Positions 1-64,000 of a stretch of 64,000 nucleotides of DNA are shown here, piece by piece (within the stretch, counting starts at the first letter, position 1; each line of letters begins with the position of its first letter). Source of the stretch: Acetobacterium malicum subsp. dehalogenans DSM 11527 (GTDB lineage Bacteria; Bacillota; Clostridia; Eubacteriales; Eubacteriaceae); contig NZ_KI421448.1 of the NCBI RefSeq assembly GCF_000472665.1, forward strand, positions 135,836 to 199,835. Reading direction: 5' to 3'. Below the pieces are notes generated by a model, which had not been told where the DNA came from, ran no database searches, and worked only from the letters and a program-made list of their open reading frames with translations. Position numbers and translations under genes: made by a program.

Positions 1-216
1 CTTCTGCTTCTGCCTTCGCTTTAGCTTCTGCTTCTGCCTTCGCTTTAGCTTCTGCTTCTGCCTTCACTTTAGCTTCTGCTTCTGCCTTCGCTTTAGCTTC
101 TGTTTCTGCCTTCGCTTTGGCTTCTGCTTCTGCCTTCGCTTTGGCTTCTGCTTCTGCCTTCGCTTTGGCTTCTGCTTCTGCCTTCGCTTTAGCTTCTGCT
201 TCTTGCTTCGCTTTGG
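1..216. repeat. 24-bp tandem repeat array encoding AEAEAKAK
   Basis: About nine head-to-tail copies of a 24-bp unit, beginning CTTCTGCTTCTGCCTTCGCT on the plus strand. Copies differ only by single substitutions, for example CTTTAG versus CTTTGG. The unit length is a multiple of three, so copy-number change by slippage would keep the minus-strand frame. The array continues past the left window edge. Confidence 0.9.
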
Positions 217-538
217 CTTCTGCTTCCTTCTTAGCTTTCGCGTCGGCCTTCGCTTTCGCTTCGGATGCTTTCTTAGCCTTTGCCTGCTCTTCAGCTTTTA
301 ACTTAGCTTCCGTATCTATTTGATCCGCTTTTGCTTCGTTCATTTCCTGGGGATTATTGTCATTCAAATCCTCGGCGTTTTCCTCTTTACCCGTGATCAC
401 TCTGCCAACCTTTTTTATAAAATCATCCAATTTTCCCACTTCTTCATTCCCCACTTCACTTGAATTAGATGTATCCAAACTACTTTGAATAGCTGTGTCT
501 TTTATTAATTGTGATTTAGGTTTACTTTTTCGAGCCAT
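1..538 (-). CDS. Ala/Lys/Glu-repeat protein (partial, C-terminus beyond window)
   Basis: An open frame runs on the minus strand from an ATG at 538, preceded by AAGGAG, to the window edge, so the C-terminus is missing. The visible 179 codons start with a polar stretch (MARKSKPKSQLIKDT) and a mixed segment containing FIKKVGRVITGKEE. From about residue 75 they become almost purely A, K and E, ending in perfect AEAEAKAK octapeptide repeats. Such composition predicts a long charged helix or disordered rod; no catalytic motif is visible. It lies 142 bp downstream of the last pdu gene but behind a terminator, so it probably has its own promoter. I do not recognise a family. The function is unknown; a scaffold, linker or cell-surface stalk are all possible. 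Confidence 0.75.
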   Translation of the reverse strand, partial: MARKSKPKSQLIKDTAIQSSLDTSNSSEVGNEEVGKLDDFIKKVGRVITGKEENAEDLNDNNPQEMNEAKADQIDTEAKLKAEEQAKAKKASEAKAKADAKAKKEAEAKAKQEAEAKAKAEAEAKAKAEAEAKAKAEAEAKAKAETEAKAKAEAEAKVKAEAEAKAKAEAEAKAKAEAE

Positions 539-568
539 GACAATCTCCTTTTTAATGACGTATTATCG

Positions 569-613
569 TTCTATTTTTTATAAATGGCCTTGGAGCACTT
601 ATAAAAAATAGAA
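569..613. repeat. Perfect 15-bp inverted repeat in the intergenic region
   Basis: TTCTATTTTTTATAA at 569-583 is the exact reverse complement of 599-613, with a 15-nt loop. It sits between the pdu terminator and the start of the Ala/Lys/Glu-repeat gene, in what would be that gene's leader. It could be a second terminator-like hairpin or an operator. The AT-rich arms make the energy modest. Confidence 0.5.
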
Positions 614-624
614 TTTTGATGTAT

Positions 625-650
625 AAAAAACAAATGACCGAAGCCATTTG
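625..650 (-). terminator. Rho-independent terminator of the pdu operon
   Basis: Read on the minus strand, an 8-bp stem (CAAATGGC/GTCATTTG, one G-T pair) closes a TTCG tetraloop and is followed by six T residues. It lies about 30 bp after the pduT stop codon. Flanking ATGTATAAAA/TTTTATACAT sequence also pairs, so it may work in both directions. Confidence 0.8.
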
Positions 651-680
651 TCTTTTATACATTTTAATTTTAATCTTATG

Positions 681-1229
681 TTAAAATAGAATTTTTGCAA
701 TATCCTTATGCGGAGATGCGATAACCGAATAACTCGTAATGAGATTCGATTCTGCCATCTCTGTCTGTGCCGTTTGAATGGCCATTTTAACAGAAGAAAT
801 TTCACCAGTGATCAATACAAAGCCTTTACCACCCAAGCCTCTAGCAATTCGAATTTCAAGGAGTTCTACGTTTGATGCTTTCGCACAAATATCTCCGATC
901 AAAATTGAAGAGATTGCATTAATCGTTTCAACAATACCTAGCGATTTCACATCGCCTATTTCACCAGCACCTAACATGGCTGGTAAAACATCGGGGTGAA
1001 TATTCGGTATAACGTGAGACTCTAACATATGGATACCACCCACATGTGCCCCATTCTTTATTGACGCCTCGACGGCTCCCACATCTCCAGCGATAATACT
1101 AACGTATTTTCCAGGACATAAAGGTGATGCCATCAGCAGCTCAACATTTGCGGATTTCAGCATTTCATCAGTGGATTCTATACCAACTGGAATGCTCTTA
1201 AATTCCATAAAACCAACTGCTTTTTTCAA
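681..1229 (-). CDS. pduT: PduT-like BMC-T shell protein
   Basis: A trimeric tandem-BMC-domain protein of the propanediol microcompartment shell. Both domains are visible in the 182 aa: the first around residues 4-85 (AVGFMEF, MLKSANVELL, GDVGAVEASI), the second around 96-180 (LGIVETINAI, KASNVELLEI, GEISSVKMAI). Family members of this type (Salmonella and Citrobacter PduT) carry a 4Fe-4S cluster at the trimer pore on Cys108. Here the residue in that alignment position (after GIVETxxxx) reads as Ser108, with the nearest Cys at 115, so the cluster may be absent or differently bound. It is the last gene of the operon, downstream of pduS, the flavin/Fe-S reductase thought to dock on PduT. The start matches the family N-terminus. 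Confidence 0.88.
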   Translation of the reverse strand: MKKAVGFMEFKSIPVGIESTDEMLKSANVELLMASPLCPGKYVSIIAGDVGAVEASIKNGAHVGGIHMLESHVIPNIHPDVLPAMLGAGEIGDVKSLGIVETINAISSILIGDICAKASNVELLEIRIARGLGGKGFVLITGEISSVKMAIQTAQTEMAESNLITSYSVIASPHKDIAKILF

Positions 1230-1290
1230 AATACCACTTCTTTCTATACTGTGAATGTTTAATTTTTTACCAAATTACTTAGCGTTATGT

Positions 1291-2247
1291 TTAAACGAGA
1301 ATTAGTCCGCCTAAAATAACAAAGTTGATTGTTTGTGTAATAAAGATTGTTACGGCTGGAGGGTCGATGTGGGTATCGCAATGACTGTTAAGAGTTTTTG
1401 CAGCCCATTCGCCTACGAAAGCTGTAAACATACCTGTGATTGCTGCACCAATGATAGCAGCAAAAGGATTTAATGTAGCTGAGAATACGATCACTGCAGT
1501 TGAACCTGCAGGAAGGACAATGTGATGCCATCCTTCAAAGTATACTCCACACATGATCAGGATCAGAGAAATTGCAGCAATAGAGAAACCAATAACAGGT
1601 GTCATTGAGAATAAATAAGCTGCTTCGGCAACGCCATCAACTAATCCTAATGTTCCTAATGTAGCTGCAACGCCACCGATAAGGATACCAATGCTGGCAC
1701 CGTAAGTAAGAACAAATCCTAAACGGCTTCCTGTTGAGATCCATTCGCGTTTTTCGCCTGCTGGTGTTTTTCCTGTCAGACCAGTTTTACCAAATACTAA
1801 ACGTACAATAATACCAGAAAGCATTACAGTGAAAGCAACGGTGTCAGTCCAACCCGCAGCGCCTTCTCCAAGAATACCATTAAAGAGAATTGGTCCAACC
1901 AGTGGTCCAACGATATATTGAATCAGGAAACCAACCATACCGAAGATACCACCAACGATCAATACCATAGGATCGCCAAATTTAACAAGTGGAGTTACGA
2001 TATCTTGACCATTTTCAATATGATTTCTTGTCATTGCAAACGCAGCACCGGCTACAGCACCAGCGAAGGCAACATGTGGACCAAACCAGGAACCAAAACT
2101 AATAATACCAATTGCTGGAGCACCAAAATCTCCACCCATGATTGCCGCTAAAACGGTTAAACCGGTGAAAACAAAGGCTGTGATCCCGCCCATAAATGTG
2201 GCTAAGACGCCACCGCCAAATGCGGCGATTAACATTGTAAAGTCCAT
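1291..2247 (-). CDS. Polytopic membrane protein inside the pdu operon
   Basis: A 318-aa, very hydrophobic, glycine-rich protein with about eight to ten predicted membrane segments, separated by short loops such as TRNHIENGQDIV and GKTPAGEKREWIS. I do not recognise it as a known diffusion facilitator; it is not PduF, which is an aquaporin-type protein with NPA motifs, absent here. It lies between pduS (24-bp gap) and pduT (61-bp gap) on the same strand, so it is cotranscribed with the microcompartment genes. Possible roles are transport of a diol, aldehyde, acid or alcohol across the membrane; this is inference from position only. The C-terminal part contains NSHCDTHIDPPAVTIF, a polar stretch that could line a channel. 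Confidence 0.75.
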   Translation of the reverse strand: MDFTMLIAAFGGGVLATFMGGITAFVFTGLTVLAAIMGGDFGAPAIGIISFGSWFGPHVAFAGAVAGAAFAMTRNHIENGQDIVTPLVKFGDPMVLIVGGIFGMVGFLIQYIVGPLVGPILFNGILGEGAAGWTDTVAFTVMLSGIIVRLVFGKTGLTGKTPAGEKREWISTGSRLGFVLTYGASIGILIGGVAATLGTLGLVDGVAEAAYLFSMTPVIGFSIAAISLILIMCGVYFEGWHHIVLPAGSTAVIVFSATLNPFAAIIGAAITGMFTAFVGEWAAKTLNSHCDTHIDPPAVTIFITQTINFVILGGLILV

Positions 2248-2270
2248 AATTATCCCCCTTAAAATATGAT

Positions 2271-3596
2271 TTAGGACTCGATAGTGATTTTTTCACTATC
2301 CGCGGCTGAAATCCTACCGCTAATACTAGCAAAAACTTTTGAGCTCAGTTTACCCTCAGGGATATCCCCAATAAGTTGTCCTCGCTCCACATGATCCCCA
2401 ACGTTTACAACTGCAACTGCAGGAGCACCTATATGTTGTGACAATAATAGGTTGACTTTAGAAAACGCTTTATCCGTTTCAACCATCGGGGCCGGAAGAT
2501 CATACTTCGTCAGTCCCAATCGTGATACTAAACGGTACACGTTAAACTGTTTGCCTTCTCTGAAGGGTACGGCTGATGTTGGTACATTGTGATGAGGATT
2601 TTTTATCCCTTTGCTTCCAAGTTCTCGCTTGAGCATGGTATTGAACTTCCAAGGTTGTAGGTCCATTACACATGCATATTGACATAAGCCACATTCACAG
2701 CATAGAAAAGCGTTTGTAGCTTGAGTGGACGTGTCGCAGGTTGAACCATAGGCGGCGATCCGCATTAATTTATGGGGTTCCAGGTTATGACCCAAAGCGT
2801 ATCTCGGACATAGCTCAGTACAATAGTTACATTGCATACAAGCCATCCCTGCCATTTTCATGGTTTCCTTGATGGACTTCGTTTTAGAAATAATCAATGG
2901 ATGATTCTTTGCTAATACGATCAGTCCTTTGGTTGTTTTTGTAATCGTTGACTCTAAATCGACGATTTTTCCCATCATTGGTCCGCCGTTGATCACGACA
3001 AAATCCTCGATGGTTGTTCCTCCGGCTAATTCCAAAGCTTCGCGAACGGTAATACCCAAAGGTACCTTTGTTGTAAGCTTATTCTTAACCTCACCTGTTA
3101 GTGTCAAATATGTATCCATAACAGGTTTATTGTCTACCATTATATCATAAATGTTCAAAAGTGTCTCCACATTTATAACTAATGTACCAACATTTAACGG
3201 AATTCCGGCTTCAGGTACAATCCGTCCCGTTGTTTCATAAACAAGAACCTGTTCATCTCCGGCCGGATAGAAATTCTTAAGTAAATGCATTCTAATCTTA
3301 GGAAATGCCGCTAATTCTTTGTTTAAGGCTTCAATAGCAGGTGTATATTTCTTTTTGAGGCCAATAATGCCTTCCTTTGCTTGTGTTTGATCCATAACAG
3401 CCTGAAGAGCTGTTAACATTTTAACAGCCTCCAGTGCCATTAGCTGTTGATCAACGCGCAATAGTGGTTCGCATTCTGCACCGTTGACAACTACGGTATC
3501 AACCGTGCAATTTAATTTGACCTGGGTTGGAAACCCTGCCCCGCCAGCACCAACGATGCCGGCGTTTTGTACCAATTCTACTAAATTTGCGCTCAT
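2271..3596 (-). CDS. pduS: PduS-like cobalamin reductase (RnfC-type flavin/Fe-S protein)
   Basis: Probably reduces cob(III)alamin/cob(II)alamin with NADH inside the microcompartment, supplying cob(I)alamin to PduO. The 441-aa protein has the RnfC/NuoF-like glycine motif GAGGAGFPT near residue 17 and a SLBB-like middle. Two ferredoxin-type clusters follow: CMQCNYCTELCP near 253-264 and CCECGLCQYAC near 299-309. A C-terminal barrel-sandwich segment (GDHVERGQLIG) ends it. The ATG at 3596 is preferred over a GTG nine bases upstream because that GTG lies inside the Shine-Dalgarno sequence AGAGGTG. The gene follows pduP by 14 bp. An electron-transfer partner role for PduT is known for the family. 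Confidence 0.9.
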   Translation of the reverse strand: MSANLVELVQNAGIVGAGGAGFPTQVKLNCTVDTVVVNGAECEPLLRVDQQLMALEAVKMLTALQAVMDQTQAKEGIIGLKKKYTPAIEALNKELAAFPKIRMHLLKNFYPAGDEQVLVYETTGRIVPEAGIPLNVGTLVINVETLLNIYDIMVDNKPVMDTYLTLTGEVKNKLTTKVPLGITVREALELAGGTTIEDFVVINGGPMMGKIVDLESTITKTTKGLIVLAKNHPLIISKTKSIKETMKMAGMACMQCNYCTELCPRYALGHNLEPHKLMRIAAYGSTCDTSTQATNAFLCCECGLCQYACVMDLQPWKFNTMLKRELGSKGIKNPHHNVPTSAVPFREGKQFNVYRLVSRLGLTKYDLPAPMVETDKAFSKVNLLLSQHIGAPAVAVVNVGDHVERGQLIGDIPEGKLSSKVFASISGRISAADSEKITIES

Positions 3597-3610
3597 GAAC
3601 AACACCTCTA

Positions 3611-5020
3611 TTATTTAATCGTAAATCCTCCTACTAATACACATCTTCTTTTACGAGTAAATGTCTTAGCAGATGTCAGGCCTTCACCGGTCGGACCGGC
3701 AATGGTAAAGGTTGTATACCCTTCCCCGCCAACACCGATACCAGCATATGAAGGACCATTTTTGACAAAAATAGTGGTTTGCACTCTTTTTGCCATTTCA
3801 GTTAAGTTATTGATATTTGTTGAATGCATGATCGCGGTATGTCGGTTACCATGCTCCAGGGCTACAGCCAGATCAATTCCTTCAGCGATATTTTTTACTC
3901 GGACAATTGGAAGGATTGGCATCATCAACTCTTCAACGGCAAAGATATGATCTTTGCTGGTTTCCATAATGATTACCCGAATGGAGTCATCAACATCAAT
4001 GCCAATTCCTTTGAGAATTACTTTTGCACTTCTACCCACATAATCGCGGCTTAGACGACCACCAGGAATAACAAGTTCTTCTAATTCAGCAATTTTCTTG
4101 GCATCTTTGAGTTCATAAGCACCGTTTTTCTTCATGTTGAAGATCAGATAATCCGCAACTTGTTCGACAACAACAACTTCTTTCTCTGCGATACAAGGTA
4201 AGTTATTGTCAAAACAACAGCCATCAATAATGTCTTTTCCAGCTTTTTCAATATCAGCAGTTTCATCGACCAATGCTGGGGGATTTCCCGCTCCGGCACC
4301 GATGGCTTTTTTACCACTTTGTAAAACTGTTTTAACAACCCCAGGACCACCAGTTGCACATAATAAAGTAATTTTGGGACTGGCAAACATCGTGTTTGCA
4401 CTGTCAATCGTTGGCTCTGCCGTTGTAACAATCAGGTTTTCCGGGCCGCCAGCTTCTAAAATTGCTTTGTTGAGTAGCTTAACTGTTAAAGCGCTGGTGT
4501 TTTTAGCACTTGGATGGGGCGCAAATACGACTGTATTTCCTGCTGCCAGCATTCCAATAGAATTACAGATAACAGTTTCACTGGGATTGGTTGAAGGCGA
4601 TACCGAACCAATTACACCAAATGGCGATTGTTCAATTAAAGTTAAACCATCATCACCGGTGAATGCTTCAGCCACGAGATCTTCAACTCCTGGCGTTTTA
4701 ACGGTCGCCAATTCATGTTTTAAGAGTTTATGTTCATAATTTCCCATGCCTGTTTCTTCAACAGCCATTTGGCAGATCATTTCCATATTCTCTTTTTTGA
4801 GCATTTCAGCTCGCATAGCAGCAATCAATTTACTTCTGTACGCTAAAGACTCTCTCATAAACGTTTTTTGAGCGGTAAAGGCGGCATCAATGGCATTTTC
4901 CATATCATTGAAAACACCCAGCTCACCATCTTTTAGAGGCTTTCCGCCTGCATCTGCACAATCAATTTCTGCCATTACTTTTTTTACAATATATTCTATA
5001 CCTGTGGTATCTATATTCAT
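3611..5020 (-). CDS. pduP: PduP, CoA-acylating propionaldehyde dehydrogenase
   Basis: Oxidises propionaldehyde with CoA and NAD+ to propionyl-CoA inside the microcompartment. The 469-aa protein is the usual length for PduP/EutE. The N-terminal 20 residues (TTGIEYIVKKVMAEID) form a short amphipathic helix followed by a flexible linker, as expected for an encapsulation peptide. The Rossmann part contains GVIGSVSPSTNPSET and NTVVFAPHPSA. The catalytic cysteine is Cys276 in DNNLPCIAEKE. The C-terminal catalytic domain has KNGPSYAGIGVGGEGYTTFT. It lies between the small GlcG-like gene and pduS. Confidence 0.95.
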   Translation of the reverse strand: MNIDTTGIEYIVKKVMAEIDCADAGGKPLKDGELGVFNDMENAIDAAFTAQKTFMRESLAYRSKLIAAMRAEMLKKENMEMICQMAVEETGMGNYEHKLLKHELATVKTPGVEDLVAEAFTGDDGLTLIEQSPFGVIGSVSPSTNPSETVICNSIGMLAAGNTVVFAPHPSAKNTSALTVKLLNKAILEAGGPENLIVTTAEPTIDSANTMFASPKITLLCATGGPGVVKTVLQSGKKAIGAGAGNPPALVDETADIEKAGKDIIDGCCFDNNLPCIAEKEVVVVEQVADYLIFNMKKNGAYELKDAKKIAELEELVIPGGRLSRDYVGRSAKVILKGIGIDVDDSIRVIIMETSKDHIFAVEELMMPILPIVRVKNIAEGIDLAVALEHGNRHTAIMHSTNINNLTEMAKRVQTTIFVKNGPSYAGIGVGGEGYTTFTIAGPTGEGLTSAKTFTRKRRCVLVGGFTIK

Positions 5021-5056
5021 ACGAGGTACCTCCTGGATCGTGTTAATTTTTTTGTC

Positions 5057-5467
5057 TTATTTTAGAGCGTCTAGTCCAGCTTGAGCAACAGTCATGTCTT
5101 CTGCAACACTACCACCACTTACTCCGATACCGCCGATGATTTTATCCCCTTCAAAAATAGGGAAGCCACCGCCAAATACAACCATTCTTCCCTTATCGCA
5201 GCTTGCGATTCCGAAAAGTTGTCCTGATTCTTTGGCAAGATCAGCTGCCTGATCGGTACCCATTTTAAGAGCAACTGCAGTATAAGCCTTATTCGTTGCA
5301 ATATCCATACTAGCTAATAAAGAATCTTCCATCCGGTTAAATAATACGGTGTTTCCGCTGGCGTCGCAAATTACAATAACCATCGGTACATCGATTTCGA
5401 TTGCTTTTGCAGCAGCCGCTTCTGCCATTTTCTTTGCCATATCTAATAATTTTCCAGTAGTCGTCAT
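5057..5467 (-). CDS. GlcG/HbpS (DUF336) family protein, paralogue of the PduO C-terminal domain
   Basis: A 136-aa single-domain protein of the GlcG/HbpS (DUF336) fold. It has typical alternation (IDVPMVIVICDASGNTVLFNRMEDSLLASMDIATNKAYTA shortened here to its landmarks IDVPM, DASGN, MDIATNKAYTA) and the GGGFP and GGIGVSGGS motifs. Relatives bind haem or cobalamin-like cofactors in the PduO C-terminus. The neighbouring pduO carries a homologous C-terminal domain, so this gene looks like a local duplication. It sits 27 bp downstream of pduO and 36 bp upstream of pduP. A cofactor-handling role in the microcompartment is an inference. Confidence 0.85.
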   Translation of the reverse strand: MTTTGKLLDMAKKMAEAAAAKAIEIDVPMVIVICDASGNTVLFNRMEDSLLASMDIATNKAYTAVALKMGTDQAADLAKESGQLFGIASCDKGRMVVFGGGFPIFEGDKIIGGIGVSGGSVAEDMTVAQAGLDALK

Positions 5468-5494
5468 TTTTCTTCCTCCTGATTAATTAGTATT

Positions 5495-6505
5495 TTATAA
5501 AACAGCTAAAGCACTCTTCGCAATAATCATATCTTCATCCACACTTCCGCCGCTGACGCCAATTCCACCAATTATTTCACCATTATGTTTTAATGGATAA
5601 CCCCCTCCAAAAACGACCATGCGACCATTATTGGTCCATTGCAGGCCATAAAGTGAGCCATCTTCTTTTACCACATTGGCGACTTTATCAGTGGACATTT
5701 TCAATGCATTGGCAGTATATGCCTTATTCACTGAAATATCGATACTGACCATCAACGCATCTTCCATGCGTTCAAAGTAGGCTAGATTCCCGCCTGAGTC
5801 GACAACCGAAAAAACAATTGGAACATTGATTTCTTCTGCTTTGACTCTGGCTGCGGCAGCCATTTTTTTTGCTAAAGTGAGTAAAGAATAGTCCTTTTCA
5901 CAAGCTTCTCCATCAACAATGCCCGCTTGCGCAGTTTCTAACAGATTCAGCTTTTCTTTTACGCGGTCAACAATTTCTTTAACGACACCATTAAACTCTA
6001 CTGTCCGCGCCAAAACAAAAAGGGTATCAGACAATCGATTAACGAATTTTACTAATTCTGGTCGACTTTCTTCATTTTCGCGATTATATTTTACAATCAA
6101 TCGCTCCCCTCGTCTTACAACTGTACGCGCAACATGGAGTGCTGCTGATGCCGGACTGGCACCTGGGATAATGAATGCCTTCTGGGGACCAATAATTGCT
6201 AAATACTGTTCCATCGTACATTCCATATAGTCCACATCGGCCTGGGAAATTCTGTCTGCCAGCATTGCTTTGCCTTTATCATCACTGGCAAGTTCTGCAC
6301 CTAAAACAAAAATCCGTTTCTGTAAATAGTGTAATATCTCTTTAATATCTTTATCTTCGCAAAGTGAATACGCTAAACCAATGGCCGAATTTGCTTCGTC
6401 CATGGTTCCATATGCATCAACACGGATATTATCCTTCGGTGTCCGACTGGATCCAAAAAGACCAGTCTCACCTTTGTCCCCTCCTCGGGTATACACATTT
6501 GGCAT
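5495..6505 (-). CDS. pduO: PduO, ATP:cob(I)alamin adenosyltransferase with C-terminal DUF336 domain
   Basis: Makes adenosylcobalamin, the cofactor of the diol dehydratase. Residues 1 to about 185 form the PduO-type adenosyltransferase: TRGGDKGETGLFGSSR near the N-terminus is the ATP-binding motif, and ARTVVRRGER near residue 130 is the conserved helix of the active site. After a linker, residues about 200-336 repeat the GlcG/HbpS fold (EINVPIVFSVVDSGGN, GGGYP, GGIGVSGGSVDEDM). The 336-aa two-domain layout matches Salmonella PduO. It follows pduN by 12 bp. Confidence 0.93.
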   Translation of the reverse strand: MPNVYTRGGDKGETGLFGSSRTPKDNIRVDAYGTMDEANSAIGLAYSLCEDKDIKEILHYLQKRIFVLGAELASDDKGKAMLADRISQADVDYMECTMEQYLAIIGPQKAFIIPGASPASAALHVARTVVRRGERLIVKYNRENEESRPELVKFVNRLSDTLFVLARTVEFNGVVKEIVDRVKEKLNLLETAQAGIVDGEACEKDYSLLTLAKKMAAAARVKAEEINVPIVFSVVDSGGNLAYFERMEDALMVSIDISVNKAYTANALKMSTDKVANVVKEDGSLYGLQWTNNGRMVVFGGGYPLKHNGEIIGGIGVSGGSVDEDMIIAKSALAVL

Positions 6506-6517
6506 TATATCACCTCA

Positions 6518-6796
6518 CTAAACAATTTGGATTTCATCAATGATACCGACAATGGTCATATCAATTGGTGCCATTTTATCACCATAAACATACCGGGCAT
6601 TACTGCCGGATGTAACAATGACTGTTTCACCAATCCCTGCTCCCACTGAGTCCACGGCAATTGCTGTAGAAGAACTTGAATATTTCTCAAATTCGCCGTA
6701 TTCATCAATTTTTTTAATGATCAACAGTTTACATCCCACAAGATTAGGATCTTTTTGGGTTGATACTACGTTTCCGACTACTTTTGCTAACTGCAT
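6518..6796 (-). CDS. pduN: PduN/EutN-type BMC-P pentameric vertex protein
   Basis: Pentameric protein that caps the vertices of the microcompartment shell. The true N-terminus is MQLAKVVGNVVSTQKD, starting at 6796 after a GGTGG ribosome site; a longer in-frame reading back to 6862 overlaps the upstream gene and is not credible. The 92-aa product shows the EutN/CcmL pattern, with LVGCKLLIIKKID, AVDSVGAGIGETVIVTSGSNAR and a C-terminal VGIIDEI. Confidence 0.93.
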   Translation of the reverse strand: MQLAKVVGNVVSTQKDPNLVGCKLLIIKKIDEYGEFEKYSSSSTAIAVDSVGAGIGETVIVTSGSNARYVYGDKMAPIDMTIVGIIDEIQIV

Positions 6797-6812
6797 ATAT
6801 TCACCACCCTTA

Positions 6813-7658
6813 TTAAATCCTGATAATCTGGAGCCCAAATTCCTTTGCGGCATCCGCAGCATAGCCTGTTAAAATTGATCCAGCTGGTATCTTAATTACA
6901 TTTGATCCCCGGGCTTTTAAAATATCGACCCGTGAGATAACATTCTTATCAATCACGCACTCACTATTTTTGACTGCTAAGATCTGCTTAACCACTGGTT
7001 CTTTTTCGACTGGCGTCGCTGTCTTTTCAACGATTAAATCATTAGCTTCTGTGGGGGTTCCACCAACACAAGTAGCATATAAGTCTTTGCCACTTACTAA
7101 TTTCATACCAAAATCTCGCAGTGTTTCAATGTTGTTGTTCAACATTTCCCGATATTTCGGCGACGATTTTCCCATCCCCAGTGATGCTCGTTGGGGATCA
7201 TCCGGATCACAGGCATTAACTGCTGCAACCACCGGTGTACCGGCCATAAATCCGTGATTGACCAGGGACAACAAGACTGTGTCTGTTATACCCACAGCCA
7301 GTTTGGCTGCTGTATTCACGCTCATGGTGGCAATCACAAACATGTCTGCCGATCCGTACAGCTCTTTTTGGCTTTTGATGTTGCCACTGTGATAAATCAC
7401 GTCAAGATTCAATTCTTTTTGAATAGCAGCAGGATTTAACACCTTCATGCCATCATCAGAAAGAACAACTTTTAATTGCCAACCATCTTTTTGTAATTTC
7501 AACAGTGAATCCATCGACTCTTTAAAACCAATCGTAGCTCCTGTAAAGAAAACAACTGCTTTTTTAGGTTGATTTTTTATTCGCCTGACAACCTCGTCAA
7601 CGATTTTTTGGATAAGTATATCCAACAATCCATTTTCGAGCATTTTCTCCATGTCCAA
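6813..7658 (-). CDS. Flavoprotein-family microcompartment accessory protein
   Basis: A 281-aa protein. The N-terminal 30 residues (NGLLDILIQKIVDEVVRRI) look like an amphipathic encapsulation helix. The body has a flavodoxin/dihydrofolate-flavoprotein-like Rossmann core: KAVVFFTGATIGF, WQLKVVLSDDGMKVL, ADMFVIATMSVNTAAKLAVGI (landmarks MSVNTAAKLA) and GTPVVAAVNACDP. Similar flavoproteins occur in several Firmicutes pdu/eut loci, where their reaction is not established. It could bind FMN and act in cofactor reduction or decarboxylation chemistry. The gene starts 18 bp after the eutJ-like gene and its stop is 16 bp before pduN. Confidence 0.75.
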   Translation of the reverse strand: MDMEKMLENGLLDILIQKIVDEVVRRIKNQPKKAVVFFTGATIGFKESMDSLLKLQKDGWQLKVVLSDDGMKVLNPAAIQKELNLDVIYHSGNIKSQKELYGSADMFVIATMSVNTAAKLAVGITDTVLLSLVNHGFMAGTPVVAAVNACDPDDPQRASLGMGKSSPKYREMLNNNIETLRDFGMKLVSGKDLYATCVGGTPTEANDLIVEKTATPVEKEPVVKQILAVKNSECVIDKNVISRVDILKARGSNVIKIPAGSILTGYAADAAKEFGLQIIRI

Positions 7659-7676
7659 ATTCTATCACCACATTTC

Positions 7677-8504
7677 TTACCTTTGACAATTAAAGGCGAT
7701 CCCTAAGGGTGTTACCAATAATGGTTCTACTGGTTTAATGGTTTTGATGCCTGTTTCGTCTTCAAATATTTTTTCAAAATCGTCAAAGACACAAGCCCCA
7801 CCAACCACATAAATAACATCAACGTCGTACCCGACAACAAAGCGATTGACGATGGACGCCATCTTCTGTACGACGGGTTTGATAATTGGAAATATCTTTT
7901 TCTGTGATTCGTTCTTTTTAAGTTCCTCTGCTTCTTCAAAGCTTATATGATGAAAACCTGCCAGTACCAGACTCATGTGCGTCCCTCCGGTCGCTTCATC
8001 GGCTGTGAAAATAACTTCACCATCTTTGAGAATACTGATTCCGGTAGTTCCGCCCCCAACATCGACCACCGCGCCATTTTGAATACCAAGAACGGTTGCT
8101 GCTGCGGTGGGTTCATCAACGACATTTGTTACCACAAAGTCGGCTGAGTCAACCACGTTGGAGATAATCTTTGTATTCCCCGCCAAGATACCGGGAGGAA
8201 TGGCTGTGGCCGCCTTGGCATATGTTAAGTCAACGCCCAGGATTCCCTCAACCTCACCTTTAAGTTTTCGTACGATTTGACTCGCTCCGAGATAGTCTAC
8301 GACAATTCCATCGCGAACAACAGACGCGCCTTGAGTAGCTCCAGCAATGGGACGATTGTTTTCATCCACCACTGCGATGACAATATTTGCAGTACCGAGA
8401 TCCACACCAACTTTCAGCTCACCAGTGTAAGCATTGGCCTTTTTCCCGCGAATTAATTCTGCAAATTCCAATATTGCGTCGTTACCAGATTTCCAATCCA
8501 TCAT
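7677..8504 (-). CDS. eutJ: EutJ-like Hsp70/actin-fold protein
   Basis: A 275-aa member of the EutJ family, an actin/Hsp70-fold ATPase found in ethanolamine and mixed pdu loci and proposed to be a chaperone or reactivation factor. The phosphate-1 loop VGVDLGTANIVIAVVD lies near residue 32, the phosphate-2 loop AVVDVGGGTTGIS near 145, and the adenosine motif VYVVGGACVF near 232. VDEPTAAATVLGI is typical of the family. It overlaps no neighbour and ends 18 bp before the flavoprotein start. The presence of eutJ in a pdu operon marks this as a Firmicutes-type hybrid locus. Confidence 0.85.
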   Translation of the reverse strand: MMDWKSGNDAILEFAELIRGKKANAYTGELKVGVDLGTANIVIAVVDENNRPIAGATQGASVVRDGIVVDYLGASQIVRKLKGEVEGILGVDLTYAKAATAIPPGILAGNTKIISNVVDSADFVVTNVVDEPTAAATVLGIQNGAVVDVGGGTTGISILKDGEVIFTADEATGGTHMSLVLAGFHHISFEEAEELKKNESQKKIFPIIKPVVQKMASIVNRFVVGYDVDVIYVVGGACVFDDFEKIFEDETGIKTIKPVEPLLVTPLGIAFNCQR

Positions 8505-8505
8505 T

Positions 8506-9159
8506 TCACCTGTTTGGGATTATTTTTAGATAATCATCATTATTAAGTCCTGCCGCATTCGCTTCGTCCGTATCCAAATGCATTTCATAATCAAATTTGT
8601 CGGATACCCGGGCTAACACATTACAGAAAATAGTTTTTCGAACGCCGCTGGTTTCAACACAAACCCAGTCTTTATCTTTAATTCCCAGTTTTTCAGCTAC
8701 ATCAGTTGGCATGTGAATATGTCTCAATGCGACAATCACGCCTTGATTAAGGGTAACCGAACCACATGGTCCTTCAAGGGTAATTCCGGGGGTGCCATCA
8801 AGTTTCCCTGATTCACAAACTGGGGCTTTAATCCCCAGGGTTCTGGCATCTGTTAAAGATATTTCGATTTGACTTTCCGGTCTGGCTGGTCCTAAAATTC
8901 GAACCTTGTCAAAACTTCCTTTGGGTCCAATCACTTTAACCGATTCTTTTGCTGCATATTGTCCTGGCTGTTTCAAGTCTTTCATGTTGGTCAGTTCATA
9001 ACCTTTGCCAAAAAGTGTTTCAATATCTTCCTGGGAAAGATGGATATGTTTATTGGAGATGCCCAAAACAACGCGATTTGGACTATCTTTTTCGCTGATC
9101 AATTTCTTAACGGTATTGATTACGATTTGTTCAATAACTTTTTTTTCGTCTGCATTCAT
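8506..9159 (-). CDS. pduL: PduL phosphotransacylase
   Basis: Converts propionyl-CoA and phosphate to propionyl-phosphate and CoA, recycling CoA inside the shell. The 217-aa protein has an N-terminal amphipathic helix (VIEQIVINTVKKLI) fitting an encapsulation peptide. The two zinc-binding histidine motifs of the family follow: NKHIHLSQED near residue 36 and LRHIHMPTDVAE near 145. No propionate kinase gene follows in this locus, so the acyl-phosphate must be used by a kinase encoded elsewhere. One base separates it from the eutJ-like start. Confidence 0.95.
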   Translation of the reverse strand: MNADEKKVIEQIVINTVKKLISEKDSPNRVVLGISNKHIHLSQEDIETLFGKGYELTNMKDLKQPGQYAAKESVKVIGPKGSFDKVRILGPARPESQIEISLTDARTLGIKAPVCESGKLDGTPGITLEGPCGSVTLNQGVIVALRHIHMPTDVAEKLGIKDKDWVCVETSGVRKTIFCNVLARVSDKFDYEMHLDTDEANAAGLNNDDYLKIIPNR

Positions 9160-9218
9160 TTTAACACCTTTTCTTCAAAAGATCATTTCTGTCCGAATCA
9201 TTCAGCAGCTCTCAGAAA

Positions 9219-9593
9219 TTATTCCTCTGTGATTTCTACTGCTGTTTCTTCATTTTCTTCTGTAGTGACAACTTCAGCTTTTGGTTCGACGGTTGGTGTA
9301 TAACCCACTGTTTGATTGTTATAAATTAATTTTTCAATTCCTTCACTGGGTCTGGCGATCACTTTGGTTCCCCAAACGCCTCGGCCTTTAGCACAAGCCG
9401 CCGTAGCCGCTTCAACCGCCGCCTTAACTGCGCCAATATCGCCCGCCACTTTGATGGTCGACATACCGTCGCCTTTACACGCTTCATAGCCAATCAGTCT
9501 GACATTTGCTGACTTGACTGCCGCATCGGCAGCTTCAATCGCTGTGGCCAACCCAATAGCTTCTATTAGGCCAATGGCCTCTCCTCTATTCAA
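9219..9593 (-). CDS. pduK: PduK-like BMC-H shell protein with acidic tail
   Basis: A hexameric shell protein with one BMC domain (residues about 4-90: EAIGLIEAIGLATAIEAAD, KSANVRLIGYEA, GDIGAVKAAVEAA, VIARPSEGIEKLI). It is followed by a 35-residue acidic tail rich in E, V and T. Salmonella PduK also has a C-terminal extension, but cysteine-rich; no Cys is present in this tail, so an Fe-S role is unlikely here. It lies 12 bp downstream of pduH and 59 bp upstream of pduL. Confidence 0.85.
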   Translation of the reverse strand: MNRGEAIGLIEAIGLATAIEAADAAVKSANVRLIGYEACKGDGMSTIKVAGDIGAVKAAVEAATAACAKGRGVWGTKVIARPSEGIEKLIYNNQTVGYTPTVEPKAEVVTTEENEETAVEITEE

Positions 9594-9605
9594 ATTAACC
9601 CCTCC

Positions 9606-9980
9606 TTACGACAGCTCCGTATTATCTAGATTCTTAAATGGCATTCTTTTTACCAGTCGTGCGGCATTGCTTCCGATTGCGCGTAGCGTTGCCTCGTCGC
9701 TGTATGATGGAATTTTAAAAATTGGATGGTCCTCTTTTAATTTAATATAATGGAGTACCACTTCATTTTCAGTAATTCCGATTCCAACGCCAAGATGGGA
9801 TAGTTCCGCCCCTCTGAAAGCAAGCTCCACCGGATTGGTTTCATCCAGCTCTTCGATGGAAAAAGGTACGCCTTCTTCTTCGATTCCATGTAATACTTCG
9901 TCAACGACCTTTTGATATGTAATATTTTTGCCATGAACAACTTTAATTTCTGGTTTTGGAGCATCGAAATCCATCCGCAT
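9606..9980 (-). CDS. pduH: PduH, small subunit of diol dehydratase reactivase
   Basis: Partner of PduG in the ATP-dependent release of damaged cobalamin from diol dehydratase. The start is placed at 9980 (MRMDFDAPKPEIKVV), which sits right after the pduG stop and has GAAGGTG at good spacing. An in-frame ATG at 10004 would overlap pduG by 23 bases. The 124-aa product carries EEEGVPF near the centre, HLGVGIGI, and IGSNAARLVKRMPF near the C-terminus, all typical of the family. Confidence 0.92.
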   Translation of the reverse strand: MRMDFDAPKPEIKVVHGKNITYQKVVDEVLHGIEEEGVPFSIEELDETNPVELAFRGAELSHLGVGIGITENEVVLHYIKLKEDHPIFKIPSYSDEATLRAIGSNAARLVKRMPFKNLDNTELS

Positions 9981-9981
9981 C

Positions 9982-11796
9982 TTATTCACCTTCTTCGTAA
10001 GCAAGTACGAGACCGGTGGCTACTGCGTTACGTGGACCCTCAACCCCTCTAATATTCGCCCGTCCTGAAACGATACTGTACTTGGATAGGGCATCTGTTA
10101 CTAATTGAGGAATCTCAAAATCTAGGGCTGATCCTCCAACTAAGGTAACAAATTCAATATCCCTGACGTTTCCGGTAGGGCTGACTCGTTCTAATGAACG
10201 AATGGCATTTACAACAAATACTTTTGTTTTCGCTTCTCGACGTACTGCTCGAATACGTTCCAGTGAGTAGTTACCCGGCATGGGCATCATTCCATTCGGT
10301 GTCAAAATGACAACCCGTGCAAAAGTTCTGGGATCAAGTGGCTTGTCAAAAAATTGAACGGTTCCATCTTCATGACGAATATGGAATAAACTTTCAACCT
10401 TTGCCAGCGGATATTTTTTAATATCTTCCGCCAGAGCCATGTTGTCATACCCTAACTCCGATGCGATGAGCAGCGTAACCATATTTCCGGCACCTGCTAA
10501 ATGGATGGACTTGATTTCACCTGCCCTGTTAATAATTGCTGCATCTGTCGATCCTGCACCCATATCGATAATTGCTAAAGGCATATTGCTTCCCGGTGTT
10601 GTTAATGCGCCACGGATGGCCATATCGGCTTCCACTCCGCCCACTTCAACTTTTACACCCAGTTCAGCTTCCAATTCGTGGGCAATCATATTCATCTGTA
10701 ATTTATCGGCCTTTACCATGGCCGCAATGCCAACGGCATTTTCCATGGAAAACTCTTCCGCGACCCCACCTTTGACAGTTTGTGGTACGAAAGTATCGAC
10801 GGCTAATAAATCCTGAATTTTAATTGCACTTGGTAGTTGATCTGTCAGGTTCGACATGACTTGTCTGACCTTTTCAAGCATTCCACCGGCATTGGTGCCA
10901 GCTTCTCCTCTGATATCTTCTACAGGAGCTACGGAACGTATTGCATCCATAATTTTTTCAGCACCATCATCGACATTAACCTGAGCTTTTTTGTTAGCGC
11001 CCTGAATAATGATTTGGCCAGCCGGGATTTTTCTTTCTTTGACATCCCCTGCCGGCGTTTTGATAACAACTGCTGAACGATTTCCGATGAGCGCTCGTGA
11101 TACAGGTACGACCTGCTTGGTCTCGTCGGATGTTAAATCAAATACGGTTGCAATACCGTATGGGTTTGATAGCTGTTCGACTACCGAACCTGGCGCGGCA
11201 ACCTCAATGGCAGCACGCATGTTTCTTGGCACCTTTTCAATTAGTGAAACTTCATCAACAATCGGAATTTTTTTGACAAGTCGGTTATTAATTAAAACGC
11301 CATCATCACGTTGGACAATGGCACCATTAATAAATATGCCGTTATTAACAGCATGGTTAATAATACGAGAGGAATCTTCAAAATCCACTTCTCTTGGGAT
11401 AACAACGATAACTGACTCGCCCTTATCACAATTACTAACTTCTCTTATGTCTACGGTCACTCCCACACCGATCCCCAATCCCCCTGGTGTAGAGGGATTG
11501 TGACCGATCATGGTTGATTCCGTAATAATTGTTTCCGTAATTGTTTCCATTGCTACATCCCCAATAACGGGAGCAGCTTCATTGATCCGGATTAAATCAA
11601 CATTTTCTACGGTTAAACCAGCTTTTTCAAGGGCTTGTTTGAGAGAGGCGAAAACTCCATGAATATTTTGACGTGTTCCCTTCATCCCAGTGGTATCAAC
11701 AATACCACTACAGAGAAATTCAGGCTTTCCGTCGACATATCGGGCAAGAGCTGTTTCAGTACTTGCATTTCCAATATCTATTCCTGCAATAATCAT
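9982..11796 (-). CDS. pduG: PduG, large subunit of diol dehydratase reactivase
   Basis: A 604-aa Hsp70-fold ATPase that swaps inactivated cobalamin out of the PduCDE dehydratase. The N-terminus IAGIDIGNASTETALARY is the phosphate-1 loop. PLAIIDMGAGSTDAAIIN near residue 405 is the phosphate-2 loop, and TLVGGSALDFEIPQLV near 560 closes the nucleotide site. Length and motif order match glycerol/diol dehydratase reactivase alpha subunits. It follows pduE by 36 bp and is directly coupled to pduH. Confidence 0.95.
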   Translation of the reverse strand: MIIAGIDIGNASTETALARYVDGKPEFLCSGIVDTTGMKGTRQNIHGVFASLKQALEKAGLTVENVDLIRINEAAPVIGDVAMETITETIITESTMIGHNPSTPGGLGIGVGVTVDIREVSNCDKGESVIVVIPREVDFEDSSRIINHAVNNGIFINGAIVQRDDGVLINNRLVKKIPIVDEVSLIEKVPRNMRAAIEVAAPGSVVEQLSNPYGIATVFDLTSDETKQVVPVSRALIGNRSAVVIKTPAGDVKERKIPAGQIIIQGANKKAQVNVDDGAEKIMDAIRSVAPVEDIRGEAGTNAGGMLEKVRQVMSNLTDQLPSAIKIQDLLAVDTFVPQTVKGGVAEEFSMENAVGIAAMVKADKLQMNMIAHELEAELGVKVEVGGVEADMAIRGALTTPGSNMPLAIIDMGAGSTDAAIINRAGEIKSIHLAGAGNMVTLLIASELGYDNMALAEDIKKYPLAKVESLFHIRHEDGTVQFFDKPLDPRTFARVVILTPNGMMPMPGNYSLERIRAVRREAKTKVFVVNAIRSLERVSPTGNVRDIEFVTLVGGSALDFEIPQLVTDALSKYSIVSGRANIRGVEGPRNAVATGLVLAYEEGE

Positions 11797-11832
11797 ATGT
11801 TAGTCCTCCCAACATTTCCTATTCTGCTAATT

Positions 11833-12336
11833 CTATAAGAATTCTTTTGATCTTTTTCGGTTGTAATATACTTCAGCAGCTTCTGCTACTAAAGAAGCAG
11901 AAATTGGAGCATTATACTGGTTTTTAAGTTCAGAAGCAATCGCCAATAATTCGTCTTTAGTTGATTTGTATGGACGAAGGGCATTGTAGATTTCTAATAA
12001 ACGAGCATCTGGAACAGCAATCAGTTCAGCAGCTCTTCTTAGGTTTCTGGCAAATGCATCACGTTTTACAGATTCAGCAACTTGAGCTTGCAGTTCAAGG
12101 GTTTCTGGTCTGATACGTAAGTCTTCTGGTGTTAATTGGCCAGCTAATAATTTATCTAAGGTTAATTCTTTGTAAGCTTTTCCGGTAGCAGAGAAGATCA
12201 GTTCTGGTCTTTTATCTCCGATTGGATAATCAGCTTTCGTAACGGTTCCGCAAGCTGCTGGAGCTGGAGCTGCAGCGGTACTCATAGAACTCATAACTTG
12301 TTTAACGATTTGTTCCAACATTTGTTCTTGTGTCAT
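11833..12336 (-). CDS. pduE: PduE, diol dehydratase small subunit
   Basis: The gamma subunit of B12-dependent propanediol/glycerol dehydratase, 167 aa from an ATG at 12336. A GTG at 12351 in the same frame is part of the ribosome site GGAGGTG and is not used. The N-terminus MTQEQMLEQIVKQVMSSM is the amphipathic helix that targets or solubilises the subunit, followed by an Ala/Pro linker. The body has DYPIGDKRPELI, GKAYKELTLDKLL and the C-terminal YNAPISASLVAEAAEVYYNR region typical of the family. Confidence 0.94.
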   Translation of the reverse strand: MTQEQMLEQIVKQVMSSMSTAAAPAPAACGTVTKADYPIGDKRPELIFSATGKAYKELTLDKLLAGQLTPEDLRIRPETLELQAQVAESVKRDAFARNLRRAAELIAVPDARLLEIYNALRPYKSTKDELLAIASELKNQYNAPISASLVAEAAEVYYNRKRSKEFL

Positions 12337-12351
12337 TCTGGTCACCTCCAC

Positions 12352-12999
12352 TTATACAAACGAAACTTGTTGTTCGACGGCTTTTTTACCGGCTTCAACA
12401 TGTTCAGTTTCTTTAATATGTAATAAGGCTGCCTTTGCCTGGTAAGCTGGACGAGCCATTTGGTCGTTTCTTACTGGAACGGGTGCTGGGCTTTCGCCTT
12501 TAGCATATTTAGCAGCGTTTTTCCCAATCATTCGATATGTTTCTAAATCGATCAATGGTGCTTGAGAAAATAATTCTAAGTTACTTAACTGTGGTAAATC
12601 TTTTTGGTGAATTAATGAAGTACCTTTTGACTGTAAGCCAATACCGATACCAGATCCAGACAATTTAGCAGCAGTATGACCGCATACAGCAACGTCAGAA
12701 CTTCTGTAAATTTTGATAACTCGGGCTTTTAAGCCTTCTTCTTCGATACCAGCGATAATTTCTTTAAGAACTTTATCGTGAGGAATTCCAGTGATTGTGA
12801 CAGTTTGAGATTCTGCAAAAGCAGGAGCTAAACCGATCAGAACTTCATCACTTGCCATTCCTTGTTTTGCTTCTCCGATTGGAGAAAGTTTAACAGCGCC
12901 GGCAGCAGTAGCAGCTGGTGCAGAAGCTGGCGCAGCGCCAGTCATTTCTTTTAAGACATCTTCAATAATGCTTTTTAACATTTGTTCGTTTATAGCCAT
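12352..12999 (-). CDS. pduD: PduD, diol dehydratase medium subunit
   Basis: The beta subunit of the dehydratase, 215 aa. The start is the ATG at 12999 ([19 protein letters not shown]) behind AGGAAGGGG; an upstream in-frame start would run into pduC. The first 18 residues are an encapsulation-type helix, joined by an Ala/Pro linker ([14 protein letters not shown]) to the core. The core contains [19 protein letters not shown] and [25 protein letters not shown]-like features (here [19 protein letters not shown]). The subunit helps bind adenosylcobalamin. Confidence 0.94.
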
Positions 13000-13015
13000 T
13001 TTTTTACACCCCTTC

Positions 13016-14683
13016 CTATATGCTTGCTGGGTCAACAGCCCATGGAATATCTTGGATTTGTGCCCATCTTTCATCACTGATTACATAACCAGTTTTTACT
13101 CCATGATAGGTATTTGGATAGTTAACTGCTGAAATACATTCCCATGTAGAGCTTAATTTAGAAGCAGTGTGTAAGTAGTCACCAGCACATTTCTGTAACT
13201 GAATGTTAAAGATCGATTCAGCAACATCTCTCATGCCGCCTCGGTCTAAAGCTTTAATAAAGTCAACTGCTGTTGCGCCACGACCCATTAAATCTTCAAC
13301 AGATTTTAAGTCAGCAACAACATCACGGTCAGGCATATCTTGTGATCCACGAGCATAAGTAGCAGCTTCAACTTCAGCATCGGTGATTTCAGTCAAGCCT
13401 AATTCTCTGAATAAGATCTGCATTGCGCGAGCGCCTTTAGCACGAGCAGCAACAACTGTATCTTCATCAGCAGGTTGTAAACCGGCATCGATTTTTAAGT
13501 CACGTTGGATTACATTCCAATCATCATAATCATCTGCATCCCAGTTAGAGCCTGCAAACATATTATCATAGTTAGGTGTAGCAGAGTAACCAGAACAGAT
13601 GTAATCAGTTCCTGGTACCATTTGCATTAATGAACGAGCAACTCGTCGTAAGTCAGAGTGAGTAAAGGTCTGGTCATTAGAAGAAGCACACTCTAAATCG
13701 AGGCATGCTGCTAATAAGTTTTCAGCCAATACTTCTCGGATACCGCCTGGTACACCAGCTGGAACACCGATACAAGAAACTGAACCATTCTGGCTTCCTT
13801 GTACGCCGGCACCCTTAGTGATGTATAAGCATCGAGCTTCAAGATAAAGCATTGATTTGCCTTCTGCATAACCCATTTGTACTTCTGATCCAGAACCAGA
13901 TGTAAAACGCATTTTCAAACCACGGGAAGCGTAGCTTGATGCTAAGAAAGCTTTAGAGTATGGAGTATCATCACCATCCATGAAAACTGGTTCTGTACCA
14001 TATACAGAAATAGTTTCAGCATAAGCGGTGTAACCTTTCATACCAAGGTCAAGTTCGGTAGCTTCTTCAACAGCACATTGTGTTAAGATACCAGGACGAC
14101 CAACATTTGCACCAACCATGATGGCAAGAGCATTAAATGGTGCGTAACGGCCGATACCTACTGTTGTTTCCATTTCATCAAATCCACGGATAGCAGCTTC
14201 TGCAGCATCAGCAGCGATTTGAACCATGTTATCTTTTACGTTAGTAACATGACATTGGTTAGAAGGCATTAAACGAGCTCGCATTTTACTTTGAGCCATC
14301 ATCATTTCTAATACGGTCATGTGACCAAGTACTTCTGTTATTTTAGCAGGAGTGATCGAGGTAGTAATATCTACAACGATATCTCTTGGTACATTAATAT
14401 CAACAAGCATATTAGCAATTTTCAAAGAATCCATTGCCATATATTCTTGGGCTTTTTCTAAACGAATTGCGTAGTTCGCGATGAAAGTATCAAGCATATC
14501 AAATTCAGCTCGTTTTTTTCCATCAAGTTCTACAACTACACCATTTTCAACAACCAGGCTTGGTGTTGGATCCTGAGGGCTGTTCATTGCAATTAGACCA
14601 ACTTCTGGCCATTCTTTAACGAAACCATCCTTTTTGACTGGACGAGCTGCTAAAGCTTCAAATCGTTTTGACTTCATAGTCAT
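13016..14683 (-). CDS. pduC: PduC, diol dehydratase large subunit
   Basis: The catalytic alpha subunit of adenosylcobalamin-dependent propanediol (or glycerol) dehydratase, which makes propionaldehyde from 1,2-propanediol. The 555-aa length and landmarks fit: [21 protein letters not shown]-like N-terminus ([12 protein letters not shown]), [39 protein letters not shown]-type barrel strands ([14 protein letters not shown]), and [10 protein letters not shown]. The ATG at 14683 lies 4 nt after AAGGAGG and a second at 14677 lies 10 nt after it, so either may be used. Sequence alone does not decide between diol and glycerol preference; the pdu context favours 1,2-propanediol. Confidence 0.95.
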
Positions 14684-14721
14684 TATTCCTCCTTCTTTCT
14701 TAGAAAACTAACAACAGCTAC

Positions 14722-15507
14722 TTAAATATAAGGAGTTGTTACAGGTGGGCAAGGACCGCCAAGAGCTTCTAAAGCTTGTTTACCAACTTCTCTAGCAGCG
14801 TATACGGCTTGACGAACTGCACCAGCGTCTCCAGAAATGAAGATCATTGATTCATTCGAGTATTTGGTTCCGCCATTATCTGGTGAAGCATAACCACAAA
14901 GTTCTACGTTAGCAGCTTTTAAAGCAGCATCTGACATTAATACGCCGATACCAGCTGGAGCACCAACAATGATTGCGAAAGCTTTCCCGATTGGAGCACC
15001 TAAAGTCATATTACAAGCGAAGCTTGCGCGGGCAGTGTATTGGAATTCCAAGTGACCTGCAGCATTTGCATATACATCTCCGAAGGTTCTGTTTAAGTCA
15101 TTAAGAGCAACTTCAACAGCACGTTTAGCATCAGATACATCTTCAGCACCAAAGATAATTAAAGAACCATGACCTGCGCCACCTTCAGTATCTCTTGCTA
15201 ACTCACAAGAAACAACTTCGCAATTAGTAGCTTTTACAGCTTCATCAGCAGCGAAAATCTGAGGACCAGCACCAGTTCTAGCGGAAAGAATACCGATAGA
15301 TCTGTATTTAGGATCAATTTTCATAGCTTCATGTAAAGTTCTGTCCACGTTTGCAATAACGAAACCAATTGTGTTACCAACTGCTGTTCCTACAAATTCG
15401 GTCAATCCGCATACACCTGTTGCAGCGGCAACTGAGCCAGTTTCTTCAACTTCACTCATTTTTTTCATAACTTCTTCCATCAACTTGTTCATTAAATCAT
15501 CTTTCAT
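14722..15507 (-). CDS. pduB: PduB BMC-T shell protein
   Basis: A trimeric tandem-BMC shell protein of 261 aa, one of the main facets of the compartment. The N-terminal extension MNKLMEEVMKKMSEVEETG, absent from the core fold, is the part that in Salmonella PduB links shell and core. Two circularly permuted BMC repeats follow (GFVIANVDRTLHEAM, KATNCEVVSCELARD; KAFAIIVGAPAGIGVL, KAANVELCGYASPD). It is placed directly downstream of pduA with a 29-bp gap, the usual pduAB order. Confidence 0.94.
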   Translation of the reverse strand: MKDDLMNKLMEEVMKKMSEVEETGSVAAATGVCGLTEFVGTAVGNTIGFVIANVDRTLHEAMKIDPKYRSIGILSARTGAGPQIFAADEAVKATNCEVVSCELARDTEGGAGHGSLIIFGAEDVSDAKRAVEVALNDLNRTFGDVYANAAGHLEFQYTARASFACNMTLGAPIGKAFAIIVGAPAGIGVLMSDAALKAANVELCGYASPDNGGTKYSNESMIFISGDAGAVRQAVYAAREVGKQALEALGGPCPPVTTPYI

Positions 15508-15536
15508 TAATTTACACCTCCGTAATTATTAAAATA

Positions 15537-15812
15537 TTATAGACTTGGTAAAATTTTCTCCACATCACCGTGTGGTCTTGGGATTACGTGTACTGAAACA
15601 ACTTGTCCAACTTTGTCAGCTGCTGCAGCACCTGCATCAACTGCAGCTTTAACTGCTCCAACATCACCACGAACCATTACAGTTACTAATCCAGAACCGA
15701 TTTTTTCGTAGCCCATTAATGATACATTTGCTGATTTAACCATCGCATCTGCTGCTTCAATAGCGGCAACCAGACCTTTAGTTTCAATCATGCCTAAAGC
15801 TTCGTTTGTCAT
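15537..15812 (-). CDS. pduA: PduA BMC-H hexameric shell protein
   Basis: First gene of the operon; a 91-aa hexameric BMC protein that forms the shell facets and metabolite pores. The start is the ATG at 15812 ([19 protein letters not shown]) behind TAAGGAGG; a longer frame reading from 15836 lacks a ribosome site. It has [18 protein letters not shown], with the GS pore-loop, and [15 protein letters not shown] at the C-terminus, matching canonical PduA/PduJ. Confidence 0.95.
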
Positions 15813-15908
15813 AAGCTCTATCCTCCTTAATTTCAAGATTTTGTTACTGAACTACCTATATTTTAATTCAAAGGCTATGATAATTACTTGTGCTATTCTT
15901 ATAAAATT

Positions 15909-15937
15909 ATTGTAACTTTCTTTGAATCACCTTGAAA
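15909..15937 (-). promoter_or_regulatory. Possible pdu operon promoter
   Basis: On the minus strand TTTCAA and TACAAT are separated by 17 nt, about 100 bp upstream of pduA. The -35 hexamer is poor (3 of 6), which would fit a promoter needing the adjacent AraC-type activator. No B12 riboswitch features were recognised in the 15813-16040 leader. Other -10-like sequences exist in this AT-rich stretch. Confidence 0.3.
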
Positions 15938-16040
15938 ACCTTTTACTACCGCGGTTTTTTGTCTCTGTACACAAAAACATAGTGGAATATTTTGTCTAAT
16001 CCCTGTACTTTAAAGTCGCATTTGTTTATTACTCCATATA

Positions 16041-16074
16041 AAAAGAACAGGTCCACCATCAGGTTTTCCTGTTC
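16041..16074 (-). terminator. Terminator of the two-component operon
   Basis: On the minus strand GAACAGG and CCTGTTC pair across a 16-nt loop and are followed by TTTT, just after the response-regulator stop at 16106. The T-run is short, so termination may be partial, with read-through toward pduA. Confidence 0.6.
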
Positions 16075-16105
16075 CATTATTTTACTCTTTTATTTGATTT
16101 TTGTA

Positions 16106-17224
16106 TCAGGATACTTCCCGATGTTTTTCAGAATACTTTTCTTCTTTTGAATGGGCATTTCCTAATTGTTCCTCTTCCTCAAGAGCGATACCACGCCGCT
16201 CTTTCCGATACTCGGTCGGGGTCATTCCAGTACTCTTTTTAAATACCTTGCTGAAATAATTCGGTTCATGGTAAGAAAGATCCAAAGCAATATTGATAAT
16301 CGGAACATCGGTATTGGCCAGCATATCCTTGGCAATTTCAATTTTACGTTCCGTCAGGTAGGTTACAAAATTGACACCGGTTTCCTTTTTGAAGATCTTA
16401 CTTAGATAGTAAGAACTCATATTGGCATATTCCCCAACCTGATCAAGGGAGATATCCTTATAGCAGTTTCGGTCAATATAATTCAAAATATCTTCGATAT
16501 TGTTCTTTCGGGTTTCTTTATTGTCAAGCATCCGGTCAAAGACCTTGTCAATAGTTTTCATGATTTCTATCTTTAAATCATAGCGATTTTTATAGCCGTT
16601 GACAAACTGCATGTTATTGCTTGAACAAAGCGGACTATTCAGCTCATAACCACACATGTCCTGAGTAACAATATTGAGTTCTTCCATGAAGTGCTTAATT
16701 TCTGCCTGAACCGACATAATATCATAGGTATGGTAATCATAAATCATATCCAGATAACTGATCAGGGCTGTTCTGGCATCACTGTATTTTTTCTGGATAA
16801 TGGCAAAAATAACTTCATTCATCTTTTCATCGAATCGTTCTTTAGCATTATTCTTCAATGAAGCAATGCTTTGATTGATTGAATCCATAAGTTGTTGGGG
16901 GCGGATCGGTTTCAAGAGAAAATCATCAACTCGCGCTTTGATGGCCTGATGGGCAAAATCAAATTCATTAAATGCCGTGATTAAAATGACCTTCTTTTCA
17001 TGATCTTCTTTTTTGATCATCTTTAAAACATCAATGCCATTAATTTCCGGTATATTGATGTCCAATAGGATAATATCGGGATTTAACCGACGGATTTCTT
17101 CAATAGCCACCAGTCCCGAAGATGCTTCGCCCACAACTTCAATGTTTTCGCCATGTTGACTAAGAATGAGTTTAATCGCTTCAATCTCTAAGTGTTCGTC
17201 TTCAACAATAAACAGTTTATACAT
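16106..17224 (-). CDS. AraC-type response regulator for the pdu locus
   Basis: A 372-aa DNA-binding response regulator of the YesN/AraC class. The receiver domain covers residues 1-125: acidic pocket VEDEH, phosphorylation site DIILLDINIPEINGIDVL (Asp near 55), and the switch residues ITAFNEF and LLKPIRPQQ. A variable middle leads to the AraC double helix-turn-helix at about 250-345 (ILNYIDRNCYKDISLDQVGE, SSYYLSKIFKKETGVNF, YFSKVFKKSTGMTPTEYR). Together with the adjacent kinase it probably activates the pdu operon that starts about 300 bp downstream. The stop of the kinase and the start here are 2 bp apart. Confidence 0.92.
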   Translation of the reverse strand: MYKLFIVEDEHLEIEAIKLILSQHGENIEVVGEASSGLVAIEEIRRLNPDIILLDINIPEINGIDVLKMIKKEDHEKKVILITAFNEFDFAHQAIKARVDDFLLKPIRPQQLMDSINQSIASLKNNAKERFDEKMNEVIFAIIQKKYSDARTALISYLDMIYDYHTYDIMSVQAEIKHFMEELNIVTQDMCGYELNSPLCSSNNMQFVNGYKNRYDLKIEIMKTIDKVFDRMLDNKETRKNNIEDILNYIDRNCYKDISLDQVGEYANMSSYYLSKIFKKETGVNFVTYLTERKIEIAKDMLANTDVPIINIALDLSYHEPNYFSKVFKKSTGMTPTEYRKERRGIALEEEEQLGNAHSKEEKYSEKHREVS

Positions 17225-17226
17225 GA

Positions 17227-18480
17227 TTATAATCCCCTCCCAGCTAGAGACTTACGAGGTATTTTTATAGTGATTTCAGTGCCCTTTTCAAGCTCACTTT
17301 TTATTTCAACCCCATAATCAACGCCGTAGTAATACATAAGCCGCTTGTTTGCGTTATTAATTCCAATTCCCGTATTCTTTTCTCGGCCATCTGCTTCGTA
17401 GGTCCCATCCAGAATTTTATGGATACGATCATCCGGAATCCCCTTGCCATCATCAACAATCTTGAGAATCGCAATTTCTTTAAGAATGTCCGCTGTTATG
17501 CGAACCGCACCACCCTTGGCATTTGGTTCAATCGCATGGATAATGGCGTTCTCCACAAAGGGTTGAATGGTCATAAACGGACATAAGATATCTTCTGCCA
17601 TCTCATCCACTTCCACCGAATAATTCAGTCGATTTCCCAGGCGCATTTTTTGAATCGATAAATAATTCTGTACATGTTCCATTTCTTCTTTTAGCGTCAC
17701 CACATTGTTCTTTTCTTTTTTAAGGGTATAGCGCATCATATCCGAAAATGCATAAATCATTTCCTGGGTTTTATCCGCCCCTTCCAGCAAGGCCAAGCGG
17801 CCAATCGTGTTTAAAACATTAAACAGGAAATGCGGATTAATCTGAGCCTGCAAAGCTTTTAAATCTGCTTCTTTTAATGAAGCCTCAACCTCACTTCGCA
17901 GTTTAACCTCTTCCATCAATTCCAGGTTTTTATTGTGCAGTTCCTCCTGGATAATGTGAATCATCTGTTTTTCCACCAGATAATTGGCAATCGTATAGAG
18001 CAGATCTGCTGCTGCTCTGACCTGAGTTAATGTTGTTTTTAGCGTTTTGTCATACAAATCCGTAATTTCAGGGTTTTTCGAAAAATCCGTCAATTCATGG
18101 CTGGTACCAAAAGGCAGGCGTTTCATTTCTTCTTCATCGATTTTTACCTGTCCGGCCATAATGGCACCCAGGTAATTTCCCTTTACCATGATTGGAACCG
18201 CAAGGTCTACCAGTCCCCCATGACAAATGTAAATCGATGGTTTTCCGGATCGTGCCGATTCAATGCCGCCATGGGCATCGGACTGAAAACAGCAATCCCG
18301 ATTGTTGCTTTCTTTCCTGACACAGGTACAGTATTCCGAAAAATTACTGTATTCCGTAATTGGATTGCCTTTGTAATCAACCGTAACCGCGGCAAGTCCG
18401 GTGGCATCTGAAAAAGAATCCTGGATTCTTTGCAGTACCTCTACGTCAATAATGTCAGTAATCTTTAGTAAGACTCTCAT
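17227..18480 (-). CDS. PocR-domain sensor histidine kinase
   Basis: A 417-aa sensor kinase. Residues about 10-165 form a PocR sensory domain (LQRIQDSFSDATGLAAVTVD, a Cys-rich patch YCTCVRKESNNRDCCFQSD, GGLVDLAVPIMVKGNYLGAI). In Salmonella the PocR domain, there fused to an AraC regulator, responds to 1,2-propanediol. After a coiled coil, LKALQAQINPHFLFNVLNTIGRL (phospho-acceptor His in NPHFLFN, near 225) is a LytS/YesM-type His-kinase domain, and DDGKGIPDDR and GIGINNANKRL belong to the ATPase. No membrane segments are visible, so it should sense cytoplasmic ligand. The split of PocR sensing from the AraC output is noteworthy. Confidence 0.92.
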   Translation of the reverse strand: MRVLLKITDIIDVEVLQRIQDSFSDATGLAAVTVDYKGNPITEYSNFSEYCTCVRKESNNRDCCFQSDAHGGIESARSGKPSIYICHGGLVDLAVPIMVKGNYLGAIMAGQVKIDEEEMKRLPFGTSHELTDFSKNPEITDLYDKTLKTTLTQVRAAADLLYTIANYLVEKQMIHIIQEELHNKNLELMEEVKLRSEVEASLKEADLKALQAQINPHFLFNVLNTIGRLALLEGADKTQEMIYAFSDMMRYTLKKEKNNVVTLKEEMEHVQNYLSIQKMRLGNRLNYSVEVDEMAEDILCPFMTIQPFVENAIIHAIEPNAKGGAVRITADILKEIAILKIVDDGKGIPDDRIHKILDGTYEADGREKNTGIGINNANKRLMYYYGVDYGVEIKSELEKGTEITIKIPRKSLAGRGL

Positions 18481-18881
18481 AAAACAACCCCTTTAGACAA
18501 TAATCCCATAATTTTCATTTTACATCGATTTCCATTGAGTAATATTATAACACAAACAGGAAATTTTTGGCATTTTTTTTACTGTTTTAGAATATTTTGC
18601 TTTGCATCAGTATTATATTGCTTCGTATTTTTATATTTATTGGTATTTTAGACAAATCAGATATTTTCTTGACTCCAGGTATTTAACCGATTCCGTATTT
18701 TATAGGTTGCAAGCAATAAATCTATTTTTTCTTGTTCCTGATCATTCAATCAGTACTTTTCCCCTCATGTTATCCCCAAAAATAAATAAATCTATTTTTT
18801 CTCATCTTTTTTTAAAAAAACACTTGCAAATGAAAGGCCCCTCCATTATACTATAAAAGTGTCCTGAAAGCAGTATCATCT
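18481..18881. other. AT-rich intergenic region between kinase gene and tRNA-Ala
   Basis: This 400-bp stretch holds no convincing gene; the open frames in it have no ribosome site and AT-driven composition. On the minus strand an extended -10 element (TGTTATAAT, box at 18544-18549) lies about 60 bp upstream of the kinase start and is the best promoter candidate for the two-component operon. The tRNA promoter must lie near 18830-18870, but I do not see clear hexamers. Confidence 0.4.
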
Positions 18882-18957
18882 GGGGGTGTGGCGAAGTTGG
18901 GATCGCGTCTGACTGGCAGTCAGAAGGCCAGGGGTTCGAGTCCCCTCATCTCCACCA
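18882..18957 (+). tRNA. tRNA-Ala (GGC)
   Basis: A full cloverleaf: acceptor GGGGGTG pairs with CATCTCC, including the G3-U70 alanine identity pair. The D stem is GCG/CGC, the anticodon stem TCTGA/TCAGA closes loop CTGGCAG with anticodon GGC, and the T arm is AGGGG-TTCGAGT-CCCCT. The discriminator is A and CCA is encoded. The 3' 46 bp are the attachment site of the integrated element and are repeated at 31167-31212. Confidence 0.97.
18912..18957. repeat. Left attachment-site copy (within tRNA-Ala)
   Basis: 46 bp from the anticodon loop to the CCA end, identical to 31167-31212. Similarity continues beyond the tRNA through its terminator and into the 3' end of the integrase gene, which is more than a simple core site needs. 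Confidence 0.93.
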
Positions 18958-18972
18958 ATTAAAAACGCATAA

Positions 18973-18998
18973 GAGAGCCGTTGAGGTTCTCTTTTTTT
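18973..18998 (+). terminator. Terminator after tRNA-Ala
   Basis: GAGAGCC and GGTTCTC pair (one G-T) around a GTTGA loop, followed by seven T residues, 15 bp after the tRNA. Flanking GCATA/TATGC extends the helix. The same hairpin is present again at the right att copy (about 31228-31253). Confidence 0.85.
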
Positions 18999-19036
18999 AT
19001 GCCTGAGGGTTGGGAGAGGTCAAAAAACCCCTAGTC

Positions 19037-19058
19037 TGGCGACTATTTGGCGACTATT
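19037..19058. repeat. Left arm-type direct repeats, TGGCGACTATT x2
   Basis: Two head-to-tail 11-bp copies lie between the tRNA terminator and the integrase stop codon. The same pair in the same orientation occurs near the right end (31024-31045). This position and pairing fit integrase arm-binding sites. In the extra att remnant to the right the corresponding sequence is degenerate (TGGTGCTTATTTGATGTTTA). Confidence 0.65.
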
Positions 19059-19088
19059 CTTAAAATAATTAAAGCCCAATAACAAAAG

Positions 19089-20474
19089 TTACTGAGCTTT
19101 ACGGGCTTTTGTGACCAGAATATGATCAAGGGAATCACTGGCCTTTGCATCGGCCGAATTAATCACATGGGCATATATATTGCCAGTTGTGGATAAATTA
19201 GAATGTCCCAGCCGTGAGGATACCGTTTTGAGATCCACGCCGCTGGCAATGAGTATAGAGGCGTTTGTGTGCCGCAGCGAATGCAGATGCACTGGCTTTA
19301 GCCCATGCCGGTCTGTGAATTTCTTCAAATAACCACCGATGGTGTCCAGGCTCATGGGTTCCCCGCTCCACCGGGTAAAGATAAAATCCTGATCTTGCCA
19401 CCGATCACCCACCTTAAGGCGCTCTTCCAGTTGCCATACCTTATAGGCCTTAAACAGATCAAAAACGAAATCAGGCAGCTTAATGCTTCTTCTTGATTTA
19501 AAGGTTTTAGTTTCCCCTTCAAACAGCCCCACACCGGCAATGTATTTTAAAGCCCTCTTCACAGTGATGATCTTATCATCGAAATCAATGTCCGACCATT
19601 TTAGGCCGCCGATCTCCCCACGCCGTAAACCACTGAATATTAGAAGGTTAAGAGCCAGTTTATATTTTATAGGTTCCTCTTCCAGTAGCTCCAGAAATGC
19701 CAGGGCTTCCTTATCATCCATATAGGCCGGTTCTTTGCGGTCTGATTTTGGTAACTCTACCCGTTTTTCTATGGGGTTAAAGGGTATCACACCCCACTTA
19801 ACAGCAGTATTCATGATGTTATTCAATAATTTGTGGTAGTGCAGCACTGTTTCATTTGAGACTTCCCTTTGTGGGTTGGTAGACAGGAAGAGGGTATCAA
19901 AATCTTTGCCAATGGCATCAGCCACCTTACAGGCTATTTCATGGGTTGTGTTACCGCCTTTTTTTAATCGTCGCAGAGCATCGTCATTGATCCCAGCTTT
20001 ATCTGAAATGTCCTTTTGTTTCATACTGGCCACGGTTGCCAGATATTCCGGCGTTACCGTGAATTTTCCCCCACCCCTTACACCGGTACTACCTTTGATC
20101 TTTGCATAAAAGTCTTGGATGTGTTTAGGTGTGATCTGGCCCATTTTAATATGTCCCAGCTCTTCAATTATTTTAAGCGATTCATTTTGATAGCCCCTGA
20201 CCGTTACCGGGGAGAGGTTCTTATTGCCCACATAGTTTTTAAACCAGATTTCAATAAAATCAATGAGCTTAATGTTACTATCCATGACATAGCCCAGATT
20301 GCATTTTTCTTCAAACTCATGGGCGATCTTATCCAGTTCTTTTTTCAATTTGGCCGGGCTTAAATCCTCTGGAGGGTTATAGGTCATGTAATATCTGATT
20401 TTCTTATTATTGACATCATAACCGCCAGAAACAGTAATCTTATAAGAGTTGCCTCTTTTTTGTATGTTGGCCAT
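19089..20474 (-). CDS. int: Tyrosine integrase with an embedded helix-turn-helix insert
   Basis: Site-specific recombinase that inserts the element into tRNA-Ala. Its 461 aa show an N-terminal AP2-like arm-binding domain (NSYKITVSGGYD) and a SAM-like core-binding domain from about residue 70. The catalytic domain has GLRRGEIGGLKW (Arg I), FKSRRSIKLP, HLHSLRHTNAS (His-x-x-Arg), LGHSNLSTT and the nucleophile NIYAHV (Tyr near 437). Unusually, about residues 145-200 of the core-binding domain hold a Cro/CI-type helix-turn-helix (MKQKDISDKAGINDDALRRL, ATHEIACKVADAIGKDFDTL-like, here HEIACKVADAIGKDFDTLF). The gene reads toward the tRNA and ends 131 bp from it, typical of tRNA-integrating elements. 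Confidence 0.95.
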   Translation of the reverse strand: MANIQKRGNSYKITVSGGYDVNNKKIRYYMTYNPPEDLSPAKLKKELDKIAHEFEEKCNLGYVMDSNIKLIDFIEIWFKNYVGNKNLSPVTVRGYQNESLKIIEELGHIKMGQITPKHIQDFYAKIKGSTGVRGGGKFTVTPEYLATVASMKQKDISDKAGINDDALRRLKKGGNTTHEIACKVADAIGKDFDTLFLSTNPQREVSNETVLHYHKLLNNIMNTAVKWGVIPFNPIEKRVELPKSDRKEPAYMDDKEALAFLELLEEEPIKYKLALNLLIFSGLRRGEIGGLKWSDIDFDDKIITVKRALKYIAGVGLFEGETKTFKSRRSIKLPDFVFDLFKAYKVWQLEERLKVGDRWQDQDFIFTRWSGEPMSLDTIGGYLKKFTDRHGLKPVHLHSLRHTNASILIASGVDLKTVSSRLGHSNLSTTGNIYAHVINSADAKASDSLDHILVTKARKAQ

Positions 20475-20495
20475 GGGGTTACCTCCTTTACAAAG

Positions 20496-20894
20496 TCAAC
20501 TTTCCCTTATCACTTTTATTTTAGATATGAATGTTTCGGCCTCATCAACATAATCAAGTAATGCTTCTTCATAAAGCTCTAATTTCCGTTCTTGACTTAT
20601 CCGTGTTTCACCCTTTTTAGAAAATGTGATGTGAATATCGTCAAATTCAAACGGCATTATTATCGAATAATCATTTAATATTTTGTGAAAACTATCTCTA
20701 AATGAACATTCTATTAAAAATTCCGGTTTGACGCCCAGCTTTAAGGCCAAAAGGATTAGTTTGTTTGGCGGGGGCGTTATTTCACCGCTTTCATAGCTTT
20801 GGTACGTTCTTGAGTTTATTTCAAGACTTTCAGAAATTTGTTTTTGAGTTATACCTTTTTCTACTCTTGCTTTTTTAATTACATCTCCAAGCAT
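20496..20894 (-). CDS. CI/Stl-like XRE repressor
   Basis: A 132-aa protein with an N-terminal HTH (residues about 4-60: IKKARVEKGITQKQISESLE, INSRTYQSYESGEITPP) and an uncharacterised C-terminal part without a LexA-type Ser/Lys protease motif. It is divergent from the excisionase-like gene across a 178-bp region with promoters and inverted repeats. This is the position of the master repressor in phages and satellites. Lack of an autoprotease domain suggests derepression by an external protein, as for SaPI Stl, rather than RecA-driven cleavage; this is inference. Confidence 0.85.
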   Translation of the reverse strand: MLGDVIKKARVEKGITQKQISESLEINSRTYQSYESGEITPPPNKLILLALKLGVKPEFLIECSFRDSFHKILNDYSIIMPFEFDDIHITFSKKGETRISQERKLELYEEALLDYVDEAETFISKIKVIRES

Positions 20895-20975
20895 CGTATC
20901 ACCTCGTATTCTTTTCTTAACTTTATCACGGAAACACTATAACAGTCAATAACAAAATGAATAACATAAACCGTA

Positions 20976-21004
20976 TTGACACCCTTTATAATTCGTGTTA
21001 TATT
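20976..21004 (+). promoter_or_regulatory. Rightward promoter of the element with nearby operator repeats
   Basis: TTGACA, a 17-nt spacer and TATATT precede the excisionase-like gene by about 70 bp. ATTCGT, ATACGAAT and ATGCGTAT half-site-like sequences lie at and just after the -10 (20991-21035), including an AATACG/CGTATT inverted repeat. These are good candidates for repressor operators. On the opposite strand TTGACT with GATAAA could drive the repressor gene. Confidence 0.7.
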
Positions 21005-21072
21005 AAAAATACGAATTGTATAATGCGTATTCACGTTTTTTAAACAACTTTAATATGGGAGGTATTTAGATT

Positions 21073-21288
21073 ATGAAAAAGGATGAGCAAATCTTAATCG
21101 ATGCAAAGACGGCTCAAACGTATTTAGGTGTCGGAAGAACAATGTTTTATGAGCTTGCAAAAGAAGAGGATTTTCCAACAGTCAAAATAGGAAATAGATT
21201 ATTTTTTGTGAAAGACAAATTGCAAGATTGGGCCGTTAATCGCATTGGTTGTAATAGCACCCAATCAAGAAAAGAGGTGAAAAAATGA
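21073..21288 (+). CDS. Excisionase/MerR-type small DNA-binding protein
   Basis: A 71-aa protein with a winged-helix of the excisionase family (HTH_17): LIDAKTAQTYLGVGRTMFYEL, then FPTVKIGNRLFFVKDKLQDW. First gene of the rightward operon, after GGGAGG. In such elements it acts as directionality factor for excision or as a rightward activator. It overlaps the next gene by 4 bp, indicating coupling. Confidence 0.82.
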   Translation: MKKDEQILIDAKTAQTYLGVGRTMFYELAKEEDFPTVKIGNRLFFVKDKLQDWAVNRIGCNSTQSRKEVKK

Positions 21289-21572
21289 ACATCCCAAAAA
21301 TGCGAACAGTTCCAGAGGCATCGGCCGAATTAAAGGCCCTGGATGAACACACAGCATTAACCCAATGTGCCATAAGACGGCTGGTATTGGATGGCAAAAT
21401 CAAGAGCGTAAAAGCTGGTCGTAAACACCTGATTAATTTTGATGATCTATTGGCGTATCTGCTTAACCCCTTCCATGAAGAAACACCGGAAGAGGAAGCC
21501 CCAGCCGCCGTTACCCATATCAGCACCGATCGGATGACAGAATATAAAAAAAACATAGGGTTAATTAAATGA
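21285..21572 (+). CDS. Second excisionase-like DNA-binding protein
   Basis: A 95-aa protein of similar plan to the preceding gene: TVPEASAELKALDEHTALTQ, CAIRRLVLDGKIKSVKAGRK, HLINFDDLLAYL, followed by an acidic, Ala-rich tail (EETPEEEAPAAV). The first 60 residues fit a DNA-binding helix-turn-helix/excisionase fold. Start and stop overlap both neighbours by 4 bp. Whether this or the previous protein is the true Xis cannot be decided from sequence. Confidence 0.75.
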   Translation: MNIPKMRTVPEASAELKALDEHTALTQCAIRRLVLDGKIKSVKAGRKHLINFDDLLAYLLNPFHEETPEEEAPAAVTHISTDRMTEYKKNIGLIK

Positions 21573-24004
21573 TCAATGATAAGAAGCTAAAGATATCCAC
21601 AGCAGGAAGCAGAAAAGCAACAACATGGATCACCCAGGAGCTCTATTGGTCTGAATTTGTGGAGAAAATCAGAAACCCGGTCAAAAGCGCGGAAACCCTG
21701 CAACAATATCTTGGTTATAGCAAAGGGGTCCAGGATGATCTTAAAGATGTTGGGGGCTTTGTTGGCGGCCAATTGGCCAACAATCGGCGCAAGAATGAAA
21801 ATGTTATCGGTCGTGATCTGATCACGTTGGATATGGATAACATCCCCTCTGAAGGCACCACCGGCATTTTGCAATGTCTTGGATCACAAACCTTTGCTTA
21901 CGCCGTGTATTCGACCAGGAAGCATGAGCCAGTCAAGCCAAGGCTTAGGATCATAATACCTCTTGATCAGACTTGTTCGGCTGATGAATATGAGCCAATA
22001 GCCCGAAAGCTGGCCAGTATTCTAGGAATAGCATTTTGTGACCCAACAACTTTTGAAGCGTCCAGGTTGATGTACTGGCCGTCATGCTGCTCTGACAGTC
22101 AATATGTGTTCAATTTTGCGGATAAGCCGTTTGTCAATAAAGATGGTGTCCTTGGTTTGTATGCCGATTGGAAAGATGTATCTCAGTGGCCAGTGGTTCC
22201 CAGTGAAACAAAACTCCGGGAAGGAAAAGCGAAAAAACAGGAAGATCCGACCACTAAAAAAGGTGTTGTGGGTGCTTTTTGCAAAGTATATAACGTGGAA
22301 ACAGCGATAGCAACCTTTTTACCTGATATGTACACGCAAACAGATTTTGCGGACCGTTACACATTTACTGAAGGTTCTACCACAGGCGGGGCGATCATCT
22401 ACGAGGGCGGAAATTTCATTTTCTCACATCATGCAACGGACCCATGCAGCGGGAAGCTGGTTAACGCCTTTGATCTGGTTAGGCTGCATAAGTTCGGGGA
22501 TCTCGACAACGAGGCGGCCCCCGGGACACCAACAAATAGATTACCAAGTTTTACGGCGATGCGACAATTTGCAGCAGCTGATCAAGCGGTAGTCGAGTTA
22601 TTAAACCGGGAACGATATGAACAGGCGCAACAAGATTTTTCAGAGGTAAACATTGGCGTCACCGCTGATGATGCTGATATTGATGAATTTTCTAAAAGAC
22701 TTCAGGTTGATTCATACGGTAACCGTGCTAAAACAATCGATAATGTACTTGTTGTTCTAGGATTTGACCCCCGGGTAAAAGATCGATTTTTCTTTGATGA
22801 ATTGGATAACTGTGTGGTTATTACTGATTATATGCCCTGGGATGATAAAGAGACCTGCATAAAACCACCGCGTCGATGGGATGATGATTCCGGGCTTAGA
22901 TGGTATCTTGAAAAATATTATGGGATTAAAGGCGGGAACTTCATTGATCATGGTTTTGAAATGGCTTGCTTAAAGAATCGAAAAAATAAGATTAAGGACT
23001 ATTTAACCAGTTTACAGTGGGACGGCGTAAAACGACTGGACACGCTTCTTATTGATTATTTCGGGGCCGAGGACAATATTTACACCCGGGCAGTTATACG
23101 AAAAAGTCTGGCGGCGGCAGTAGCCAGAACGATGTACCCCGGTACAAAATTTGATTGTATGCTTGTTCTGGGTGGCCCCCAGGGGATTGGTAAGAGCACC
23201 TTCTTTCAAAAGCTTGGTAAAGGTGATTGGTATTCAGACAACTTACAGACCTTTGAAGGTAAAGAAGCTTGTGAATCAATTCAGGGATTTTTGCTGGTGG
23301 AGATCGGTGAGTTATCAGCACTGAATAGGTCCGAAATCAATGCCGTTAAGCTGTTCTTAAGCCGTACGGAAGACATTTATCGGGAGCCCTACGGCCGCCG
23401 GACAAAAAAATATCCAAGGCGCTGTGTGCTCTTTGGGACAACCAACGACAGCGAATATTTAAAAGACCCGACCGGTAACCGGCGATTCTGGCCGGTGGAT
23501 CTGGGAATAACCTCTTCAACAAAGAATGTGTTCAAGGATCTTGATGGTGAGGTTGATCAAATATGGGCAGAGGCTTATGTGGCCTGGCAGCTTGGGGAGT
23601 CTTTATATCTGTCTGGAGACGTTGAAGCGATGTCTAAGATGGCCCAGGAAGATCATAAGGAGAGCAATCCAAAAGAAGGTATGATCATTGAGTTTCTAAG
23701 CCGGAAGGTGCCGGTGAACTGGAATAAATTAAACCTAAATGAGCGACGAATGTTTTTGGCGAATGATCAAATGCAAAGCGGGTGTGAGTTGGTCGAAAGA
23801 GACCGTGTGTGCGCCGCAGAGCTTTACTGCGAATGTTTTGGTGGTGACCCCAAGTACATGAAACGACAGGATTCGATAGAGATTAACAGCATTTTGCGGG
23901 GAATTAACGGATTGGTTAAGTATAAAACACCACGTCGTTTTGGGGATGCCTATGGAAAGCAAAAAGGCTTCCACATTGAAAAGATGCCTACCTTGGAAGA
24001 ATAA
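21569..24004 (+). CDS. Primase-helicase of the VapE family
   Basis: An 811-aa replication protein. The N-terminal third looks like a primase-polymerase (DLITLDMDN with the D-x-D metal motif near residue 88, YSTRKHEPVKPRLRIIIPL near 112-130). The C-terminal half is a virulence-associated-E/SF3-type helicase with Walker A GGPQGIGKST near 534-543, Walker B-like GFLLVEIGEL near 575, and FGTTNDSEYLKDPTGNRRFWPV near 630 (sensor and arginine finger). Such proteins initiate replication of satellites and some phages. It is coupled to the upstream gene by a 4-bp overlap and followed by a possible origin. Confidence 0.9.
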   Translation: MINDKKLKISTAGSRKATTWITQELYWSEFVEKIRNPVKSAETLQQYLGYSKGVQDDLKDVGGFVGGQLANNRRKNENVIGRDLITLDMDNIPSEGTTGILQCLGSQTFAYAVYSTRKHEPVKPRLRIIIPLDQTCSADEYEPIARKLASILGIAFCDPTTFEASRLMYWPSCCSDSQYVFNFADKPFVNKDGVLGLYADWKDVSQWPVVPSETKLREGKAKKQEDPTTKKGVVGAFCKVYNVETAIATFLPDMYTQTDFADRYTFTEGSTTGGAIIYEGGNFIFSHHATDPCSGKLVNAFDLVRLHKFGDLDNEAAPGTPTNRLPSFTAMRQFAAADQAVVELLNRERYEQAQQDFSEVNIGVTADDADIDEFSKRLQVDSYGNRAKTIDNVLVVLGFDPRVKDRFFFDELDNCVVITDYMPWDDKETCIKPPRRWDDDSGLRWYLEKYYGIKGGNFIDHGFEMACLKNRKNKIKDYLTSLQWDGVKRLDTLLIDYFGAEDNIYTRAVIRKSLAAAVARTMYPGTKFDCMLVLGGPQGIGKSTFFQKLGKGDWYSDNLQTFEGKEACESIQGFLLVEIGELSALNRSEINAVKLFLSRTEDIYREPYGRRTKKYPRRCVLFGTTNDSEYLKDPTGNRRFWPVDLGITSSTKNVFKDLDGEVDQIWAEAYVAWQLGESLYLSGDVEAMSKMAQEDHKESNPKEGMIIEFLSRKVPVNWNKLNLNERRMFLANDQMQSGCELVERDRVCAAELYCECFGGDPKYMKRQDSIEINSILRGINGLVKYKTPRRFGDAYGKQKGFHIEKMPTLEE

Positions 24005-24299
24005 AGGGCGGCTACCGCTGACTACTAAAAAACAGACTTGGCCTACTATCAAAGTCGTCGCTAATTTGGTATAAAAAAGCCATCTATGCCTATTACCTAC
24101 CTTGTCTACTATTATATATATAATATATAAATATAGAAAGAATAGAGAGAATAGAGAGAATAGGAGAGTAAAGCGCCGCCCCTAATCCCTCTAATGCCAT
24201 TGCTATATAGGAGAGAAGGTTCCCGAGGTTCCTTCGTAGACAGAATGGAAAACAGTGATATTTAAGAAGAACCATTATAAAAAAAATATAGGAGTTAGA
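24005..24299. other. Possible replication origin downstream of the primase
   Basis: This 295-bp gap has no gene. It holds a very AT-rich run (24109-24135, ATTATATATATAATATATAA) immediately followed by three tandem 9-bp repeats GAATAGAGA (24140-24166; the third is imperfect) and GGAGAGTAAAGC. An AT-rich unwinding region beside short iterons just after a replicase gene is the usual arrangement of satellite origins. The match is by layout only. Confidence 0.4.
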
Positions 24300-24560
24300 A
24301 TGAGTCAGAATAAAGCAATTAATAATTTAGAAGAAGCCGAAAAAGAATTGTATTATTGGAACTGCCTAATCCGTAGTATGGAAGCAAAATTAGAACGGAT
24401 TGAGCCACAAAGCTTTGAGTTTGAAGCATTGATGGAACAGCTTTTTACTGCCCGGGATTCTAGAAGAAAGGCCGCAAGTACGGTTTCACAACACCGATAT
24501 TTTGAAGCCTGTAGAGATTTTTCAACATACTGTGAAAAAGCGGGTGACAACAATGTTTAA
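24300..24560 (+). CDS. Small coiled-coil hypothetical protein
   Basis: An 86-aa protein starting at the ATG at 24300 (MSQNKAINNLEEAEKELYYW) behind ATAGGAG; an earlier in-frame start at 24255 lacks a ribosome site. It is charged and helical (heptad-like spacing in SMEAKLERIEPQSFEFEALM). No family is recognised. Its stop overlaps the start of the next gene, so both are translated together within the replication module. Confidence 0.7.
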   Translation: MSQNKAINNLEEAEKELYYWNCLIRSMEAKLERIEPQSFEFEALMEQLFTARDSRRKAASTVSQHRYFEACRDFSTYCEKAGDNNV

Positions 24561-25182
24561 ATTAATCAAAGGAACAAAGCGTCCACCGCTGGACTATGAA
24601 AGGATCTATCTTGACGGGATTATTAGATGTACCGCAGACGAGGACCTCTTAATGGAAAATGTCAGGAAAATGATCTTTTATACCGTGAAATATTTTACAG
24701 TTGTGGACATCGACAACTACACTCGTGATCAACTGGAAAGATTACATACACTCAGTTGTCAAATGACAGAGGTAATGGCGACCATCACCCCCGCCGATCT
24801 GATGACCATTTTTCCAATCAAAAAGACCTATGATGGTGAGCGTTATCAGATGAAGGACTACTTTTCCGCAATGGAAGCCGTCAATGCCCGTGGCCTACAT
24901 GAACCATTTAAAACGGCCGACAATGCCCGGGCGCTGTTATGGGAGTATTGGAACATGGATATCATGCTTTATCAGGTTAAGCTTATGAGCGTTATCAGCG
25001 CCTTTAACCAATTTGAAACCGGGGAATCATTGCTTGAGCGATGGATCAGGGAAAAGGATATTGATTTACCGGTACACAGAAAATACACCGATCAGAATGG
25101 GAGATCTTTCATTCTTGATAAAAACGGCCGTTCTTCTCCCCTGGTAAAAAGCAACCCAAAACATTTAAAGCTGGTTCAGTAA
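24553..25182 (+). CDS. Hypothetical protein of the satellite module
   Basis: A 209-aa protein from the ATG at 24553 (MFKLIKGTKRPPLDYERIYL) with GGTGA upstream; it overlaps the preceding gene by 8 bp. It is mostly helical, with DEDLLMENVRKMIFYTVKYF, RDQLERLHTLSCQMTEVMAT and MLYQVKLMSVISAFNQFETG (shown as landmarks), and ends in a basic tail. I do not recognise it. Its place between replicase and TerS-like gene suggests a role in element replication or interference with a helper phage, but nothing in the sequence proves either. Confidence 0.75.
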   Translation: MFKLIKGTKRPPLDYERIYLDGIIRCTADEDLLMENVRKMIFYTVKYFTVVDIDNYTRDQLERLHTLSCQMTEVMATITPADLMTIFPIKKTYDGERYQMKDYFSAMEAVNARGLHEPFKTADNARALLWEYWNMDIMLYQVKLMSVISAFNQFETGESLLERWIREKDIDLPVHRKYTDQNGRSFILDKNGRSSPLVKSNPKHLKLVQ

Positions 25183-25223
25183 TATTTTCTTCAAAAACAA
25201 ACAATCAACTTAAAGGTGATCAC

Positions 25224-25640
25224 ATGGATAAAAGAAGAGGCGCACCTCTGGGAAATAAAAACTCTGTTGGCCACGGTGCGCCGCCAGGCAATAAGAATGC
25301 TGCAGGGCATGGCGCACCCACTGGAAATAGTAACGCATTAAAAACGGGCGTTCATGAGCACATTGATCCTGAAACATTACCCTATGATGAAAAGTGCCTC
25401 TTCAATAATTTGATCAAGCTATACCAGGATCAGAAACCTGCAGAGGTCGTTTTCAAGTATATCCGGGCCATGTGCGTAAGGAAAGTAACCCGGATAAAAC
25501 CGGATGGCAGCAAAACGGTTATACCGATCCCCTACAATACTATGCTGAAATACATGTTTAATAATCCGCTGGCTTATGCTCACATTGTTCTGTGGAAGAG
25601 ATACCCGTGGGTGTTTATGGTACCAGATGAAGAGGGTTAA
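25224..25640 (+). CDS. TerS-like protein with GAPxGN repeats, lacking the N-terminal HTH
   Basis: A 138-aa protein. Three repeats of GAPxGNxN (GAPLGNKN, GAPPGNKNAAGHGAPTGNSN) are followed by ALKTGVHEHIDPETLPYDE and a helical region (LIKLYQDQKPAEVVFKYIRA). The GAPKGNKNAxGHGAPKGNKNA(I/L)KHG linker followed by a helical oligomerisation part is characteristic of small terminase subunits of Firmicutes phages. There it sits between the DNA-binding HTH and the oligomerisation domain; here the HTH is missing. In satellites a terS homologue redirects packaging. The match is from memory of the motif, so the family call is moderate. Confidence 0.6.
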   Translation: MDKRRGAPLGNKNSVGHGAPPGNKNAAGHGAPTGNSNALKTGVHEHIDPETLPYDEKCLFNNLIKLYQDQKPAEVVFKYIRAMCVRKVTRIKPDGSKTVIPIPYNTMLKYMFNNPLAYAHIVLWKRYPWVFMVPDEEG

Positions 25641-25715
25641 AATGTTGACATTTGTTAACCCGGTGAGGTTATATAGACACCTGAGATATAACTTAGCAAA
25701 ACTCAACATCCTGCC

Positions 25716-26174
25716 ATTTCTGAGGCCTTAAAAAAGAAACCATCTGGAGATTTTAGAGGCCCTAAAGGCCAGTTATCAATAACCGAGTCATTACGGGATC
25801 TGTGGGGGTTGATATGAGCCCGAAACTTTAGAAATGTTATAGGTAGTATCTGCTATTTCTACCGCCATAAAAAAGAGCTATCTATACTAAAAAATACTAA
25901 AGTTTTGCAAAAGTATCCGGCACTTTCGGCGCCCCTAAAAAGGGCAAAGACTTGTCAAAACTTGATATTTAAAATCAAATACTTGGTTTTACTTGGATTA
26001 CTACATTTTACTGCTTTTGAATTAATGTTATCCTAACATTTCTAACACCCTAAAAAAGGGAAAAGAACCTAACAAAACTTAACATTTGAAATTATATAGT
26101 CAGATTTGTCAGTCCCTAAAAAGGGGCAAGGTATAGACAAGGTATCCTTCATTATCTGAGTCCCTAAAAAAGGC
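25716..26174. repeat. Seven-copy array of an ATTTCTGAGnCCCTAAAAAGGG-like motif
   Basis: Seven variants of one ~22-bp motif lie in an otherwise gene-free 770-bp gap, at about 25716, 25750, 25855, 25922, 26038, 26104 and 26151. Each contains a short palindrome CCCTAAAAAGGG or a decayed form, preceded by ATTTCT-type sequence. Spacing is irregular (34-116 bp), and the copies at 25922 and 26038 are also alike downstream (CAAAACTTRAyATTT). This is not a CRISPR. It could be an array of protein-binding sites, an origin, or a packaging region. Confidence 0.7.
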
Positions 26175-26315
26175 TTCTAAATGTTTAGAAATGTCAAGGT
26201 TGCACACTTTTGGTTTCAAGGTTGCGCCCTAATATTTGAAAAAGAACCCTCATAAAACCTCAAATCAGATGTTGGAAAATGTAAGTGCACTGATATATTC
26301 TCTACCAGTCCAAAT

Positions 26316-26377
26316 AAAAAAACCGCCTAATACGACAATTAAGCGGTCATCTCCGTTGGACTCCAAAGAATACTGTT
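26316..26377 (-). ncRNA. Candidate ~60-nt antisense small RNA ending in a strong terminator
   Basis: On the minus strand a 9-bp stem (ACCGCTTAA/TTAGGCGGT, one mismatch, loop TTGTCGTA) is followed by TTTTTT at 26316-26321. About 60 nt upstream lies a promoter with a perfect TATAAT. A stem of this ACCGCC type next to a convergent short reading frame resembles the shared terminator of Fst/holin-like type I toxin loci, but the plus-strand frame here (MLENVSALIYSLPVQIKKPP) is only weakly toxin-like. Confidence 0.35.
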
Positions 26378-26383
26378 ATTCAG

Positions 26384-26412
26384 ATTATATCATAATCATT
26401 TTGGAGGTACAA
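26384..26412 (-). promoter_or_regulatory. Minus-strand promoter in the leader of the sigma-factor gene
   Basis: TTGTAC (26407-26412), a 17-nt spacer and a perfect TATAAT (26384-26389) read leftward. The -35 box overlaps the Shine-Dalgarno region of the sigma-factor gene, so RNA polymerase or a regulator here could also affect that gene. Confidence 0.45.
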
Positions 26413-26414
26413 CC

Positions 26415-27221
26415 GTGACTAATGAAGAACTCGTAAAAGCCTATCAAGATGGCGATAAGGAAGCCATGAATGATATTGTGGTCAATAATAAAGGTCTGGT
26501 AAATATGGTCGTTAATTCTTATTACAACAGTCTTGAATCATCCTTCCTTGACCGGGATGATCTTGAACAGATCGGATATATGGGATTAATGGAAGCGGCG
26601 AAGCATTTCGACCCTTTCATGGGGTTTAAATTCTCATCTTATGCCAGCAAGGCGATCATGGGTTATATTTCCAGAGGTTTGAGGGTTTCTACCCCTTGGG
26701 AGAAAAGAAGCGACACCAGCGGGGCTATGGCACGGGTGATCAGTGCTGACAGCTACTTACCCGGATCGGAAAGCATGACCTATATGGAAACGATTGAGGA
26801 CCCAGACGCTCAGAACGATTTCCACAACATGATATGTGCCATGGATCAGGAAATACTTCACAGAGATCTGTTTGAGGTGTTGAATCGTGTTTTCAATCTT
26901 GATGACAGGCCCCGAAACGCCATTATTTTAAAGTACGGCCTGACAGGTCGACCGCATACATTTAAAGAGATTGGTGATGCTTATGGTACAGATGCCAGTT
27001 GTGCCAATCAATGGGTAAGAGCTGGGATCAGGCGTATAAGAAGCTCAAGTGCCGGTCACGCATTGAAACGGAAATACCTGGTCGAGTATAACCTGTCAAC
27101 GGGGCGGGAAAGATTATCAAGGCTTGAATATAAAGACCCGGCTTATTATGTATGGGAAAGAATGCAGATGGAAAAGATGCTGGTCGTTAATCCTAATAAC
27201 GGCTACATCACTATTCGATAG
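26415..27221 (+). CDS. Sigma-70 family RNA polymerase sigma factor of the element
   Basis: A 268-aa sigma factor with GTG start behind TTGGAGG. Region 2 spans about residues 20-95 (NNKGLVNMVVNSYY, FLDRDDLEQIGYMGLMEAAKHFDPFMGFKFSSYA in landmarks DDLEQIGYMGLMEAAKHFD and KFSSYASKAIMGYI). Region 4 spans about 165-215 (LDDRPRNAIILKYGLTGRPH, TFKEIGDAYGTDASCANQWV, RAGIRRIRSS). Region 1.1 is absent. It resembles sporulation/phage late-gene sigma factors. Encoded alone in a small element, it might transcribe element genes or usurp host or helper transcription. No neighbouring anti-sigma factor is seen. Confidence 0.88.
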   Translation: MTNEELVKAYQDGDKEAMNDIVVNNKGLVNMVVNSYYNSLESSFLDRDDLEQIGYMGLMEAAKHFDPFMGFKFSSYASKAIMGYISRGLRVSTPWEKRSDTSGAMARVISADSYLPGSESMTYMETIEDPDAQNDFHNMICAMDQEILHRDLFEVLNRVFNLDDRPRNAIILKYGLTGRPHTFKEIGDAYGTDASCANQWVRAGIRRIRSSSAGHALKRKYLVEYNLSTGRERLSRLEYKDPAYYVWERMQMEKMLVVNPNNGYITIR

Positions 27222-27299
27222 GGTCGTATACCCCCCACCTGCTTCTATGTGTTAATGGACCGCCATTCATTGGCTTGGGTTTCCTCTTCCGACTATGCG

Positions 27300-28232
27300 A
27301 ACTTTGCGAAAGTTTTTTGCCATCAAATCAAGCGGTCACTTTATCTGAAAAATCAGATAAAGTCTTTTTTCCAATGTTTAAAAAAATTGTATGACAAAAA
27401 TGTGAAACCAACTATCCGGAAAATCTGACAGTTCAAACTTTCGTTCAAAAATGAGCGAAAGTACCAGGGGCGATTAGGGACCGAAAAAACGGAAACCAAT
27501 ACTTAATTCCACAATTGGAATAAACACCAGCGTAAAATTGCGCCAATCTGGTAGTCGAAAATTCGACCGCCAAATGTCACAGCTGAATTTTCCGCTGTAC
27601 CGGGTGTGCTTAAAATTGAGTAGTTACACCAGGACACGGATATTTTACCGACTCCACGGCTTGCCCTTAAAGTTCAGGGGTATCAGGGCGGAATTTTTGG
27701 TTATGATATGCACACACTGTTATTGCCACAAAATAACCCTCTGACAGCCTCTTACAGCCGTTTTTATATGGTGGTGCTTATGTTTGTACCTATGGAGTTA
27801 TTGCCGGTAGGTAGCTAAACACGATGTACCCCGGATTAAGGCACACCAATTATAAAAAATGGTCTGGTACAGGTTATACCGTACCTGAAGATGTCCGCAA
27901 TTTTACGGAGAGGTATCCGTAAGTTGGGGATACCCTCTTTTCAAGGTCTTACTAAGTTGGAAACCCCTTCGGGGGCCGGGGATCTGGCACCGACACGAAT
28001 GACGGTAGCAAGTTACCAGCAAGTTAAATTAATCCCTCATATCTCGTTCCGCAATTTTGAGGAGCGAAACCGGATGTCAAAATCATTGACAGCTGAATTG
28101 TCAAGATTATTGACTTTACAGGCTTAGGCCGGATGTGCAGATCATGCATATCTGAAAAGTGCATAGTGTGCATTTTAGAACAGCACCCCACGGTGGACAA
28201 TTTTGTCCGTCGTTTTGGGCTCAAATTTGAGC
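27300..28232. repeat. Non-coding region packed with short palindromes with A/T cores
   Basis: No credible gene lies between 27222 and 28269. Instead there are at least ten hairpins or palindromes with A/T centres: 27300-27314 (ACTTT-GCG-AAAGT core), 27338-27363, 27437-27462 (ACTTTCGTTCA-AAAA-TGAGCGAAAGT), 27506-27521 (ATTCCA/TGGAAT), 27554-27567 (GTCGAAAATTCGAC), 27579-27598, 27894-27909, 28086-28104 (TTGACA/TGTCAA), 28190-28213, 28219-28232 (GCTCAAATTTGAGC). A CCCC-TTCG-GGGG hairpin sits at 27964-27975. The two 26-bp hairpins share ends and loop but differ in the stem with matched changes, so pairing itself appears conserved. Confidence 0.65.
27338..27370 (+). terminator. Strong terminator after the sigma-factor gene
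   Basis: Perfect 11-bp arms (ACTTTATCTGA/TCAGATAAAGT) around AAAA, followed by CTTTTTT, about 115 bp downstream of the sigma-factor stop. Confidence 0.85.
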
Positions 28233-28235
28233 AAA

Positions 28236-28264
28236 TAAAAAAGCCTAGGCGCTGGCCCGGGCTT
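28236..28264 (-). terminator. Terminator of the hicAB operon
   Basis: On the minus strand AAGCC and GGCTT pair around a GC-rich loop with further internal pairing, followed by TTTTTT, immediately after the stop of the 55-aa gene. Confidence 0.7.
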
Positions 28265-28269
28265 ATGTG

Positions 28270-28437
28270 TTAATCGGTTGTTTTTATGAGTTCCCCGTCT
28301 TCATCTACTTCATTAAATCCACCACCGTAATAATAACCTTTACTCTCAATGAAATCTATGAACTCGTCCCAAAACTGATAAATATCGACATTGTCATTTA
28401 CTTCTACGATACCGGAAATCTTCATGTATCGGCTCAT
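28270..28437 (-). CDS. Small acidic protein downstream of hicB
   Basis: A 55-aa protein (start MSRYMKISGIVEVNDNVDIY; a second ATG at 28425 is possible). It begins 5 bp after the hicB stop and has no clear ribosome site of its own, so translation is probably coupled. The pattern ISGIVEV, then FWDEFIDFIESKGYYYGGGF, then an acidic tail resembles small YggL-like proteins with an FIExxG(x)xxGGG motif. The function is unknown; placement suggests a third component of the toxin-antitoxin operon or an unrelated rider. Confidence 0.6.
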   Translation of the reverse strand: MSRYMKISGIVEVNDNVDIYQFWDEFIDFIESKGYYYGGGFNEVDEDGELIKTTD

Positions 28438-28441
28438 TGGC

Positions 28442-28837
28442 TTATCTGTTGGAAACGTGCAGCTTTTCCATAAGGGCATCCTGTAACACCCTGGAGAAAT
28501 TGACGTTGCTCTTTTCGGCTTCAACATTCAGCCAATATGGAATCGTGCAATTTTTTCTGACTGCCCGGTCATCCAGCTTTTTCCGGTATGCTGTAAAATC
28601 CACATCAACCAGCGTAATGATATCATCATCAAACTCTTTTTCTGCTTTTACCGTTCCGGGTTTTGGTAACGGTTTTCCGTCATCCTCAAATGTAATACCC
28701 ATCAGTTCAATGGCATCTCTGGCCATGAACATGGCATCGGCAACATCTTCACCTTGTGTGTTGATCTCAAAATCAGGAATGGTAACAAAATATCCATCAT
28801 CTGTTTTTGAGATAACAACGGGATATGCAATTCTCAT
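28442..28837 (-). CDS. hicB: HicB-family antitoxin
   Basis: A 131-aa antitoxin. The N-terminal HicB fold (YPVVISKTDDGYFVTIPDF, TQGEDVADAMFMARDAIELM) is a degenerate RNase-H-like domain that covers the toxin. The C-terminal ribbon/helix part (YWLNVEAEKSNVNFSRVLQD, ALMEKL) should bind the operon operator. It follows hicA by 44 bp on the same strand, the usual hicA-hicB order. It likely neutralises HicA and autoregulates. Confidence 0.93.
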   Translation of the reverse strand: MRIAYPVVISKTDDGYFVTIPDFEINTQGEDVADAMFMARDAIELMGITFEDDGKPLPKPGTVKAEKEFDDDIITLVDVDFTAYRKKLDDRAVRKNCTIPYWLNVEAEKSNVNFSRVLQDALMEKLHVSNR

Positions 28838-28881
28838 CGTTCTACCTCCTTGATAATCGGTTGCGGGACTGACAAGGGCTT

Positions 28882-29055
28882 TTATTTCAGCCCCCGCCGT
28901 TTAATGATCAACTTTGCTAGCCGTTCATTGATATCTGGATGTCTCGGCACTGGTTCATCATTGGTGCCATTGGTATAGATGTCATGATCCGCACCATGCC
29001 GCTTTAAATACCATCCGTTCTTTTCGAGAAGCTTAATTAAAATTCGTCGTTTCAT
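28882..29055 (-). CDS. hicA: HicA-family mRNA interferase toxin
   Basis: A 57-aa protein translated from ATG 29055 behind GTGGAGGGG: MKRRILIKLLEKNGWYLKRH followed by GADHDIYTNG, then EPVPRHPDINERLAKLIIKR. The dsRBD-like HicA fold carries the catalytic histidine in the HGADHDIY segment (His24) and the RHPDINERLAKLI helix. It is the first gene of hicAB. Such modules commonly stabilise mobile elements. Confidence 0.92.
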   Translation of the reverse strand: MKRRILIKLLEKNGWYLKRHGADHDIYTNGTNDEPVPRHPDINERLAKLIIKRRGLK

Positions 29056-29311
29056 CTGTCCCCTCCACTAATTATATTATACGCATTCAATGCGCATTTG
29101 TCAAGAGGTTTAATTGATGCTGCTTAATTAATTTCATGGGTTTATGACATTTACGACATTTACGACACGATCCAGAAAGTAAAAAAGAAGAGGTCTTTGT
29201 TGTTTGTTCCTCTTCTTACTGGCCCATAAAGATGTGCCGAATTTTCGACCGACCTATTGGGGCTCTGGTTCCTCTTCCAGGTATTCCATGATATCGCCCG
29301 GCTGGCATTGG
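29056..29311. other. Intergenic region with hic promoter and short direct repeats
   Basis: Between hicA and the XRE gene. TTTACGAC-type direct repeats (GACATTTACGACATTTAC, 29147-29166) and an AT-rich segment (29085-29135) are plausible HicB operator/promoter elements. A terminator for the upstream XRE gene lies at 29181-29217. Confidence 0.4.
29181..29217 (-). terminator. Terminator of the XRE regulator gene
   Basis: AAGAAGAGG and CCTCTTCTT pair perfectly around a T-rich 15-nt loop; on the minus strand the stem is followed by a run of T residues. Confidence 0.75.
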
Positions 29312-29524
29312 TTAAAGCTTTTCCCCTGTATCCTCCATAATTAATTCAATATTCACCGTGCAACCCAAAGCCTTGGCGATATCTTTGAGCTCGTCTTCTT
29401 TGAAGTTATCACGTTTAAACTTCCCACTTATATTTTGTGGTGATTGCCCTATTTTTTCAGCAAGATCATTAAGTGACATATTTCTTTTCAGCATTGCGAT
29501 TTTTATCTTTTCGGTCATACCCAT
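29312..29524 (-). CDS. Small XRE-family regulator
   Basis: A 70-aa single-domain HTH protein (IKIAMLKRNMSLNDLAEKIG, QSPQNISGKFKRDNFKEDEL, KDIAKALGCTVNIELI). ATG 29524 is 7 nt from AGGAGGTG; an ATG two codons later is also possible. It is divergent from the HIRAN-like gene across a region with AGTTAA half-sites, so it probably represses both promoters. Confidence 0.87.
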   Translation of the reverse strand: MGMTEKIKIAMLKRNMSLNDLAEKIGQSPQNISGKFKRDNFKEDELKDIAKALGCTVNIELIMEDTGEKL

Positions 29525-29613
29525 TTAAAACACCTCCTTTCATTTAATATTATACTATAAAGTGAATTTAATCAATATTTATTTATATATTTAATTTTAA
29601 AGTTAAATAACTC

Positions 29614-29642
29614 TTGACATTTTTAACTTTTAAGTTTATAAT
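29614..29642 (+). promoter_or_regulatory. Perfect consensus promoter flanked by AGTTAA half-sites
   Basis: TTGACA, a 17-nt spacer and TATAAT match the sigma-A consensus exactly, reading toward the HIRAN-like gene. AAAGTTAAA (29600-29608), TTAACTTTTAAG (29623-29634, inside the spacer) and GAGTTAA (29652-29658) are probable operators for the divergent XRE protein. An unregulated promoter of this strength would be very active, which supports repression. Confidence 0.85.
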
Positions 29643-29683
29643 TTAATTATAGAGTTAATGAAACATTGAAGGGAGCCACCACC

Positions 29684-30097
29684 ATGTATAACCTATCAGA
29701 AATCGTCAGAGCCGCCAACAAACTGGCCACCACCGGATTAACCAAAAGCCAGGCATTCAAAAGAGCCTGGGAACTGGCTAAAGGTAAAACCCTTGTTGTT
29801 AAAGGCGTCACCCAGGGGAAGCGTCAAAAAGCCATTGACCACATGAAACATTATGATCCATCCGAAATCACCATCAGTCTTGAAAGAAACACCACCGCAT
29901 ACTTTGAAGCCGATGCCGTTGAAGTAGTCGCCACGATCCACGGCAATTCCTACTGTGTTGGATATCTGGCCTCTTCGGTTGCTGAATGGTTATCAAAGGT
30001 CATGGACTTTGGAACGGCCCTTAGAGGGGCATTGAAACAAATCGTCGGCGGTAATGGTTTTTATTATGGGTTGCGGATCAACGCAAAGATTGCATAA
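29684..30097 (+). CDS. HIRAN-like small protein
   Basis: A 137-aa protein from ATG 29684 (MYNLSEIVRAANKLATTGLT) behind AAGGGAG; an earlier TTG is inside the ribosome-site region. The first 40 residues (GLTKSQAFKRAWELAKGKTL) form a helical module frequent in phage and plasmid proteins. The rest (ITISLERNTTAYFEADAVEV, GNSYCVGYLASSVAEWLSKV, FYYGLRINAKIA) follows the pattern of a HIRAN domain, which binds DNA ends or single strands. A role in element DNA metabolism is inferred. It starts a three-gene rightward operon. Confidence 0.65.
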   Translation: MYNLSEIVRAANKLATTGLTKSQAFKRAWELAKGKTLVVKGVTQGKRQKAIDHMKHYDPSEITISLERNTTAYFEADAVEVVATIHGNSYCVGYLASSVAEWLSKVMDFGTALRGALKQIVGGNGFYYGLRINAKIA

Positions 30098-30147
30098 GAA
30101 GAGGTTTAACCACCTCTTCCAGAATAATTTCTTAAGGAGAAAGTAAA

Positions 30148-30417
30148 ATGAAAGTAACTTTAACCTGGGATCAGTACAGACAGCTTGAATCAACGGTAAC
30201 AGATATAACCCTGAAGTTGGAACGGGCGGCGTGTGTGATTCAAGATCTGACAGAAAACTATTTTGGTAGAACAGTCACCCGTGATGATTTATGGAAACTG
30301 GAAGCCGGTTTTCATGAACATCGGACTAAAGCGGATATTGTTTTTGATTATATCGCCGATTCACAAAAGCTTGTTGATCAGGCAGAGAAGCTATTAACCG
30401 GCGGTGACGTGCTATGA
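30148..30417 (+). CDS. Small helical hypothetical protein
   Basis: An 89-aa protein behind AAGGAG. It is predicted all-helical (YRQLESTVTDITLKLERAAC, HRTKADIVFDYIADSQKLVD). No family is recognised. It overlaps the following gene by 4 bp (ATGA) and follows the HIRAN-like gene, so the three are coexpressed from the strong regulated promoter. Confidence 0.7.
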   Translation: MKVTLTWDQYRQLESTVTDITLKLERAACVIQDLTENYFGRTVTRDDLWKLEAGFHEHRTKADIVFDYIADSQKLVDQAEKLLTGGDVL

Positions 30418-30683
30418 GTGAAGTTAAAGTAGTGATGAGTGACTTAGATCGACAGGATCTTATTGGTCATTTGAAAGATGATGTTGAAAAAGTCGTGTTA
30501 TTGGGTAGTGATATCACCTGTGAATATCTGCCGATGTGCGGTGATCCCAGGGATTTGCCGGATAATGAAAAAACCAAATTTATGAGAGATCTTCTCTGGC
30601 AATACCACCGATATTCGATAACCATGGAATTACTCATGGAGCAGGTCTTTAAAATCAGAGATAAGGTCGATCAGCTCCAATAA
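30414..30683 (+). CDS. Small hypothetical protein with Cys/Pro loop
   Basis: An 89-aa acidic protein, translationally coupled to the preceding gene. A helical N-terminus (LDRQDLIGHLKDDVEKVVLL) is followed by a loop CEYLPMCGDPRDLPDNEKTK and a second helical part ending in RDKVDQL. No known family is recognised. The stop codon is 4 bp before a hairpin at 30688. Confidence 0.65.
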   Translation: MSEVKVVMSDLDRQDLIGHLKDDVEKVVLLGSDITCEYLPMCGDPRDLPDNEKTKFMRDLLWQYHRYSITMELLMEQVFKIRDKVDQLQ

Positions 30684-30687
30684 AAAA

Positions 30688-30829
30688 GGACTCGTCAAAA
30701 TTGAGGAGTCCACCCAGGCGGCGAGGGTCTACCAAACCTGCTGGCACAGGTTCTTTGCCGCCTGATATATAAATTTACATATACCGGGACGCATGATATC
30801 CAGGCCACCTCCCCAGGTGGTCTTTCTTT
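30688..30829 (+). ncRNA. Structured RNA candidate at the end of the rightward operon
   Basis: Three helices in 140 nt. The first is GGACTCGTCAA/TTGAGGAGTCC at 30688-30711 (11-bp arms, one mismatch, AA core). The second is CAGGCGGC (30715-30722) with GCCGCCTG (30757-30764), enclosing an inner AACCTG/CAGGTT hairpin. The third is a CCACCT-CCCC-AGGTGG terminator followed by TCTTTCTTT. A two-tier hairpin of this GC content in an AT-rich element suggests a functional RNA or a structured 3' end. No known RNA family was recognised. Confidence 0.45.
30805..30829 (+). terminator. Terminator of the HIRAN-like operon
   Basis: CCACCT, CCCC loop, AGGTGG, then a T-rich tail TCTTTCTTT. Confidence 0.75.
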
Positions 30830-31023
30830 ATGCCCCTAGGAGCTGATTTTGGACAATAACAGGGGGTTTAGCTTGTATGATTATGTGTGGAGAATTGACG
30901 CCGTTAAAATGGGCTTTAAAGGGCTAAAAGCAATAAAGCCCTGAGTTAAAATATTAATTTCAAATTATCTGTAATAGTTATACCTATAAATGGCTTTACA
31001 GAGGGAATATAAAACCCATATGT

Positions 31024-31045
31024 TGGCGACTGTTTGGCGACTATT
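31024..31045. repeat. Right arm-type direct repeats, TGGCGACTGTT and TGGCGACTATT
   Basis: A head-to-tail pair matching the left-end pair at 19037-19058 with one change, about 120 bp inside the right att site. Presence at both ends in the same orientation supports function as integrase arm sites. The rest of 30830-31166 shows no gene. Confidence 0.65.
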
Positions 31046-31166
31046 TTAAATTTTAGTGTATTTTTTAGTTGTTATTCATGATCATTTATTAAAAGGTAAA
31101 ACGCTAATATCGCATATTATCGGCATTTATTGAGTTAATGAAAGTTCATTGATTTTCACTTGTCTT

Positions 31167-31212
31167 ACTGGCAGTCAGAAGGCCAGGGGTTCGAGTCCCC
31201 TCATCTCCACCA
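31167..31212. repeat. Right attachment-site copy
   Basis: 46 bp identical to the 3' part of tRNA-Ala (18912-18957). Only the 3' half of a tRNA is present, so this is not a functional tRNA gene. The tRNA terminator and about 100 bp beyond it are duplicated as well, with divergence. Confidence 0.93.
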
Positions 31213-31347
31213 ATTAAAAACGCATAAGAGAGCCGTTGAGGTTCTCTTTTTTTTATGCCTGAGGGTTGGTTGGGAGAGGTCAAAAACCCCTAGTCTGGTG
31301 CTTATTTGATGTTTATTTTTAAAAAAACTAAAGCCCAATAACAAAAG

Positions 31348-31437
31348 TTACTGAGCTTTACGGGCTTTTGTTACCAGGACATGGTCAGTCTTTTGATTCT
31401 CTAAGAACTTATGAGAAATATTTTGGCGAACTTCAAG
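31348..31437 (-). pseudogene. 3' remnant of a second integrase gene
   Basis: On the minus strand 29 codons end in DHVLVTKARKAQ and stop, against DHILVTKARKAQ at the end of the intact integrase. The frame is closed upstream by a stop at 31438. Its position relative to the att copy is the same as for the intact gene. It must derive from a related element formerly or tandemly integrated at this tRNA, most of which has been lost. Confidence 0.8.
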
Positions 31438-31594
31438 TTATTCACTTTATATACCTGATCTTTCCGTTCATAATTCGTATTTATTTCCATTGTGAGTGTA
31501 AAATATTCAGTCATTGCACATATTTCATTTCTAATCATCAACGATTTCTGCTAAAATGAACATTAAAAAGATGTTGTTCACATGAAGGAGTCCA

Positions 31595-32758
31595 ATGAAA
31601 TCTCTGCATTCGGTTATTCAATCACTCAATCCCTATTCTGCTTATGATAAAGCGCAAACCGCAATCTTGCGAAAAACCCTGATGTGCGATAATATCAAGC
31701 GTTTAAAGATTATTGGGGTGATCGGCTCAGCGGTTAATCTGCTTTTACTTGTGTTATATTTTTTGAAAGATGGCTTTGAAGGACTAACCACCATCGAGGC
31801 CACATTACGAATCGCCTGGATTCTGGCCAGTATTATTTACATCTCCGGGGTTGGTAGCCCTCATTTTCCCGACACTGTGAAGAAAAGACAGTTTATTTTT
31901 TTCTATGGTGCCACTGGCCTCTGTCTGCTCTTTGCCAGTTTGATTACGGCCGTGTTATCCGTGGAACAGGGTTCCACCTTTCTCTATCTCATTAATGTAT
32001 TGCTAATCGGCAGTTTTTTATACCTCTCACTACTGGAAATGATAGGTATTATCGCCCCTAGTTTTCTGGTTCTTGTCATTTCCATTATTTTTGCCCCCAG
32101 TTCGATCCTGATGACACAGGGTAATTTTATCAATGTGATTGCCAGCACGGCTTTCGCCGTTGTGATTGCCCAGACAATATTAATATCAAAATTAAAGCAG
32201 CTCTCCAGTACCCAGACAATCCTTGATCAGAAAAAAGAACTGGAATATCTCATCGATCTGGATGGACTGACCCGGATTCCCAACCGTCGCAAGCTGGAAA
32301 GCTATTATCTGAATCATCCTGATGCCCCATTCGCGCTGCTGATGGTCGATATTGATTATTTTAAGAACTATAATGACACCTACGGCCATTTACAGGGGGA
32401 TCAATGTCTGATCCAGGTTGCCCAGTGTCTGCCGCACTATCCATTTGAAGGACTGACTACCCGGTACGGTGGCGAGGAATTTGTCACTATTGTCATACGC
32501 GACGATCTGACTGATACCGCAACCCTGGTTGAGGACATTCGCGCATCAATCGAAGCTATGCAAATCAGGCATGACGCCTCTGCTTTTGGGGTTGTCACTG
32601 TCAGCATCGGCTATGTTATCCACGCAACTGACCACCCCCCTTTAGAAAAGAACAGCGATCCCGTCGACAGCCTTGAAAGTTTCATCTTAAAGGCTGATCA
32701 GGCCTTGTATCAGGCCAAGGAAAACGGCCGCAACCAAATAAAACTTTATCAGGAATAA
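31595..32758 (+). CDS. Membrane-bound diguanylate cyclase (GGDEF)
   Basis: A 387-aa protein behind AAGGAG, the first host gene right of the element. About six membrane segments cover residues 35-205 without an obvious sensor fold. A short coiled coil (LSSTQTILDQKKELEYL) links to a GGDEF domain (about 220-385). That domain has DLDGLTRIPNRR, MVDIDYFKNYNDTYGH and the active-site signature RYGGEEF, so it should synthesise cyclic di-GMP. No RxxD inhibitory site is evident directly before the signature (EGLTTRYGGEEF). It converges with the following gene. Confidence 0.93.
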   Translation: MKSLHSVIQSLNPYSAYDKAQTAILRKTLMCDNIKRLKIIGVIGSAVNLLLLVLYFLKDGFEGLTTIEATLRIAWILASIIYISGVGSPHFPDTVKKRQFIFFYGATGLCLLFASLITAVLSVEQGSTFLYLINVLLIGSFLYLSLLEMIGIIAPSFLVLVISIIFAPSSILMTQGNFINVIASTAFAVVIAQTILISKLKQLSSTQTILDQKKELEYLIDLDGLTRIPNRRKLESYYLNHPDAPFALLMVDIDYFKNYNDTYGHLQGDQCLIQVAQCLPHYPFEGLTTRYGGEEFVTIVIRDDLTDTATLVEDIRASIEAMQIRHDASAFGVVTVSIGYVIHATDHPPLEKNSDPVDSLESFILKADQALYQAKENGRNQIKLYQE

Positions 32759-32787
32759 ACTGCCTGTAATGAGCCCACCAGTCAGAT

Positions 32788-33264
32788 TTATAAACGTATT
32801 TCTTCGCCCCAGTGTGCTACCAGTTTTTCCAACGAACAGCTGGCATTGGCAGGACTGGTAGATGGCAATTTTATGATTTCCTTGTTGGTTTCCTGATAAC
32901 AATAGCGATTATACAATTCATATGCCTTACCGCCATTGGCATAAATGGTTTTGATAGCGGACTTATTCAATAATGCCCGGATATCATTCGGCACCACATT
33001 TTTAATGGAACTGTCGCTTGAGCCATTGATATCACAGGAATAGATAACATCCCAGACCGCGATATGATTTTCTGACAGCATCGTCTTTTGTTCTTCAATA
33101 GTACCAGGAGTTGGCCAGCCTGCCAGGGCACTGATGACTTTCCAGAATCTATTTTGAGGATGCTGATAGTAAAAACCGCTTGCTCTGGATTTTACCGACG
33201 GGAATGTCCCCAGGATCAGAATTTTTGATTTCTCATCATATACTGGTTCAAATGTATGGATCAT
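32788..33264 (-). CDS. DNA-deoxyinosine/uracil glycosylase (UDG superfamily, family 6-like)
   Basis: A 158-aa base-excision enzyme. The glycosylase motif KILILGTFPSVKSR near residue 14 and GFYYQHPQNRFWKVI fit the Mug/HDG group. WDVIYSCDINGSSDSSIKN contains the conserved Asn of hypoxanthine-DNA glycosylases, and LPSTSPAN near 134-141 is the intercalation motif. It probably removes hypoxanthine or uracil from DNA. Single gene, minus strand. Confidence 0.87.
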   Translation of the reverse strand: MIHTFEPVYDEKSKILILGTFPSVKSRASGFYYQHPQNRFWKVISALAGWPTPGTIEEQKTMLSENHIAVWDVIYSCDINGSSDSSIKNVVPNDIRALLNKSAIKTIYANGGKAYELYNRYCYQETNKEIIKLPSTSPANASCSLEKLVAHWGEEIRL

Positions 33265-33316
33265 CGACGTTTTTTCTCCCTTCGTTTCTCATCTAATATC
33301 ATAAAGATTTAATCTT

Positions 33317-33360
33317 AAAACACCCGTGAATTTTGCCTCAGCAAGATTCACGGGTGTTTT
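33317..33360 (-). terminator. Strong bidirectional terminator
   Basis: AAAACACCCGTGAAT and ATTCACGGGTGTTTT form a 15-bp perfect stem around a short loop; T-runs flank both sides. It ends the metallophosphoesterase transcript. Confidence 0.88.
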
Positions 33361-33374
33361 GATTTTTCAGCTCC

Positions 33375-35042
33375 TTAAATCCGAATTGCCTGAGCCTCCG
33401 TCCATTGGGTAATGGTCTGATCCGGTGAATATTGATACAGATTAACGGTTTCAATGGCCGCACCAGCTTTGGGAGGGGTGATCACCACAAAGGTTCGGGT
33501 GGGGTAACCCTGGGCATTGTCAATCCAGGTTCCACTGTTGGCGTAAATGGTTTTTTGACTGTCGCGATTGGTCATGGCAATGACATCCGCCACATGGGTA
33601 TGACCAAAAATAACAATCCGTTTGGAAACATCCAGATCAAAAAACTGCGTTTGCGCCTGACAATCGGTAAAAGCCGGCACTGCCGCCCGGGTGATCGCTT
33701 CGCTGACGGGGATTTTAACGGTTACGCCGTTGATGGTCTGACGCTCCTCCCAGGTATCCTGGATATTGTGGTATAGGGTCGCACTGATGAGACCGGTTTC
33801 TTTGTCTTGTTGAGGGATACAGTCATTAATGGAATAATTCTCGGTAAATCCATCAATATTGGTTTTTAAAACCTTGTCATCAAAGCTTTCCTTGACCGGC
33901 AATACCGATAAAATGGCTTTCCAGGTTTGATAATATAAATAGGCGTTAAATTGACTGGGGTCTTCTTTGTTGGGTATCATTTCCGGGAAGACATTATCCG
34001 ACTGGGGGTGTCCCTCAATCACGCAGGTGGTGGCAATGCGGGTAAAGAAATAACCCGGTGGTAAAATAGTGGTCTCATCGTTGGTGATCGCCCGGTTTGA
34101 AATCGGATCGGGGGTACAGAAAAAATTGTACTTGTGGCCATGCTCAATGACAATTTCTGAATTGGGACCAGTGACATAGGTGCCCAGCCCCTGCAGTTCT
34201 GCTCTGGCCTGACTGATGCCCGGAAAAATCCGGGCCACATCGGCCTCAGTCAGCAATAAATCATGGTTCCCGGGAACATAGGTTACCTTGATTTCCCCAG
34301 CTTTGATAATGGCATTAAAGCCGTCGATGATGGCCTGATTATTGGCCGCCACCTGATCAAAGAACGCTGCTTTGGAATCCGGCATCTGATAATCCATCGG
34401 CAAAAACCATTCATCCAGCAAGTCGCCACCGATGACCAGTTCTTTGACATTGGGTGACTTTTTGACCTGAGCCAGGAAGTCAACCAGTGCCTGTTTGTTT
34501 TTTTCCAGCTCGGCAAAAGCCGAATCGACGCCCAGATGAAAATCGCTGGCTACAATAATTTGGGTTCGTTCTTCGTTCAATTCCGGGTTGCCAGATAAAT
34601 CAAAGTCAATATTCGTGGCAAAATAGCCGACATAGTCACACCCCAGCGATGCTTTGTTTTTTGAGGATAAGGTGCTTTTGATGATAAGTTTGTATTCTTG
34701 CCCCTGGGCAAATCGGGTGATGTCCTTGTTATTGATACGGATGGATTTTGGATCATTGAGATCAATTTTTACCGCACAGGCTTCTTCGACCGGATCTCCG
34801 GCGCTATCAATGCGATACAGCTTCACCGCCTCAGTGATGGTAGCCGGCTCCAGCTCCTCACTGAATTTAAGCACAATAGTTTGAATCTTGTCATTTACTG
34901 GCGGGTTATCCAGCTCATCAGACATTAATACATTAGACTCGATGGTCATCTCTTTTGAGCCATCCTGGATTGATGTATAGGCTCCCAGAATCGAACTGGC
35001 CATCTTTAAACAGGCAAGGCTGAAATATTTCGTGGTTTTCAT
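33375..35042 (-). CDS. Exported metallophosphoesterase with N-terminal Ig-like domain
   Basis: A 555-aa protein from ATG 35042; an ATG two codons upstream lies too close to GAGGAG. The N-terminus (MKTTKYFSLACLKMASSILG) is weakly hydrophobic and may be a signal. Residues about 45-150 look like a bacterial Ig-like (Big_5) domain (IQTIVLKFSEELEPATITEA). The calcineurin-type phosphoesterase follows, with its metal motifs: DFHLG near 167, GGDLLDEW near 205, GNHD near 258, EHGHKY near 300 and GHTH near 490. Substrate unknown; possibly a cell-surface or extracellular phosphodiester. It has its own terminator and is probably separate from the operon upstream. Confidence 0.85.
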   Translation of the reverse strand: MKTTKYFSLACLKMASSILGAYTSIQDGSKEMTIESNVLMSDELDNPPVNDKIQTIVLKFSEELEPATITEAVKLYRIDSAGDPVEEACAVKIDLNDPKSIRINNKDITRFAQGQEYKLIIKSTLSSKNKASLGCDYVGYFATNIDFDLSGNPELNEERTQIIVASDFHLGVDSAFAELEKNKQALVDFLAQVKKSPNVKELVIGGDLLDEWFLPMDYQMPDSKAAFFDQVAANNQAIIDGFNAIIKAGEIKVTYVPGNHDLLLTEADVARIFPGISQARAELQGLGTYVTGPNSEIVIEHGHKYNFFCTPDPISNRAITNDETTILPPGYFFTRIATTCVIEGHPQSDNVFPEMIPNKEDPSQFNAYLYYQTWKAILSVLPVKESFDDKVLKTNIDGFTENYSINDCIPQQDKETGLISATLYHNIQDTWEERQTINGVTVKIPVSEAITRAAVPAFTDCQAQTQFFDLDVSKRIVIFGHTHVADVIAMTNRDSQKTIYANSGTWIDNAQGYPTRTFVVITPPKAGAAIETVNLYQYSPDQTITQWTEAQAIRI

Positions 35043-35106
35043 AATCATAACTCCTCGATAATTTATTTTAGGACGCGATCTTCGACAATACTGCCAATCT
35101 TATCAT

Positions 35107-35150
35107 TTTAAAAAACAGTCAGAACTAACCCAGGGGTGCACTGACTGTTT
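35107..35150 (-). terminator. Terminator of the GH3/ATP-grasp operon
   Basis: On the minus strand AAACAGTCAG pairs with CTGACTGTTT across an 18-nt loop, followed by TTTTAAAA. It lies 16 bp after the last ATP-grasp gene. Confidence 0.85.
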
Positions 35151-35165
35151 CCAGTTATTTCCACA

Positions 35166-36083
35166 TTATTTTTGCTTTCGTTTCTGAGCCTCTGCCATAA
35201 TATTTTTTAGCGTCAGCAACAGCGGATTGCTCTGGCTGTTACTGAGGGCATCCTTGGAATAGGTCAATCCGGTCATCGAATTGGCTTCGCAGATATAATA
35301 AGTGTCGTTTTCGCCAAACAGAAAATCGATACTGCCAAAGTAGATATCCAGCACCGCGGCAGCTTGTTCGGCAATTTCCACCACCGCATCCGGTGGCGTA
35401 ATAAACTGTAGATCGCCGCCCTGAGAAAGGTTGGATTTAAAGTTGTCGCCATTGTCGCGGATATAAGCGGTTGAAAATTTTCCACCGCTTAGCATAATCC
35501 GCATATCCCGGCCTTTCGAGGCGGCGATACACTCCTGAATCAGGATATGGTCATCAAAATTCATGGCGGCATAAATATCCAGAATATTCTCCAGTTCTTT
35601 TTCGGTTTTGATCTGGACCACGCCTTTGCCCTTACTGCCGTGCATCACCTTGACCACACAGGGCAGCCCCAGTTCACTGGCAATAAAAGAAGGTTTTGTT
35701 TTTGGGGTCATCAGCACCGTTTTAGGGAATAAAAAGCCCTGCTTGGCGGCTCCCAGTTTTTGAAAGGTCAACAGTTTGTCGGCAGTGTTGTTCAGACTTT
35801 CAGAACTATTGACACAAAGCACATCCAGGGATTCCAGCATTTTGACAACGGCCTTGCTATGATAGTTGTTACCGCCGAAAAAGGCTGACAGCGAAAAGTC
35901 CGGCACCTCTACCGCTTCACCACCGATAAAACAATGCTGGCTGTCGCCCGGTTCACACATCACCTGGACCTCACTGACGTCCACGGTTCGGATGTTGACA
36001 CCCATCTTTTCAATCAGCGCAATAATCGTCTGGATCGACGGTTCTGCCAGAGTTTCATGATTAACTAATAGCCAGCCTAGCAT
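35166..36083 (-). CDS. RimK-like ATP-grasp ligase (second of two)
   Basis: A 305-aa ATP-grasp enzyme, expected to form an amide or peptide bond through an acyl-phosphate. The N-terminal pre-ATP-grasp domain starts MLGWLLVNHETLAEPSI. The ATP-binding lid VVKVMHGSKGKGVVQI is near residue 145, the DMRIMLSGGKF arginine motif near 192, and the metal site SIDFLFGENDTYYICEANSM near 250-270 (E-x-N). It is about the length of RimK/LysX. It overlaps the upstream paralogue by 7 bp and is the last gene of a seven-gene operon. Substrate unknown. Confidence 0.88.
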   Translation of the reverse strand: MLGWLLVNHETLAEPSIQTIIALIEKMGVNIRTVDVSEVQVMCEPGDSQHCFIGGEAVEVPDFSLSAFFGGNNYHSKAVVKMLESLDVLCVNSSESLNNTADKLLTFQKLGAAKQGFLFPKTVLMTPKTKPSFIASELGLPCVVKVMHGSKGKGVVQIKTEKELENILDIYAAMNFDDHILIQECIAASKGRDMRIMLSGGKFSTAYIRDNGDNFKSNLSQGGDLQFITPPDAVVEIAEQAAAVLDIYFGSIDFLFGENDTYYICEANSMTGLTYSKDALSNSQSNPLLLTLKNIMAEAQKRKQK

Positions 36084-37000
36084 GTTTGGCCACCTTCTCT
36101 CAATCGTTTTTTCCAGAGCGGTTCCGGTCGGTCCTTGACCTGTTTCATTAAATCCGCAAACATCACTTTGATGTCAAAGGCCACTCCCGGCATCGCATTG
36201 GCTTCACATAAATAGAAGGTATCATTTTCACCAAACAGAAAATCGACGCTGCCCATATTGATTTTAAGCAGCTGGGCCACCTTTTCAGCGGCCTCAATCA
36301 CCGATGCCGGTGGGGTATATTCGACGATATGACCGCCCTTGGCCAGATTGGAACGAAAGCTCTTTTCATTCTGACGGATAAATGATTTGACAAACTTTCC
36401 ATTGGCCAGAATCATCCGCAGATCGCGACCAGAAGATGCTTTGATACACTCCTGAATAATAATTTCATCGCCGATTTCACTGGCGGTACTCATACTGATC
36501 AGGTTATCCAGTTCTTTTTCATTATTAACCAGCACCACCCCCTTACCTTTGCTACCATGCATGACCTTCATCACCACGGGGTAGTCAAACAGTTTGCTGA
36601 CAAAGGATGCTTCGGTATACTCGGTGACGAGCAGGGTTTTAGGAAAGCAAACCGCTTCAATCGACTCGGCCACCAACTGAAAGGTCAACAGCTTGTCGTC
36701 CACATTTTTGATGGCATCATATGAATTGATGCACAACACGCCCAATGATTCCAGCATTCGCAGCGCCGCCGAGGTATGGTAGTTTTTTTCCGTAAAGAAG
36801 GCTGCCACCACATAATCCGGCACCTCCATAATTTCGTCGCCCACATAAAGTTTTCCGTCAAAGTCATGGTCACAGACCACATGGATCTGCAGCGGATCAA
36901 CCACCATCAGATCGACATGGAGCTCTTCCACCACCTTCATAATTTTCACAATCGAAGGATCTTCCATTTTTCCGGGATTTCTTAATAACCAACCTTTCAT
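36077..37000 (-). CDS. RimK-like ATP-grasp ligase (first of two)
   Basis: A 307-aa paralogue of the next gene. ATG 37000 (MKGWLLRNPGKMEDPSI) follows AGGAGG; an upstream frame start lies within the ABC gene's end. Motifs: VVMKVMHGSKGKGVVLV near residue 145, DLRMILANGKF near 192, SVDFLFGENDTFYLCEANAM near 252-272. A lysine-rich C-terminus (WKKRLREGGQTC) is extra. Two such ligases in tandem suggest two successive couplings, or a heteromeric ligase; neither can be distinguished here. Confidence 0.88.
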   Translation of the reverse strand: MKGWLLRNPGKMEDPSIVKIMKVVEELHVDLMVVDPLQIHVVCDHDFDGKLYVGDEIMEVPDYVVAAFFTEKNYHTSAALRMLESLGVLCINSYDAIKNVDDKLLTFQLVAESIEAVCFPKTLLVTEYTEASFVSKLFDYPVVMKVMHGSKGKGVVLVNNEKELDNLISMSTASEIGDEIIIQECIKASSGRDLRMILANGKFVKSFIRQNEKSFRSNLAKGGHIVEYTPPASVIEAAEKVAQLLKINMGSVDFLFGENDTFYLCEANAMPGVAFDIKVMFADLMKQVKDRPEPLWKKRLREGGQTC

Positions 37001-37016
37001 TTTAACCTCCTGAATT

Positions 37017-38789
37017 TTAATTATCTGATGCACTTAAATATAAATTGGCGTATAAACCACCCAGCTTCATCAGCTCGGCGTGACTGCCGACCTCTTTAAT
37101 GTCACCTTCCATCATAAAAATAATCTTATCGGCATTTTTAATGGTAAAGAGCCGATGGGCAATAATAAAGGTGGTTCGTCCTTTCATCATCGCCTCCATC
37201 GCCTGGGTGATCAAAATTTCGGTTCGGGTATCCACCGACGAGGTTGCCTCATCCAGTATTAATACCTTGGGATCGGCAATAATCGTTCGGGCAATGGCCA
37301 GAAGCTGACATTCCCCCTCGGACAGGGTGGTAAAATCGCCACCGATCCGGGTCTCATAGCCCAGGGGCAGTTTTTTGATAAATTCGTCGCACTGGGCTTT
37401 TTTGGCCGCCGCGATAACATCTTCCCGGGTTGCCCCGCTTTTGCCATAAGCAATATTTTCTTCAATGGTGCCATCAAAAAGCCAGGTATCCTGAAGCACC
37501 ATGCCAAAGGCAGATCTCAAGTTGTGTCGGGTCAGCTCTTTGACATCCAAGCCTTCCAGTAAGATATTGCCGTGATTGATTTCATAAAAGCGCATCAGCA
37601 GATTGACCAGGGTTGTCTTGCCAGCGCCACTGGGTCCTACCACTGCCAGGATTTCTCCCGGTTCGGCTTTTAGGGACACATCATGGAATAAGGTCCGTTC
37701 GGGAATATAGCCGAACTCAACGTTATTAAATTCAATGCTGCCTTTAGCATTGGCAACATCCAGAACTGCGGTACCGACATCTGCCTGTTCCTCTTCCCGA
37801 TCCAGAAATTCAAAAATTCGTTCCGCTGCTGCCGCACCGGACTGGATAAAGTTCAAATTATTGGAAATCAGGGCGGTGGGGCTGGCAATATTATTGGCAT
37901 AGATCAGAAATGCCTGAATTCCCCCGATGGTCAGGGTCCCGGTAATGACAAAAATCCCCCCCACCACACAGATGCCGATATAGGCCAGGTTATTGATCAA
38001 CTTCATCAGCGGTGCACTGAGTCCCGAATAAAACCGCGAACTTAGATAAGATTTAAAAAACCGCTGATTGATATCATCAAATTTTTGTGCTGATTTTGCT
38101 TCATGATTAAAAGACTTCACAATTAAGTGGCCATCATAGACTTCTTCAATCAGTCCATTTAAGGCCCCCAGTTCCTGTTGCTGTCTTCTGAACAGCACCT
38201 GGGTCTTTTTGGTAATCAGTTTCATCACGAAATAAGACAACGGAATGGCAATAAAGAAGATCAGGCTCAATTGAACATTTAACACCAGCATCATCACAAT
38301 AATCCCGATAATACTGGTGGCCTGAACCAGGATCTGGGTCAGATTGCTTTCCAGCGCTCCGGAAAGGGTGGTGGCATCATTGGTGACCCGGGAAAGGAGA
38401 TCGCCGCGTTCACTCTGATCCAACACATTCAGCGTCAATTTATTCAGTTTTTCCTGAATATCTGCCCGCAGTCGCTTAATCGCCAGTTGCGACAGATAGG
38501 TGGTGCGCATGGTGGCGTAATAGGCAAACCCGGCGCTTAAGATATAAAGCGCAGCCAGGATAATCAGTTGCTGTCCAATATAGGAAATATCAATATCCGT
38601 ATTTTTTGAAATACTGTCGGCAATACTATCGGTCACATCCTTGGTCACAACCGGCGCAAAAATCGCAAAAATGGTACTGGCAATCAAAGCCAGGGCCACA
38701 AAAAAGATAACATGTTTTTTATCCTTTAAATAATGACTCAGCCGCTTACCGATGGCACCAAAGCTGTATTTTCTTTTTTTTGCTTTCAC
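37017..38789 (-). CDS. ABC exporter half-transporter (canonical ATPase subunit)
   Basis: A 590-aa fusion of six membrane helices (residues about 30-310) and an ATPase domain. Walker A is GPSGAGKTT near 383 and Walker B KVLILDEATSSVD near 512 has the catalytic Glu. The signature is LSEGECQLLAIAR, departing from LSGGQ, and IAHRL holds the switch His. With the neighbouring subunit it should form a heterodimeric exporter: this Walker site pairs with the canonical signature of the partner, while this degenerate signature pairs with the partner's weak site. It overlaps the partner gene by 4 bp. It likely exports the product of the GH3/ATP-grasp enzymes. Confidence 0.92.
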   Translation of the reverse strand: MKAKKRKYSFGAIGKRLSHYLKDKKHVIFFVALALIASTIFAIFAPVVTKDVTDSIADSISKNTDIDISYIGQQLIILAALYILSAGFAYYATMRTTYLSQLAIKRLRADIQEKLNKLTLNVLDQSERGDLLSRVTNDATTLSGALESNLTQILVQATSIIGIIVMMLVLNVQLSLIFFIAIPLSYFVMKLITKKTQVLFRRQQQELGALNGLIEEVYDGHLIVKSFNHEAKSAQKFDDINQRFFKSYLSSRFYSGLSAPLMKLINNLAYIGICVVGGIFVITGTLTIGGIQAFLIYANNIASPTALISNNLNFIQSGAAAAERIFEFLDREEEQADVGTAVLDVANAKGSIEFNNVEFGYIPERTLFHDVSLKAEPGEILAVVGPSGAGKTTLVNLLMRFYEINHGNILLEGLDVKELTRHNLRSAFGMVLQDTWLFDGTIEENIAYGKSGATREDVIAAAKKAQCDEFIKKLPLGYETRIGGDFTTLSEGECQLLAIARTIIADPKVLILDEATSSVDTRTEILITQAMEAMMKGRTTFIIAHRLFTIKNADKIIFMMEGDIKEVGSHAELMKLGGLYANLYLSASDN

Positions 38790-40525
38790 AGTGATTCCTC
38801 CTTCCCATCGCTATAGGATTGGGATTTCAGAATTTCCTGATAAACCCGGCAATCTTCGATCAATTCCTCGTGTTTACCCTGGCCGACAATGGCACCATTG
38901 TCGAGCACTAGAATGCGATCGGCATGTTTAATGGTGCTGATCCGCTGGGCGACAATTAACACCGTTTTATCCCCAAATTTTTCGCGAATGGCTTTTCGAA
39001 CCAGCGAGTCAGTTTTAAAATCCAAGGCTGAAAAGCAATCGTCAAAGATCGTGATCGGCGCTTTTTTGACCGCCGCTCGAGCGATCGAAAGACGCTGACG
39101 CTGGCCCCCAGAAAGATCCTTACCGCCCTGGGAAATGGTGCTACTAAGTTGCCCTTCCCGTTCATTGACAAAGTCAAGAGCCTGGGCAATCGCCAGGGCT
39201 TCAGTTACTTCTGCTTCAGTCGCCTGATCATTCCCGACCCGGATATTTTCCAGTACCGTGCCGCTGAATAACACCGATTCCTGGGGCACGTAGGCGATGA
39301 TACTTCTTAAATCATGCTGGGTGCAATCCCGGATGTCAATGCCATCAATGACAACGGCACCAGCACTAACCTCATAAAGTCGCAAAATCAAATTGACCAG
39401 GGTTGTTTTCCCGGAGCCGGTGGCACCAACAATGGCGGTGATTTTTCCCGGCTCGGCAACAAAATTCAAGCGGTCCAGAACATTGATTTCGGCACCAGTA
39501 TAACCAAAAGAGACATCTTTAAACTCAATTCGTCCGGTAATGTTTTCCAGAGTAGCAGGGTTTTCCTGATCCTGAATCGAGAATTCACAGTCCAGCACCT
39601 CTTTAACCCGGGCAGCCGAAACCGCCGCCTGGGGATAGGCCATTAATAAGGCCGAAACCAGGCCCAGGGCTGACATAAACATCAATACATATTGGATAAA
39701 GACCATCAGACCGCCCAGGCTGACGATTTGCTGTTGAACTTCTTCGGCCCCTAACCACAGAATAATCACCATCGTCAGATTCATCATCAACTGCATCAAC
39801 GGCGCAAAAAAAGCTACTGCATAGTTTGCTTTGACGGCGGCTTGCATGCCTTCCTGGTTGGCCTTGCCAAATTTCTCGGTTTCATAATCCTGCCGGTTAA
39901 AAGCCCGGATCGCCCGTACCCCAGTGAGTTTTTCTTTCATCAGCAGGTTCAGCCGATCGACTTTTTGCTGCATCACCTTAAATAAGGGCATACTTCTGGC
40001 AGTGGTCAAGCCGATGATAATCGTCGTAATCAGAAAAGACCCCAACAACAACAACGTCAGGGTGACGTTTTCGCGAAACGCCATCACCAAAGCGCCAACT
40101 CCCGTGATCGGAACCAGTAGCAGTGACCGTAAGCCATTGATGACCACAATCTGCATCTGAGTGGCATCGGTGGTGGAGCGGGTCAGTAGGGTAGCTGCCC
40201 CAAATTGATTAAAATCAGTCTGAGAAAAATCTTTTACTTTGTCAAAGACATCGGCCCGGATCCGACTGGTAAAGGAAGCGGTGACATAGGCCGAATAGTA
40301 ACTCGAAGCTACCATACAGACTGCCGCCACTAGCGAAACCCCCAGCATCATCGCGCCACTTTTTAGGATATAGGGGGTATCTCCCTGGGCGACCCCATTT
40401 TCAATAATATCCCCCATCATCGTGGGCAGATAAAGCTGGGCTGCTGCCTGGCTGAGGACAAATACAAATACCAGAATCATCTGGAGCCGGTAATCTTTTA
40501 AGTACCGGATAAGTAAACTGACCAT
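38786..40525 (-). CDS. ABC exporter half-transporter (degenerate ATPase subunit)
   Basis: A 579-aa half-transporter with six N-terminal membrane helices and a C-terminal ATPase domain. Walker A GATGSGKTT is near residue 367 and the signature LSGGQRQRLSIAR near 477. Walker B PITIFDDCFSALD near 495 has Asp where the catalytic Glu is expected, and the switch region reads VAQRIST (Gln for His). This is the typical non-catalytic site partner of heterodimeric exporters. It starts 3 bp after the GH3 gene stop. Confidence 0.92.
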   Translation of the reverse strand: MVSLLIRYLKDYRLQMILVFVFVLSQAAAQLYLPTMMGDIIENGVAQGDTPYILKSGAMMLGVSLVAAVCMVASSYYSAYVTASFTSRIRADVFDKVKDFSQTDFNQFGAATLLTRSTTDATQMQIVVINGLRSLLLVPITGVGALVMAFRENVTLTLLLLGSFLITTIIIGLTTARSMPLFKVMQQKVDRLNLLMKEKLTGVRAIRAFNRQDYETEKFGKANQEGMQAAVKANYAVAFFAPLMQLMMNLTMVIILWLGAEEVQQQIVSLGGLMVFIQYVLMFMSALGLVSALLMAYPQAAVSAARVKEVLDCEFSIQDQENPATLENITGRIEFKDVSFGYTGAEINVLDRLNFVAEPGKITAIVGATGSGKTTLVNLILRLYEVSAGAVVIDGIDIRDCTQHDLRSIIAYVPQESVLFSGTVLENIRVGNDQATEAEVTEALAIAQALDFVNEREGQLSSTISQGGKDLSGGQRQRLSIARAAVKKAPITIFDDCFSALDFKTDSLVRKAIREKFGDKTVLIVAQRISTIKHADRILVLDNGAIVGQGKHEELIEDCRVYQEILKSQSYSDGKEESL

Positions 40526-40528
40526 CGG

Positions 40529-42205
40529 CTACTCCTTATCCACTAAGGCAAAGAAAAAGTTCTCTTTGACCAGCGTGTCAATCACCCGGACCGGTTTTAG
40601 CTGATTCGCGGAAATCCCCCGCATGATCATCAGATCACGATAGAGGGCATAGGTTTCTTCCTGAACAAAGGAAATCTCCGAGGGACTCAAAACGCCACTT
40701 TTTACCTTGGAGCCAATCGATGGATTAGCCTTGCCCAACTTTTCTTCCATAATTAGGCGATACGCATCATACCGTTCTTTGGGCAACGGTTTTTCTAATT
40801 CAATAAAGATCACATAACGACCCGGCGATACAGCCACATCGGCATAGACCGAATAATCCACCAGCTCGCAGTCGGTGGCTTTGGCAAATTCCTTAACCGC
40901 CCAGGAAATGCATTCTTCGGTGGTCTTTTCACCAGCGATGCTAACCATCTGATTGAGCCGGTAGACAAATTTGATCTTGGGACAGTTTTTATACCAACCG
41001 ACCACCCGCACCACATCTTTGATCCGATAGCGGTAAAAGCCCGAGGTGTTGGTTAACACAATTTCATAATCCTTGCCGGTTTCCAGCTGTTCCATGGTCA
41101 GGGTTTCTTCCGAGTCTTCCTGATCAGCCGGAATAAACTCATAAAAGGCCGAGTCCGGAATCAGCACGAATTCCTGGGTTTCCATTTCATTGCAGATCGC
41201 CATGATTGACTCAGATGCTGCATAAATACTGAAGTAAATGGGAATGTCCCCCAGATAATGACGCATTTTATCAGTATAAACTGAAAACCCCCCACTGCCG
41301 ATGGCATGAACAAAAGCCAGCTCGGGCCAGATTCGGGGAATGATCGGCGTCTCAAAACCTTTTTCAAATTCTTTTCTTAACTCTGCCGCCCGTTTGGGGT
41401 TCGGCTTAATCTGGGTCAGCAATTGGGCTTTAACGTTATCGGGTATTTTTATATCCGGATCGATGGTGCCTTTTTCGATATCATTCACAAGCAATTCCCA
41501 GTTTGTTTCCATGTATTTCATCAAGTCAGAAATACCGGTCATAAAGGCTGACACAATATAGGACAGATTTCGATCCATCAGCGCAAAGCGAAGGTGTGCA
41601 TACTTGGTATCCATTATTTCGGTCGGAAAAACAATTTCCTTGGGCGAGGTGAACATCAGAAACAAAAGGTTTTTGATACTATAAACACCCCGCCCGGAAA
41701 TAGACCCGGCAAACAAACCATTGGGCAGCGTTTCAAATTTGACTTCCATCAGATTTAGGCCGCGACCCCGTTTCCACTTTTTCCCCAGTGCCCGAGCAAT
41801 GATGGCAAAACTGAACTGGGTGGCATACTCCCGATAAAGTTTAACGGTTTGCTCCGAAACCGGGATCTTCTTGGGATTATCCACACTTCCCGAGGTTAGC
41901 GCATAATGAACAATGGGATCCTTGGTCAGCAGATCTGTTTCACCAGCTATCATCCGTTCGATATAGGGGGCATAGTCATCATAAATCGAAAAGGGAACCA
42001 TTTTTTTATAATCTTCAATGGTGGTAATCTGATCAAAATGGTAACGCTTTCCATATTCAGTATCGGCATTTTTTTTCAGCATGTCCAGCATCAGCTGTTT
42101 ATTGATTTCTGGGGCATTTTCTGTTAAATAATCAAAATTTTCTATTTTTTTGTAACCCTTCTTAATATTAAGGGAATAGACCATCTGGGGGATTAATTTT
42201 ATCAT
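40529..42205 (-). CDS. GH3-family acyl-acid amido synthetase homologue (second of two)
   Basis: A 558-aa adenylate-forming enzyme of the GH3 (auxin-responsive/JAR1) family. In plants these join acyl acids to amino acids through an acyl-adenylate. ATG 42205 overlaps the stop of the upstream paralogue (ATGA), behind AAGGAAGG. Motifs: phosphate loop LTSGSVDNPKKIP near 104, YFSIYAASES near 327, and GFYRYRIKDVVRVVGWY near 405, the GH3 third motif with Asp contacting ribose. The C-terminal lid follows (YVIFIELEKPLPKERYD). Bacterial members are scattered and mostly uncharacterised. Substrate unknown. Confidence 0.9.
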   Translation of the reverse strand: MIKLIPQMVYSLNIKKGYKKIENFDYLTENAPEINKQLMLDMLKKNADTEYGKRYHFDQITTIEDYKKMVPFSIYDDYAPYIERMIAGETDLLTKDPIVHYALTSGSVDNPKKIPVSEQTVKLYREYATQFSFAIIARALGKKWKRGRGLNLMEVKFETLPNGLFAGSISGRGVYSIKNLLFLMFTSPKEIVFPTEIMDTKYAHLRFALMDRNLSYIVSAFMTGISDLMKYMETNWELLVNDIEKGTIDPDIKIPDNVKAQLLTQIKPNPKRAAELRKEFEKGFETPIIPRIWPELAFVHAIGSGGFSVYTDKMRHYLGDIPIYFSIYAASESIMAICNEMETQEFVLIPDSAFYEFIPADQEDSEETLTMEQLETGKDYEIVLTNTSGFYRYRIKDVVRVVGWYKNCPKIKFVYRLNQMVSIAGEKTTEECISWAVKEFAKATDCELVDYSVYADVAVSPGRYVIFIELEKPLPKERYDAYRLIMEEKLGKANPSIGSKVKSGVLSPSEISFVQEETYALYRDLMIMRGISANQLKPVRVIDTLVKENFFFALVDKE

Positions 42206-43923
42206 TTTTCGCCTTCCTTTGCCCAATGAATAATATTGCTTTTGTCCGGGTATTCTTTTACAATGGTCGGGAGCTTCGTCTGGTTAACATTTTTCCCCGG
42301 CATAATGGCTCGGGTGAACAGTGAGTCCCGGTAGCCGTCCTTCATCACCAGCACCTCCGGTGCTGCCAATATATTATCATTGCGTAATTTTTGATAATTC
42401 CGATTATCAACCATCAGATTTTTGTCCAGTGCCGTTTTGAACAACTCACTATCAAGTGTTGCTGAACAAGGTTCCAGTATAAATACCAGTTTTCGCTGAT
42501 TGGCATCCAATAAAATCTGGAAAAAGCGAATTTCCTGGTTTTGTTGGGCGGACACCCTTTGAATGGATCCTTCAATCTCATAGATCATCAACTTCAAATT
42601 CTCGATGTCAAGGCGTTCAGATTCTTTACACACAAAAACGACTCTGGGAACCTGATTATTGATATCTGAGACATAGACAATATCCTTCATATTATAGCGA
42701 TACAGTCCGGAATAGGAGGTGATAATCAGCTCGTAATAGCCTCCTTTTATTAATTCATGGGCCAGAACCGTTTCATTGTTTTTAGCTCCCACTGGCAAAA
42801 ATTCAAAAAAATAACCAAAAAGAGCGAGCAATCCGGCTGGATCCTGGGCTTTATCTGGTATATTGAACTTTCCTTCACTGGCACCGTAGCCCCATTCTAA
42901 AAACTTCACCGTCTGAGGTAGATTTTTTTTAATATCAGCGACAATTTTTGCCGCACTGGCAGACATCCAACAGGACACAACCGAAAACTCCGGCCAGATC
43001 TCCGCCACATCGAGGCTTTTATTTTTCGCCAGAATTATTTTTAATTCTGCTGCCCGATCCGGGTTTGGCTGTAATTTTGACACCAGTTTTTCCCGTAGCA
43101 CTTCATTTAAACTGATCTTTTTAGATATCTCACCGGTGCTGATATCTTCCAGCAAATCGGCCGCAGAGGCATTCATTTTTTTCAGCAAGATATTAAAGTG
43201 GGCAATATTACTGCAGACCACCCCAACCAGATTTTTTTCTTCCAATGCGTAACGAATCGTTAAATAATCGGTTGCTTCGTTACTCAGGTCTTTAGCCATC
43301 ATCATTTCTGGTGGCAGCACCATTTTTTTCAGCATCTCGACCGGCATATCTTTAGCCGCCTGACCAGAAGCTGAGCCAATCGGGATGCCTCCTTCTGTCT
43401 TTCCATATTCTGAAGGATTGGCAATCGCCAGCACTTTTTTTCCCGGAACCATAACTTCCGGCGCCAGCATTAACAACAGGATCGCCCGAATCTGAGAAAC
43501 CAGACCCTTGACCAGTTCGCCGTTTCTACTTTCCGGCAGCAGCTTGGGAACCCCGGTGGAGCCGCTGGTGGCAATAAAACTGGCGGCCGGTCCGTCAAAA
43601 AAGATATCCGCAGTCCCGCCTTTTAATCGGTCAATTTCTGCCTCCACCTGGGAATAGTCTGAAAAAGGCACCTTTTTTCTAAACGCATCGACAGTATCTA
43701 TCTCAGCAAAACCAAATTTCTTACCAAACTCAGTATTTTGAGCAGATTTTAAAATATCCTGAAGCACACGCAGTTGTGTGACCTCAGGAGTATTTTCTGT
43801 TATGTAAAAGCTTTTGATTAATTTTTCATTGGGCATGTCCTTTAATAATTCAGGAATACTCTTGCCATCGTTGCCCGCAAAGATGGCACTGGAAAGCTCC
43901 TCCGGGATTCTATCTTTTTCCAT
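42202..43923 (-). CDS. GH3-family acyl-acid amido synthetase homologue (first of two)
   Basis: A 573-aa paralogue of the following gene. Phosphate loop IATSGSTGVPKLLPES near residue 113, EWGYGASEGKFNIP near 345, and SGLYRYNMKDIVYVSD near 415. The C-terminal lid is present (RKLVFILEPCSATLD). The two copies are clearly diverged, which argues for different substrates or steps rather than recent duplication. It follows the STAS gene by 10 bp. Confidence 0.9.
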   Translation of the reverse strand: MEKDRIPEELSSAIFAGNDGKSIPELLKDMPNEKLIKSFYITENTPEVTQLRVLQDILKSAQNTEFGKKFGFAEIDTVDAFRKKVPFSDYSQVEAEIDRLKGGTADIFFDGPAASFIATSGSTGVPKLLPESRNGELVKGLVSQIRAILLLMLAPEVMVPGKKVLAIANPSEYGKTEGGIPIGSASGQAAKDMPVEMLKKMVLPPEMMMAKDLSNEATDYLTIRYALEEKNLVGVVCSNIAHFNILLKKMNASAADLLEDISTGEISKKISLNEVLREKLVSKLQPNPDRAAELKIILAKNKSLDVAEIWPEFSVVSCWMSASAAKIVADIKKNLPQTVKFLEWGYGASEGKFNIPDKAQDPAGLLALFGYFFEFLPVGAKNNETVLAHELIKGGYYELIITSYSGLYRYNMKDIVYVSDINNQVPRVVFVCKESERLDIENLKLMIYEIEGSIQRVSAQQNQEIRFFQILLDANQRKLVFILEPCSATLDSELFKTALDKNLMVDNRNYQKLRNDNILAAPEVLVMKDGYRDSLFTRAIMPGKNVNQTKLPTIVKEYPDKSNIIHWAKEGEK

Positions 43924-43933
43924 TTTATCACCC

Positions 43934-44236
43934 TTATTCGATGGTTAAAATATCTGAAAACCCTGTCATATCAAACACTTCCTGGATCTCTGGTTTGACA
44001 TTTTTAATCACCAGACTGCCATTGAGTGCTTTGGATTTCTTTTGAATCAGGAGTAAAACTCTTAATCCGGCACTGCTGACAAAATCCAGTCTATCAAAAT
44101 CCAGGATCATGTTAAATCCTTCTTTGCTGTAATATGCTTCCATTTCTTTTTGAAATTCGGGAGAGGTGTTGGTGTCCATCCGACCTTCCAGTTCAACCAC
44201 AAATATTTCGCCGTCTTGTTTTACATCAATTTTCAT
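43934..44236 (-). CDS. STAS-domain anti-sigma factor antagonist
   Basis: A 100-aa SpoIIAA/RsbV-like protein: VKQDGEIFVVELEGRMDTNT, MILDFDRLDFVSSAGLRVLL (phosphorylatable Ser in SSAG near residue 56), and VFDMTGFSDIL. Such proteins bind anti-sigma kinases in partner switching. No cognate kinase or sigma factor lies nearby. As first gene of the GH3/ABC/ATP-grasp operon it may regulate or allosterically organise it; the role is unproven. Confidence 0.9.
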   Translation of the reverse strand: MKIDVKQDGEIFVVELEGRMDTNTSPEFQKEMEAYYSKEGFNMILDFDRLDFVSSAGLRVLLLIQKKSKALNGSLVIKNVKPEIQEVFDMTGFSDILTIE

Positions 44237-44762
44237 TTTAGTACCCTTTCTTTCTTTCGGATTAAAAAACGTAATCGTTAATTTTCATTCAGATCTGCAT
44301 GAAATCCGCGAGCGTGCTGAATTTCAGCAGCGAAAACAAAAATAAGTCAACCATGTCATCGTCATACCATGCCCAGCTACTTTTTTTGTTATTTTTAATA
44401 GATAAAAGATTTCTTGCTTTGAATTTTAATTGATCATACCACAATAATTTGCCATGCGCAATTATAAAAGCGTTCAAAATGTAAACTTGTATTTAAATAC
44501 AAAGTTGCTGCATGATCAAAAACTGTTTGTCGACTGTCTTAATAGGAAGACTTATGATGAGCTTGTCCGCCTTCTTGAGCCACGTAAATATTTTCGATAC
44601 TTACTTTTCTTTTTATTTACAAATCAAATTTTCTTTTTACATCTTCGTTACAATCTATTTACATTAAGAATAATTTATGTTAGAATTACTACACTTAGAA
44701 CAAATCTGAGTACCTATAATCACGATAAAAAAAATAAAATATACAAAAAGGGAAGGAATGTC
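44237..44762. other. Divergent intergenic region
   Basis: No convincing gene; short frames here lack ribosome sites. It separates the leftward STAS operon from the rightward surface-protein gene. A rightward promoter lies at 44658-44686. A leftward promoter for the STAS operon is expected near 44270-44420, but only weak AT-rich boxes are seen. TATTTAAATA (44489-44498) is a 10-bp palindrome. Confidence 0.4.
44658..44686 (+). promoter_or_regulatory. Promoter of the surface-protein gene
   Basis: TTTACA, a 17-nt spacer and TAGAAT each match the consensus at 5 of 6 positions, about 75 bp upstream of the start codon. Confidence 0.72.
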
Positions 44763-47108
44763 ATGAAAAAGAACTCTATTATTTCCATTATTATTATCCT
44801 ACTTATCCTCCTTACCGCCATTTTGTTTGTTCGCGGCTGCAGTCAAGAAGGCAGTCAAATGAAAAATTATACCGTGGCGGGTACCTACACCGAAACAGCA
44901 ACCTATCAAAGCGGGGAGATCCGGGTTTCCGGTGTCAACATTGAAAATGCTACCTTTACCGGTAACCTGACCGTTGTTGACGCGGTTGTCGACGGCGATA
45001 TCCGGTTAACCAACTCCGCTGTTCAAGGAGAATTACTGGTAAAAGGAGGTGGCACCATTTATCTTGATGGCGGTTCCTACCAGAATATTACCCTTGAGAA
45101 GCAAGGAGTGAAAATTGTTTTGCTTGGCGAAGCAACGGTTGAAACCCTCACCACCAGAGTCGCGGCCAACATCGTGGTTGACAATCAAAGTAAGGTTAAA
45201 ACCCTGAATGTCGACAAAGCGGCCAGCCGAACGGCCATCACGACCCAGGAAAATGGCACCATTGAAAACATCCAATCCCGTGGAGTCAGCGACATCGTCC
45301 TGAACACCCCGGCCAAACTGATTGGCTTTGGTACCAATGCCGGTGGCTCAACCCTTGTGACCAATGCAGTGGTTGAAAAAATTGTGGCTGAATCTAAAAT
45401 AGCTCTCACTCTTAACGCCAATGTTGGATCCGTCTTGTTAACTGCGACTGGCGAAGGAACCAGCATCATCCTCGCCAACAATGCCGTCATCGCATCTCTG
45501 GCTACTGAAACCCGGGTCGAAATTACCGGTGAAGGCAGTGTCACCAGCGCTACCACCAACGATGTCTTGAACATTACCGGTACCATTACTCCGGATGTGA
45601 TTTATATTACCACCAAACCAGTTGTCAGTGATCCCAATGGCGGTTTGATGGTCTCGACCAATACCAGCCGACCAACTGAAATCAATGCTGGGAGCAGCAG
45701 CTCCTGGTATTCAGAATCCAGCAGTTCCGGTTCAATTATTAATTCAAAATATGATGTGCCACCACTTAGCCCAGTGGATCCTGTTAATCCGCCATCACCA
45801 CCATCACCGCCAACCCCACCTAGCCCACCGATTAATATTTCGGTAGAGGCGATTCAGGTAACACCGGTTGAAGCGGATGTGATTATGGGCAATACCTTAA
45901 AACTAAACACCGTTATTTTCCCGGCCAATGCCACCAATCAAACGATCATCTGGGAATCTTCCAATAACAATGTTGCCACGGTTACCAATGGGGTAGTCAC
46001 ACCAGTTGCCAATGGCGAGACAACAATCACCGCCCGGACTCAGGACGGCAATAAAACGGATACCAGCAAAATTACGGTTAAAACAAATATTGGTGCGGTC
46101 ACCATGATCAATACCATCAACGCCGTTAATAACGGCATTTCCGAAACGATTGCTTACGACAGCAGCTACGCCTTGCCAGTTGTGGTGATTGTTCAAGGTC
46201 ATGGCAGTGAAATCTTCCCCTGTTCCGTTAATTGGACCCCCAATACGGTCGATACCAAAAAGGTCGGTGAAACAACCTATACTGGAACCCTGGTGATGCC
46301 GGCTGGCTATGTCAACCTGAATAATATCCAGGCCACCATTGCTCTCACCGTTTTGGCCCAACCGGTGATAACCGCCAGTTCCGAGCTGTCATCCCAGCGT
46401 CTTTATTTAAATGAAGATCCGGCTCCCGTCTTTGTAGAGGCCAATGTAACTGAGGATAAAACCTTAACCTATCAATGGTCTTTCCGGACTGGTGATGTGG
46501 AAACTCCCCTACCGGAGGTAACCGGCCCAATTTATGACCCACCAGTCTCAACAACCCCGGGTACCGTCTATTATAGCTGCTTGATCTCTTCGGAAAATGC
46601 TGAGCCCGTAACCGTGTTAGCCGGTACTGTTGTAACCAGCGCTGAACCGGTTGTTTTACCGGAATCATCCAATCCCGTTGCCCCTACTGATGAAGTCAGC
46701 CCGGCTGATCCCATCACTTCAACCGATTTGTCGGAAATGCCAACCATCAATGCACAACCGACCAGCATTTCACAACTGACCGGGGTGGCTCTGGCTACCA
46801 GTTTGGCTCAGGCCACCCGGACTGCCCAAGCTGCTCTTGGTACCCCTAAAGCGGATGCTACCACAGCTTCTTTCACAGTGGATGCCAGTATCAGTGACGG
46901 CGGTGAACTCTCCTACCAGTGGTTCGAAAGCACCGATGCTGTTAATGCCGATGGCAAGCCAATTGACGGCGCCACCGATAAAACCTTTGAAGCCGATGTT
47001 TCTGGTCCCGCTGGTACCACCTACTACTATGTCGAAATCACCAATACCAAAGCGGGCTGCCTGCCGGTAACCGCCGTCAGTGTCCCGGTTTCGCTCACCG
47101 TCGTCTAA
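44763..47108 (+). CDS. Membrane-anchored surface protein with Ig-like domains
   Basis: A 781-aa protein from ATG 44763 behind GGGAAGGA; a longer frame from 44454 is not supported. The N-terminus KKNSIISIIIILLILLTAIL is a membrane anchor ending FVRGCSQ. The Cys could be lipidated, although Arg at -2 is unusual for a lipobox. Residues about 35-300 have repeated short beta motifs (GSYQNITLE, ATVETL, GTSIILANNAV) like polymer-forming or beta-helix surface proteins. A linker PPSPPSPPTPPSPP follows near 355. After it come a Big_2 Ig-like domain (VIFPANATNQTIIWESSNNN, VATVTNGVVTPVANGETTIT) and two further beta-sandwich modules. No sortase motif is present at the C-terminus. Confidence 0.85.
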   Translation: MKKNSIISIIIILLILLTAILFVRGCSQEGSQMKNYTVAGTYTETATYQSGEIRVSGVNIENATFTGNLTVVDAVVDGDIRLTNSAVQGELLVKGGGTIYLDGGSYQNITLEKQGVKIVLLGEATVETLTTRVAANIVVDNQSKVKTLNVDKAASRTAITTQENGTIENIQSRGVSDIVLNTPAKLIGFGTNAGGSTLVTNAVVEKIVAESKIALTLNANVGSVLLTATGEGTSIILANNAVIASLATETRVEITGEGSVTSATTNDVLNITGTITPDVIYITTKPVVSDPNGGLMVSTNTSRPTEINAGSSSSWYSESSSSGSIINSKYDVPPLSPVDPVNPPSPPSPPTPPSPPINISVEAIQVTPVEADVIMGNTLKLNTVIFPANATNQTIIWESSNNNVATVTNGVVTPVANGETTITARTQDGNKTDTSKITVKTNIGAVTMINTINAVNNGISETIAYDSSYALPVVVIVQGHGSEIFPCSVNWTPNTVDTKKVGETTYTGTLVMPAGYVNLNNIQATIALTVLAQPVITASSELSSQRLYLNEDPAPVFVEANVTEDKTLTYQWSFRTGDVETPLPEVTGPIYDPPVSTTPGTVYYSCLISSENAEPVTVLAGTVVTSAEPVVLPESSNPVAPTDEVSPADPITSTDLSEMPTINAQPTSISQLTGVALATSLAQATRTAQAALGTPKADATTASFTVDASISDGGELSYQWFESTDAVNADGKPIDGATDKTFEADVSGPAGTTYYYVEITNTKAGCLPVTAVSVPVSLTVV

Positions 47109-47130
47109 CCAATTAAGAAAAATAAAAAAA

Positions 47131-47170
47131 GAAGTGGTCACCTTTATTAGATGATCACTTCTTTTAATTT
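47131..47170 (+). terminator. Terminator after the surface-protein gene
   Basis: GAAGTGGTCA and TGATCACTTC pair (one G-T) and are followed by TTTTAATTTT. A run of A residues on the other side makes it bidirectional, also serving the pyruvate carboxylase transcript. Confidence 0.8.
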
Positions 47171-47181
47171 TGGATCAAGTA

Positions 47182-47369
47182 GTACCGACAATTGTTACAT
47201 CATGATGTACGCATCAGAGCGGACACGGCAGTGCCTGTCCGATTCTGCGCGCAGGCAACGAGCCAATCATAAGCTTGCTTGTAGTTGGCGACTGCCCGCG
47301 ACCAATGCGAAAGGAGCAAAGCGGATTTCGCATGGTGCGGCGAACAACAGATTAACAATTGGTCGGTAC
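47182..47369. mobile_element. MITE-like repeat, copy 1 (188 bp)
   Basis: The element begins GTACCGACAATTGTTACATC and ends ACAATTGGTCGGTAC, so its termini are imperfect inverted repeats. A copy of equal length in inverted orientation is at 55292-55479, and a 98-bp internally deleted one at 61104-61201. Reading frames inside it are carried by the repeat and are not genes. No transposase is encoded. Confidence 0.88.
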
Positions 47370-47403
47370 GGCAGTTGAGAGCTAATCTAAAAGCTGCTAA
47401 AGC

Positions 47404-50400
47404 TTATTCCATTTCGACGATCAGCTCGCCGGATTGGACACTTTGTCCGTCAGATACGTAAATCCGTTTGACCTTGCCATCTTCACTGGCAACCATTTCG
47501 GTTTCCATTTTCATGGCTTCAACAATAACCAGGGCCTGATTTTTTTTCACTTCTTCCCCTTCATTAACCAGTACTTTCAGAACGGTTCCGGGAATACCTG
47601 ATCCGATCTGCTTGGGATTTTTGGGGTCAGCCTTCAACATCGTAACCTTCTGCTTAGCTGAGAGACTGCGTTTATCTTCAACATGGATCTCCCGACGGAA
47701 ACCATCAACTTCGAACATCAGTGGACACATGCCCTCATCGTTGGGCAATCCGATGCTGACCAATTTGATGATAAAGCGTTTTCCCTTGGAGACTTCCACG
47801 TCAATAACTTCTCCAACCTTGAGACCATAGAAGAAGGCATGGCTTTCCATCCGCATGAAATCGCCGTATTCCTGAATAAATTCAACATACTCTTTCATAA
47901 CCTTAGGATATAGGGCAACACTTAAGGCTTCCCGATCACTCAGTTCACAACCGAATTCTTCTTTAAAATCTTTTTTAATTTTATCAAAATCTTCATCCGG
48001 CAACAATATCCCCGGACGAACGGTGATCGGTTCGATCCCCTTTAAGACAATTTTTTGAAGTTCAGGATCAAATCCGCCTTCCGGTTGGCCAATCATTCCC
48101 TTGTAGAAATCGACCACCGAGTCCGGATAAGATAATTCTTTTCCTTTAGTTTTTATATTATCCACAGTCAAATCATTTTGAACCATAAAGATGGCCAGAT
48201 CGCCAACTGTTTTTGATGACGGCGTTACTTTAACAATATCACCCAGCATCAGGTTGGCTTCCATGTATTTCTCTTTGACTTCTCTAAATTTATGTCCTAA
48301 ACCAAAGCTTTCCACCTGGGCTCGCAGATTTGAATATTGTCCGCCTGGTATTTCCAGCTTGTAAATCTCAGTCGATCCGGATTTCATTTCTGATTCAAAT
48401 TTACTATAAACCTGACGGGTGGTACCCCAATAATCCGATAGAATCTGTAATTCATCTTCATTTAAACCAGTGTCCCGGGGGGTATTCTTAAGCGCGGCTA
48501 CAATCGAATTAAGGGCCGGTTGCGAGGTTAATCCGCTGATGCCGTTCAATGCTGCATCGGCAATATCAGCCCCAGCCATTTGACCGAAGAGCACGGTTGC
48601 AACCCCATTACCGGTGGTATCATGGGTATGCAGATGGATTGGCATACTGACTTCCTGTTTTAAGGCTTCAATCAGCTTATAGGCGGCTCCCGGTTTTAAT
48701 AAACCAGACATATCTTTGATCGCCAGAATATGAGCTCCGGTTTTTTCGATTTCCCGGGCCATTCTCAGGTAGTAATCCAGATTATATTTAGTTCGCGATG
48801 TGTCTAAAATATCGCCGGTATAACAGATGCTGACTTCGGCAATCTTATCAGTTTTTAATACCTCATCAATAGAAATCTTCATCCCTTCCATCCAGTTCAG
48901 AGAGTCAAATATACGGAAAATGTCAATCCCGCTTTTGGCCGCTTCCTGAACGAAGGCCCGAATCACGTTATCCGGATAGTTTTTGTAACCGACGGCATTG
49001 GCGCCCCGTAGCAGCATCTGGAATAAAATATTGGGCACCCGTTTGCGCAGCTCATCCAGTCGTCGCCAGGGCGATTCTTTTAAGAACCGGTAGGAAACAT
49101 CAAAGGTTGCTCCCCCCCACATTTCAAGGGCAAAGAGATCCGGTGCCAGCGCTGCTGTTTCCCGGGCAATCTTAATCATATCGCGACTTCTGACCCGGGT
49201 GGCTGAGATCGATTGATGGGCATCCCGGAAGGTTGTATCAACCAGCAGTAGTTTCTCCTGATCTTTGATCCATTTTACCAGACCGTCAGGTCCCCGTTCG
49301 TCCAATATCTGTTTGCTGCCCCGGAATTCGGTATCCACTGGAATAGTAGGGATATAGGGTTCATCAAAATCCGGTTTGTTTCCAAATGTTTCATTAACAA
49401 TGATGTTGCCAAAATACTTGAGGACGTTGGAGGCTTCACTTTTCTGATCTTCGATTTCGAACAGTTCGGGGTGATCATCAATGAATTTGGTGTCACATTT
49501 TCCGCCAATAAAGGTAGGATGCTGAAGCACATTGATAAGAAAATCCTTATTGGTCTGGACGCCTTCAATTTTCATTTCTTTCAGAGCACGCAGCGCTTTA
49601 CGGCGAGCATCTTCAAAATTTCTGGAAAAAGAAGTACTTTTGACCAACAGGCTGTCATAGTAGGGTGTAATTTCGGCACCGGTAAACCCATTGCCGCCAT
49701 CAAGACGAATCCCAAAGCCGCTACCGGTTCGATAAACATCCAACCGTCCGGTGTCTGGCATAAAATGGTTTTTGGGGTCTTCGGTGGTGATTCGACACTG
49801 GATCGCCGATCCTCGGGTTTCAACCGACTCTTGACTGGGGATCCCGATTTCGACCGAATCTAACGGTAAGCCCTGGGCAATCAAAATCTGGGACTGAACC
49901 AGATCGATGCCGGTAACCAGCTCGGTGACGGTGTGCTCCACCTGAATTCGGGGGTTCATTTCAATAAAATAGTGATCGCCCTTTTTATCAACCAAAAACT
50001 CGATCGTTCCGGCATTCCGGTAATTGACTTCTTTAGCCAGTTTGATGGCATCTTTACAGATCGCCTGGCGCTGTTCGTCATTAATGCTTAAAGATGGCGT
50101 AAATTCGACAATTTTCTGGTGACGTCGCTGGATCGAGCAGTCCCGCTCAAAGAGATGAACGACATTGCCATGGTTGTCTCCCAGAATCTGTACTTCAATA
50201 TGTTTGGGCTCTTCCAGATATTTTTCGACAAAAATAGTGCCATCGCCAAAGGCTTTCGTTGCTTCACTGGTTGCTGAATGGAATTCTTTTAAAAGATCCT
50301 TTTCTTCCCGGACAATTCGCATGCCCCGGCCACCGCCGCCAGCGGCTGCTTTTAAAATAATCGGATAGCCGGCTTTTTGGGCAAACTCCAGGGCTTCAGA

Positions 50401-50832
50401 ATCCGAAGTGATCGGTTTTTCAACTCCGGGAATGGTGGGGACATTGACACTCTTGGCAACAATTTTCGACTGGATCTTATCGCCCATTTTCTCCATCATT
50501 TCGTGGGTTGGTCCGATAAAGACAATCCCTTCTTCTTCACAGCGTTTTGCAAAAAGTGGGTTTTCGGCAAGAAAACCATAACCGGGATGAATGGCGTCAA
50601 CCTCTTTTTTCTTGGCCAGAGTAATGATCTTGTCCATATCCAGATAGGCTTCCACCGGACCACTGGTGCCGGTGATCAGATAAGACTCGTCGGCCTTGGT
50701 TCTAAAAAGAGACAGCTTATCTTCTTGTGCATAAATTGCCACGGTATGAATCCCCAGCTCCTGACAAGCCCGGATTATCCGGATGGCAATTTCTCCGCGA
50801 TTTGCGATTAGTACTTTATTAAACTTCTTCAT
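47404..50832 (-). CDS. pyc: Pyruvate carboxylase
   Basis: Biotin-dependent enzyme converting pyruvate, bicarbonate and ATP to oxaloacetate for anaplerosis. The 1142-aa length is full. The start is ATG 50832 (MKKFNKVLIANRGEIAIR) after AAGGAAAG; an upstream TTG is unlikely. Biotin carboxylase fills residues 1 to about 450 (KAAAGGGGRGMR near 163, FIEMNPRIQVEHTVTE near 290). The carboxyltransferase barrel runs from about 530 (LLVDTTFRDAHQS, carbamylated-Lys motif AIKDMSGLLKP near 700). The biotin carrier domain is at the C-terminus, with biotinyl Lys in VEAMKMETEM. On the minus strand a TATAAT-like box lies about 75 bp upstream. Confidence 0.97.
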   Translation of the reverse strand: MKKFNKVLIANRGEIAIRIIRACQELGIHTVAIYAQEDKLSLFRTKADESYLITGTSGPVEAYLDMDKIITLAKKKEVDAIHPGYGFLAENPLFAKRCEEEGIVFIGPTHEMMEKMGDKIQSKIVAKSVNVPTIPGVEKPITSDSEALEFAQKAGYPIILKAAAGGGGRGMRIVREEKDLLKEFHSATSEATKAFGDGTIFVEKYLEEPKHIEVQILGDNHGNVVHLFERDCSIQRRHQKIVEFTPSLSINDEQRQAICKDAIKLAKEVNYRNAGTIEFLVDKKGDHYFIEMNPRIQVEHTVTELVTGIDLVQSQILIAQGLPLDSVEIGIPSQESVETRGSAIQCRITTEDPKNHFMPDTGRLDVYRTGSGFGIRLDGGNGFTGAEITPYYDSLLVKSTSFSRNFEDARRKALRALKEMKIEGVQTNKDFLINVLQHPTFIGGKCDTKFIDDHPELFEIEDQKSEASNVLKYFGNIIVNETFGNKPDFDEPYIPTIPVDTEFRGSKQILDERGPDGLVKWIKDQEKLLLVDTTFRDAHQSISATRVRSRDMIKIARETAALAPDLFALEMWGGATFDVSYRFLKESPWRRLDELRKRVPNILFQMLLRGANAVGYKNYPDNVIRAFVQEAAKSGIDIFRIFDSLNWMEGMKISIDEVLKTDKIAEVSICYTGDILDTSRTKYNLDYYLRMAREIEKTGAHILAIKDMSGLLKPGAAYKLIEALKQEVSMPIHLHTHDTTGNGVATVLFGQMAGADIADAALNGISGLTSQPALNSIVAALKNTPRDTGLNEDELQILSDYWGTTRQVYSKFESEMKSGSTEIYKLEIPGGQYSNLRAQVESFGLGHKFREVKEKYMEANLMLGDIVKVTPSSKTVGDLAIFMVQNDLTVDNIKTKGKELSYPDSVVDFYKGMIGQPEGGFDPELQKIVLKGIEPITVRPGILLPDEDFDKIKKDFKEEFGCELSDREALSVALYPKVMKEYVEFIQEYGDFMRMESHAFFYGLKVGEVIDVEVSKGKRFIIKLVSIGLPNDEGMCPLMFEVDGFRREIHVEDKRSLSAKQKVTMLKADPKNPKQIGSGIPGTVLKVLVNEGEEVKKNQALVIVEAMKMETEMVASEDGKVKRIYVSDGQSVQSGELIVEME

Positions 50833-51019
50833 CTTTCCTTCTACTTTCTCGTATGCATTTTTATGCATCCTAATTCTCATCTGCAAAAAATTAATTGTAG
50901 CTATTATATAAAATTGTACGGAATTATTAAAGCTATTTTTTCAGGAATATTAAATTATTTTTTTCTGCCGCTGATTCGGATTCAATTCAGCTTGATTTTA
51001 CTCTTAAATCGATTTTTCG

Positions 51020-51349
51020 TCACTTCTGCTTAATGTTTTCTTTAGTTAACTTTTCAGTTGTAATGCGGCTACGATATTTCATGACCACAGCAACACCGGT
51101 CTTTTTTGCCCCCCGGACAATTTTTTTGGGGGCGCGTTTACGAGGGGCCGACTTGAATCGAGTTTCATCTATTTCTTTTTCTCTGGCTTTTTCGATCCGT
51201 TCATTTTCCAGACGTTGAAACCCATACCGTCTTTCGGTCTCATCTTCCATTTTCTGATTGTCGGAATAGAGGGTCCCGGAGAGCCGTCTGACGATAAAAT
51301 AGCCCGGAATCACGATAACCAGCACAATAATAAGCATTCCGATATCCAT
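51020..51349 (-). CDS. Small single-pass membrane protein
   Basis: A 109-aa protein with one N-terminal membrane helix (MLIIVLVIVIPGYFIVRRL) and a very basic cytoplasmic tail (KSAPRKRAPKKIVRGAKKTG). No family is recognised. It is the last gene of the shikimate operon, 2 bp after the chorismate mutase stop. Its relation to aromatic biosynthesis is unclear. Confidence 0.75.
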   Translation of the reverse strand: MDIGMLIIVLVIVIPGYFIVRRLSGTLYSDNQKMEDETERRYGFQRLENERIEKAREKEIDETRFKSAPRKRAPKKIVRGAKKTGVAVVMKYRSRITTEKLTKENIKQK

Positions 51350-51351
51350 AT

Positions 51352-51648
51352 CTATTTGCCTCTTTCGCCCATTTCTTTTTTGTCAATCCAGTCTTTCTGA
51401 TACTCCTTACTGGAGACCAGAATCTCCTGTAGAAAGCGTTCATACTCTTTGGTATAGTTCTTATTTTGCAGCTGGATCAGGTTCTTCTGCAACATTTTTT
51501 CTTCCCGGTTTTGATCGAATATATTACCGTTATTACTGAATTTATATTCAGCAACAGCCTGGATACAATCCATTCGCTGCTCAAATAGAACCCGCATCTG
51601 AGCATCAATCTCATCTATTTTATTCCTGATTTCATCTAATGATTTCAA
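51352..51648 (-). CDS. Chorismate mutase (AroQ type)
   Basis: A 98-aa all-helical enzyme that turns chorismate into prephenate. SLDEIRNKIDEIDAQMRVLF matches the first AroQ helix with its active-site Arg, ERMDCIQAVAEYKFS-like sequence follows (QRMDCIQAVAEYK with the catalytic Lys), and the C-terminal helix is YERFLQEILVSSKEYQ. It is 11 bp downstream of aroC in the same operon. Confidence 0.9.
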   Translation of the reverse strand: MKSLDEIRNKIDEIDAQMRVLFEQRMDCIQAVAEYKFSNNGNIFDQNREEKMLQKNLIQLQNKNYTKEYERFLQEILVSSKEYQKDWIDKKEMGERGK

Positions 51649-51659
51649 TCGCGACCTCC

Positions 51660-52739
51660 TTAAAGTAAAAAATCTGCCATACAGATGGCGATGGCGGCTT
51701 CGACCACAGGAAAGGCTCTGACGACGATACAGGGATCATGACGACCCTGTATCGTCAGGGTCGCATCTTTTCTTTCGCTCAGATTAATGGTCTGTTGTTC
51801 TTTGCCAATGGAAGGCGTCGGTTTAAAGGCCACCTGAAAAACAATGGGCATCCCGTTGGAAATACCACCGTTGATACCGCCATTATAATTAGTAGCTGTT
51901 TCAATCTGCCCGTCATTCATTCTCAGGGCATCGTTGGCTTGGGAACCGCGCAGGCTGACCACTTCAAAACCAGCCCCAAAGGTCACACCTTTTACTGCCG
52001 GTATCGAAAACAACAAAGCGGATAAGCGGCTTTCAATGGATTCGAAAAAAGGATTGCCAACTCCCGGTTCCAGACCGGTGATAAAACCTTCGACCAAACC
52101 GCCGATTGAGTCTTCATCTGCCACTGCCGCAATGATGGCCTGTTTCATGGCATCTTCAAGATTGGCATGATAAAGAGGAAAGGCGGGATTTTCAAAGCCC
52201 TTGATCAAAGTTTTATAAACCCGCCAATCACGAATCGGTTCATCTTTGACATCACCAATCGAGACAATCCGACTGCCAATTCCCAGCTCTGGTCTGATCG
52301 CGGTCAGGATCTCTTTGGCGATGGCTCCGGCAAAAACCAGCGGTGCCGTCAGCCGGCCGGAAAAGTGGCCACCGCCCCGGTAGTCCTGAAAGCCGCCATA
52401 TCGGGCGTTGGCGGCATAGTCAGCATGGCCCGGTCGCATCAGATCTTTGGTTTTGGCATAATCGCCGGAACGGGTATTTTCATTGCGAATCAGCCCAGCT
52501 AGCGGTGCGCCGGTGGTTTTGCCATTGAAAATGCCACTGAGGACTTCAATTTGATCCCCTTCTTTGCGGGGCGTCGCCAGGGGATTTCCCCGGGCAGCCC
52601 GGCGGTTCAGTTCATGCTGAACCCGTTCCAGATCGATGTCGATTCCTGATGGGAGTCCATCAATGACCGCGCCAATGCCATGGCCATGGGATTCACCAAA
52701 AATCGACACTTTAAATTTATTTCCCCATGTCGAGCCCAA
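51660..52739 (-). CDS. aroC: Chorismate synthase, TTG start
   Basis: Makes chorismate from EPSP using reduced FMN. The start is taken as TTG 52739 (LGSTWGNKFKVSIFGESHG, initiator Met), 7 nt after GGGAGGTG. An open frame extends 60 codons further but reads through aroA out of frame, so it is not coding. The 359-aa product has GESHGHGIGAVIDG, MRPGHADYAANARYGG, GGGHFSGRLTA, MPIVFQVAFKPTPSIG and GRHDPCIVVRAFPV. It overlaps the 3' end of aroA by 23 bp. Confidence 0.93.
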   Translation of the reverse strand: MGSTWGNKFKVSIFGESHGHGIGAVIDGLPSGIDIDLERVQHELNRRAARGNPLATPRKEGDQIEVLSGIFNGKTTGAPLAGLIRNENTRSGDYAKTKDLMRPGHADYAANARYGGFQDYRGGGHFSGRLTAPLVFAGAIAKEILTAIRPELGIGSRIVSIGDVKDEPIRDWRVYKTLIKGFENPAFPLYHANLEDAMKQAIIAAVADEDSIGGLVEGFITGLEPGVGNPFFESIESRLSALLFSIPAVKGVTFGAGFEVVSLRGSQANDALRMNDGQIETATNYNGGINGGISNGMPIVFQVAFKPTPSIGKEQQTINLSERKDATLTIQGRHDPCIVVRAFPVVEAAIAICMADFLL

Positions 52740-54018
52740 TCCACTCACCTCCCATTGCTGTGAAATCTTCCCAAAAATGCGGGTAAGATTTATTGACGGC
52801 TTCAGCACCGTCCAGGATAACCTTGCCGTCGGCACAAATCGATGCGATCGCCACAGCCATCGCAATCCGATGATCATTATGGCTCTCGACATGACCTCCA
52901 GTGAAGCCATCAACCCCATGAATCACCAGTCCATCGGCGGTTTCTTCAATATTACCGCCCAGTTTGTTGAGTACATCGGCAGTGGCCATCAACCGGTCGG
53001 ATTCTTTAAAGCGCAGCCGCTCACCATTGACAATCGTGGTAACACCTTTACTCAGACTGCCAACCACTCCTAAAATCGGAACCAGATCCGGGCACTGGGA
53101 TACATCAATGACGGTTCCCTGAGTTTGCGATTTCTTGACAATCAGTCTGTCTGCTTGAACACTGATCTCGCCACCCATTTCTTTTAATATGTCAACAATG
53201 ACCTTATCACCTTGGTGCGACGCATTGTTTAAATCTCGACAGTCCATCATTTCACCGATGGTACCTGCGACCAGCCAGAATGCTCCCTGGGAAAAATCGC
53301 CTTCGACCCGATAGTTGCCAGGAGTGTAGGCCTGATTGCCCGTGATCAGAAAACGTTGATCATTGTCATTGACGATCTCAATCCCAAAATGCTTTAAAAC
53401 GTCCAGGGTGATGTCAATATAGGGTTTAGACTCCAGCTTTGAAGTCAGTTCAATCACCGAATCTCCGGCAAGCAGTGGCAAGGCAAACATCAGCCCGGTA
53501 ATAAACTGGGAACTGACGCCGCCATCAATCTTATAGACGCCAGGAGTCAGAGAGCCTTCCATCACCAGGGGTAAATCCTGGTTTTTTTCTAAATGTTCAT
53601 ATTTAATTGCTTTTTCGGCAAATATTTCATAATACGGCTTCATCGGGCGGGTAACCAGACGCCCTTTTCCGGTAATCACCGCCCGTTTCGGCTGGAGCAG
53701 CACAATCGGGACAATAAACCGCAGGGTTGATCCCGACTCATTGCACTGAATCGTCTCTGTCGCCAACGCCAGCGGATCACAGCCCTGAATAGTGAGCGTA
53801 AAACGCCCGTTTTGCTCTTCCTGATAAGCAATGCTGGCCCCCAATGCTGTCATCGCATCACAGGTCGCAATCATATCCAGGGACATCAGCACATTTGAAA
53901 TCACGCTCTCGCCCTTAGCCAGCCCCGCCGAAATAATCGCCCGGTGACTCACACTCTTCGAAGGCGGTATTTCCAAACTGCCCGTTAATATCTTAGGTGT
54001 AATCTCTATCGTTCTCAT
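52717..54018 (-). CDS. aroA: EPSP synthase
   Basis: 3-phosphoshikimate 1-carboxyvinyltransferase, 433 aa. Substrate motifs: PPSKSVSHRAIISAGLA near residue 18, CNESGSTLRFIVPI near 90 (related to the NAGTAMR region of other classes), and RLRFKESDRLMATADVL near 335. This fits class II-like sequences, where the loop is variable. Middle gene of the aroB-aroA-aroC operon, 20 bp after aroB. Confidence 0.95.
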   Translation of the reverse strand: MRTIEITPKILTGSLEIPPSKSVSHRAIISAGLAKGESVISNVLMSLDMIATCDAMTALGASIAYQEEQNGRFTLTIQGCDPLALATETIQCNESGSTLRFIVPIVLLQPKRAVITGKGRLVTRPMKPYYEIFAEKAIKYEHLEKNQDLPLVMEGSLTPGVYKIDGGVSSQFITGLMFALPLLAGDSVIELTSKLESKPYIDITLDVLKHFGIEIVNDNDQRFLITGNQAYTPGNYRVEGDFSQGAFWLVAGTIGEMMDCRDLNNASHQGDKVIVDILKEMGGEISVQADRLIVKKSQTQGTVIDVSQCPDLVPILGVVGSLSKGVTTIVNGERLRFKESDRLMATADVLNKLGGNIEETADGLVIHGVDGFTGGHVESHNDHRIAMAVAIASICADGKVILDGAEAVNKSYPHFWEDFTAMGGEWIGLDMGK

Positions 54019-54038
54019 TTTCTTCCTCTTAATTTCTA

Positions 54039-55106
54039 TTATCTAAACAGTTCGATGGCCTGGGGTTTCTGGATCTTAACAATCTGAGCCTTGCCGATTT
54101 TTTCCAGGGCACAGATGTAAAGGGAGTCATTCTCAAATTTCTTGTCCGTAAACAGTATTTCCTGAACCTTGTCCAACGGCATTTTCGGCAACTCCGTGGG
54201 CAATCCGTAATTCTCCAGGATCTCGATAATATTGGTGTAGGTGTCCTTCTGGCTGATCCCCTCGGCGACGGTTTTTTTGGTGATCTGAGCCATGCCAATA
54301 GCCACCGCTTCACCATGCGAATATTTTTTAAATTTAAAATACGTTTCCACCACATGACCGATGGTGTGACCAAAATTCAAGATCCGCCGCAAGCCCTGCT
54401 CATGTTCGTCGGTTTGAACCACATCCCGCTTGATCTGACAGCATTTGGCAATGATATCTTCCATATCTTCGACCAGATCCTCATAATAAGCATAACCCAT
54501 TAGCTTCACAAACAGCGGTGCACTACTAATACAGCCGTATTTGATAACCTCGGCCATGCCATCAACCATATAATGATCTTCCAGGGTTTCCAGGAATAAG
54601 GGATCAATGATGACAGCCTTGGGCTGATGGAAAGCCCCGACCAGATTCTTCCCATAATCCATATCAATTCCGACTTTTCCGCCCACACTGCTGTCAACCT
54701 GAGCCAATAGTGATGTCGGCACCTGGATCAGATCGATGCCGCGGAGATAGGTCGCGGCACAATAACCGCCCAAATCGCCAACCACACCGCCACCCAGGGT
54801 CAGAATGGCGTCACTGCGGGTAATATTGCACTTAATCAATTCGTTATAAATCTCCGCCGTTTGGGCCAAACACTTACTCCCCTCCCCCGGCGGAATGACA
54901 ATGCTGTAAACCTTGGGACCAGCCTGGCGGACCTGACGTTCGACCTCGCTTAAATATTCTTTGGCCACATTTTTATCGGTGATAATGACCACCTTATGAT
55001 ACTGGGAAAAGAGCGCTTTCATTTGGGACAACCGCCCTTTAATACCTTTTTCAATAATAATGGGGTACTGATGTGTATTCTCTGTTTTGCAAATTAATTC
55101 CTTCAT
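54039..55106 (-). CDS. aroB: 3-Dehydroquinate synthase
   Basis: First gene of the operon, a 355-aa NAD- and metal-dependent enzyme cyclising DAHP to dehydroquinate. NAD site GGGVVGDLGGYCAATY near residue 103 and DSSVGGKVGID near 140. The metal ligands are in GMAEVIKYG (Glu near 188) and NFGHTIGHVVE (two His near 255-259). ATG 55106 follows AAAGGAG. Confidence 0.95.
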   Translation of the reverse strand: MKELICKTENTHQYPIIIEKGIKGRLSQMKALFSQYHKVVIITDKNVAKEYLSEVERQVRQAGPKVYSIVIPPGEGSKCLAQTAEIYNELIKCNITRSDAILTLGGGVVGDLGGYCAATYLRGIDLIQVPTSLLAQVDSSVGGKVGIDMDYGKNLVGAFHQPKAVIIDPLFLETLEDHYMVDGMAEVIKYGCISSAPLFVKLMGYAYYEDLVEDMEDIIAKCCQIKRDVVQTDEHEQGLRRILNFGHTIGHVVETYFKFKKYSHGEAVAIGMAQITKKTVAEGISQKDTYTNIIEILENYGLPTELPKMPLDKVQEILFTDKKFENDSLYICALEKIGKAQIVKIQKPQAIELFR

Positions 55107-55136
55107 TTTCTCGGCTCCTTTAAAATCTTAACGTCT

Positions 55137-55145
55137 ATTATATCA
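55137..55145 (-). promoter_or_regulatory. Extended -10 promoter of the aro operon
   Basis: TGATATAAT (TGnTATAAT) reads leftward about 30 bp upstream of the aroB start; no good -35 hexamer is present, as is common for extended -10 promoters. The predicted leader is short, with no room for a T-box. Confidence 0.5.
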
Positions 55146-55243
55146 TAGTTTTTTCAATTTAAAACCATAAAGCACTTTCCCACCCTTAAAATAGTTTGAG
55201 TATTGTCTACACCTGTCTTTCAAACAAAGACAGATTAATTTAT

Positions 55244-55269
55244 AAAAGAACCGCCTTAAATAAGACGGT
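55244..55269 (-). terminator. Terminator hairpin downstream of the BMP/ABC operon
   Basis: ACCG-CTTA and TAAG-CGGT pair with one internal mismatch; on the minus strand TCTTTTATA follows. A near-identical hairpin lies at 55506-55525, so this 24-bp sequence is present as a direct repeat on both sides of MITE copy 2. Confidence 0.6.
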
Positions 55270-55291
55270 CTGAAGTTGTCGATAAACTACC

Positions 55292-55479
55292 GTACCGACC
55301 AATTGTTAATCTGTTGTTCGCCGCGCCATCCGAAATTCGCTTTGCTCCTTTCGCATTGGTCGCGGGCAGTCGCCAACTACAAGCAAGCTTGTGATTGGCT
55401 CGTTGCCTGCGCGCAGAATCGGACAGGCGCTGCCGTGTCCGCTCCGATGCGTACAACATGATGTAACAATTGTCGGTAC
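55292..55479. mobile_element. MITE-like repeat, copy 2 (188 bp, inverted relative to copy 1)
   Basis: It begins GTACCGACCAATTGTTAATC and ends ACAATTGTCGGTAC; same length as copy 1 and the same sequence with few changes. It lies between the ABC operon and aroB. A 24-bp direct repeat at 55248-55271 and 55504-55527 (one mismatch, carrying the terminator hairpin) flanks it. Confidence 0.88.
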
Positions 55480-55532
55480 TGGGTTATCTTTTTTGATAGT
55501 CTGGAACCGCATTAAATAAGACGGTCTAGTGT

Positions 55533-56465
55533 TTATCGGTCTTCCTTGAAATAGTTTTTACCCAGCCAGGCCGGTTCTTTTTTGTTGCTGCTCTTGCGCA
55601 TCGAGGTAAAGATCAACACAAAGACCGTTGCCAAGTAAGGCAGGGCGGTAAACAGGTAAATAGAAACCGGCAGGGTGTATTGCTGGAGCCAGAAACTGGC
55701 AATATCCAGGGCCCCAAAGAAGTAAGCTCCCAGCAAAGCTTTGCCCGGATTCCACATCGCAAAGATAACCAATGCCACTGCAATCCAGCCCCGGCCGCTG
55801 ACCACATTGACCGGATAAATACTGATATATACCAGTGATAAAAAAGCGCCACCAAGGCCACACAGAGCCCCGCACAGGGCGATGTTGAAATATTTATACT
55901 TATCGACCGGAATACCGCTGGCATCCGCCGCGACCGGATTTTCACCGACCATCCGGGTATTTAAGCCCCACTTGGTTTTGTAGAGGTAAATATAAATGGC
56001 AATCACCAGAAAATAGGAAAAATAGACATAGATGCTCTGGTTAAAAAAGATCTGACCAACGTAGGGGATGTCCCCCAATACTGGCAGCTTAATTGGTGCA
56101 AAAAAAGTCGTGATCGCCTCTGGTACTTTCTTGCCGACAAAGTTTTTACCAAAGAAAGCGGCGAAACCAACTCCAAAGATACTAAGCGTTAGGCCGGTAA
56201 CAACCTGGTTGGCTTTTAAACTGATGGTCAGAAACCCATAAATCAGGGCTCCGGCGGCTCCGGCAATGGCGGCGCAGAATACTGCCGCATAGGGATTACC
56301 AAAGGTAAACCCGGCGATAAAACCAACTACCGCCCCCATCTGCATCATCCCTTCGACCCCCAGATTCAGGTGACCAACTTTCTCGGAAATAATTTCGCCC
56401 AGAGTCGCATAAAGTAAGCAGGTCCCGGCTTTAACTGCCGCTGCCAAGAAAAAAATAAATTCCAT
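55533..56465 (-). CDS. ABC permease, NupQ/YufQ-type
   Basis: A 310-aa membrane protein of the branched-chain/simple-sugar permease type, with about eight to ten helices. GEIISEKVGHLNLGVEGMMQ near residue 22 is the typical conserved N-terminal motif, and GENPVAADASGIPVDKYKYF near 175 is the coupling-loop region. Together with the next two genes it forms the channel of a BMP-dependent importer. It begins 1 bp before the preceding gene's stop region, i.e. genes are contiguous. Confidence 0.9.
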   Translation of the reverse strand: MEFIFFLAAAVKAGTCLLYATLGEIISEKVGHLNLGVEGMMQMGAVVGFIAGFTFGNPYAAVFCAAIAGAAGALIYGFLTISLKANQVVTGLTLSIFGVGFAAFFGKNFVGKKVPEAITTFFAPIKLPVLGDIPYVGQIFFNQSIYVYFSYFLVIAIYIYLYKTKWGLNTRMVGENPVAADASGIPVDKYKYFNIALCGALCGLGGAFLSLVYISIYPVNVVSGRGWIAVALVIFAMWNPGKALLGAYFFGALDIASFWLQQYTLPVSIYLFTALPYLATVFVLIFTSMRKSSNKKEPAWLGKNYFKEDR

Positions 56466-57530
56466 TTATGCAACCTCACTTTTCGTTTTATCAGAAACAA
56501 ATCGATACTGCAAGACAAACTCACTGCCCAAAATAAAGAACAGAATAATCGCCTGGATCATTTCGGCTACCGAGCCGGGAATCTGGAACGCGGTTTGAAT
56601 ATAAGAAGCCCCCTGCAATAGTACCGCAAAGGCAAAGGAATTGACCACCACAAACGGCACCTTAAGCCCTGACAGCCAAGCTACGATGATGGCGGTAAAA
56701 CCTAACCCACCGGTAATTTCAGTTGACAACGCACCGCTGACACCGGTCGTCTGCATCATCCCCACGATCCCGCATAAGCCGCCACTGACCAACGCGGCAA
56801 TAATAATCGTTTTGGTAACATTGATCCCAATGTATCGGGCCGTATTTTCACTTTCCCCCAACACCGCAATTTCAAAGCCGATTTTTGATCGATTCATAAA
56901 ATAATACATCGCCAGAACAATAATAACTGCCATCAGAATGCTTAAATTGAAACCGCCGGCACTGGGGAGCAAAGCGTTTTCGGGGAGATTGGCAATTTTC
57001 GGCATGCCGTTGGCAGCCGGGTCCTTCCAAAAATCATATTGCAATGCCGTTACCAACGTCAAAGCGATGTAGTTGAGCATCAGTGTAAACAAGGTTTCGT
57101 TTGTTCCGAAACGGGCCTTGAAAAATGCCGGGATCATCAGCCAGACTGCCCCAAATGCAAAAGAAACCACAATCATCAGTAATAACATCAGCGGCAGTGG
57201 CAAATCCGGCAGCAGCCGCACCACCAGAGTGGTTCCCACTGCCCCCATCAGAAACTGTCCCTCGGCACCGATATTCCAGAAACGCATTTTAAAAGCGACC
57301 ATCACCCCCAAAGACAATACCAGCAAGGGTACCATTTTTTCGATGGTGGCAGCAAAGCGATATAACGAACCAAAACAGCCCTGAACAATCCCAATATACA
57401 ATTCAATCGGATTAGCCCCGGCCACCAGCACAATAATCGATGCCACTGCTAACGCCGCCAATACGGCCGAAAGCCGAACAACTATTTTCTCCCGCGTTTT
57501 GGGGACATCTTTTTTTACGATATGGAGCAT
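56466..57530 (-). CDS. ABC permease, NupP/YufP-type
   Basis: A 354-aa partner permease. It has an extra N-terminal segment (VKKDVPKTREKIVVRLSAVL), MRFWNIGAEGQFLMGAVGTT near 85, and GESENTARYIGINVTKTII near 225. It overlaps the ATPase gene by 16 bp, so translation is coupled. Confidence 0.9.
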   Translation of the reverse strand: MLHIVKKDVPKTREKIVVRLSAVLAALAVASIIVLVAGANPIELYIGIVQGCFGSLYRFAATIEKMVPLLVLSLGVMVAFKMRFWNIGAEGQFLMGAVGTTLVVRLLPDLPLPLMLLLMIVVSFAFGAVWLMIPAFFKARFGTNETLFTLMLNYIALTLVTALQYDFWKDPAANGMPKIANLPENALLPSAGGFNLSILMAVIIVLAMYYFMNRSKIGFEIAVLGESENTARYIGINVTKTIIIAALVSGGLCGIVGMMQTTGVSGALSTEITGGLGFTAIIVAWLSGLKVPFVVVNSFAFAVLLQGASYIQTAFQIPGSVAEMIQAIILFFILGSEFVLQYRFVSDKTKSEVA

Positions 57531-59053
57531 CCTGCTTCTCCTTCATTCATTACCCCGGACATCATCAATCCAATGGCTTCTTTGGTGGTTTTTCTGGGAT
57601 CCACAATCCCCGTTACCCGACCTTCACACAAGACCATGATGCGGTCACAAAGACTCATTAATACATCCAGATCTTCACCCACATACATGATCGGCTTCAT
57701 TTTTACTTTTTGTTCATTGAGCAATTCGTAGATTATCTGTGATGACCCCACATCCAGGCCTCTGGTCGCATAAGCGGTCACCAGCAGTTTTGGTTCCAGT
57801 TCAATTTCCCGGCCCAGCAAGACCTTTTGAATATTACCGCCGGAAAGCAGACTGACAGCATGATTCTCAATCGCCGGCGTGGAAACATTCAGCCGCTCAA
57901 CCAAAGCTTCAGCCTTATCCCGGGATACTTCCCGGGAAATGCCCATGCCTTTTTTGTTACGGTAATCCTTCAATAAGACATTATCGATAATATCCATGGA
58001 GGAAACCAGACCCATCCCCAGGCGGTCCTCTGGAACAAAGCTCAGGCTGATCCCCATTTGACTGATTTTCTCAGGATTCTTGCCGACGATGTTTTCGCCT
58101 TCAAAAATAATTTCGCCTGATTTAAGATGGTAGAGCCCGGCGATCCCTTCGCATAGTTCTTTCTGGCCACTGCCGGCAATTCCGGCGACGCCAAGAATTT
58201 CCCCAGCATAAAGATCAAAGCTGACATGATCCAAAATATGAACCTTGTTCCGGTCGATGGCAGTGATATCTTTAACTTCCAGACATTTTCCACCCCGCTC
58301 CACCGGAACATAGGGAACATTAAGTTCCATCATATCACCAACCATCATCCCGGCCAGTTCCTGGGGGGTGGTTTCTGCTTTGTTCACCGTCTGAATGGTG
58401 GTTCCTTTTCGCATAATCGTAATCCGGTCGCTGATTTCCATGACTTCTTCCAGTTTATGGGTAATAATTATCACCGAACAACCGGTTGCCACCATTTTTT
58501 TGACGATCTCAAAGAGGTTCTTAATTTCCTGAGGCGTCAATACCGCGGTGGGTTCATCCAAGATTAATATATCCGCACCACGATACAGAACCTTGAAAAT
58601 TTCCAGGCTCTGCTTCTCCGCAACTGACATTTCGTAGACCTTTTTATTGGGATTAATATCCATTCCCAATTGAGCAATCAATTTCCCCATCTCATCTAAA
58701 ATCTTTTTCTTGTTTAAAAAAGGGGTTGTTTTACGACTGCCGGCGGCAACGTTTTCCATGGCCGAAAAAACATCAACCAGTTTGTAGTGCTGCGGCAACA
58801 TCCCAATACCCAAATCCAGAGCAATCTTGGGGGAACTGATGTTGACCAGCTGCCCCTTCACTTCGATCTGTCCTTCATCCGGCATATAAATGCCATTTAA
58901 GACATTCATCAGTGAACTTTTACCAGCTCCGTTTTCTCCCAATATGGCATGTACTTCTCCCTTTTTTAATGAAAATTCCACATGATCCAGGGCTTTGACT
59001 TTACCAAAAACCTTTGTGATGTTTTCCATTTTAACGACATAATCATTGTTCAT
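57515..59053 (-). CDS. ABC ATPase with two nucleotide-binding domains, NupO/YufO-type
   Basis: A 512-aa duplicated ATPase. First domain: ILGENGAGKSSLMNVLNG near 36, atypical signature MSVAEKQSLEI, and Walker B ILILDEPTAVLTPQE. Second domain: degenerate P-loop GVAGIAGSGQKELCEGIAGL near 295, signature SLLSGGNIQKVLLGREIELE, and VTAYATRGLDVGSSQIIYEL. This asymmetry is normal in sugar/nucleoside importers of this class. It powers uptake with the two permeases and the BMP lipoprotein. Confidence 0.92.
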   Translation of the reverse strand: MNNDYVVKMENITKVFGKVKALDHVEFSLKKGEVHAILGENGAGKSSLMNVLNGIYMPDEGQIEVKGQLVNISSPKIALDLGIGMLPQHYKLVDVFSAMENVAAGSRKTTPFLNKKKILDEMGKLIAQLGMDINPNKKVYEMSVAEKQSLEIFKVLYRGADILILDEPTAVLTPQEIKNLFEIVKKMVATGCSVIIITHKLEEVMEISDRITIMRKGTTIQTVNKAETTPQELAGMMVGDMMELNVPYVPVERGGKCLEVKDITAIDRNKVHILDHVSFDLYAGEILGVAGIAGSGQKELCEGIAGLYHLKSGEIIFEGENIVGKNPEKISQMGISLSFVPEDRLGMGLVSSMDIIDNVLLKDYRNKKGMGISREVSRDKAEALVERLNVSTPAIENHAVSLLSGGNIQKVLLGREIELEPKLLVTAYATRGLDVGSSQIIYELLNEQKVKMKPIMYVGEDLDVLMSLCDRIMVLCEGRVTGIVDPRKTTKEAIGLMMSGVMNEGEAGCSIS

Positions 59054-59116
59054 GTTTTCACCTTTACTAAAAATAGCGGACAGAGCCCAAAGGCTCTGTC
59101 CGTTATACTATTTGTA

Positions 59117-60211
59117 CTATTTTAAACTACCAACAACATTATCAACAAACCAGTCCATACTTAACAGTGCTTCATCGGTCATCTTAGTTCCGGCCGATAC
59201 AATAACTGCACCAGTCTGATCTTTTAGTTCACCTGAGAAAATATTCAGCTGTCCAGATTTAATGGCGGCTTCGGCGGTGTCGACTTGTGCTTGTGCAGAG
59301 CCTGGAGCTAATGCTGTCAGGTCATCCAGTAACACAATTCCATCATTCATTCCACCCCAGTATTGCTGAGATTTCCAGGTTCCGTCAATAACAGACTGAA
59401 CCGAATCGGTGTAGTAACCGCCAAAATCCCAAAGCGGTGCGGTCATATATACTTCTGGCATGGTTGTGGCCGCACTTAAATCATAACCAATGGATAATTT
59501 ACCCGCTTCTTTAGCGGCTTCCATGGTTGCTGTTGAATCCTGATGCTGAGCTGTTACATCACAGCCTTGTTGGATCAACGCTTCGGCAGCTGCTTTTTCA
59601 ACGGTTGGATCATACCAGGTGTTGGTCCAGGAAACATTAACAGTTGCTGCCGGATTTACTGATTTTACACCCAATGCAAAAGCGTTGATTCCACGGATAA
59701 CTTCTGGAATCGGCATTGCCGCTACATAAGCTATTTTATTTGTTTTGGTTGTTAAACCAGCTACAATACCAGAAAGGTAACGGGGTTCTTCAATTTTTCC
59801 AAAGTAAGTTCCCATATTATCAGATGTCATATAACCTGAACAATGTTCAAATTTTACATCCGGGAATTCTTCAGCGGCTTCGACCATTCCATCCATGAAT
59901 CCATAACTGGTTCCATAAATGATGGTACATCCCTGGTCAACCATATCTCTGATCGTCGAAACAACGGCGCTTTTTTCTTCAGGCACGTTTTCTTTAACGA
60001 TGGTTTCGACTTTGCCACCCATATTTTCAACCATTTTTGCCCGACCATTGTCGTGTGCCTGTGACCAGCCACCATCATCTGCCGGTCCGACATAGATAAA
60101 CCCAACCTTGGTAACCTCATCTTTTTTAGATGTCGATCCCGAACTACATCCTGCAACGCTTACAACCACTAAAATCAGTGCAAGCATCAATACTCCCAAT
60201 CTTTTTTTCAT
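59117..60211 (-). CDS. BMP-family substrate-binding lipoprotein
   Basis: A 364-aa lipoprotein of the basic membrane protein (PnrA/BmpA) family, the binding protein of the importer; characterised relatives bind purine nucleosides. ATG 60211 (MKKRLGVLMLALILVVVSVA) follows AGGAGGAAG. The lipobox VAGC gives lipidated Cys22, then a Ser/Thr/Lys linker. VGFIYVGPADDGGWSQAHDN, GFMDGMVEAAEEFPDVKFEH, YVAAMPIPEVIRGINAFALG and SIGYDLS mark the ligand-binding lobes. The first gene of the operon, with a good promoter upstream. Confidence 0.93.
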   Translation of the reverse strand: MKKRLGVLMLALILVVVSVAGCSSGSTSKKDEVTKVGFIYVGPADDGGWSQAHDNGRAKMVENMGGKVETIVKENVPEEKSAVVSTIRDMVDQGCTIIYGTSYGFMDGMVEAAEEFPDVKFEHCSGYMTSDNMGTYFGKIEEPRYLSGIVAGLTTKTNKIAYVAAMPIPEVIRGINAFALGVKSVNPAATVNVSWTNTWYDPTVEKAAAEALIQQGCDVTAQHQDSTATMEAAKEAGKLSIGYDLSAATTMPEVYMTAPLWDFGGYYTDSVQSVIDGTWKSQQYWGGMNDGIVLLDDLTALAPGSAQAQVDTAEAAIKSGQLNIFSGELKDQTGAVIVSAGTKMTDEALLSMDWFVDNVVGSLK

Positions 60212-60275
60212 TCTCTTCCTCCTATTTCTAATCTGGTTTAGCACTGTTAATAAAAACAGTCCTACCCACATTAAT

Positions 60276-60304
60276 ATTCTAACTAAAAAACAGCTAAATT
60301 GCAA
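60276..60304 (-). promoter_or_regulatory. Promoter of the BMP/ABC operon
   Basis: TTGCAA, 17 nt and TAGAAT read leftward, about 65 bp upstream of the lipoprotein start. Confidence 0.65.
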
Positions 60305-60348
60305 TCTAAAAAAAGTTGAATAAATCAGCCACCTAAACGATGTTTTTA

Positions 60349-60377
60349 TTGCAATAAACCGGTATATTCGGTATTAT
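60349..60377 (+). promoter_or_regulatory. Promoter of the MarR-like gene with CGGTAT repeats
   Basis: TTGCAA, 17 nt and TATTAT read rightward. The spacer and -10 hold a direct repeat CGGTATATT/CGGTATTAT and a CCG/CGG dyad, a possible autorepression site. Confidence 0.5.
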
Positions 60378-60448
60378 TATTATGTAACCGAGGTGAACCA
60401 GATTCTTCACCCTGTTAAATGGAAGTTTGTATTGAAAGGAGTGTCATT

Positions 60449-61069
60449 TTGAAAAAAGAGAAGAAAAGCAAGAAACCGGATATCAAAGAAGTCAAAGATT
60501 CGAAAAAAGAGACCAAAAAGAAAAGTGCTGCTGAAGAAAAAAAAGTAGGGTCGGTTCCTAAGAAAGAAAAATCAACCATGCCGAAATTGGTTCCGCCTGA
60601 TTCAGCGGTTGATCATACTGCACTTAAGAAACTGATGATCGATTCTGCTGTGCTTTATCAGAATATTCTTGTTTTGCCCCAGTCCTTTACCGTTAATGAA
60701 GCGACCTATTCTTTATATCCTTCTGAACTGAAAGCCCTTGATATGATCGGACAATTTTCAGGTATTAATCTGACCCAATTAGCCAACAAATTGGGGATTT
60801 CGAAAAGTGCCATTTCAAAGTGCACCTCCAAACTGCTGGAAAAAGAACTGATCGGAAAAGAAAAATCCCCGGTCAATGTGCGAGAAGTGGTTTTCACCCT
60901 GAGACCGGATGGGCAATCTATTTTTGACCAGCTGGAAAATGTCCACACCAATCTGTTCGAACCTTTTAACAAGTCACTGGACGGATTCTCGAATCAGGAG
61001 ATCAACGACCTTCACCGCATGTTTTTAAGCATTCAATCCAGTCTCACTGAGATTATTGATAACGTCTGA
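60449..61069 (+). CDS. MarR-like regulator with lysine-rich N-terminal tail
   Basis: A 206-aa protein if TTG 60449 is the start (AAAGGAG 7 nt upstream); a longer ATG frame from 60419 would contain that ribosome site. The first 50 residues are almost only K, E, S and D (KKEKKSKKPDIKEVKDSKKE). A MarR winged helix follows: YSLYPSELKALDMIGQFSGI, NLTQLANKLGISKSAISKCT, LIGKEKSPVNVREVVFTLRP. It is divergent from the BMP/ABC operon (start codons about 240 bp apart) and may regulate it. The charged tail is unusual for MarR proteins. Confidence 0.85.
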   Translation: MKKEKKSKKPDIKEVKDSKKETKKKSAAEEKKVGSVPKKEKSTMPKLVPPDSAVDHTALKKLMIDSAVLYQNILVLPQSFTVNEATYSLYPSELKALDMIGQFSGINLTQLANKLGISKSAISKCTSKLLEKELIGKEKSPVNVREVVFTLRPDGQSIFDQLENVHTNLFEPFNKSLDGFSNQEINDLHRMFLSIQSSLTEIIDNV

Positions 61070-61077
61070 ATTAACAC

Positions 61078-61238
61078 GAGCCACTTGTTGTCGCACAACT
61101 ACCGTACCGACCAATTGTTAATCTGTTGTTCGCTGCGGGATCGGACAGGCTTCGCCGTGTTCGCCCCGATGCGTACAACATGATGTAACAATTGTCGGTA
61201 CTACTTTATCTGTTGCGAAAACTGGTGGCTCTTTTTTT
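61078..61238 (+). terminator. Terminator of the MarR-like gene, split by a MITE insertion
   Basis: GAGCCAC (61078-61084) pairs with GTGGCTC (61225-61231), which is followed by TTTTTTT. The 140 bp between the arms contain MITE copy 3. The uninterrupted hairpin would have been a compact terminator, so insertion into its loop is likely. Confidence 0.6.
61104..61201. mobile_element. MITE-like repeat, copy 3 (98 bp, internally deleted)
   Basis: Both ends match copy 2 (GTACCGACCAATTGTTAATC at the left, ACAATTGTCGGTAC at the right), but about 90 bp of the centre are missing. It lies in the loop of a terminator hairpin. Confidence 0.85.
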
Positions 61239-61255
61239 GATCCATGTGTCCCGTT

Positions 61256-62614
61256 TTATAATGCTTCCTGGGTTGCAATTTCTTCCTGATTGCCGAAGGT
61301 TTCGCGGGAGTATATTTTTTTCTCATAAATTTTTGTCCCCGGACGTTCCAGGGCGCCCATTAAAAATTGGTAGTAGGCCCCCGGGGTGACGATGTTTCCC
61401 GTGGCCGGTTTTTCAAAACCGGTGTTCTCAAAAAGCGAGTCGGCAACCTTGACACAATTGGTATTAAGGGCAAAGTAGGTTTTTAACGGACCCTTTTTAA
61501 ATTTATAAAACCGGGCCCCAGTACCCTTATAGATAATATCTTCAACCCCGGTGTAATCATCCGCTTTCAGTAATCCCTGCTCAGCCAATTGGGTATCGCA
61601 AAACCATTCAACCATATTTTCCTGAAAGCGGCTATAATTATCCTTGATGATTGCCAGTTCTTCATCGGTGAAGGCAACCTTAAAGGAGATCAGCACCTTC
61701 CCATCATTGAGAACCGATTTTCTTAGATACCGATCCTTGTCACAGATAAAAAGCACGCCATCACTCATAGCTCCGCCTAAGCGGTAGGAGTGACCGTCAA
61801 AATTTCCATAGGAAATGGCTTCATTGCCAAAGATCAGATCCACATGCCCAAATGCTTCCATGAATTTTTTGGACAAATGAACCAGAATTTCCACGTTCAT
61901 GGGATTAATTCCAGCTTTCTCGGGAATCATAATTTCCTGGGATAGAACATAGGCATTAGCATCTTCAGAAGCAATTTTATTATCATATTTTTTTAGTAAG
62001 GTCATCGGAACAAAGGCTCCCAGTAATGAAGGCAAGGCTATCCGCATTTTGCGCTGAAATTGTTTAGCTGTCTTGCTCATTTTTTCCTGTGTTTCCTGAT
62101 CATTAAAAGCGTCAAAGACTAAAGTCACCCCATACCAGACCAGGTAGATTCCGGCGACTATCGCGAAACTGGCAGTCTTAAAATAGCTGTTAATAAACAG
62201 ATAGATACCGAAAATAAAACTCAGCAGACCACTAATAAAGTAGAACCCGTAATTGGGAACGCCATCCCGCCAATAAGTCACTGCCGAAATTAATTTGGCA
62301 AAGCTGTTAATTAATACATAGGCGGCAAAAATATAGGGAATCAGCTCGGCGACGGTTAATCTGAAATAAAACAGCAACAGCGCAAAAATCAAATTGACCG
62401 CTGCTCCGAATATTTTCATCTTTTTGCTGTCGCCGTGAGCTTTGAAGAACACTGAAATAAGGTTAATTCCGGCAAAAACGACCAGGGCCGCCATTAACAA
62501 AACCACAATTTGTTCCACTGAGGTTCTGGGATGGATGATCATATAAATACCAATCCCCCCGACGCCAACTCCGGAAAGTGTCCCCAGAAATTTTTTTATA
62601 TTTTTCTCATTCAT
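61256..62614 (-). CDS. HdeD/DUF308-like membrane protein with large C-terminal domain
   Basis: A 452-aa protein. Residues 1 to about 185 hold roughly six membrane helices arranged as in HdeD/DUF308 proteins (GIGIYMIIHPRTSVEQIVVL, GLLSFIFGIYLFINSYFKTA, GIYLVWYGVTLVFDAFND). The C-terminal 260 residues are soluble (VEILVHLSKKFMEAFGHVDL, GHSYRLGGAMSDGVLFICDK, ENMVEWFCDTQLAEQGLL). The His/Cys-containing pattern is reminiscent of papain-like or DUF4105-type domains, but I cannot assign a family. Single gene with no obvious operon partner. Confidence 0.7.
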   Translation of the reverse strand: MNEKNIKKFLGTLSGVGVGGIGIYMIIHPRTSVEQIVVLLMAALVVFAGINLISVFFKAHGDSKKMKIFGAAVNLIFALLLFYFRLTVAELIPYIFAAYVLINSFAKLISAVTYWRDGVPNYGFYFISGLLSFIFGIYLFINSYFKTASFAIVAGIYLVWYGVTLVFDAFNDQETQEKMSKTAKQFQRKMRIALPSLLGAFVPMTLLKKYDNKIASEDANAYVLSQEIMIPEKAGINPMNVEILVHLSKKFMEAFGHVDLIFGNEAISYGNFDGHSYRLGGAMSDGVLFICDKDRYLRKSVLNDGKVLISFKVAFTDEELAIIKDNYSRFQENMVEWFCDTQLAEQGLLKADDYTGVEDIIYKGTGARFYKFKKGPLKTYFALNTNCVKVADSLFENTGFEKPATGNIVTPGAYYQFLMGALERPGTKIYEKKIYSRETFGNQEEIATQEAL

Positions 62615-62718
62615 TTTATCACCCTTCCCAGTGACTGTATTTAGTCTGCTCTCCTTGACCAGACGCAGACGACAAGATGTTTCTTGGCTGATCGGATCTT
62701 ATCGGTGCCAACAGTTTT

Positions 62719-63405
62719 TTACTGTTGGTAAACCGCTGCATTCTGCTCATTAGCCGGGCTATCTTCCTGTATCCCGTAACTTTCCAGTTTCAGGCGCATT
62801 TGTTTTTCGTCTACCGGACCTTTTTCGATTTCATAGCTGATGACACATATCGCCGGCGAACATTGGTTTAATTCAGTGAGGAAAGCCATGAATGTTTGAT
62901 CACTTCCAGAACAGACCACCGCAAATTCACAGGTCGCTAAATACTTACCGTCCGGCCCTGCAATTACTTTCTCTTCATTTGCTAAAAAACCTGCATCGAT
63001 TCTCGTTCCCAGCCGATCATCAATCTGGATATCGGCTGAACCAAACTCCAGTGAAGTCAGGCCGACCTTTGCCGATTCAGCCATTTTTGCCACCGCCTCA
63101 TACAAGCTGACGGTATCCAGACTTTCCGGCAGATTTCGCTGGTTATCATTCAACTGCTCACCAATTGTATTAAGCTGCTTTAAATAGGTTTCCTCAGTCA
63201 TTTCGTCCGGCAATTCCAGATTATAGCGTACTTTTTCTACCAGTATCAATCTATTCTCGCGATAAGTTTCATATTTGGGGATCACCAACAAGGCGATCAG
63301 AATGACAATCAAAGCCCCAGCGACAATTGCCTTCTCAATCCTTATTTTTTTATTTTTCCGGTGATGCTCCATCGTTTTGGAGGCTTTCTGATCAAATCGC
63401 TCCAT
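62719..63405 (-). CDS. PilO-like type IV pilus assembly protein
   Basis: A 228-aa bitopic protein: a short cytoplasmic N-terminus, membrane helix IVAGALIVILIALLVI near residues 29-45, a coiled coil, and a PilO-type ferredoxin-like periplasmic/extracytoplasmic domain (LYEAVAKMAESAKVGLTSLE, VVCSGSDQTFMAFLTELNQC). It follows the PilN-like gene by 15 bp, the usual pilN-pilO order. The pair links the inner pilus motor to the cell envelope. Confidence 0.75.
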   Translation of the reverse strand: MERFDQKASKTMEHHRKNKKIRIEKAIVAGALIVILIALLVIPKYETYRENRLILVEKVRYNLELPDEMTEETYLKQLNTIGEQLNDNQRNLPESLDTVSLYEAVAKMAESAKVGLTSLEFGSADIQIDDRLGTRIDAGFLANEEKVIAGPDGKYLATCEFAVVCSGSDQTFMAFLTELNQCSPAICVISYEIEKGPVDEKQMRLKLESYGIQEDSPANEQNAAVYQQ

Positions 63406-63420
63406 TTTCCCGCTCTCCTC

Positions 63421-63987
63421 TTATACCTCAGTCACTTGAATATCTAATGTAAATTCCCACACTTCTTCCCCAATTACTGGTTTATAATCAGCCGCTGTTC
63501 CCTCTTTTTTATTGGTGTTAACCATATTAATCGCTTTAAAAATATCCAGGCCAGCGAGCTTTTCTTTGAATTCCATAATCTCTTCTTGCTTTTGTGTTTC
63601 TCCCGAAATAATCAACCGCCCATCCTCAAAATTATAGTTTGAAAGTCGAACCCCAGCAGGCAGGACCTTGTGAATTTCGACCATCGTTTGCAGTGGCTGC
63701 TCTTTTCTTTTGCTGATGGATTCCAGGATAAGCTGACGATGTTCCAACACCGCTTTTTGATGCGAAAGACTGTCATAAATAACCTGATAATCCGATTTGG
63801 TTTCGATTATTGCTTCCAACTCTTCGATTTCATTCCGGCAACGCAGATCCAAATAAGCCAAAACCCCATAAATCATCAGCACTCCCAGAACTAATCCAAG
63901 AAAAATCATTTTGCCATTACTTTTGGGCTCACTTTCTCGCTTCTTTTTTCCCGGAACAACCGGCAGTAAGTTCATTTCCTGCTTCAT
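63421..63987 (-). CDS. PilN-like type IV pilus assembly protein
   Basis: A 188-aa protein: the N-terminus MNLLPVVPGKKKR matches the NLLP motif by which PilN binds PilM. A membrane helix GLVLGVLMIYGVLAYLDL follows near residues 32-50, then a coiled coil and a small alpha/beta domain (LPAGVRLSNYNFEDGRLIIS). ATG 63987 is used here; the ATG four codons later, directly before NLLP, is an alternative. A pilM gene is expected just beyond the right edge. Confidence 0.78.
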   Translation of the reverse strand: MKQEMNLLPVVPGKKKRESEPKSNGKMIFLGLVLGVLMIYGVLAYLDLRCRNEIEELEAIIETKSDYQVIYDSLSHQKAVLEHRQLILESISKRKEQPLQTMVEIHKVLPAGVRLSNYNFEDGRLIISGETQKQEEIMEFKEKLAGLDIFKAINMVNTNKKEGTAADYKPVIGEEVWEFTLDIQVTEV

Positions 63988-64000
63988 AGTAATTTAACAC

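Follow-up and report, generated by a model that had tools for sequence, protein, structure and literature searches.

What might seven tightly packed genes on the minus strand of an Acetobacterium genome make together? The genes occupy positions 35166-44236 of the window, the whole stretch of 64,000 nucleotides that was analysed, in the order STAS, GH3A, GH3B, ABC1, ABC2, AG1, AG2. All seven open reading frames were found where a preliminary description of the locus had placed them, and Pfam agreed with its family calls throughout (one STAS, two GH3, two ABC and two RimK-like proteins). The features are as follows.

43934..44236, minus strand: STAS-domain protein of the anti-sigma-antagonist type, operon gene 1 (PF01740, TIGR00377)
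42202..43923, minus strand: GH3A, GH3-family acyl-acid amido synthetase of a fast-evolving type (PF03321)
40529..42205, minus strand: GH3B, GH3-family acyl-acid amido synthetase (PF03321, JAR1 match)
38786..40525, minus strand: ABC1, TM287-like half of a heterodimeric ABC exporter (PF00664+PF00005)
37017..38789, minus strand: ABC2, the TM288-like partner half (PF00664+PF00005)
36077..37000, minus strand: AG1, RimK-like ATP-grasp ligase (PF08443, structure model)
35166..36083, minus strand: AG2, RimK-like ATP-grasp ligase and AG1 paralogue (PF08443, TIGR00768)
35111..35152, minus strand: intrinsic terminator 3' of AG2 (hairpin and T-run, -18.2 kcal/mol, z -2.99)

From STAS to AG2 the intergenic gaps are +10, -4, +3, -4, +16 and -7 bp (overlaps of 4-7 and spacings of 3-16), values that depend on start codons picked by eye for an upstream purine-rich site. 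The single terminator proposed to close the operon was found as a hairpin with a T-run directly past AG2; it is missing from the output of a simple consensus scan. An Rfam search of the window returned one tRNA and no other RNA element. The duplicated functions are diverged pairs, as had been noted: GH3A and GH3B share 25% identity, AG1 and AG2 share 45-47%, and ABC1 and ABC2 match opposite chains of the same solved heterodimers. Two neighbouring genes were considered as core members and rejected. The phosphoesterase gene at 33375-35048 lies past the terminator and was seen next to the operon in some of the genus genomes only, and the upstream Big2 gene is present in 19/19 genus genomes, including one (G006) without the operon at the usual place.

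All seven genes were found in the same order in 15 of the 19 Acetobacterium genomes. The other four comprise one genome without STAS (G014), one with a fragmentary operon (G003), one without the operon and one unresolved; the GH3 pair is absent from G006 and G018. Some copies in the genus carry broken frames, with ABC2 split in G001 and the start region of GH3B affected in G008 and G003. Because the gene order is conserved across the genus, it is not due to chance. Compared with another copy (L031), the operon genes gave dN of 0.04-0.21, with dS >1, saturated or not computable, and they are, as judged from their sequences, under purifying selection. A profile search of genome contigs with a two-row GH3 alignment recovered seven loci of the Acetobacterium type, plus L049 and L050, two GH3 loci at which the cluster is lacking.

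Both GH3 proteins scored above cut-off for the N-terminal, middle and C-terminal GH3 domains (PF03321, PF23571 and PF23572), with PF03321 E values of 7.6e-88 for GH3B and 5.9e-59 for GH3A. A check for lost GH3 active-site residues found the motifs intact on alignment. The three nucleotide motifs and the C-terminal NQTK of GH3A were each present in 17/18 frames; the exceptions are G003 fragments at contig ends. Motifs I and II and the lysine of GH3B were present in 17/17 orthologue frames and motif III in 15/17, the remaining two reading GFYRYRIQD, with one substitution. The lysine of the GH3 NQxK motif is presumably catalytic. In both proteins the TSG serine of motif I corresponds to S115 of the bacterial enzyme OlsH. 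GH3B matched JAR1 at 1e-64, and its nearest solved relatives are plant jasmonate-, auxin- and benzoate-conjugating enzymes; the GH3A model (mean pLDDT 75.6) matched plant GH3 structures at Z 17.7-25.6, with the best fit to GH3.15 (Z 25.6, rmsd 4.6, 511 aligned). By domains and motifs, both proteins are GH3 enzymes, with ATP-dependent amide formation as their predicted activity.

The plant relatives of GH3B would suit a pathway in which free aromatic or other acids are inactivated by conjugation, as by the plant GH3 enzymes, and the conjugates are cleared by the ABC pump, and the relatedness of the ABC pair to multidrug exporters is consistent with this. We nevertheless consider such a role quite improbable, since the two extra peptide ligases, or the NRPS protein found in a related cluster, would be needless for detoxification, all seven genes are retained in most of the genus, and the STAS gene suggests programmed control.

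The two ATP-grasp proteins matched the RimK family PF08443 at 8.5e-24 (AG2) and 2.9e-26 (AG1). Against the TIGR00768 cut-off of 143.4 bits, AG2 scored above it, at 149.1, and AG1 fell 2.6 bits under it, at 140.8. The AG1 model (mean pLDDT 88) lay nearest to RimK (7qys; Z 29.2, rmsd 2.1, 280 aligned), followed by ArgX/LysX. Residues K103, K145, R195, R209, N218, D253 and E266 of AG1 were invariant across 17 aligned sequences. Two ATP-grasp patterns were scored for each protein in the genus orthologues, and the misses (2/16 and 3/16 for AG1, 1/16 and 2/16 for AG2) are single substitutions next to retained residues. The fold of the AG1 model and the ATP-grasp residues are those of the RimK-type alpha-L-glutamate ligases, a family that adds glutamate to a carboxyl terminus.

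RimK, LysX and ArgX extend their acceptors at carboxylates, and these acceptors include protein C termini. AG1 and AG2 might likewise add a tail to a protein or cell-wall acceptor, with the GH3 and ABC proteins serving a separate purpose. The modelled fold of AG1 would allow this, and tandem RimK-like pairs without GH3 or ABC genes do exist in Clostridia (L183, L184, L186 and probably L185). Tailing is in our view very improbable, however: an acceptor protein is not apparent in the operon, in another genus it is a different ATP-grasp pair that adjoins the GH3 and ABC genes, and an NRPS protein replaces the ATP-grasps in a third arrangement.

ABC1 and ABC2 each contain the ABC_membrane and ABC_tran domains. 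The top solved relatives were 8wcw_A, 9iqe_A, 9kwi_A and 3qf4_A for ABC1 and 8wcw_B, 9kwi_B and 3qf4_B for ABC2. The two halves are asymmetric. In ABC1, whose Walker A reads GATGSGK[TS], Asp replaces the catalytic Glu after Walker B, with ..DD in 17/17 orthologues; ABC2 carries an altered signature, LSEGECQ, together with LILDE, both in 16/16. These features are those of a heterodimeric exporter with two unlike fused TMD-NBD halves and one ATP site that is predicted to be degenerate. The STAS protein matched PF01740 at 4.3e-19 and TIGR00377 at 80.5 bits (cut-off, 53.45), and its SSAGLR motif, the serine of which we take to be phosphorylated, was found in 16/16 orthologue frames. Its domain and conserved serine motif are those of an antagonist-type, putatively partner-switching protein. 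No cognate kinase or phosphatase was found among the seven operon proteins. At two other loci (L115 and L116), SpoIIE-type genes adjoin GH3.

Taking these proteins together, we infer an order of reactions, substrates, a product, a direction of transport and a role for STAS. GH3A and GH3B would each activate a free carboxylic acid by adenylation and pass the acyl group to an amine, that of an amino acid or a comparable acceptor, giving an N-acyl amino acid with its carboxylate still free. AG1 and AG2 would then convert that carboxylate into an acyl phosphate and join at least one more amino acid, in line with the carboxylate-extending relatives nearest to AG1 in fold. Acting as one heterodimer of the TM287/288 type, ABC1 and ABC2 may export the product or flip it to the outer leaflet, and STAS probably adjusts expression or activity through partner switching with a kinase or phosphatase encoded elsewhere. 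The operon would thus be a compact unit that makes and exports a small amide-linked molecule, either an N-acyl amino acid or a short acyl-peptide, in most cases with no NRPS involved, a proposal that we are about as ready to credit as to doubt. Synthesis and export of a short peptide or acyl-amino acid joined by amide bonds is the best reading because co-occurrence is conserved and the GH3 motifs are intact; to this extent the exported or envelope-inserted amide-linked product of the preliminary description is partly supported, with the product and its export standing as predictions. Counting against it, the seven operon genes include none for a carrier protein or an acyl-CoA ligase, and no fatty-acid gene either.

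The product might instead stay in the envelope as a membrane aminolipid, the GH3 enzymes forming an N-acyl amino acid (a lyso-aminolipid), AG1 and AG2 building its head group of two or three amino acids and the ABC pair flipping the lipid to the outer leaflet. OlsH (NF052613) was the sole NCBIfam family matched by either GH3 protein at E <= 0.01, and that enzyme works on an amino acid and free fatty acids at the expense of ATP (PMC12493201); in addition, the ABC halves scored highest in NCBIfam against MsbA. The OlsH scores of 103.5 and 82.2 bits are far from the equivalog cut-off of 620, however, the MsbA scores of 421.0 and 391.6 lie under that of 602, an acyltransferase gene is absent among the seven, and the NRPS protein of the sister cluster better fits a peptide natural product. 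We regard an aminolipid as unlikely.

Outside Acetobacterium, one other Clostridia genus (g42) has two relevant cluster types. In the first, seen in G082 as GH3B-GH3A-NRPS(A-T-C)-ABC1-ABC2 on one strand, both GH3 proteins and both ABC halves have orthologues, and an NRPS (A-T-C) protein replaces the ATP-grasps. With at most three candidates scored per genome, the G082 GH3A (346 bits; next, 168) was the only orthologue-level match outside the genus in 388 sampled Clostridia; a second orthologue-level GH3A match outside Acetobacterium came from G443. The ABC pair of the G082 cluster groups with the Acetobacterium pair (SH-aLRT 100 for ABC1, 100 for ABC2 and 99 concatenated) in trees holding the clusters and only the top-scoring pairs of 21 chosen genomes, with L098 flagged as a long branch; L172, L178, L179 and L180 were omitted from the single-gene trees and kept in the concatenated one. 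Against this grouping, the cluster's ABC1 (446 bits) scored below 12 other non-operon matches, genus paralogues included, and its branch in the trees is long. Long-branch warnings apply to the GH3 tree as well.

The second cluster type of g42, ABC-ABC-ATP-grasp-RimK-GH3-GH3, is complete in two genomes (G082 and G116). In G330 it could be followed as far as one GH3, where the contig stops. One GH3 next to the ATP-grasp side was seen in G442 and in G444, whose contigs do not reach the ABC genes. The ABC pair of this cluster type has a different descent, and its two ATP-grasps are not close to AG1 and AG2. Among 30 GH3 loci outside Acetobacterium, 4 had an intact tandem ABC pair and a ligase and 2 more, on short contigs, had a ligase only, all six lying in one genus. 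Because most of the 30 loci were without such a cluster, the system looks restricted, and within the genomes sampled only two genera have the set. A family-wide occurrence of the GH3 part was rejected, with a GH3B match in 0/21 other-genus genomes. At order level a match was found in 2/48 other-genus genomes (G062 and G063), and the set was not found near these GH3 genes in the stretch covered by their short contigs. Searches over 391 genomes scored at most three to five candidates per genome, so a genome rich in GH3 or ATP-grasp genes may hide a further match. No relative was found in viral contigs searched with the GH3A alignment. Among plasmid records, 11 distant matches to GH3B were found, each at <60% identity, and none of the three neighbourhoods viewed held this gene set; in the one from a Streptomyces plasmid, a STAS gene lies about 4.5 kb off, past four other genes.

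The co-occurrence evidence comes from two genera, and it did not refute the association: the set is kept across Acetobacterium, and genes of the same functions are found together again in one distantly related genus of Clostridia. Mere co-location without a joint pathway, to which the many other clostridial GH3 loci outside such clusters might point, is barely credible given the gene overlaps, the single terminator, the order kept across the genus and the reappearance of the set in a second genus, where some of its parts differ in descent. A broader possibility, which we put forward tentatively, is that GH3-based amide assembly forms a modular class of bacterial biosynthesis, in which a heterodimeric exporter and a core of GH3 enzymes combine with interchangeable peptide-extension modules, either an A-T-C NRPS or twin ATP-grasps from two lineages, with control by partner switching, yielding an undescribed family of exported acyl-peptides in anaerobic Clostridia. 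If so, its products are overlooked by standard genome mining. The operon itself, in which GH3 enzymes, peptide ligases and a pump are kept across most of a genus of partly cultured acetogens, offers a direct route to a possibly new class of metabolite or lipid. It also supplies a search rule for similar systems, namely a GH3 gene adjoining those for a heterodimeric exporter and for either ATP-grasps or an NRPS.

The combination had been put forward as undescribed, and no description was found in the open-licence literature searched, where GH3 can also denote glycoside hydrolase family 3 (as in PMC6998099 and, going by titles, apparently in most papers returned by one of the searches). A close parallel is OlsH of Singulisphaera acidiphila, a GH3-like lyso-ornithine lipid synthetase whose function in lipid synthesis was described in 2025 and which uses ATP to couple an amino acid with free fatty acids; its motif I serine (S115), with counterparts in GH3A and GH3B, is essential. 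Its operon differs in having three genes, for one GH3, the methyltransferase OlsG and the acyltransferase OlsI (PMC12493201, available part). RubP3 of the rubiginone polyketide cluster is a 567-residue protein named GH3 in a bacterial biosynthetic cluster, but that cluster is a Streptomyces angucycline one, and RubP3 is given no function in the available part of its description (PMC8487521). ClxA, NatL2 and AjiA1, PaaK-like ligases of the same adenylating superfamily, matched the GH3A model at Z 15.3-15.9, below the plant GH3 structures, and are not GH3 enzymes. The closthioamide cluster of Ruminiclostridium cellulolyticum is alike in assembling an amide backbone in a clostridial host independently of an NRPS, with the ATP-grasp CtaD and the adenylating CtaI of the acetyl-CoA synthetase family. 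It differs in its two peptidyl carrier proteins and in the sulfur added by CtaC, and GH3 is not named in the available part of its description (PMC6772006). No PP-binding (PCP/ACP) domain was found among the seven operon proteins; one is present in the related G082 cluster. RimK, LysX and ArgX share the fold of AG1 and the ATP-grasp residues, with AG2 above the RimK subfamily cut-off, whereas a gene for S6, LysW or a similar acceptor is absent from the operon. Finally, ABC1 and ABC2 correspond to chains A and B of the TM287/288-type exporters 8wcw, 9kwi and 3qf4, but unlike them sit in an amide-ligase operon.

The arrangement put forward in the preliminary description, seven tightly packed minus-strand genes ending in a terminator, was borne out by the open reading frames, by gaps of +16 to -7 bp (from STAS to AG2: +10, -4, +3, -4, +16 and -7 bp, figures that rest on start codons picked by eye) and by a hairpin following the last gene. 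The host genome comprises 4.05 Mb over 76 contigs, and the features of the region are as follows.

44236 to 35166, minus strand: seven-gene operon STAS, GH3A, GH3B (acyl-acid amido synthetases), ABC1, ABC2 (exporter halves), AG1, AG2 (RimK-like ATP-grasp ligases)
35111-35152: T-run hairpin after AG2
33315-33362: 20-pair T-run hairpin, probably a terminator, separating the phosphoesterase gene from the DNA glycosylase gene

Upstream lies the divergent Big2 gene (44763-47108), whose product is lipoprotein-like with an Ig-like (Big_2) domain. This gene was present in 19/19 Acetobacterium genomes, operon-bearing or not, and its usual neighbour in the genus is pyruvate carboxylase.

Conservation was assessed in 19 Acetobacterium genomes, made up of 18 relatives and the window's own. 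The complete seven-gene set was found in the same order in 15 of the 19: the genome of the window itself plus 14 relatives, out of 16 whose loci were examined. Near copies also occurred in seven named records, five labelled Acetobacterium (sp., wieringae, woodii) and two labelled no more closely than Firmicutes or Bacillota bacterium. Genome G014 carried six operon genes, STAS not being found there even when the gap was read in its three frames, and in G003 the operon is scattered over short contigs, which hold STAS, GH3A, GH3B, ABC1 and the final part of ABC2. ABC2 was split in G001, and the start region of GH3B was broken in G008 and G003. No GH3 match was found in G018 (81% complete), the contig of which stops beside the Big2 gene. 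The GH3 pair was likewise not found in G006 (2.2 Mb), where other genes occupied the usual operon site (locus L187 versus L027); this genome offers a natural operon-free comparison. In this small-genome Acetobacterium, the Big2 gene and a gene resembling a sensor flank the usual site. Measured against locus L031, the operon genes had dN of 0.04-0.21 with saturated dS, GH3A being the fastest changing. A very distant GH3-like protein of a further type was seen in seven genomes of the genus (three over the Pfam cut-off), G006 included, and adjoined a GGDEF-HD signalling protein wherever looked at (L040 7924-12128, L041 7729-11911, L121 1380-5557).

GH3B is a full-length GH3 protein near plant JAR1 and the auxin-conjugating enzymes (1e-64). 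GH3A is more divergent (2e-23); all three GH3 domains were found in it, and the structure predicted for it (mean pLDDT 75.6) matched GH3.15 with a Z score of 25.6 over 511 residues. Each GH3A motif, that is, nucleotide-binding motifs I-III and the C-terminal lysine region, was present in 17 of 18 genus orthologue frames; the exceptions were contig-end fragments. For GH3B, motifs I and II and the lysine region were present in 17/17 frames and motif III in 15/17, the remaining two reading GFYRYRIQD. The ATP-grasp residues were kept in AG1 and AG2, and the few pattern misses were single substitutions adjoining them. The AG1 model (pLDDT 88) best fitted RimK (Z 28-29) and ArgX/LysX (Z 22-28), with entries of other kinds first appearing at Z 22. 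Judged by these features, the predicted GH3A, GH3B, AG1 and AG2 enzymes look active. Among solved heterodimers, ABC1 and ABC2 matched opposite chains of the same structures; ABC1 has Asp at the position of the catalytic Glu and ABC2 has an altered signature, an asymmetry known from TM287/288-type exporters.

When GH3 enzymes couple an acid with an amino acid, the resulting amide keeps a free carboxylate, and RimK-type ligases activate such a carboxylate and attach an amino acid through its amine, so that the two could act one after the other. In the proposed pathway, GH3 would probably couple the acid with the amino acid, AG1 and AG2 would probably extend this product, and ABC1/ABC2 would probably export the result. 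Rival explanations for the gene set are a membrane aminolipid, detoxification through conjugation, and protein tailing.

Outside Acetobacterium, relatives of the operon were sparse. A GH3B match was found in none of 21 other-genus genomes of the family and in 2 of 48 genomes in the order, and a GH3B-like gene in 20 of 391 sampled Clostridia genomes, 17 of them outside the genus. GH3A was rarer: with scoring limited to three candidates per genome, only G082 reached 346 bits outside the genus, the next scoring 168. A second non-genus copy was found in G443, and both genomes belong to one other Clostridia genus, g42 (family f21). Thirty non-Acetobacterium GH3 loci, of which some share a genome, were compared for an unbroken tandem ABC pair plus a ligase lying within 6 kb on the same strand. 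Both occurred at four loci (L098-L101), all from g42, and a ligase without the ABC pair at two more (L124, L126), again from g42. At these limits none of the set was seen at the other loci, apart from a decayed g42 remnant with ABC1 (L103), a RimK fragment scoring below the limit (L123), another ABC pair with three unrelated genes between it and GH3 (L106), and a STAS gene adjoining GH3 (L115).

In G082, locus L098 carries GH3B, GH3A, a nonribosomal peptide synthetase (NRPS) protein, ABC1 and ABC2 on one strand. The NRPS protein has 988 residues with adenylation, carrier and condensation domains, and would suit the same place as AG1/AG2. In G443, a short contig (L124) holds NRPS, GH3A and part of GH3B, and contig L125 holds the rest of a GH3B adjoining a MATE pump and a condensation-adenylation protein; we infer that the two join. 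Among 21 chosen genomes, the G082 ABC2 was the best ABC2 match outside Acetobacterium (591 bits, next 548); its ABC1 scored 446 bits, with twelve other matches higher. In separate and joint trees, both G082 halves grouped with the Acetobacterium pair (SH-aLRT 100, 100 and 99), the G082 row being flagged as long-branched, and in the GH3 tree the seven GH3A rows formed one clade (100). Most simply read, these data mean that the ABC pair, GH3A and GH3B moved together as a unit and that the extension module differs, with twin RimK-like ligases in Acetobacterium versus an NRPS protein in g42.

A second g42 cluster type reads ABC, ABC, ATP-grasp (446 residues, PF02655), RimK-like ATP-grasp (290 residues), GH3, GH3. 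It was complete in G082 and G116 and ran as far as one GH3, at a contig end, in G330; G444 and G442 have a single GH3 followed by another gene, and their ABC genes were not seen because the ATP-grasp side reaches the contig end. Its ABC pair showed no close kinship with the Acetobacterium pair, its RimK-like ligase was just 28-33% identical to AG1, and the GH3 tree placed its two GH3 genes as a duplication of a GH3B-type gene within the g42 lineage. An ABC pair, GH3 and two ATP-grasps were thus brought together from mostly separate lineages, and this recurrence speaks for a functional link among them.

The first operon gene, STAS, is of the antagonist type with an SSAGLR motif. In two other Clostridia families, GH3 lies beside partner-switch genes: L115 (8711-14041) has the order STAS-GH3-MATE-SpoIIE-type phosphatase, and at L116 (6832-10544) GH3 adjoins a SpoIIE-HATPase fusion (SpoIIE+HATPase_c_2). 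This adjacency supports a predicted regulatory role for STAS, which would act in trans, since no kinase or phosphatase was found among the Acetobacterium operon genes.

Other GH3 contexts were also observed. In two Clostridia families, GH3 precedes two radical SAM proteins whose N termini are of the B12-binding type (L117 8371-12687, called by Pfam; L120 5889-10514, called by eye only), and a Citrobacter plasmid carries it together with four radical SAM genes plus one for a PAP2 phosphatase (L190 8794-16743); GH3-radical SAM may be a separate cassette common to several phyla. On a linear Streptomyces plasmid (L189 8914-10584), GH3 lies near a type I polyketide synthase, a P450, an aminotransferase and a thrS copy. 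Several Clostridia families have diverged RimK-like tandem pairs next to which neither GH3 nor ABC genes lie (L183 5388-7462, L184 5751-7492, L186 6582-8323).

No description of the GH3, ATP-grasp and ABC gene combination was found in the open-licence papers searched; a protein named GH3 is listed for the rubiginone cluster of a Streptomyces (PMC8487521). The closest enzyme of demonstrated function found was OlsH, a GH3-like lyso-ornithine lipid synthetase, in which S115 of the TSGTT motif is essential (PMC12493201); it is the counterpart of the TSG serine in both GH3A and GH3B. The operon GH3 proteins nevertheless fell far short of the OlsH model. The closest clostridial NRPS-independent amide assembly with ATP-grasp was that of closthioamide, which uses carrier proteins (PMC6772006), whereas the Acetobacterium operon is without them.
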